From the IMG/VR virus record IMGVR_UViG_3300009481_000145, positions 1 to 20,342 of that record: a DNA stretch of 20,342 nucleotides. One strand, given 5' to 3'. A program made the translations under genes and the position numbers. The number at the start of each line of letters is the position of its first letter. Positions within the stretch are counted from its first letter, which is position 1. Positions 1-20,342 of this stretch are shown here, in pieces. The DNA comes from a virus. The notes beneath the pieces are model-generated. The model did no database searches. It was not told where the DNA came from and worked only from the letters and a program-made list of their open reading frames with translations.

Positions 1-2
1 CT

Positions 3-320
3 CAAGGTGGTCGAACGGATACTGTCACACCTATGAATGTTCCATCGCCCACACCTGCGCCCACATATGAAACCAGTGGAGCACCTCTGGCTGCCGGATC
101 TAGCGTGCCTGGCATAGGTTATCCCGCTTATGTTAGTGCAATAGAGGGTCCCGGGCAGCATCCAGCTCCACATGAGTTTATGCCCATGGACATGATGAGA
201 GAAAAGATGATATTTGATCCAGCATCGAACACATATGGTCCTCAGTGGCACCCTCAGATGCCTCATATATCAGGATCGAGATACCCAGATATCAGACCTA
301 CATTTAATCAAGGACGCTAA
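3..320 (+). CDS. C-terminal part of an unidentified phage virion-module protein (5' truncated)
   Basis: The frame is open to the left edge of the window, and no ribosome binding site precedes the ATG at 33, so this is probably the tail end of a larger protein and not a 95-aa gene. The visible part is rich in Pro, Gly, Ala and Met, with many aromatic residues, and reads like a low-complexity, extended C-terminus. It shows no recognisable domain. The stop at 318-320 lies three bases before the next start, and an AAGGA at 310-314 inside this gene serves that start, so the two are co-translated. Position just upstream of two large virion-type proteins suggests a structural role. That is inferred from context alone. 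Confidence 0.6.
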   Translation, partial: QGGRTDTVTPMNVPSPTPAPTYETSGAPLAAGSSVPGIGYPAYVSAIEGPGQHPAPHEFMPMDMMREKMIFDPASNTYGPQWHPQMPHISGSRYPDIRPTFNQGR

Positions 321-322
321 CA

Positions 323-2410
323 GTGCCGATTGTCTATAAGCATGAGCCGGATATTGCACCTGTTGGGGCAGCTGCCTTTGCAACCGGACAGATGACCTAC
401 CAGAATCAGCGTAGGCGGGAGTTAGAAGAACTCGCTATGCGTGCTGCCTCCCTAAGGCAGCAACGCTCTATTGCTCAGGCTCAGATGGTTCAGCGTCAGA
501 ACATGGCGAATCAGGATGTGGCAGAACGCATCTATCGTCAGCAGATGGGGCACATGCAGAACATGCAGTCCCTCGGGTTTCAGGCGCAGAACAGACGGGA
601 GATGTTCGATCTTGGTTTAGATCAGGACGACAAACATCATCAGCAACGATTAGAGCAAAACGCTGAGTTCTTTAAACAGCGACAGCAGTATTCTGTACAG
701 CAGGCACAACAGAATGCCCAGCTGCAAACACGCCAGCAAACGATTACTAACACGAGACAACGATACCAGAAGTTCTTTAATAATTTAAATCCGCAGGGTA
801 TCAATCAGGCGCAGACAATTATCGGGCAGATATCACAGTGGCAGACGGCAACCAATGTAAACCCACAACAGCAACAAACTGCTATCAACCAGCTGGTCAC
901 ACAGCTCGACGGTATTACCAAAGACCCACTGAATTTAATAAACGCACAAGATGTGCCTGGTAGAGTTGCCGACCATAAGATGTCGGATGACGGTATTAAT
1001 CATCAGTATGAAATGACCACGGTTGCTCCTGGTAAATACGAATACCGTCCGAAGCTAAAGTACCGCAAGCCGAAGATGGATACTATTCAGGGTCCAGACG
1101 GTGAGGAGGAAGTCCATGCAAAGGATGCTCAGGGTAATCCTTTATATGAAGATGCGACCTTTACAAATCCTTACGAGTGGCAGGAGCACTACACCAAGAC
1201 ATACCCGATGAACGATGGCACTGGCCGAGAGCGGGTGATAAAGCCAAGTCTCACTGACCCTGATAAGTATGAAGAAGAGATCATTGATCCTCAACAGATT
1301 CAGTCTGACAAGCTTGACGACATCACTAAGTGGGAAGGAGAAATCGCTAGGAAGTACAAGGAATACGTCGTAGGAAATACACCAAAACGTGGTTCTGGTA
1401 TTGAAGCGCAATTAGATGAAATCACGGGAGGTGACGATCCAAATCTGATCAAGGATAAGTTCGACTGGGCAGAGCAAGACCCGCACGGAAGACTACTGCT
1501 TGAGCAATACAACAAAGCGAGAGAACGAGCTGGACTAGATCCATGGGAACCACAGGATATAGATGGCGGTGACGGTGGTTGGACTGAACCCATTAGAGAT
1601 TTCATAGGTGGGCTAGGTCAGGGTATCGGTGACTTAGGCGAGGATCTAAGGCAAAGAGGCCAGCAAGGAATTGCTGGGCAACAACCAGAAGAGCAGATAA
1701 TAACGCCAAATCCGCAATCACCTATGGGACTCGGACATCGCGCCACGTTAGACGCTTTACGCCAAGCCGCTCCACGGGATAATCGAATGGGTCTTGCGGA
1801 ATTGGTTCCAAAGCTTAATGCCATGGCTGCGGATATTAATAGAATGAATCCCGATGCTCGCCTCCCTGAAGACCTTACTGTGTCATCACTGGCAGTTATG
1901 GATGAAGAGGATTACAACCGCTTTATAGATGGTTACGAGGGGTATCACACGGAGATTGTTAACGGCCAAGGCGGTAGAACTCCCCCAGCTACAGAAGAAA
2001 CACCACAAGTTGGTTTCCAACCTGAAACACAGATGGGTGTTGCACCACAACTTAGAGAGCAGCCTGAAGGTGCTCCCAAGCCAGATCCAAACGAAAGTGT
2101 TGGCCTGCTCAAAGCTGAAATGAAAACATACCACGATTCGATCCTTCAAAATGGAGGCGATCCGATACCACAGTATGAAGTTGGTGGATTGGTAGAAATT
2201 GGTGGTGACCAAGGTCCGGCAATAGTTTCACCAGAGTTTTTGATATCGATTGGAGTCACCGAAGCTGCTGTTGATCGGTCAGTTAAAAGGTGGGAACAGC
2301 GTAACGGTGAGCGATGGGAAGGTGCCCAAGAGAAAGAATATCTACAAGCACTCATTGAGCGGTATGGTGAAGAAGAAGCTCTTAAGAGATTCACTGGAGG
2401 ACACAAGTGA
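323..2410 (+). CDS. 695-aa Gln-rich coiled-coil phage structural protein
   Basis: GTG start with AAGGA eight bases upstream, directly after the preceding stop. Residues about 25-150 are strongly enriched in Gln, Arg, Met and Ala and look like a long coiled coil. The middle is acidic and proline-containing without a clear fold. Residues about 425-460 are Gly/Asp/Gln-rich, and the C-terminal 70 residues (after a GGLVEIGGDQGPAIV stretch) are charged and helical. The stop overlaps the GTG start of the 2020-aa gene (GTGA), so the pair is translationally coupled. Coiled-coil proteins of this type just upstream of a giant internal virion protein are common in podovirus-like virion modules. I do not recognise the family, and an internal/ejected virion protein or tail accessory protein is an inference. 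No enzymatic motif was seen. Confidence 0.75.
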   Translation: MPIVYKHEPDIAPVGAAAFATGQMTYQNQRRRELEELAMRAASLRQQRSIAQAQMVQRQNMANQDVAERIYRQQMGHMQNMQSLGFQAQNRREMFDLGLDQDDKHHQQRLEQNAEFFKQRQQYSVQQAQQNAQLQTRQQTITNTRQRYQKFFNNLNPQGINQAQTIIGQISQWQTATNVNPQQQQTAINQLVTQLDGITKDPLNLINAQDVPGRVADHKMSDDGINHQYEMTTVAPGKYEYRPKLKYRKPKMDTIQGPDGEEEVHAKDAQGNPLYEDATFTNPYEWQEHYTKTYPMNDGTGRERVIKPSLTDPDKYEEEIIDPQQIQSDKLDDITKWEGEIARKYKEYVVGNTPKRGSGIEAQLDEITGGDDPNLIKDKFDWAEQDPHGRLLLEQYNKARERAGLDPWEPQDIDGGDGGWTEPIRDFIGGLGQGIGDLGEDLRQRGQQGIAGQQPEEQIITPNPQSPMGLGHRATLDALRQAAPRDNRMGLAELVPKLNAMAADINRMNPDARLPEDLTVSSLAVMDEEDYNRFIDGYEGYHTEIVNGQGGRTPPATEETPQVGFQPETQMGVAPQLREQPEGAPKPDPNESVGLLKAEMKTYHDSILQNGGDPIPQYEVGGLVEIGGDQGPAIVSPEFLISIGVTEAAVDRSVKRWEQRNGERWEGAQEKEYLQALIERYGEEEALKRFTGGHK

Positions 2411-5400
2411 CCGATGTCTTCAAAGAGCTAGGTACTGATGCATACAAAGCCTACGGGATGTATCCGGCTTCTTCCGTTCGGCCTGAGTATTCAGAGACTG
2501 GTGAGATACAGCCATACAAAATGTATAACAATCTCGATGATGTTGAGATTTCTTACCGACCGGACACAACACAAAGCCTGCATTATGAAACAGATCGCAC
2601 CGGTCACGAGCGTATTTTAAAAGACCTGAATAATGCTCAGTACTCGCCAGCTGTTAAGATGCAGCTGGCGAATCAGTATCTCCAGCGATTACCCCACGAT
2701 GAGATTATGAAGCGTGGTGATCGTGACAATTTCTTTACATATTTATTTGAAAGCTTTCCACCAACGAGAAAGCTTCTCGCCTTGGATAAGGCTGATCTTG
2801 ATGTAGCGCATGAGATGGTCGGTAAAGGCATTGGTAAACCGGCACAGTATTTAGCTGTTGCCTACGACAATGCTGTGCAGGCAGATAAAGGCTGGGCCGA
2901 GAGGCTGTTCGGTGAGGGCGGCTCTGCAATGATGAACATGGCCTGGCAGTTCGGTGCAGGCGGTGGTCTTGCTAAAGGTGCGACCAAAGGAATTCAAATG
3001 CTCCGTGGTGTGGATGCAGCCACAGATGTCGCACGAGCTACAACTGCCGGACTTCAGGCAGCACAGAAAGCTCCTACGGTTAAAGCCGCAGCCGGACGTG
3101 CACTTGCTGGTGGTTCTGCTATGACTGCTGGCCCTGTTGGTTGGCAGCAAATGGGTGAGGCTCAGGCTGAAAGAGAAAGATCAACCGCATATCTGGACCC
3201 TAACAATCCTAACCGTTTGGTCTATGAAGAAGGCGAGACTGGCACGGCATCCGTTGTGAAGTCCCTTACCGATGTTTTCATAATGAACGTCACTGAAAGG
3301 CTGGGTGGTGAATTCTTTAAAGCGGTGGGTAGCAAAGGTTCAGATATGCTGAAGGTGCTTCGTCGCACCACACCAGCCAAAAAAACAACAGCTACCCTGC
3401 ACAAGGAACTGGCTAAGGGTTACCTAAAACAAAACCCAGGTAAGTTCGGTAATAAGCCTGATGGCGTGATGGACGCTTTTGGGATCAATGGTCTGATAGG
3501 TGAGATTGGTGAAGAGCGTGCAGCTGAGATACTCGGTGGTGCAACCGAGGCCATGTACAACGAAGTAGCCTTTGGTAAATCTACTGACCAAGGTGTGCGT
3601 GATAGGTTCGGTGTAACCGGTCAGCTGGCACGGGGTGATGTTGGTGGTGCTCTGCGGGGCGCAGGTGAAGAGGCATTACTATTAACGTCTATCAAATCAC
3701 CTTCAATCATTGCGAATATGCCACGTCAACAGCGGCAGGCAGAGGCGCATCGTGCCTTAGAACAACAGGCAAAAGAGAGAGTTGAAACAAGAGTATACGA
3801 AGCGAACGATAAGCTTGACCGCATTGTAGAGCAGGCAGAAAACAATCCAGAGCTAGTCAAAAAGATTGATGGTCTTTTAGAAAAAGATCCAACTCGCAGT
3901 TCCTTTGAAGAGGTGGAATTACCTGAGGAAATGCAGGATGAGTTTGGTCGTACATTATCCTCAGCATTCCCCAGAGTTGCGGAGCGAGTCGCCGTACAGG
4001 AGCGACTCGCTCAACAGTCAGCAACAGATCAGGTAACTGAACGTCAGGCACAGACACAGCAGGCAGAGCTTGAGCGACAGCAGGCAGAAGAGGAAGCACA
4101 ACGGCAGGCAGCTGCTGAAGAAGCTGCAAGTCAGGCACAACTCAGTGCCGACATGCGCGAGGCTGGCCGTGTTGGTCGTGCAAAGATGGAGCAACGGCAG
4201 CCACAGCAAGTTGAAGTAGCTGAAACGCCTCAGAAGCCAAGTGACCCACAGAGTGACTTCATAAGTACACAGCTTGAGAGTCGTCCGAAAAGTATCGAAC
4301 CACCACCCTCACCTGCATTTGAGGGTGTGGGGCCATTGAAGCCTTATCGAACGCCTGTCGTACAGCATGAGGAAATTGAAGGGCCACAACAGCAGCCAAC
4401 GGAACAAGGTGACTACGTCAGTCAGGTGTTAGATACACCCGTATTACCACTTCTAAAAACACGTAAAGACATAGATAAACTTGCTGAAGAACTTAACGTA
4501 AAAGAAAAGCTTGTAGGCTTAAAAAAAGATGAAGCAGAGAAAATAGTAGTAAACGAGTTTTACAAACAACAACAAGCTGACACGCCTCAGCCAACTACAG
4601 AAACATCTCTAGCTATTCCACCAAAACCTGGAGCCATACCAACAACACCTCCGGCATCAACTATTCAACCTGCACCTTTTACTGATACGAAACTTACACC
4701 TAAGCAGACAGTAGCTGATCCTATCGTGCAGGAGATGCAGCAGTTAAACGCTATTGCCGGTGGGACATTCGCTGAGGTCCAGTCGTTAATCGACGATGGC
4801 ACTGTGGAAAACTCATTAGGCAAGCAGCCAGTTGGTAAAAAGTGGACTGTTGAATCCGCGCAGAAAGAGTCTTTAAATCGTATAGGTGATATTAAATCTA
4901 AAGAACCTGATATAGATGAGCGTGTAACTGAGGCAGATAAACCAAGATATGTTGCGGAACCGTATCAAGACCCAGTTGAGGTGGCTGCTCAACAGGTAAA
5001 GGATCAGCCGTCACAACGGGTAACTGAACAAGAGCTTCCTAAAAAACAACCTGCATTGCAGGCAGTGTCTAAGGCATTTAAAGCTGCACCTAAAAAGCAG
5101 CCATCAGCGGTGCCTGAAGCACCCGCTGATGTAGCAGCAAAAGAACTATCACAACCTGCACCAGCACCGATCCTTAACGTGCCTACCAAACGCACCCCCC
5201 CACCTGTGCCTGTGCAAGCTGGGAAGCAACCACCACCGATACCTGAAGCTGCAAGACGACAACCACCACCGGTACCTAAAGCTGCCAAAGGACCGCCACC
5301 ACTACCTGGTGTGCAACCAGGTCATAAAGGTATTTCAGCCGAGGCTACCGGTTATACGCAGGATGCCGTTGATGTCACCTCAGCTGTGAAGACCGGTAAG

Positions 5401-8400
5401 ACATTAGGCAAGTACATAAAAAGACAGTTGTTTGGTACGCCCGAGACAAAGCAGATGCGTTCCGAGTTGGAATCAGCAGAAGGCAAGATCGGATTGCATG
5501 GACGCAGGGCTGAGATCAATAGGCGTGATCTGGTTAAAACCATAGAAAAGAAGTTCGGTGTTCCACTGAACAAATGGGCAAGCAAGACGGAGCATGACAA
5601 GTTTAGAAACCAATTGTTTGAGGCATACACTAATCCTAAAAAGATGGAAGCGTTTAAGCAGCAGTATCCCGAGGTCGGTGAGAAGCTACAGGTAATGCGT
5701 GACCATCAGGATCAGGTCACCAAGGCGATTGCTGATGCCTTACATATAGAACATACATCGTTACTAAGCACGCTCGATAAGAACCTTGGGTTCTATATGG
5801 TTCGCCGGTATGAAGCACTGGATAACCCAGCTCACTACTACCGACTGAAGAATACCGAGGAAGGTAGGAAGAAACTTGATGACGCTTATCGTTACACGAT
5901 TAGGCAGGATCTTGAGACACGTACCGAGGCATCTGTTGATCAGTGGTTTGACAATCTTCTAAAAGGAAAGAAGAAGGATGTCGATGGCGTAAACCAGACT
6001 GCTATCGATAGTGTATTTGCGACAGATGGTAATCTTAAGCAAGCACGCTCTAACTACCGAAAACAGCTGCGTGAAAGTTTAAAGAATGTGCCTGAGAATA
6101 TCCGGAATAACATGATCACTTCTCGCATGCAGGAGTTTGACAGCGATTTAAAAGATCGTCTGAGAAGGTATGTATCGCATAAGCCGCTGACCATGGATCA
6201 GGCTACGGATAAAGTTGACAGCCTGATCAGTCCTCAGAATATGAAGGACAAAGAAATAGATAGCTTCCGTGCGCGTAAGGATATCGATGAGGTTATCCGG
6301 ATTCTGTACGGTGAAGTGACAGATGTCGAAAAGGGTTACACAGAAAGTATCATACGCACTTCGCACATAGCTGCGAAGTTACAGTTCTATGAGGCCATTG
6401 CTGAGCAACAGGCAAACGTCGATCCGGAGAAACGATTTGTATTTGATAGCCGTGATCAGATACGACAGCTGCAACGACAGGGCCATGACATTGATATCGA
6501 TGAGTTTACTAACACCGTCGAAGGTGAGATGTGGGGTAAGCTCCATGGGAAGTATGTACGTACAGATCTCGTAGACATTCTCAAAAGTATGAATGATACG
6601 CAGGCAGACAGAACCACACGGCATAGTGGTAACCTGTTCGCCAAGATGGGATCGATGATGCTTAGGGCTGCTCACCTTGCAAAAGCATTTAAGACAGTTA
6701 TCTCGCCGGTAACCAAAGCTCGTAACTCCCTTGATGCAAACTTTCGGGTTGGCGTAACTCTTGGTTATCTGGAGCGTGCCGGTTTATCCAACCTCGTTGA
6801 AGCGATGAGGGTGACTAAAGGTGTATCAGGTTACAAGATCACACCTGCGATGCGGGGAATCCTTGATCCCTTAGGGTCAGCAATATCTGCCGGTGTTAAG
6901 CCTGATGCAGCAGCCGAGAAAATGATTGAGCGATTGTTTGAGCTTGGTCTGATCAACAACTCTGAATATCAGGAGATTGTCAAAGGACTCTCGGGTAAAT
7001 ATGAAACCGATATAGATGATCTTATATATGACTCCCTACCTGAACATGAGCAGATTCGTCAGCTCGGTGAGAAGGTTGATACAGCACGGTTTAATCCAAA
7101 GCTAATGGCTACGCTCGGTGACTTGTATCAGGAGTCTGATAATAAGGCCAAGGTGATTGGGTTCTTTGCTGAACGCAAGATGCTCATTGAGGCTGCGATG
7201 CATGACGGTGTAGAGATCAATGCAGAATCGATGAAGCAGATCGAGAAGGAGGCAGCTGAGCGTGTTAAGACGTTAGTGCCAACCTACACCCGTGCTCCAA
7301 AGATTGTAAAGACAATCTCAAAGTTTGCTCCGCTCGGTGACTTCCCCACCTTCACAGCTGAAGTAATCCGTACCAACATCAATCTGCAAACGCTGGCTTG
7401 GAAAGACATCGCCAGCGGTAATCCAGCGAAAGTTAAAGCAGGTATCCGCATGCTGGCCGGTCAAATGTTTGTGACCGTTGGCCTACCAGTATTGGCAAGT
7501 GTTGTGTCGCAGGCTCTCAGTGGAGAGGACGACGAACAGTTACAGAAGAAGCGTGCACTGATGCCTGAGTGGATGCGTAACAGTACACTGCTACATCTGG
7601 GCGGTGGTGATAAACCGATTGTGGTGGACTTAAGCAACTTCATCGGTGATCTGTACCTGACTGACCTTGTGCGATCTACAGGGATAACCGGTATCCCTGA
7701 GGAAGAAGGCGAGAGTCGGTTTGAGAATGCATACAAACAGGCACTCGCTCCCTTCTGGGATCAGGGTATGGTCTTTGGTCGAATCGTTGAAGGTGTATCA
7801 GGCCGAGATATCTACGACCGAAAGATCTATCGACCTAACGATAGCGGTGTTGATCGCATGCTCAAGTTCATTGCACACGCGACCATCGGTATACCAGGCA
7901 CATCAGGGATTGGTAAAGGACCTCTTGTGCCTGGTATCGTTAGCCAGCTGAAACGTATTAAGGAAAGTGTGGACGGCACCACGTTACCCGATGGTAGGAA
8001 ACGTGACTTCATTACGGAGGTAATGAGTTATGCATCCGGCATGCGGGGTTACGAGCTTGATATATCTAAGCAGGCATTCTTTGCAGTTCGTAGTACGAAA
8101 CAGCGAATCGATGAGCTGACCGGTAACTACCGTTACGATGTTCGCAAAGACAAGCTGACAGTGGCTGATGTCGAATCGATACATGACGACTTTACATCTA
8201 ACTACAACAACATGTACGAACAGTTCTTCCGAATCACGGATGCCATGGAAGCATCCGGATTAGCACCACGCGAGGTGGTGAAGGTACTACTGGAGTCCGG
8301 TATGAGTGCTGATCTGGCTGCGATGGTTTATCGAAAGAAGATCCTTGCCTATAAGCCAAGTGATAAGTCGCTTGTGAATATCTACGACATCTACAAAAAG

Positions 8401-8469
8401 CAAGGTGATGACAGCACCGAGGCAAAAAACAAACTGAGGGCCGTACTTGGTTTGAAGGGTCGCAAGTAA
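2407..8469 (+). CDS. 2020-aa internal virion / large polyvalent-type protein
   Basis: GTG start with GGAGG seven bases upstream, overlapping the previous stop by four bases. Residues 1-430 are mixed helical with Gly/Ala-rich amphipathic stretches (about 175-245), a pattern expected for membrane-interacting internal virion proteins. Residues about 435-600 form a Gln/Glu/Ala coiled coil. Residues about 615-970 are Pro/Gln-rich and end in four spaced polyproline blocks of the PPPVP/PPPIP/PPPLP type. Residues about 990-1500 are charged and helical. Residues about 1500-1900 contain a helical region with PTYTRAP and SKFAPLGDFPTFTAEVIRTN, which resembles the LPD38-type domain of large polyvalent phage proteins. 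No peptidase or lytic transglycosylase signature was found. The likely role is ejection of DNA and proteins across the host envelope. That comes from size, position and architecture and was not tested by a search. Confidence 0.75.
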   Translation: MTDVFKELGTDAYKAYGMYPASSVRPEYSETGEIQPYKMYNNLDDVEISYRPDTTQSLHYETDRTGHERILKDLNNAQYSPAVKMQLANQYLQRLPHDEIMKRGDRDNFFTYLFESFPPTRKLLALDKADLDVAHEMVGKGIGKPAQYLAVAYDNAVQADKGWAERLFGEGGSAMMNMAWQFGAGGGLAKGATKGIQMLRGVDAATDVARATTAGLQAAQKAPTVKAAAGRALAGGSAMTAGPVGWQQMGEAQAERERSTAYLDPNNPNRLVYEEGETGTASVVKSLTDVFIMNVTERLGGEFFKAVGSKGSDMLKVLRRTTPAKKTTATLHKELAKGYLKQNPGKFGNKPDGVMDAFGINGLIGEIGEERAAEILGGATEAMYNEVAFGKSTDQGVRDRFGVTGQLARGDVGGALRGAGEEALLLTSIKSPSIIANMPRQQRQAEAHRALEQQAKERVETRVYEANDKLDRIVEQAENNPELVKKIDGLLEKDPTRSSFEEVELPEEMQDEFGRTLSSAFPRVAERVAVQERLAQQSATDQVTERQAQTQQAELERQQAEEEAQRQAAAEEAASQAQLSADMREAGRVGRAKMEQRQPQQVEVAETPQKPSDPQSDFISTQLESRPKSIEPPPSPAFEGVGPLKPYRTPVVQHEEIEGPQQQPTEQGDYVSQVLDTPVLPLLKTRKDIDKLAEELNVKEKLVGLKKDEAEKIVVNEFYKQQQADTPQPTTETSLAIPPKPGAIPTTPPASTIQPAPFTDTKLTPKQTVADPIVQEMQQLNAIAGGTFAEVQSLIDDGTVENSLGKQPVGKKWTVESAQKESLNRIGDIKSKEPDIDERVTEADKPRYVAEPYQDPVEVAAQQVKDQPSQRVTEQELPKKQPALQAVSKAFKAAPKKQPSAVPEAPADVAAKELSQPAPAPILNVPTKRTPPPVPVQAGKQPPPIPEAARRQPPPVPKAAKGPPPLPGVQPGHKGISAEATGYTQDAVDVTSAVKTGKTLGKYIKRQLFGTPETKQMRSELESAEGKIGLHGRRAEINRRDLVKTIEKKFGVPLNKWASKTEHDKFRNQLFEAYTNPKKMEAFKQQYPEVGEKLQVMRDHQDQVTKAIADALHIEHTSLLSTLDKNLGFYMVRRYEALDNPAHYYRLKNTEEGRKKLDDAYRYTIRQDLETRTEASVDQWFDNLLKGKKKDVDGVNQTAIDSVFATDGNLKQARSNYRKQLRESLKNVPENIRNNMITSRMQEFDSDLKDRLRRYVSHKPLTMDQATDKVDSLISPQNMKDKEIDSFRARKDIDEVIRILYGEVTDVEKGYTESIIRTSHIAAKLQFYEAIAEQQANVDPEKRFVFDSRDQIRQLQRQGHDIDIDEFTNTVEGEMWGKLHGKYVRTDLVDILKSMNDTQADRTTRHSGNLFAKMGSMMLRAAHLAKAFKTVISPVTKARNSLDANFRVGVTLGYLERAGLSNLVEAMRVTKGVSGYKITPAMRGILDPLGSAISAGVKPDAAAEKMIERLFELGLINNSEYQEIVKGLSGKYETDIDDLIYDSLPEHEQIRQLGEKVDTARFNPKLMATLGDLYQESDNKAKVIGFFAERKMLIEAAMHDGVEINAESMKQIEKEAAERVKTLVPTYTRAPKIVKTISKFAPLGDFPTFTAEVIRTNINLQTLAWKDIASGNPAKVKAGIRMLAGQMFVTVGLPVLASVVSQALSGEDDEQLQKKRALMPEWMRNSTLLHLGGGDKPIVVDLSNFIGDLYLTDLVRSTGITGIPEEEGESRFENAYKQALAPFWDQGMVFGRIVEGVSGRDIYDRKIYRPNDSGVDRMLKFIAHATIGIPGTSGIGKGPLVPGIVSQLKRIKESVDGTTLPDGRKRDFITEVMSYASGMRGYELDISKQAFFAVRSTKQRIDELTGNYRYDVRKDKLTVADVESIHDDFTSNYNNMYEQFFRITDAMEASGLAPREVVKVLLESGMSADLAAMVYRKKILAYKPSDKSLVNIYDIYKKQGDDSTEAKNKLRAVLGLKGRK

Positions 8470-8522
8470 TTCTATTGTCGGCTCATCGCTACCAGCTCGA
8501 TAATGAATGTAACCTTGCCCCT

Positions 8523-8565
8523 CTGGTAGGCTTCGGCCTGCTAGCCTCCGGCGTTGGTGCCGGAG
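8523..8565 (+). other. Tandem hairpins upstream of the thermonuclease gene
   Basis: In the 131 nt between the giant-protein stop and the nuclease ATG lie two adjacent inverted repeats. The first (8523-8544) is a nine-pair stem, including two G-U pairs, closed by a UUCG tetraloop at 8532-8535. The second (8546-8565) has perfect arms CTCCGGC and GCCGGAG around a six-base loop. Neither is followed by a T-run, so neither is a classical terminator. They may be a processing or stabilising structure between late and lysis genes. The same bases also read as an open frame running into the nuclease, so a coding role is not excluded. Confidence 0.4.
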
Positions 8566-8600
8566 AGGGAAACCAATCCGCGCCAATTGCCGGTGGCATT

Positions 8601-8945
8601 ATGCAGTGGGAATACAAATACAGATGTAGCGTTGTGGGCATCGTGGACGGAGATACGATTGATCTTTCTTTCGATCTCGGCATGGGTGTGACCATTACAA
8701 AGCGGTGCCGTCTCTATGGTATCGATGCACCGGAGGTGCGAGGTGACAACAAGGCAATGGGATATCTGTCCCGACGATGCCTCGGAGAAATGTTGAAAGA
8801 CAAAAAGAATATCTGGGTCAAGACGCACAAGGATCGCACAGGTAAATACGGACGCTACCTGGTGGAACTATATACAGACGAAAGTGAAACCAGTTTGAAC
8901 ATGATGCTGGTGGAGCGGGGACTTGCAAAGGAATCCAAGAGCTAA
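8601..8945 (+). CDS. Staphylococcal-nuclease-like (thermonuclease, SNase-fold) protein
   Basis: The 114-aa protein matches the SNase family: VVGIVDGDTIDL as the first strands, RLYGIDAPEVRG carrying the active-site Arg and Glu, and HKDRTGKYGRYLVEL carrying the second Arg. It ends MMLVERGLAKES, a typical SNase C-terminus. These enzymes are Ca2+-dependent phosphodiesterases that cut DNA or RNA. I chose the ATG at 8601 because GGTGG lies five bases upstream and the fold begins just after it. A TTG at 8475 would add 42 residues with a hydrophobic Gly-rich stretch that could act as an export or membrane segment, so the start is uncertain. The stop TAA shares its last base with the next ATG. Position before membrane-protein genes suggests a late role, for example host DNA degradation, but that is inference. 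Confidence 0.85.
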   Translation: MQWEYKYRCSVVGIVDGDTIDLSFDLGMGVTITKRCRLYGIDAPEVRGDNKAMGYLSRRCLGEMLKDKKNIWVKTHKDRTGKYGRYLVELYTDESETSLNMMLVERGLAKESKS

Positions 8946-9238
8946 TGAATCCGGAGAGTTGGCAGAACCTTATCACGACAGTCGGAATACCCACTGCTTT
9001 CTTAAGTGCGGTGGTGTGGATGGTTTGGAAAAGTATCAAGGCAGTAGGACCCTACCTGCATGACAGCTACCAGCGTCACTGTGATTTGATCGAAGAGCTA
9101 AAGGCATCAGTGCGTGATACTCAAAAGACTAACGATGCATTGGGACATGCAGCTAACGCCATTGAAGCGTTAGCTGCTGATGATAAGAAGCAGCAAGTCA
9201 GTGCTCACACCCAGGCAATGAAAGAAGAACTTAAATGA
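8945..9238 (+). CDS. Small membrane protein with N-terminal TM helix and coiled coil, lysis candidate
   Basis: A 97-aa protein with one hydrophobic segment at about residues 9-30 (VGIPTAFLSAVVWMVW), followed by a charged, Ala-rich region (about 45-97) that looks like a coiled coil. The start overlaps the nuclease stop by one base, and its own stop overlaps the next gene in an ATGA, so it is translationally coupled on both sides. Bitopic proteins of this shape in phage lysis regions include holin accessory proteins, spanin-like proteins and XhlA-like proteins. No family signature decides between them. A role in host membrane disruption or lysis timing is inferred from the neighbours. Confidence 0.65.
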   Translation: MNPESWQNLITTVGIPTAFLSAVVWMVWKSIKAVGPYLHDSYQRHCDLIEELKASVRDTQKTNDALGHAANAIEALAADDKKQQVSAHTQAMKEELK

Positions 9239-9465
9239 GTAAACGAAAAGATCGGCGGCGTGCCGCTGAGGACTCAGCTTCGCCTGTGAAAGCTGAGGTC
9301 CGGATCGAGAAACGTGAGACTCGCACAACGGGCAAGGCTACTGTTATTAATTCCAAAGCGAATCTGCAACAGGCCAAAGCGAACAAGTGGAAATGGTTAT
9401 CGATACTGATTGGGATTTGTATTGCTGCGTACATGGGATTCAAAAGTAAGATTTTTGGAGGCTAG
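9235..9465 (+). CDS. Small C-tail-anchored basic membrane protein
   Basis: A 76-aa protein. Residues 1-52 are highly basic and charged (Lys/Arg-rich, SKRKDRRR at the start). Residues about 53-70 (WLSILIGICIAAYMGF) form a single transmembrane helix next to a short basic tail. The start overlaps the upstream stop as ATGA. The next gene follows after two bases, with its strong ribosome binding site GGAGG inside the end of this gene. I do not recognise the family. Topology and position between two other small membrane proteins suggest a lysis-cassette component or holin regulator. That is inference. Confidence 0.6.
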   Translation: MSKRKDRRRAAEDSASPVKAEVRIEKRETRTTGKATVINSKANLQQAKANKWKWLSILIGICIAAYMGFKSKIFGG

Positions 9466-9467
9466 CA

Positions 9468-9680
9468 ATGGAATATCTCAAGACAGTTTTTACAGACTTC
9501 TGTAATGCGCTTAAGAGTAAGCGTGTGGTAACGACGATATCAGCAGCGATCCTAACTGTGCTGGCTGCAAAGTATGAATGGATACCAACGGATCGCATCG
9601 ATGACATTGCAACTTTCGTAGCAGCGTTAATCGTAGGTGACAGCCTGCGTCCAACTAACCCAGACAAACTCGGAGACTGA
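9468..9680 (+). CDS. Small two-helix membrane protein, best holin candidate
   Basis: A 70-aa protein preceded by an excellent Shine-Dalgarno (GGAGG, seven bases before the ATG). Two hydrophobic segments are visible, at about residues 20-35 (VVTTISAAILTVLAA) and 46-58 (DIATFVAALIVGD), with charged flanks and a short hydrophilic C-terminus. Small size, two transmembrane segments and place in a run of tiny membrane genes fit a class II-type holin or a related phage membrane protein. No endolysin gene is seen next to it, so the assignment is by topology only. The next gene starts two bases after the stop. Confidence 0.6.
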   Translation: MEYLKTVFTDFCNALKSKRVVTTISAAILTVLAAKYEWIPTDRIDDIATFVAALIVGDSLRPTNPDKLGD

Positions 9681-9681
9681 C

Positions 9682-9924
9682 ATGCGCTGGCGATACGTTA
9701 AACCGGAATACAAAGCACGCATCATGATGCGTAGCAACAGAACACTACCTTTAATAGAAGCTGAGGAACGGCTGATCAAGCATGGCTTTGTCAGAGTAAC
9801 CCTACTTGGCTTTATCAAACACATAATATTTCCTTCGTCGAAAGTAAAAGACTTTTATTCCCCTGTAGAAAAAATAGATGAGTACCTTGAGCAATGCTCG
9901 GAGGGTGAAAAACCTTCTGAATAA
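9682..9924 (+). CDS. 80-aa hypothetical phage protein
   Basis: The start at 9682 has GGAG seven bases upstream and follows the holin-candidate stop at once. The longer frame from 9637 would overlap that gene and lacks a ribosome binding site. The protein is basic in the first half (MRWRYVKPEYKARIMMR) and acidic at the C-terminus (EYLEQCSEGEKPSE). A central amphipathic stretch, VTLLGFIKHIIF, could associate with membranes. No known domain was recognised. It overlaps the following HNH gene by 47 bases in another frame. Confidence 0.55.
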   Translation: MRWRYVKPEYKARIMMRSNRTLPLIEAEERLIKHGFVRVTLLGFIKHIIFPSSKVKDFYSPVEKIDEYLEQCSEGEKPSE

Positions 9925-10351
9925 AGGCGAGGGGCGGGGGTTTAAATACTTAAGGCAGCAACCAGATCTGGCAGATCTGACAGACAAGGAAATTAGGAAT
10001 GCGTTAAAGAATCAATATGAAGCGTACAAGCTTCAGTGGAAAAAGCGTAACCCAGAATCTCTGATGCTTTGCGATGCGCGTACACGAGCAAGGAAGCGTA
10101 ACATCTTCTTCGATTTAAAGAAGGAGGATATTAAGATTCCGATTCGTTGCCCGATCCTCGGTACATTTCTTACACCGAAAGGAGAAGGTTATATGGACGA
10201 GTCCCCTTCCCTTGACCGCATTGATTCTAAGAAAGGTTACACCAAAGATAATGTGCAGGTTATCAGTAACCGCGCTAACCGGCTCAAGGCTGATGGAAAC
10301 ATCGAAGAGTTTAGGCTGATTTTAAAATGGCTAACGGAGAATGAAACTTAA
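9878..10351 (+). CDS. HNH-type phage endonuclease
   Basis: The C-terminal half carries SLDRIDSKKGYTKDNVQVIS followed by NRANRLKADGN, the signature of the phage and homing-type HNH family in which the first Asp/Arg and the Asn cluster belong to the beta-beta-alpha metal site. RCPILG upstream (about residue 88) is in the usual place of the family's conserved Cys. The N-terminal half is basic and helical and probably binds DNA. Such genes are either free-standing homing endonucleases or packaging/recombination nickases. The ATG at 9878 has a weak ribosome binding site and the gene overlaps its upstream neighbour by 47 bases, so the true start may be slightly downstream. Its 3' end overlaps the convergent gene on the other strand by 41 bases. 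Confidence 0.85.
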   Translation: MSTLSNARRVKNLLNKGEGRGFKYLRQQPDLADLTDKEIRNALKNQYEAYKLQWKKRNPESLMLCDARTRARKRNIFFDLKKEDIKIPIRCPILGTFLTPKGEGYMDESPSLDRIDSKKGYTKDNVQVISNRANRLKADGNIEEFRLILKWLTENET

Positions 10352-10823
10352 CTGATGATTGCTCGTTAAGTTCTACAAAGATTACTTCTTCCTTGGGACA
10401 CGTATAGCACTGACTCGGTGCTCGTCTGTTTAACCGTGTATCAAATGTCTCAGCTACCGTCCACGTATGATACGTGTCTGTGTAAACCAGAGCGGCGTGT
10501 GTCTCCGGCTTGTTAAGAATCACATATACATATGGCTTAGGGTAGGTCTGATCATACGCAGTCATTGCTGTTACGTAGACATCCGCATAGGGATAGTCAT
10601 CACGAGTAGTGAAGTCGAGGTTACGTTTCTTAACCTCGACTCTCAGCGAAATCTCCAGGTCGCCTGTATCGACAAAGTATTTCCACATGTCAGCGGTCGG
10701 TGCTTTACCTGCCTGCTTAACCTGCACAGGCAGGCCGGTTGAATACAACCAGCGTGCCACCTTCCACACATGTTGTTCACTGTCTTTCAAACTCTTTAGG
10801 AATGCCTGATGTGTGTCGTTCAT
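10311..10823 (-). CDS. Putative PD-(D/E)XK-type nuclease-like protein
   Basis: A 170-aa protein. The start at 10823 forms an ATGA overlap with the upstream stop. An in-frame ATG at 10838 would extend it by five residues. Residues about 53-66 read TGDLEISLRVEVKKR, with D55 and an E63-V-K65 pair on predicted strands, the arrangement of the PD-(D/E)XK core. The region before it (WLYSTGLPVQVKQAGKAP) resembles the entry of small restriction-like folds. Three Cys lie in or near QCYTCP. It is the last gene of the minus-strand replication operon. Nuclease activity is a motif-level suggestion only. It could be a substrate-binding relative without catalysis. Confidence 0.55.
   Translation of the reverse strand: MNDTHQAFLKSLKDSEQHVWKVARWLYSTGLPVQVKQAGKAPTADMWKYFVDTGDLEISLRVEVKKRNLDFTTRDDYPYADVYVTAMTAYDQTYPKPYVYVILNKPETHAALVYTDTYHTWTVAETFDTRLNRRAPSQCYTCPKEEVIFVELNEQSSVKFHSPLAILKSA
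10345..10372. repeat. Perfect 8-bp inverted repeat at the convergent gene junction
   Basis: Arms AACTTAAC (10345-10352) and GTTAAGTT (10365-10372) flank a 12-base loop, and the left arm contains the HNH stop codon. It sits where the plus-strand late operon meets the minus-strand replication operon. It is AT-rich and lacks a long T-run on either strand, so I call it only a weak terminator or transcription-collision candidate. Confidence 0.35.
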
Positions 10824-11203
10824 TTTCTTTCGTTCCATAGAATCATTGCATCATCACGGTTGCTCGCTGGTGGGCCTGATGCCAGACAACTGTGACAGGT
10901 AACAACGTATGTATCATCTTCAAAGCCATGGTCTGCCAGTGGCTGATCTTTACTGGTACAGAAGGGACACTCTAGTACCTCCACTTCGTCTGCATCGAAC
11001 TGGTAGAAGCGTCCAAAGGTAAAGAATTCCGTAGCGTACATGTGAGCATTGATCTCATCACGCAAACGTCTTGCATCCTTGCGATCCAGATAGATATGGA
11101 TATCGTTTGCCGAATTCATTTCGCCATTGAGATACAGCTTCTCGGTTGAGAAGTTATATCGAATGCTCAGCGTTGAGCCATCAATGATCCAGTCAATCTG
11201 CAT
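10820..11203 (-). CDS. Lar-like zinc-ribbon protein (restriction alleviation family)
   Basis: Start at 11203 is chosen because GGAG lies seven bases upstream. The ATG at 11209 would have the same GGAG one base away. The C-terminal third shows ECPFC (C79, C82), VTCHSCLASGPP (C103, C106) and finally AMILWNERK, which is the Lar restriction-alleviation pattern of two CxxC knuckles followed by a conserved A-WN-R end. The first 70 residues are an unrelated mixed alpha/beta region, longer than in compact Lar proteins. Lar proteins protect incoming DNA from host type I restriction. The gene directly follows a cytosine methyltransferase gene, which fits an anti-restriction pair. Function is by family resemblance, and many phage Lar-like proteins are uncharacterised. 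Confidence 0.7.
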   Translation of the reverse strand: MQIDWIIDGSTLSIRYNFSTEKLYLNGEMNSANDIHIYLDRKDARRLRDEINAHMYATEFFTFGRFYQFDADEVEVLECPFCTSKDQPLADHGFEDDTYVVTCHSCLASGPPASNRDDAMILWNERK

Positions 11204-11948
11204 GGTCATACTCCATGATCGATCTGCCCAGATACTCGGCTACCTGTGGCACGACGGAATTGCCCAAAGCTTTTATGCGGTCCACTCGGTTGGGAAACCC
11301 ATGACCCATTCGATCCACGTTGGATTGAGTCCCCCATTGACTTTGTCCTGCTTCGCTACGACACAGGCCAAGCGTCTCTTGTGTGCATATTTGGCGAGGA
11401 TGTCCCAGCTCCCCGTGTCTTTGTAATCTCTCGCTGTTGGCGTTGGCAATGATAAAGATTCTGTCCCGTTGGTGCGGTGCGCCAACACTGTTAGCGGGTA
11501 TGCAGTGATGCTCCATGTAGGTGAAGTGCGGTGGACCTTCAGGCAAACCGATCTGGGCCAAGTCGGTATAGATTCTCCCAAGACCCCTGGTAAGCAGAGC
11601 TGAGACGTTTTCCAAGACCAGCCATCGTGGTCGTAATAGGTTGCATATGCGAATGACTTCTGCGTAGAGTCCACTGCGATCACCATCTAATCCTTTTTGG
11701 TGTGATCCCCCAGCGACACTAATGTCTTGGCAGGGGAATCCCGCAGCGATTAAGTCAACGTCCCATTGTCCTTCATCCGGTGGAAAATCTTTTACATCAG
11801 GCAGCGTTGGGATATCAGGCCAGTGTTTGTTCAGTACATACTGTGCATACGGATCGATCTCCACCTGCCATTTGCATTGCCAACCAGCACGCTCAAGGCC
11901 GAGGTCGATCCCACCGATACCGGCAAACAAACTGCCAAAGGTATTCAT
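11193..11948 (-). CDS. C5-cytosine DNA methyltransferase (Dcm-type)
   Basis: Start at 11948 overlaps the DUF3310 stop as ATGA and begins MNTFGSLFAGIGGIDLG, motif I for S-adenosylmethionine binding. Motif IV GFPCQDIS gives the catalytic Cys at residue 73. Motif VI is VLENV (113-115), motif VIII is QRDRIFI (160-166), and the C-terminal motif is KALGNSVVPQVAEYL (226-240). The enzyme transfers a methyl group to cytosine C5 in a short target and probably shields phage DNA from restriction. At 251 aa it is short, and the stretch between motif VIII and the C-terminal motif that should hold the target-recognition region is only about 60 residues. The same DNA read in a second frame also carries methyltransferase-like signatures (see findings). 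All key catalytic motifs are intact. Confidence 0.92.
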   Translation of the reverse strand: MNTFGSLFAGIGGIDLGLERAGWQCKWQVEIDPYAQYVLNKHWPDIPTLPDVKDFPPDEGQWDVDLIAAGFPCQDISVAGGSHQKGLDGDRSGLYAEVIRICNLLRPRWLVLENVSALLTRGLGRIYTDLAQIGLPEGPPHFTYMEHHCIPANSVGAPHQRDRIFIIANANSERLQRHGELGHPRQICTQETLGLCRSEAGQSQWGTQSNVDRMGHGFPNRVDRIKALGNSVVPQVAEYLGRSIMEYDHAD

Positions 11949-12202
11949 ACTTCGTATTCTTCCATGACTTCGATTGCGAACTGAGCGTAGTTCTGTATCT
12001 TCTTCAGGTCTGATATCTGTGTTTCGATTGCAAGACTCTTTTTTCCAAGACGCTTGAGATACTTGAGCATGTTGCACACGCAGTAACCTACGAACGCATC
12101 ATCCTTTACAAACTCACGCTGGATATCCCTTAGCTCGTGCTTGGTATCTGTGTAGTAATGCGGGTTTGATTCATCAATCTTCGTTGTCGTATTTGTCTGC
12201 AT
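11945..12202 (-). CDS. DUF3310 domain protein
   Basis: An 85-aa protein. NPHYYTDTKHELRDIQREF is the family's N-terminal His/Tyr motif. VCNMLKYLKRLGKKS is the GN-x-KYL-R-K core, with Cys in place of the usual Gly, and ISDLKKIQNYAQF is the C-terminal helix. Small DUF3310 proteins are widespread in phages and are sometimes labelled nucleotide-kinase-like, but no kinase motif is present and the function is not established. It overlaps the upstream nuclease gene and is coupled to the methyltransferase start by ATGA. Confidence 0.8.
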   Translation of the reverse strand: MQTNTTTKIDESNPHYYTDTKHELRDIQREFVKDDAFVGYCVCNMLKYLKRLGKKSLAIETQISDLKKIQNYAQFAIEVMEEYEV

Positions 12203-12542
12203 ACTTTGTTCCCTTATTGAATGCTGTGATACGCTTCACAAGATCCGGCAGATCCTCCAGATAAATAACTGCAATCCACTTGCGATGATTACGCCGGTGA
12301 AGAACCACGGGTGTTTCTGTCGCCCGTGCGTCAGAGTCTGCCTGATCCAGCCAAGAGTACGGGTTGCCTCTCTCGACTCTCTTAATTTCAAAATGCAAAC
12401 CGTTGATGCTGGTAATCAGATCTGCATCGCCCGACTCACCACAGTACTGCTGGCTTCTACGTGCCTCGCAGCCAAGCACCTTTGAGAGTGCCTTGGCTGC
12501 CTGCAATTCACCACGCTTCCCTTTCGATTTACTATTCGTCAT
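12174..12542 (-). CDS. Holliday-junction-resolvase-like PD-(D/E)XK nuclease
   Basis: Start at 12542 has GGAGG eight bases upstream and overlaps the previous stop by 11 bases. The 122-aa protein opens with SKGKRGELQAAKAL (E12 on the first helix), then ESGDADLI (D39, D41), then LHFEIKRVER (E52-I-K54). This order, E, then D, then E-x-K, with a basic start, is that of Hjc-like resolvases and related phage nucleases. The predicted job is resolution of branched DNA formed by phage replication or recombination, acting as a dimer. Context next to replication and recombination genes supports this. It could instead be a different small restriction-like nuclease. Confidence 0.7.
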   Translation of the reverse strand: MTNSKSKGKRGELQAAKALSKVLGCEARRSQQYCGESGDADLITSINGLHFEIKRVERGNPYSWLDQADSDARATETPVVLHRRNHRKWIAVIYLEDLPDLVKRITAFNKGTKYADKYDNED

Positions 12543-12822
12543 CTGCATACTCCTCCACATTATCTTTTACGAATGGCACAACCAACGGTGGGGTTACATG
12601 GCCGAGTAACCGACGCTGGATTTCTTCATCCGTCCAGCTGTGCTTGATCTCTTTAGTTACACGTTCGATACGTGCATCAACAATCTGGCTGGCTAGCCGG
12701 TCAGTTGTGCATAACGTCAGTGCCCACTGTTCATTCTCCGGACACTGGTCGATGTCAACAAAGATGGGGTTACCCGTCTTTGGGTTGATGTGATACTTCC
12801 GTGCATCCCAGCGGGCAACCAT
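12532..12822 (-). CDS. 96-aa hypothetical phage protein
   Basis: ATG at 12822 lies two bases after the primase-helicase stop. The 3' end overlaps the resolvase-like gene and contains that gene's ribosome binding site. The sequence starts MVARWDARKYHINPKTGNPIF, has two Cys, an ERVTKEIKHSWTDEEIQRRL helix and an acidic tail. I do not recognise a domain. Its place in the operon suggests a replication-accessory role. Confidence 0.6.
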   Translation of the reverse strand: MVARWDARKYHINPKTGNPIFVDIDQCPENEQWALTLCTTDRLASQIVDARIERVTKEIKHSWTDEEIQRRLLGHVTPPLVVPFVKDNVEEYADDE

Positions 12823-12824
12823 TG

Positions 12825-14540
12825 CTAATATCCAAACGTCTGTGTCTCCGCATCAAATTTTAAAAACACTTTGTCCCTTCGGATTGGTCCGTTACGACGC
12901 TTCGTAATCTGCACCAGATATTTTGGTTCTGTCCCAGCAGCTTTGCCCCTGCCATACCAGTGGCCGAACATGATCATGTCTGCATCGTTCTCAAGTTGTC
13001 CCGACTCCCGCAGCATGTCACTCTTAAAGTCGATCTCTTCCATGCGTTCGACCTCTCGCGATACCTGACACAGTGCAAGCACAGCTACGTCATACTTACG
13101 TGCAATGTGTTTGATCCTTTGCGAGATCTCGGTCACCACCTCATAACGACCGGTGACTTTGTCACTGCGTAGCAACTGGAGGTAGTCGATAATCACAAGC
13201 TGAATCTTGTGCGAGTTAGAGTAGAGTCGTATCGACTGCTCAACATCTGCAATGCTGGCAACACCCTGATAAAAGAACTTTGTATTGCGTAGCTTTGATT
13301 CGATTAAAGGAAGGACCGCGTCCTCGTCCCATGTGGCTTCCTCACCACCGACATACCGCATGACAAGGCGACGACCTATCTCAAACTCAGACATCTCAGC
13401 GTTGAGCATGAGCACAGGTATCCCCTGCTCTGCATTGTGCAGGCCATACTGCAATGCGAATGCACTCTTACCACCGCCTGGTCTTGCACCGAAGATCCCC
13501 ATCTCTCCCCGACCGAGGCCATCAATGGCTCGGTCGAGAGGTTCAATGCCGGTACGAATATACTGCTGACCTGATCGCCGTTTAAAGAACTGCCTGACAC
13601 AGCCAATGGCTAGTGTCTCACCCTTCACTTCACTCGTGCGTTTAGCAACTGACTTGTAAGCATTATCAATGGTGAGCTTGATCCACTCGTCGCTCTTCTT
13701 ATAGCCTTCCTCATCACACCAATGCCGCAGTGCATCGAAGATCTCTTCAGTTGGTATGCGTTGATAGACAGCTTCACATGCAATCTGAAATACGATACTC
13801 GACCGAGAGTTATCTTTACTAGTTTCCCTGGGTATTCCCCGCCACCGGAGAGAGAGGTCGGAGTTTTCAACTGCAAGCAGCTGCTTCATCCGACCACTCA
13901 AACCGCCAGCAGGTTCTGGTGGAGCTGTTGATGTACCAAGCTTATGACAGAACTGTTCGATCTCTTCTTTGCTAACGGTCGTGCAGTCAGCAAACTCGAT
14001 ATCGCACCAGTCACTATCAGGATCGACAAACCTACTGCGATTCCAAAAAGGATACCGCACCAGATTTCCAAGTCCCTTGCCCTTAAGCGTATCCTGACGG
14101 GGATACACTTCTCGGAAATCGATCTTTAGTACACCATCAATCGCCGCCCAAAATCGCCTGATTAGAAAAGCAGGCACAGGCTCTGAGAAGAAGAGCCAGA
14201 CGTGAGCACCATAACCTGAAGCACTGATCTCAAGGCAGGGATCAAACTCCTGTTCCTCTAAGAAGTAATAGAGTTTCTCTGCCTTGTCCCTCCATGCCGG
14301 ATCAGGTTGATCGGGATGGTTATCAAAGTCAATGCAGCTGCATAAGACTGTTGAATCAGGTCGCATTAAATAGAAGCCGAAGCACGTCGTTCCTTCAACG
14401 TGTTCGGCAAGCAGCATCTCTTCAGTCATTGGTTTATGCACAGGCCTGAAGGTGGAACCCTTGGGCTGCGCAGCAATGACATCACTTCTTCCATTGAAGT
14501 ATTTGAGAATCTGCTTAGCGGTATCAGTACTCATTGTCAT
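12825..14540 (-). CDS. Fused archaeo-eukaryotic-type primase and DnaB-like replicative helicase
   Basis: With the ATG at 14540 the protein is 571 aa. Residues about 30-200 form an archaeo-eukaryotic primase core of the type found in TOTE systems: CIDFDNH supplies D71 and D73, SASGYGAHVWLFF supplies H113, and LGNLVRYPFWN follows. Residues about 230-305 are a helical linker resembling PriCT. Residues about 325-571 are a RecA-like SF4 helicase domain with Walker A GARPGGGKS (351-359), Walker B LVIIDYLQLL (D452), the ALCQVSREVE sensor and the RESGQLENDADMIM arginine-finger region. One polypeptide should therefore prime and unwind, as T7 gp4 does, but with an unrelated primase. The start is uncertain: the frame is open to 14621 and no strong ribosome binding site is seen before 14540 or 14534. 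Confidence 0.88.
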   Translation of the reverse strand: MTMSTDTAKQILKYFNGRSDVIAAQPKGSTFRPVHKPMTEEMLLAEHVEGTTCFGFYLMRPDSTVLCSCIDFDNHPDQPDPAWRDKAEKLYYFLEEQEFDPCLEISASGYGAHVWLFFSEPVPAFLIRRFWAAIDGVLKIDFREVYPRQDTLKGKGLGNLVRYPFWNRSRFVDPDSDWCDIEFADCTTVSKEEIEQFCHKLGTSTAPPEPAGGLSGRMKQLLAVENSDLSLRWRGIPRETSKDNSRSSIVFQIACEAVYQRIPTEEIFDALRHWCDEEGYKKSDEWIKLTIDNAYKSVAKRTSEVKGETLAIGCVRQFFKRRSGQQYIRTGIEPLDRAIDGLGRGEMGIFGARPGGGKSAFALQYGLHNAEQGIPVLMLNAEMSEFEIGRRLVMRYVGGEEATWDEDAVLPLIESKLRNTKFFYQGVASIADVEQSIRLYSNSHKIQLVIIDYLQLLRSDKVTGRYEVVTEISQRIKHIARKYDVAVLALCQVSREVERMEEIDFKSDMLRESGQLENDADMIMFGHWYGRGKAAGTEPKYLVQITKRRNGPIRRDKVFLKFDAETQTFGY

Positions 14541-14630
14541 ATGTTTTAAAATGAGGTGAGGGCCAGCAGATCGCGCTGCGGATTGCGACCTGAACGCTTG
14601 GGACAAAGCTCCAGCCCCCACCCCTCTTTA

Positions 14631-15122
14631 TTAAAATGGTTGGTCAGCGGAAGTCTCAGCGACAGGCGCAGCCGATGCTGCTGCTGTGGCCGTACCAAAG
14701 TATTCACCAAACTCTGCATCGATCTGTGCCAGTTCGACACTGTCAATCTTTACAGTCTTAGTAGTTTCCTTTGGTGTGAAGATCTTCCAATCCTGATAGT
14801 CGCTGCCCTCACGATTGCGGCAGGTAAAGATAGCCTGCTTACCACTGAGGTCTACGAATGATGGCGAGGCTTCGTCAAGTTGCGACAGCTCACCTTCAAA
14901 GCCAAGCTGCTTCAGCTGATCAGCAGTCCATGAGGCTGCCTTATGTGTGACAGGCAACCAGGTACGCAGAGTAATCACACTTTCAAATTCCTCTGTCCGT
15001 CCATCAGGTAGCTCCCGATGTACCGGAGAGAATCCGATAGCGACCTGAGTCGTACCGCTCTTACTCTTGGTTAGTGTGTTGCCAGTTACTTCACATAGGT
15101 ATCTTCCGGTTTCAAATTTCAT
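14631..15122 (-). CDS. SSB-like single-stranded-DNA-binding protein
   Basis: A 163-aa protein with a good AAGGAAA ribosome binding site and a start just after the ATPase stop. The N-terminal 110 residues begin KFETGRYLCEVTGNTLTKSK and are rich in alternating beta-strand patterns, compatible with an OB fold. An Ala-rich low-complexity linker (about 145-155) leads to the C-terminal tip ETSADQPF, which resembles the acidic D-x-PF tip by which SSBs bind partner proteins. Genes of this sort sit beside Sak4-like ATPases and Cas4-like exonucleases in phage recombination modules, as here. About 90 bases without a good gene follow before the primase-helicase start. The assignment is by tail and context, as the OB core is not strongly diagnostic. 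Confidence 0.7.
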   Translation of the reverse strand: MKFETGRYLCEVTGNTLTKSKSGTTQVAIGFSPVHRELPDGRTEEFESVITLRTWLPVTHKAASWTADQLKQLGFEGELSQLDEASPSFVDLSGKQAIFTCRNREGSDYQDWKIFTPKETTKTVKIDSVELAQIDAEFGEYFGTATAAASAAPVAETSADQPF

Positions 15123-15123
15123 T

Positions 15124-15939
15124 TCAGTTTCCTTTTTTCATAGCATTAACAAAGTTATTCCAACCCTCTTCAGCGGTAGCACCAAGCGAGAAGCTCTCAG
15201 GTAAACCGTGTCTGTTCTTCGCATCCCAAGCAGCACGTCGCTGCGTATAGGCAATGCGTTTCGTTCCACCTTTACCCTTGTTGCGTGAGCCGTCTTCATC
15301 CACGACGGTTACGAAGTCGAAGAACATTACGATGTCACACCAGCGGTGCAGCAAACCCCATTGGTTTTTGTGCATGTCTGCACTGAACCGGTCGTAGTCT
15401 GCACCAGCTGGGTTGCGAAACACTTTCACCTGGATATGTGAAAGCAGAAACACCATCATGTTCTTTTCGTTGCGTAGTCTCTCCAGCTGGCCGAGCATCT
15501 TTTCAAACTCAACACTGCTAGTGATGTAGCCTTGTTGGAAGTTAGCAAACCCTCGCGGTCCCCAGTCACCGCCATACTGCGTGTTGCAGATGTGGTCATA
15601 GAGCAGCCTCTCAAATCCATTGATCGTGTCGAGCACGACTGTTTCAAAGTCGTGCTCACTACCAATCAGTTCATCAAGTGTGTTCACAAGATCAGACCAA
15701 GTGGTGATCTCAATGTTTGATACAGCAGGGATCTGATCAGCATCGATCAGAGTCTCGATGCCTGTCTCACCTTGGCTCATGAGAAAGATTGGATTCTTTG
15801 CCCACACGGGGAAGGAACTCTTACCAATCCCTTCAACTCCAGCCACACAGATGCGTGGCTTAAGACCACTGCCTGTTGTCTTTATCTTGTTAAGAAATCC
15901 AGCACCCTTACTGGCCGGTATCTTTTTGGTTACCGTCAT
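15124..15939 (-). CDS. Sak4-like RecA-fold ATPase (AAA_24 type)
   Basis: Start at 15939 is chosen because AAGGA precedes it at good distance. An upstream frame to 16002 is open but lacks one. The 271-aa protein has Walker A GVEGIGKSS (34-42), Walker B ETVVLDTING (about 97-106), and a sensor region MVFLLSHIQVK. This is the phage ATPase family that includes Sak4 single-strand annealing/recombinase proteins. It probably works with the SSB encoded directly downstream, promoting annealing or strand exchange of phage DNA. It overlaps the nuclease gene by 32 bases. A different NTP-binding role, such as DNA-replication loader, is possible, but gene order favours recombination. Confidence 0.82.
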   Translation of the reverse strand: MTVTKKIPASKGAGFLNKIKTTGSGLKPRICVAGVEGIGKSSFPVWAKNPIFLMSQGETGIETLIDADQIPAVSNIEITTWSDLVNTLDELIGSEHDFETVVLDTINGFERLLYDHICNTQYGGDWGPRGFANFQQGYITSSVEFEKMLGQLERLRNEKNMMVFLLSHIQVKVFRNPAGADYDRFSADMHKNQWGLLHRWCDIVMFFDFVTVVDEDGSRNKGKGGTKRIAYTQRRAAWDAKNRHGLPESFSLGATAEEGWNNFVNAMKKGN

Positions 15940-16921
15940 CTTTCTTATCCTTGCGCTTTGCCATCCACCAAGCTTCCAAGCTTTGGTGTATAGCTGATCC
16001 AAAAATTAATGCGTTTGATTTCTCAACACGCCGTTCAATCCGTTGAACGTATCTGTAAAAGTATTTGCGTCGGCATGTGAGGAAGCATCCGATACCTGAA
16101 TGGCTCAGCCGGTCTTGCCCTGACACGCTACCACCTGTGCGTGAACCCCAGACTTCGTCATCGATTGACTCCGTGTTCCGGCACAGGTTGAGGAATTCGC
16201 ACGGGCTACCGAATCGCTCACAAGCCTCTGTGTTCTGATACCAGCGACCTTTAGATTTACAGGACTCAATGTCCTTTGCGATGTCGATGAGCTGCACGAG
16301 CGTATCTCGTAGCTCATGCGACGAACGTGTGATGTGCCCGAACCGGTGGTAGTATTTCTCAGGTCGCTCAAGCACATCATGTGTGCAGCGAAACTCAAAC
16401 AGCTTGGCAGTCTCTCGCTCCAGATCTTCAGGTAGATCTGGCACATCAAAGCCGTAGTACGTACCCTCGTTCTCTATCTCCCAAAGGGTACCAATGGAAT
16501 TCTCTTTGCCTTTAGCAATGCGAGATGGCTTGATAGTTATCTTGCGGATAACATCGTAGATCGTCTGATCGATTGGCTCATCTTTTAATAGAGAAGCTAG
16601 ATGGTATCTACTGATCTGTGATTCAAAGGGTAGTCTGCCAGTGAATGCATCGTATGGTTTGAGATCACGACCGATGGTCTTGTGTTCGATCATCACCCGT
16701 TGCTTGCCGTAACCGGAGACGAGGGTATCGATCATGCCAACGTAAGTGAGAGCCGTATGAGGGATCTCAAAGATGACCGGCACTTCTGCATCCAGGCAAG
16801 ACCACTCATCGTTTTGGTAACGATGATGATAGCCCGTGATAAGAGCACGAGCTTTTGCTGTTTCGACCTGATCGATTTCTAATTGATCAAGCGTCGTCAG
16901 TGCTTTGTTTAAACCATCCAT
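15908..16921 (-). CDS. Cas4/RecB-like PD-(D/E)XK exonuclease with permuted motif order
   Basis: Residue numbers count from a GTG at 16930, and the ATG at 16921 (residue 4) is preferred. The N-terminal part holds GMIDTL (D68), MIEHKT (E82, K84) and QISRY (Q105, Y109), the metal-dependent nuclease core. Then come C237, C244 and C250 in the place of the three C-terminal Fe-S cysteines of Cas4-like nucleases. After a linker follows LSHSGIGCFLTCRRKYFYRY (with C286) and GSAIHQSLEAWW (H315). In ordinary members that last block is the N-terminus. The full motif set is present but circularly permuted. The predicted activity is DNA exonuclease for recombination or genome processing, working with the Sak4-like and SSB-like proteins. 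It overlaps the upstream 61-aa gene by 35 bases. Confidence 0.85.
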   Translation of the reverse strand: MDGLNKALTTLDQLEIDQVETAKARALITGYHHRYQNDEWSCLDAEVPVIFEIPHTALTYVGMIDTLVSGYGKQRVMIEHKTIGRDLKPYDAFTGRLPFESQISRYHLASLLKDEPIDQTIYDVIRKITIKPSRIAKGKENSIGTLWEIENEGTYYGFDVPDLPEDLERETAKLFEFRCTHDVLERPEKYYHRFGHITRSSHELRDTLVQLIDIAKDIESCKSKGRWYQNTEACERFGSPCEFLNLCRNTESIDDEVWGSRTGGSVSGQDRLSHSGIGCFLTCRRKYFYRYVQRIERRVEKSNALIFGSAIHQSLEAWWMAKRKDKKDDGNQKDTGQ

Positions 16922-17072
16922 GCGTATCACTCAGCTGCGAGTCGATCCATTCGACTGCTTGTGTTTTAGTAATAAATCGCACAGGTAGCTTTACACCAAT
17001 TGGCGTGACGATCTGAAAGTGCATATCGTCGGCAACAAAAACAAGTTTATAAGTTGGTAAATTTTTATTCAT
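16887..17072 (-). CDS. 61-aa hypothetical protein, first gene of the replication operon
   Basis: ATG at 17072 with a GAG seven bases upstream, about 40 bases after the predicted early promoter start. The sequence is LVFVADDMHFQIVTP followed by VRFITKTQAVEWIDSQLSD, which suggests a small beta-sheet with a C-terminal helix. No family was recognised. First position in the operon is typical of small early regulators or host-takeover proteins, but no DNA-binding motif is visible. Confidence 0.55.
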   Translation of the reverse strand: MNKNLPTYKLVFVADDMHFQIVTPIGVKLPVRFITKTQAVEWIDSQLSDTHGWFKQSTDDA

Positions 17073-17120
17073 CTGTGCGCTCGTAGTATGTACGTGGTAT
17101 GTACATGCTGTGAACGTATT

Positions 17121-17148
17121 AATGTAATGAGTTCATCCAATATGTCAA
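17121..17148 (-). promoter_or_regulatory. Candidate early promoter for the minus-strand replication operon
   Basis: On the minus strand, TTGACA (complement of 17143-17148) is a perfect sigma-70 -35 box. A 16-base spacer separates it from TACATT (complement of 17121-17126), a 4/6 match to the -10 box. Initiation is expected near 17114, about 42 bases before the first start codon. Two GTATGTAC direct repeats (17086-17093 and 17097-17104, 11 bases apart) lie just downstream and could be a repressor site. Confidence 0.55.
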
Positions 17149-17199
17149 GCAAGTTTATAGGACGTGCATATGACCGTCATGATATTTACGAAGTAGGTG

Positions 17200-17227
17200 T
17201 TGACATATAACGCTAGGTCGATATGTT
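17200..17227 (+). promoter_or_regulatory. Candidate rightward promoter divergent from the replication promoter
   Basis: TTGACA at 17200-17205, a 16-base spacer, then TATGTT at 17222-17227 (4/6 match). It points toward the small gene at 17392. The -35 sequences of both divergent promoters share TTGACATAT. A perfect inverted repeat, AATGCA-caca-TGCATT (17241-17256), lies just after the expected start site and could be an operator. A weaker alternative promoter, TTGTAA-17-TAATAT, lies further downstream, at about 17255-17283. Confidence 0.45.
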
Positions 17228-17313
17228 TATGTAATCATTTAATGCACACATGCATTGTAAAAATGATGACAAGTTTGTAATATTTTTTATGACGAACGCC
17301 CGACTTGTAGCGA

Positions 17314-17372
17314 TAACGCTACGCACGACCAAAGCTGCGTAACAAATTGAACACTAACGCTACGCACGACCA
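17314..17372 (+). repeat. Pair of perfect 18-bp direct repeats in the control region
   Basis: TAACGCTACGCACGACCA occurs at 17314-17331 and again at 17355-17372, 41 bases apart start to start, close to four helical turns. The first copy is also the right half of a perfect inverted repeat, GTAGCG-ataa-CGCTAC (17307-17322). The second copy lacks the left arm. They lie just upstream of the small plus-strand gene and look like binding sites for a regulator or replication initiator. Confidence 0.7.
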
Positions 17373-17391
17373 GAATGGAAGGGACAACCTT

Positions 17392-17637
17392 TTGGCCGCT
17401 AATCAAACAGAGCCGTACTCCGCACTCATGCTGCGAGAGATCTCAGACCGAATGAAACTGCAAGCCGAAAGTCTGCTTGCGATCTCCGTGAAGATGGAAG
17501 CAAACTCAGTCGAATCTATCGACGTGCTCAACTCACTGGAGTTCAGAAAGAACGGTGTGAAAAAAGTAGCAGCCTTTGTACGGGGTGCTGAAGATGCTTG
17601 GTACAACAGCCAGGTAACAAGTCAGATCGAAGACTAG
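17392..17637 (+). CDS. 81-aa hypothetical protein with TTG start
   Basis: The frame is open from 17347, but the TTG at 17392 has GGAAGGG eight bases upstream and places both 18-bp repeats outside the gene. An ATG at 17428 has no ribosome binding site. The protein is helical and charged (MLREISDRMKLQAESLLAIS, then SVESIDVLNSLEF), probably a coiled-coil or helical bundle, with a VAAFVRGAEDAWYNSQ end. No domain was recognised. The position beside a control region is typical of a lysogeny or superinfection regulator, but no helix-turn-helix is evident. Confidence 0.5.
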   Translation: MAANQTEPYSALMLREISDRMKLQAESLLAISVKMEANSVESIDVLNSLEFRKNGVKKVAAFVRGAEDAWYNSQVTSQIED

Positions 17638-17640
17638 CTC

Positions 17641-17669
17641 TTGACAGAGCCAGTCTCAATAAGCACAAT
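17641..17669 (+). promoter_or_regulatory. Candidate promoter of the predicted ncRNA
   Basis: TTGACA at 17641-17646 (perfect -35), 17-base spacer, CACAAT at 17664-17669 (4/6 -10). It starts directly after the stop of the preceding gene. An imperfect inverted repeat at 17632-17655 (ten-base arms, one mismatch) surrounds the -35 box and may be an operator. Expected initiation is near 17676. Confidence 0.55.
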
Positions 17670-17675
17670 AGCAGT

Positions 17676-17883
17676 ACAATGAGAAGCGCATAGAAATGCC
17701 CGCTCATTTGCTGGCCGCCCATTAAGGCGGTCCAGCTTAGATGATAAGCTGATTCATCTAATCGATTCATATATATAAAGCACACCGGTCTGCGCAGGCA
17801 GATCAACAAATCAATTTAAGAATTGATACTCCTAAATTGAGAAACTGGCACAGGCAGACTTCGGTTTGCCTGTGTTTTTTTTT
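17676..17883 (+). ncRNA. Predicted structured phage small RNA of about 208 nt
   Basis: Between a good promoter and a strong terminator there is no convincing gene but a run of hairpins. H1 (17710-17736): ten pairs with one bulge. H2 (17737-17761): perfect eight-pair stem directly abutting H1. H3 (17787-17804): seven pairs closing on GCAG. H4 (17810-17827): seven pairs, ATCAATT/AATTGAT. H5: the terminator. TCAATTTA at 17811-17818 can also pair with TAAATTGA at 17833-17840, so H4 has a competing eight-pair alternative. CAGGCAGA occurs in both H3 and the terminator stem. The only open frames are a few codons long. I do not recognise an Rfam-type family. A regulatory RNA is an inference. Confidence 0.6.
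17849..17883 (+). terminator. Strong intrinsic terminator with UUCG tetraloop
   Basis: Eleven-pair stem (17849-17859 with 17864-17874, one G-U pair), loop TTCG at 17860-17863, followed at once by nine Ts (17875-17883). This is a textbook Rho-independent terminator on the plus strand, and it separates the ncRNA from the operator-controlled gene downstream. Confidence 0.93.
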
Positions 17884-17960
17884 GCTTTTCTATTTGGCAG
17901 TGACCAAACGTGTCACAGTCTCCGACAAAATAAAACTCACAAGAGTGGTGGCATCTGCTT

Positions 17961-17989
17961 TTGAACCTGTTAGAACAGGTTCATAGTAT
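17961..17989 (+). promoter_or_regulatory. Promoter with a perfect 22-bp palindromic operator in its spacer
   Basis: Perfect arms TGAACCTGTT and AACAGGTTCA (17962-17971, 17974-17983) flank the two bases AG. They fill the space between a -35-like TTGAAC (17961-17966) and a -10-like TAGTAT (17984-17989), 17 bases apart. The expected start, near 17996, lies 18 bases before the next ATG. The layout is that of a repressor-controlled promoter. The repressor gene is not obvious in the window. Confidence 0.65.
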
Positions 17990-18013
17990 GAACGTAATAT
18001 TAAGTGAGCTTGC

Positions 18014-18247
18014 ATGTATCGATTGCAAATGATTGAGAAGAAATCTCGCACTGTCTTTTTTGAGCGACTGTTTACAACTGAAGCTGATGCGGAATCATTT
18101 GGTGAAGAGTTGGAAAAACATAACAGTCGTTTTACGATTCGGATTCGTAAGCTTGGACCAATTCCATGGCTCCGGTTTGGCTTGAGCCGTGTCAGGCTCA
18201 AGCCACTCAGATGGTTGAAGCTTACCCATAAGTCTGCTGAAAGCTGA
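18014..18247 (+). CDS. 77-aa hypothetical protein behind the palindromic operator
   Basis: ATG at 18014 with GTGAG five bases upstream. The protein begins MYRLQMIEKKSRTVFFERLF, continues TTEADAESFGEELEKHNSRF and TIRIRKLG, and has a basic C-terminus. The pattern suggests a small alpha/beta fold. No DNA-binding motif or known family was recognised. The last 26 bases overlap the convergent integrase gene, and a strong hairpin (18178-18205) lies within the coding sequence. A lysogeny-module accessory role, such as excisionase or immunity factor, is possible from position but not shown by sequence. Confidence 0.55.
   Translation: MYRLQMIEKKSRTVFFERLFTTEADAESFGEELEKHNSRFTIRIRKLGPIPWLRFGLSRVRLKPLRWLKLTHKSAES
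18178..18205 (-). promoter_or_regulatory. Perfect 11-bp hairpin just downstream of the integrase stop
   Basis: TGGCTTGAGCC and GGCTCAAGCCA (18178-18188, 18195-18205) flank six bases. On the minus strand it begins 17 bases after the integrase stop codon. No T-run follows on either strand, so it is not a plain terminator. Placement resembles the sib site of phage lambda, where an RNA hairpin 3' of int controls message stability. It may also serve as a bidirectional block between convergent genes. Confidence 0.55.
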
Positions 18248-19703
18248 GTGCAAGGTCGAGTCGCTGGTCATGGTTGTAGTTGTCTGTCATCTGCTCGGTG
18301 AGATGACCGAGGACGGCTTGAGCAGAGGTCTTGTCAGCTAGCTTGACGATCTCAGTGTTTCTTCGATGCCGCAGTTTATGCGGCATAAAGTTTTTCACAC
18401 CAACCTTTTGTGCAAGTCTTTGTGTTGCGTGCCGATAGGAATCTTTGTTGTATTGTGGGTTTAAGTTTGATTGAATGCTTTCATAAACCTCTATCCAGCT
18501 TTTGCATTTAGACCTGGGTTTCTCATAGGATGTAAGCGTATAAACTTTTGAACGTGTAGTACTTAATTCATCTATGACTTCGATCGTACAGCCACAACCT
18601 CGCAGTCGTTGAATAGAACTAAAATATCTGGGGCAAATTGACTTCAGTTCCGCAGTGGTTGCGTTTCCTTTTTTCAGTCGCTGGTAAATTTTATAACTCT
18701 TATGCGACTTGTTGATACCTGTGTGTATGTTTTTCCTTGCACGCTTTGCCTGATCATACCTACCGTAGGAGGTTGCAGCCGCAGGATTAAAGATAAACTC
18801 GTGACCGCGATCTGGTCTAGTGTTCTCATAGTTCATCAACGCTTCGACAGCAATTGGTCCGATCACTATTGATAACTTATCGAGATGTTTTTTCGTCTTA
18901 TGCTGCGAAGGCGTGTAGACAAAGCACTGGTGTGATTCGTAATAAGACTTATCGATCTGATCCCATGTTATGTCTAAAAGATTTCCACTTCGCATGCCAG
19001 TGTACCTGTGCAGGATCAACATCGTCCGAAGCGTTGGAGATGCTGACTCAATCATCAGCGCGATGTCATCCTCTAACACTGCCTCACGCTTCACACGCTG
19101 CTTCGCATGTGCAGGCACACGTATCTCATTTAATGAGTTGTAGATTCCTACATCACATAGATTCCTTTCTGCTCCGAATGCAAACATTCGTTTCACAACT
19201 CTCACTTTATTCTTTATCGTTTGGCGTGCATTATTTGAAACGCTGATAAGCTCATCCATGATTTCGATCAAAAATCCTGATCGAAACTGATCGCATGGCA
19301 GGTTTAAGTACGGTTCAATTATCCCCCCCACCTCACGCAAAAGTGAAAGATAACGTGCGTCCCGCTCTTTGACTGACCGAACTTCAGAGTTTGCATCTCT
19401 GAAGTTCGTTTCGTAATCAGTGAATCTGTAATACAACTCCCGCACCGAAATGTTCAGCGACTCATCAAACCTCAAACCTGATTTGAATTTCGTTTCTGTG
19501 CAGGCATCTCGACGTTTGAGTTTTTCAAAATGTTCCCACATTTCTTTACTGTCGAAGTCGCCTTCCAAATAAATACATTTGCGAATGATCTTACCTTTTG
19601 AATCTCGCTTTGAATTACCTTCATCATCAACCAAAGGAATTCGGATATATCCTTTGCCAGATCGTTTTTCAAAACGCGGTTTTATCTTTTCAGTTATTCT
19701 CAT
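18222..19703 (-). CDS. int: Tyrosine recombinase / phage integrase
   Basis: Start at 19703 (493 aa), with AAGGA upstream; the frame is open further to 19793 without a ribosome binding site. Catalytic residues are all visible: R238 in TGMRSGNLL, K269 in SQHKTKKH, H442 and R445 in PHKLRHRRNT, H467 in LGHLTE, and the nucleophile Y476 in TDNYNH. Residues about 1-80 are a basic arm-binding-like region, and about 85-200 a core-binding helical domain. The protein is longer than lambda-type integrases because about 120 residues lie between K269 and H442. Part of that insert (about 335-395) reads as a winged helix. It should catalyse site-specific integration and excision at the adjacent tRNA-derived site. 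The 3' end overlaps a convergent gene by 26 bases. Confidence 0.95.
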   Translation of the reverse strand: MRITEKIKPRFEKRSGKGYIRIPLVDDEGNSKRDSKGKIIRKCIYLEGDFDSKEMWEHFEKLKRRDACTETKFKSGLRFDESLNISVRELYYRFTDYETNFRDANSEVRSVKERDARYLSLLREVGGIIEPYLNLPCDQFRSGFLIEIMDELISVSNNARQTIKNKVRVVKRMFAFGAERNLCDVGIYNSLNEIRVPAHAKQRVKREAVLEDDIALMIESASPTLRTMLILHRYTGMRSGNLLDITWDQIDKSYYESHQCFVYTPSQHKTKKHLDKLSIVIGPIAVEALMNYENTRPDRGHEFIFNPAAATSYGRYDQAKRARKNIHTGINKSHKSYKIYQRLKKGNATTAELKSICPRYFSSIQRLRGCGCTIEVIDELSTTRSKVYTLTSYEKPRSKCKSWIEVYESIQSNLNPQYNKDSYRHATQRLAQKVGVKNFMPHKLRHRRNTEIVKLADKTSAQAVLGHLTEQMTDNYNHDQRLDLALSFQQTYG

Positions 19704-19731
19704 TTCAGTGATTCCTTTTTTGGGGTTCACC

Positions 19732-19760
19732 GAAAAGTGATGTAAAAAGTTGAAAAGTGA
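19732..19760 (+). repeat. Phased GAAAAGTGA repeats, candidate integrase arm sites
   Basis: GAAAAGTGA occurs at 19732-19740 and 19752-19760, exactly 20 bases apart, with a partial copy (AAAAGT at 19745-19750) between. They lie in the 5' leader of the integrase gene and about 70-100 bases from the tRNA-derived site. Helically phased short repeats beside attP are typical arm-type sites for integrase or excisionase. They could equally be operators for integrase expression. Confidence 0.5.
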
Positions 19761-19783
19761 CGGGGAAAACCACACCCTACCCA

Positions 19784-19812
19784 CTGGCAACATCGCCTTC
19801 TATGCTTACAAT
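19784..19812 (+). promoter_or_regulatory. Candidate promoter reading into the tRNA-fMet fragment
   Basis: CTGGCA (19784-19789, 4/6 to the -35 box), 17-base spacer, TACAAT (19807-19812, 5/6 to the -10 box). Initiation is expected near 19819, about 13 bases before the tRNA 5' end. It would supply expression to a host tRNA rebuilt by integration at this site. Confidence 0.5.
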
Positions 19813-19831
19813 AAAGCCTCAAATACAACAT

Positions 19832-19885
<54 letters not shown>

Positions 19886-19924
19886 ACTTCTCTTCTTTTA
19901 TTCACGCTTCTCGGTAGATAATAA

Positions 19925-20342
19925 TTACTCATGTAATCCTTGATGGTCCACAGTTCTACTGATCGTTGAGATCATTGTCGAGATCGATTTACGATCATAC
20001 CTAGCTTGCGGTGATCGCTTCTTAAACGCATCGACATCATAGTCTTGATCGACCAATCTGTTTCTACGATTCGCAGACTTAATCGTTGATGCTATTCCGT
20101 TATGAGTAAACGGATTGCTCTTACGGTTTCGATAGCCTAGATCGTTAAGCTCCCGTGCAATCGCACCAAAGCTGGCACCTTCTGATCGACGTGTTTGCAT
20201 GTAATTCAAACAGAGATTCTCAGTCGGCTGAACGATTAACTTATTGGAATTCAAACTGGCACGCATCAAACCGTAAGGTGTGTTGCCCGTGATCAGACCG
20301 CGATCGCGCCGCCAGTCGAGAGCACGTTTGGTGTTCTCAGAG
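19925..20342 (-). CDS. C-terminal part of a serine recombinase (truncated by window edge)
   Basis: The minus-strand frame is open through the window edge. The apparent start near 20269 is internal. The visible 138 or so residues begin SENTKRALDWRRDRGLITGN and then TPYG, which matches the long E-helix and the T/P-F/Y-G turn that links the catalytic domain to the DNA-binding domain of resolvase/invertase-type serine recombinases. Then come EGASFGAIARELNDLGYRNR and NPFTHNGIASTIKSAN, the recombinase-type helix-turn-helix region. The remainder is basic and Ser-rich. The catalytic Ser lies outside the window. No 3' coding neighbour lies between it and the tRNA fragment. Confidence 0.8.
   Translation of the reverse strand, partial: SENTKRALDWRRDRGLITGNTPYGLMRASLNSNKLIVQPTENLCLNYMQTRRSEGASFGAIARELNDLGYRNRKSNPFTHNGIASTIKSANRRNRLVDQDYDVDAFKKRSPQARYDRKSISTMISTISRTVDHQGLHE

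Follow-up and report, generated by a model that had tools for sequence, protein, structure and literature searches.

A nested reading frame carrying motif IX is kept by selection inside a family of phage C5-methyltransferase genes

Can the same bases of a phage gene contribute to a DNA methyltransferase in two reading frames at once? This question is raised by a locus on the minus strand of an IMG/VR virus record, of which 20,342 bases were examined (this whole stretch is called the window below, and all positions refer to it). From 11452 to 11273 on the minus strand, one frame (frame A) reads IIANANSERLQRHGEL...DRMGHGFPNRVDRIKALGN, while a second (frame B) reads SLPTPTARDYKDTG...GGLNPTWIEWVMGFPTEWTA followed by a stop. 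The original prediction for this DNA had pointed to these two strings as methyltransferase signatures drawn from the same bases, had considered them too much for chance, and had proposed that either one frame arose from the other by frameshift or both are used. We confirmed that the two strings share their bases exactly as quoted.

Frame A is a long open reading frame with the following features.

11193 to 11948, minus strand: frame A, large (alpha-like) subunit of a C5-methyltransferase, 251 amino acids, with motifs I to VIII and X (profiles, AF2)
11727 to 11735, minus strand: catalytic PCQ of motif IV in frame A, invariant in alignment A5
11247 to 11264, minus strand: motif X of frame A, GNSVVP, invariant or nearly so in alignment A5

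The frame A protein starts with MNTFGSLFAGIGG, ends in RIKALGNSVVPQVAEYLGRSIMEYDHAD and contains the motifs of a C5-cytosine DNA methyltransferase (PF00145), namely I, IV (PCQ), VI (ENV), VIII and X. PF00145 matches it with an E value of 5.9e-41 over residues 3-176 only, corresponding to positions 2-168 of the 324 in the profile, and the N-terminal half is the only part of frame A that this profile covers. TIGR00675 (dcm) matches residues 6-186. The AF2 model of frame A has an overall pLDDT of 85.1 with the catalytic core above 90; residues 1-169 are mostly above 90, residues from about 171 to 230 fall to 46-69 and look disordered, and the helix of motif X is again modeled with confidence. The best PDB matches of this model are M.HhaI structures, over about 175 columns. 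No motif IX was found in the frame A chain by motif reading and comparison with relatives; it is found in frame B instead. Likewise, neither the AF2 model nor the PF00145 match, which ends at 168 of 324, gives frame A a folded recognition domain between motifs VIII and IX. Judging by the modeled pattern, frame A alone would resemble an enzyme deprived of its recognition domain and of motif IX.

Frame B is unannotated in the window. It runs from an ATG at 11686 to a stop codon at 11275-11273, each of its 137 codons beginning one base after a codon of frame A (+1).

11273 to 11686, minus strand: frame B, nested +1 open reading frame, 137 amino acids, putative small (beta-like) subunit with a candidate recognition domain and motif IX (open reading frame, PHROG 1008, selection)
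11570 to 11620, minus strand: frame B WSWKTSQLCL...WPRS over frame A LENVSALL...LAQIG, where synonymous constraint on frame A starts rising, the identity of four-fold third positions going from about 0.3 to 0.43-0.60
11409 to 11452, minus strand: one copy of the PTPxAxD module in frame B, SLPTPTARDYKDTG, over frame A ANANSERLQRHGEL (translation, module counts in relatives)
11276 to 11329, minus strand: motif IX in frame B, LNPTWIEWVMGFPTEWTA, over frame A SNVDRMGHGFPNRVDRI (alignment of L182 and L184, sub-threshold PDB match)

No catalytic motifs I-VIII of its own are present in frame B. PHROG 1008, labeled “DNA methyltransferase”, matches its residues 5-94 (E 1.2e-10), well upstream of the string first noticed, and PHROG 26627 matches the C-terminus at residues 116-136 (E 7e-6). 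A search against methyltransferase families had been suggested as a check for the second-frame string; frame B is family-like across all 137 codons. The string had been read as a signature of a recognition region; it is a real family signature, but MGFPTEWT within it belongs to motif IX (LNPTWIEWVMGFPTEWT in the window) and is not the recognition region itself. GFPN-RVDR and MGFPT-EWT do come from the same bases, the former being merely the reading of frame A on its way to motif X. PTPxAxD is a repeated module of the family, with 0-4 copies per frame B in sampled relatives.

Pfam and NCBIfam searches returned no model for frame B; weak, single-member NCBIfam matches to beta-lactamases were dismissed as chance. 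The AF2 model of frame B alone is of low confidence (pLDDT 62.6, pTM 0.27) and too poor for a fold search. When a frame B profile was compared with the PDB, the only matches were plant DRM methyltransferases, at a sub-threshold E value of 0.93 and located exactly at motif IX. Since a profile of canonical enzymes did not pick up frame B itself with significance, the assignment of motif IX in frame B relies on the relatives L182 and L184, which have this motif in frame A, and on sequence likeness.

The first phage relatives compared show the same double reading. Two scans of IMG/VR, one based on frame A patterns and the other on those of frame B, yielded 80 loci each; 80 loci from bacteria of many phyla were obtained when GTDB genomes were scanned for frame B. 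In 181 of 255 loci, motif IX is read in a frame shifted by +1 from that of motif VIII and of motif X alike, and in 13 more, where no motif VIII was found upstream, it bears this relation to motif X. PHROG 1008 matches all frame B proteins tested (94/94), and 79 of these 94 are also matched by PHROG 26627. Hundreds of related genes in phages and prophages retain this double coding. This breadth bears on the possibility of an insertion or deletion error in sequencing or assembly. Data from the window alone could not exclude such an error, but none of the results favors it. The sister contig L013 shows an identical frame layout and departs from the window at only four places in the long frame A open reading frame, all of them synonymous in A, and the arrangement is common to hundreds of independent relatives. 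The sister contig and the relatives refute an assembly error, and we give it practically no weight. None of the differences in L013 falls within 11686-11273, which is suggestive, the numbers being small.

Individual loci vary in structure. Frame B continues beyond motif IX with an extra PTP module in L111 and L115, and in L115 then runs for more than 100 further residues. An insertion between motifs IX and X of L059 is rich in Cys-X2-Cys pairs and appears HNH- or zinc-finger-like by eye; frame B reads through it. In L009 (Mycobacterium phage Llama, gp74/gp75) and several Cheoctovirus relatives, frame A is broken in two by a single-base change that links the upstream part of frame B to the downstream part of frame A. 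This is apparently a natural mutation common to that set of phages.

Frame B could still be a shadow open reading frame that follows from the protein sequence of frame A, base composition or codon bias. Conserved residues of A do partly constrain B. We compared the genes with versions in which synonymous codons were shuffled within each gene, keeping the A protein and codon usage. For the window alone, frame B has one stop between motifs IV and IX against a mean of 4.3 after shuffling, and 1% of shuffles are as low. Between PCQ and LMGFP of 112 non-redundant genes, 7 stops occur in the +1 frame compared to 344.8 +/- 12.8 in shuffled genes (z about -26); this frame is fully open in 107 genes, while shuffling leaves 5.5 of the 112 open. 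The +2 frame of the same set shows no effect (1023 stops vs 1008 shuffled). In a further comparison of +1 stops, 73 genes were picked by frame A motifs only. These contain 8 stops vs 107.1 +/- 6.6 shuffled between motifs IV and VIII and 7 vs 92.3 +/- 6.7 between VIII and IX; upstream, between motifs I and IV, the counts are 158 vs 182, and the third frame again shows no effect. Six ordinary chromosomal single-chain C5-methyltransferases have 17 stops in the +1 frame between IV and VIII, with 19.2 expected. Among 78 loci picked by frame A only, 73 have no frame B stop between ENV and the vicinity of motif X. As for the remaining five, L059, L078 and L083 have an intact frame B including motif IX that ends normally before motif X, and L085 reads motif IX in frame A, leaving L073 as the sole locus with a true internal stop. 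Relatives in which frame B is freely broken by stops would have spoken against a function, and instead the frame is nearly stop-free.

Four-fold degenerate third positions of frame A are second positions of frame B codons, and their identity among relatives follows frame B. It is 0.27-0.38 in residues 1-105 of frame A, before the constrained stretch of frame B, 0.43-0.68 from LVLENV (11621) to RIKALG (11262) under frame B, and 0.32 and 0.26 after frame B ends. Synonymous sites of frame A are conserved only where frame B runs. Motif IX of frame B occurs in 148 distinct DNA versions whose Pro, Gly and Leu codons vary freely, and therefore what is conserved is the protein of frame B. Selection maintains both frames. 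A shadow frame is refuted at the family level by the shuffles, which destroy frame B while preserving the A protein and codon usage, by the lack of any effect in the third frame and in ordinary enzymes, and by synonymous constraint that stops where B stops; its remaining probability is very small. The view that the two matches are beyond chance is borne out, by the shuffles of the window and overwhelmingly by the relatives, and so is the suggestion that both frames are used, in the sense that selection keeps both. A frameshift relic, in which one frame derives from the other, is not needed to account for two frames under selection.

How could frame B be expressed? Two features lie just upstream of its ATG.

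11691 to 11695, minus strand: AAGGA, Shine-Dalgarno-like, 4 nt upstream of the frame B ATG (sequence)
11687 to 11689, minus strand: TAG in frame B directly before the ATG at 11686, so that frame B starts at least as far along as 11686 in the reading direction (window compared with L013)

One of the differences in L013, at 11688, removes this TAG. In L178, L182 and L184 the frame B ATG is preceded by stop codons of that frame, and GAGGT lies six bases before it. The TAG and AAGGA in the window, together with the stops and GAGGT in these three relatives, favor separate initiation of frame B. An ATG with a Shine-Dalgarno sequence is found in frame B of 24 of 76 genes compared to 9.2 after shuffling; this enrichment is supportive only, because it is partly a by-product of the open frame. 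The original prediction had proposed another route, a programmed slip after motif VIII that fuses frame A with frame B into an alternative enzyme lacking GNSVVPQ. The order VIII (A), IX (B), X (A) does match that of a single-chain enzyme, but a complete enzyme would require two opposite shifts. No obvious slippery heptamer was seen by eye near 11440-11470, where one had been anticipated, and frame B is conserved from about 11620, far upstream of the proposed slip. Frame B, devoid of motifs I-VIII, has a start of its own with a Shine-Dalgarno sequence, located right after stops in the L178 group. A frameshifted fusion is accordingly most improbable, though not quite to the degree of a shadow frame.

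The relationship between the two frames is illuminated by a clade in which motif IX has changed places. In L085, L120, L159, L178, L179, L182 and L184 motif IX is read in frame A, as RLNPDWVEWLMGFP...LGNAVVP; contigs of this clade that carry organism labels are mostly Rickettsiales. The spacing from motif IX to motif X is 81 nt vs 59 elsewhere, a 22-nt difference that shifts the frame. Frame B of this clade ends just before motif IX and retains KTWQ...GRSGMM...PTPTxRDYKD. Frame A proteins of L182 and L184 align in this region to motifs IX and X of the canonical single-chain enzyme profile. In L120, PHROG 1008 is matched by frame B at profile positions 75-214 and by frame A at 242-307, so a single protein family is shared out between the two frames, with the division at that point. 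Natural sequences show that motif IX is able to switch frames, and the evidence from this clade therefore indicates that it belongs to the same enzyme in either frame.

Another possibility is that frame B is a real overlapping gene with an independent product, such as a regulator or an anti-defense factor, rather than an enzyme subunit. Streptococcal phage enzymes of the MM1 type are relevant here. Their frame A encodes the complete enzyme as one chain, including LTPRECWRLQGFPDWAF and GNSVTV, yet their +1 frame is open over motifs IV-VIII in 29 of 30 non-redundant genes (2.9 expected); between VIII and X it is not kept open (318 stops vs 326). The shorter nested open reading frame of these genes (7631-8056 in L256, phage MM1, and also present in L257-L335) belongs to PHROG 16143, the family of ORF14, which is the nested product of MM1. 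Since MM1-type single chains keep a +1 frame without motif IX, the N-terminal part of the nested protein needs a role beyond supplying this motif. Two totally overlapping C5-methyltransferases in different frames have been described in Streptococcus thermophilus phages of the 5093 group (PMC5601072, which cites MM1 and Tn5252 as earlier cases), and the +1 pattern of the MM1-type genes fits this remark. The 5093-group phages, MM1 (ORF13/ORF14) and Tn5252 resemble our locus in having two methyltransferase-like products from the same DNA in different frames; the difference in MM1 is that the long frame is complete with motif IX, while the nested one covers only IV-VIII. The MM1-type frames and the lack of a confident fold for frame B alone would suit an independent function. 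Against it, frame B has the motif IX that frame A is without, this motif moves from B to A in one clade, and frame A has no ordered recognition region. We consider an independent product unlikely, although it is the most plausible of the alternatives to a nested enzyme subunit.

A two-chain enzyme of this kind would have a known counterpart. The small chain of M.EcoHK31I is also nested in the gene of the large chain, in another frame. Here too, as in M.EcoHK31I (and M.EaeI), the large chain has motifs I-VIII and X and the small chain has motif IX, and at this locus and in its family the putative small chain is likewise read from a different frame within the gene of the large one. This likeness is one of motif layout. 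In M.EcoHK31I, the large subunit accommodates motifs I-VIII and X as well as the predicted recognition domain, and motif IX is located in the small subunit (PMC3404938). In contrast, the large chain described here is without a folded recognition region, and it is the nested chain that has a variable PTPxAxD region in addition to motif IX. Frame A has no ordered domain at that place, and frame B is the constrained frame there, its model being of low confidence. M.AquI is also a C5-methyltransferase of two polypeptides, split inside the variable region so that the small subunit has motifs IX and X (PMC3404938); motif X stays in the large chain at our locus, which is thus not split in the AquI manner.

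Some phage annotations already contain such pairs. Paenibacillus phage Shelly has the same A and B frames as g55 and g56, the latter annotated as “g55 internal gene”, and ORF40/ORF41 of Lactobacillus phage Lc-Nu (“putative methylase”) are known from annotation as two open reading frames under one methyltransferase match. Both pairs were annotated case by case with no mechanism given, and the labels of PHROG 1008 (“DNA methyltransferase”) and PHROG 26627 (unknown) are silent on nesting inside another methyltransferase gene. That frames for C5-methyltransferases overlap in some phages had been noted before, so the kind is known; for the breadth of the family, the evidence of selection and the relocation of motif IX we found no earlier description in open-access PMC papers.

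The gene downstream of frame A is of interest for the possible role of the enzyme.

10820 to 11209, minus strand: gene with a Lar restriction-alleviation domain (PF14354, E 1.3e-7), overlapping the frame A stop by 17 nt (profile)

The methyltransferase and the Lar gene could form an anti-restriction module or pair. No cognate restriction enzyme was recognized in the scanned parts of the window. Elsewhere in the window, at 12825-14621 on the minus strand, a gene encodes a fused archaeo-eukaryotic primase (TOTE type) and DnaB-like helicase.

Selection acts on both frames, frame A is without motif IX and a folded recognition domain, and frame B has motif IX. We consider it very probable that the locus encodes one C5-methyltransferase as two polypeptides, with a nested, internally started small chain in the manner of M.EcoHK31I, most likely with an anti-restriction role. 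Frame A would provide the catalytic chain with SAM binding, the catalytic PCQ and motifs VI, VIII and X. Frame B would be translated separately from the internal start at 11686 as a nested small subunit that supplies motif IX and probably also the region for target recognition. Together the chains are expected to form a complete enzyme, whose most likely task is to methylate the DNA of the phage as protection from restriction by the host. Counted against this explanation are the low-confidence AF2 model of frame B, the nested frame of the MM1-type genes and the location of the recognition domain of M.EcoHK31I in the large chain.

It is conceivable, at slightly less than even chances in our judgment, that these genes represent a large and mostly unrecognized class of phage and prophage C5-methyltransferases in which specificity resides in the nested frame, the 0-4 PTPxAxD modules set the number of sites, and motif IX migrates between frames by small length changes. 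The family offers dual-coding genes in which selection on each of the frames is very strong and can be measured, and in which a motif has been transferred naturally between them. If the two-chain explanation is true, many phage “DNA methyltransferases” have been annotated as half an enzyme, and recoding of frame A, as in codon optimization, would destroy the other half and make a construct look inactive. M.BatI, an active orphan prophage enzyme, is described as 20-30% smaller than typical enzymes, with an even shorter recognition domain (PMC8936443). Nested frames may explain such unusually small phage C5-methyltransferases.

Follow-up and report, generated by a model that had tools for sequence, protein, structure and literature searches.

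A candidate structured small RNA from the control region of a probably temperate, uncultivated phage

Several phage small RNAs are known to function in lysis-lysogeny control, namely OOP and aQ of lambda, sar of P22 and c4 of P1 and P7 (PMC12197685). A further set, comprising VpdS of VP882, PreS of lambda, and AgvB and AsxR of EHEC, represents the Hfq-type small RNAs of phages that act in trans (PMC12197685, PMC4104026). The locus that we describe here resembles the first set in being a short noncoding RNA unit situated in the control region of an integrase-carrying phage. In OOP a promoter and a terminator delimit 77 nt that contain no gene, and the present unit is likewise composed of a promoter-like site and a terminator without a gene. 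Small RNAs of the Hfq type share an outline in which an intrinsic terminator with a U-tail is combined with a single-stranded AU-rich stretch; the unit too displays a U-tail along with an unpaired AU-rich stretch.

Genomic setting of the unit

The unit is found in the viral record IMGVR_UViG_3300009481_000145, of which the stretch analyzed here, hereinafter the window, comprises 20,342 bases. The phage is known from viral contigs, and the bacterial virus that carries the RNA unit is uncultivated and probably temperate. The plus strand of the window carries virion and lysis-side genes, and the minus strand a replication/recombination block coding for a PD-(D/E)XK superfamily nuclease, a Sak4-like annealing protein, a DnaB-type helicase with a primase domain and a cytosine methyltransferase. 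Positions 12825-14621 encode a single phage protein in which an archaeo-eukaryotic-type primase (TOTE-type AEP, PF22548) is fused to a DnaB helicase, a fusion that was matched by no record of the phage collection with 80% coverage at E <= 1e-20. Between the plus- and minus-strand gene blocks lies the control region, with divergent promoter-like sites at 17200 (rightward) and 17148 (leftward). Rightward of these are encountered, in order, a 96-aa ORF, the RNA unit, a 77-aa ORF (ORF18014) and the gene for a tyrosine integrase (minus strand, 18222-19793), which points left toward the RNA unit and has its gene end at 18222. This arrangement bears out the lysogeny/control setting that a preliminary description of this DNA had proposed for the unit. 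Adjoining the integrase gene is a 114-aa ORF (19925-20269), possibly a fragment, that weakly matches the 'Recombinase' domain of serine recombinases (PF07508).

The 96-aa ORF (plus strand, 17347-17637) is delineated at its maximum length, with a TTG at 17392 being a possible start; its product belongs to no family and is predicted, with low confidence, to adopt a helical fold. A gap of 4 nt separates its stop codon from the downstream -35 box of the unit and, since no terminator is met ahead of 17847, its mRNA must also contain the RNA unit as 3' UTR. The preliminary description had seen no gene in the unit, but made no mention of this second status. The start of the 96-aa ORF is flanked by an exact 18-bp direct repeat, TAACGCTACGCACGACCA (17314-17331 and 17355-17372, spacing 41 bp), which is mostly retained in the one relative of this phage considered below; these are possible operator or replication repeats. 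On the other side of the unit, the 77-aa ORF (plus strand, 18014-18247) begins 130 nt downstream. Its protein is predicted to adopt a beta-beta-alpha-beta fold and yielded no family and no significant PDB match, its best viral matches being uncharacterised small proteins. Upstream of this ORF a perfect dyad, GAACCTGTTAGAACAGGTTC (17967-17986), is lodged between weak -35/-10-like boxes (TTGAAC-17-TAGTAT), and the corresponding stretch of the relative contains another dyad, TTCAGTT-N11-AACTGAA; it looks like an operator that has been exchanged between the two phages.

Promoter-like site, fold and terminator

The promoter-like site TTGACA-17-CACAAT, which is present on the plus strand at 17641-17669 just as had been reported, would place the transcription start of the RNA unit near 17676. 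Chance readily produces sites of this quality, with 14 observed against 7.8 expected in 4.8 kb, and hence this site taken alone is weak evidence. At the opposite end lies an intrinsic terminator (plus strand, 17847-17882), whose stem (17847-17876) is capped by a UUCG loop and followed by a T run. It had earlier been described as an eleven-pair stem with a UUCG loop and nine Ts; these elements are present, but the stem is longer, extending to 13 pairs with G-U pairing included. We define a strong terminator class by a stem with 11 or more pairs and, directly after it, eight or more T in nine positions. The terminator of the unit is the sole example of this class on either strand of both the 20-kb window and the 36-kb relative, and none was encountered in 60 shuffled windows.

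The RNA unit thus delimited is about 208 nt long (17676-17883) and is predicted to form five hairpins plus the terminator. The minimum-free-energy fold of the plus strand includes hairpin I (17678-17708), which had been missed by the preliminary description, as well as three that it had listed, namely hairpin II (GCUGGCCGCC...GGCGGUCCAGC, 17710-17736), hairpin III (UUAGAUGA...UCAUCUAA, 17737-17761) and hairpin IV (GGUCUGC-GCAG-GCAGAUC, 17787-17804). An AU-rich 25-nt linker (UCGAUUCAUAUAUAUAAAGCACACC, plus strand, 17762-17786) between hairpins III and IV is unpaired in this fold and offers a candidate pairing or chaperone site. Hairpin V can be formed in two ways on the same strand: its lowest-energy fold is stem B (UCAAUUUA/UAAAUUGA, 17811-17840), and the second-best is stem A (17810-17827), which is 1.5 kcal/mol weaker, the whole-fold energies being -74.8 kcal/mol with stem B versus -73.3 kcal/mol with stem A. 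The pairing at 17810-17827 had originally been taken as the main form and that of 17811-17818 with 17833-17840 as its alternative; the former is indeed foldable, but the supposed alternative is the best fold. The accompanying suggestion of a two-state fold is energetically possible with a gap of this size, and both stems are possible in the relative too.

The predicted fold of 17676-17883 is more stable than those of all 200 shuffled sequences (z -6.5), and upon removal of the terminator it again surpasses 200 of 200 shuffles (z -5.5), as against a z of -4.1 for the minus-strand copy of the unit. With stability corrected for G+C content, the RNA locus ranks first among 1008 scan windows over 20 kb, both strands being considered. 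On its own strand the unit has no internal ORF exceeding nine codons, in agreement with the earlier statement that it holds no gene. Fold stability and the lack of an ORF, together with the lack of an Rfam match (see below), support the view that this is a discrete structured noncoding RNA. Seen against the general features of phage small noncoding RNAs, there is no protein-coding ORF in the unit, and a promoter-like site and a terminator on one strand frame a stable fold, although the promoter-like site alone does not stand clearly above chance.

Conservation and searches for further members

Among the collections searched the unit was found in one relative, IMGVR_UViG_3300025128_000147 (36,030 bases), which was first reached via the 96-aa protein and then by every other successful route. 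Not one of the 168 bp between the -35 box and 17807, a stretch that takes in hairpin IV, is changed, and the promoter-like site, hairpins I to IV and the linker are each identical in the two phages; the relative also has the same three 10-of-12 promoter-like sites. By contrast, the flanking noncoding DNA on the two sides is 9.5% and 10.1% different, the 96-aa ORF differs by 5.8% (with mostly synonymous changes and a protein that is 97% identical) and the 77-aa ORF by 6.1% (with a protein that is 90% identical). This local contrast between an unchanged unit and diverged flanks favors the action of selection. The replication genes of the two phages differ by just 1.4%, and equally long identical runs are present elsewhere in these phages, the 168-bp run being the 24th longest genome-wide; hence, the argument rests on the local contrast and not on the length of the run.

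The differences that the unit does show in the relative fall in 17808-17840, i.e. in or beside hairpin V, apart from one T in the tail. Stem B is retained in the relative as UCAAUUUUG/UAAAAUUGA, where matched insertions in its two arms add one U-A pair and an A-U pair has become G-U, while stem A can also be formed there with a loop that is one longer. Compensatory change in relatives had been set in advance as a test of the RNA, and what was recovered in this respect is a single supporting event, in hairpin V, from only two sequences; moreover, each of the insertions sits in a short run of U or A, a context in which slippage readily occurs. The integrase of the relative is different, although the two phages are otherwise 95-98% identical, and the break in similarity at the 3' end of the 77-aa ORF indicates that integrase modules were swapped at this point.

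No family reached its gathering score when the window was scanned with Rfam (release 15), as anticipated by the preliminary description, which had recognized no known RNA family. The best sub-threshold match was to L20_leader (RF00558), with 26.6 bits against a gathering score of 58.7; it involves mainly the terminator hairpin, and no ribosomal-protein gene follows the unit here. Comparison of the unit DNA with phages and plasmids yielded short chance-level matches only. DNA patterns for hairpin I, hairpin II, the linker and the terminator recovered no relative in viral_contigs beyond IMGVR_UViG_3300025128_000147. The hairpin II pattern matched 77 further loci in this collection; a covariance model search of 18 of these gave one chance-level match, and blastn against all 77 gave one 33-bp match (locus L007), which is a partial copy of the palindrome. 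In genome_contigs an 18-base pattern picked out 21 loci, none of which matched the covariance model, and the neighboring proteins detected the same single relative in viral_contigs and none in genome_contigs. When 369 genomes from the class to which one marine gammaproteobacterium belongs were searched, the covariance model likewise found no RNA copy and an exonuclease query found one weak nuclease match, but these negatives mean little because this class was only guessed to be that of the host. For the phage group as such no close relative was found among 50,697 public phage records. The unit is best filed as a new candidate RNA family with two members so far.

Possible functions, alternatives and known phage RNAs

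We consider the unit to be probably a real regulatory small RNA. With regard to its mode of action we lean, if only modestly, toward a structured phage small RNA of about 208 nt with its own promoter and strong terminator, which doubles as a 3' UTR and acts in trans by base pairing. Under this proposal a promoter of the sigma-70 type, placed directly behind the 96-aa gene, would start the primary transcript and the very strong intrinsic terminator would end it; the RNA may perhaps also be released by processing from the longer transcript of that gene. The rigid set of hairpins would protect the RNA while exposing single strands, namely the 25-nt linker and the loops of hairpins III and V, which could then pair in trans with phage or host mRNAs, and an RNA chaperone would probably bind the U-tail and the AU-rich stretch. 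We infer that the unit is transcribed and that it binds a chaperone, pairs in trans and has a role in lysis-lysogeny control, the last three by reasoning from its position and from known phage RNAs (PMC12197685).

The Hfq-type features, i.e. the U-tail and the AU-rich linker, are present in the unit, and a scan of the phage start regions for pairing with the RNA gave nothing above the level of chance, with the longest loop-target match (9 bp) being typical of shuffles; the target may be a host mRNA. Pairing of the linker with the start of the 77-aa ORF (-14.4 kcal/mol) was equalled by 18% of shuffles and is reduced to -11.1 kcal/mol in the relative, and was accordingly attributed to chance. 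The start region of the methyltransferase, the apparent best target, was set aside, as this pairing needs hairpin IV to be opened and the start codon is doubtful. Cis-antisense action of the OOP, sar or aQ type would call for a known control gene on the opposite strand; the unit is antisense to no annotated early gene, and no credible gene is found opposite 17676-17882; a minus-strand ORF at 17543-17809, which partly overlaps the 96-aa gene, was judged spurious. We also view as very improbable a version in which hairpin V switches between the near-isoenergetic stems A and B on binding a partner, making the unit a sensor in the lysogeny decision or a protein-binding scaffold, and thereby a new class of phage RNA.

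The dual position of the unit raises the question of whether it is a structured 3' UTR and nothing else, with hairpins that serve to stabilize and terminate the message for the 96-aa protein but with no independent RNA and no function in trans. That mRNA must indeed reach about 17882, given the stop codon 4 nt before the -35 box and the lack of an intervening terminator, and the rightward promoter-like site at 17200 upstream of the gene is kept in the relative. However, 200 nt with five hairpins exceeds the needs of termination, and the -35 and -10 boxes are unchanged in the relative, even if the promoter score does not stand out clearly from chance; on the whole we regard this explanation as unlikely, though less so than the other alternatives. 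We find it distinctly improbable that the unit is a cis-acting leader, whether attenuator or riboswitch, controlling read-through into the 77-aa ORF. The strand and gene order are the same in both phages, and the occurrence of CAGGCAGA in both hairpin IV and the terminator makes an antiterminator pairing conceivable, one that is for a short while the optimal fold as the growing transcript reaches 17866-17870. Yet in the full-length RNA the one antiterminator fold assessed is less stable than the terminated fold by 26 kcal/mol, and the 77-aa ORF has its own upstream stretch, including the perfect dyad, with a sequence that is different in the relative.

The retroregulation of the integrase via RNase III in lambda, centered on sib, provides an outline parallel for another kind of element, wherein leftward read-through transcripts complementary to the RNA would become RNase III targets, so that the unit would be an antisense or retroregulatory element for the integrase. 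The integrase gene does point left to the unit, ending at 18222, the minus strand is free of a strong-class terminator, and the minus-strand copy of the unit folds well (z -4.1); but the integrases differ between the two phages while the RNA is unchanged, and the 77-aa ORF and about 340 bp intervene, which leaves this a very doubtful explanation. Least probable of all in our estimate is an element acting at the DNA level, for example a replication origin or an attachment site, with inverted repeats that fold as a side effect. Such repeats fold on both strands, and the 18-bp direct repeat lies 300 bp upstream, but the unit is exactly bounded by a promoter-like site and a terminator, both of them directional, and the plus strand folds better relative to shuffles than the minus strand (z -5.5 against -4.1). 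An attachment site in particular is unlikely, since the relative has another integrase beside the unchanged RNA.

Returning to the trans-acting small RNA that we favor, its comparison with described systems reveals both likeness and difference. OOP, aQ, sar and c4 each have an established pairing partner among the phage mRNAs (cII, Q or ant), whereas no target was found for the unit; in length it is similar to aQ (220 nt), whereas OOP, sar and c4 are about 70-80 nt. VpdS, PreS, AgvB and AsxR are roughly 50-90 nt long, making the unit, at about 208 nt, two to four times longer, and it is likened to them by outline and not by sequence. By itself the unit leaves the current view of how such RNAs work unchanged. 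Provided that it is transcribed, it would represent a small RNA from a phage group whose close relatives were not found among the public phage records, located where lysis-lysogeny control is usually set, and would be a testable candidate for addition to the short list of characterised phage regulatory RNAs.
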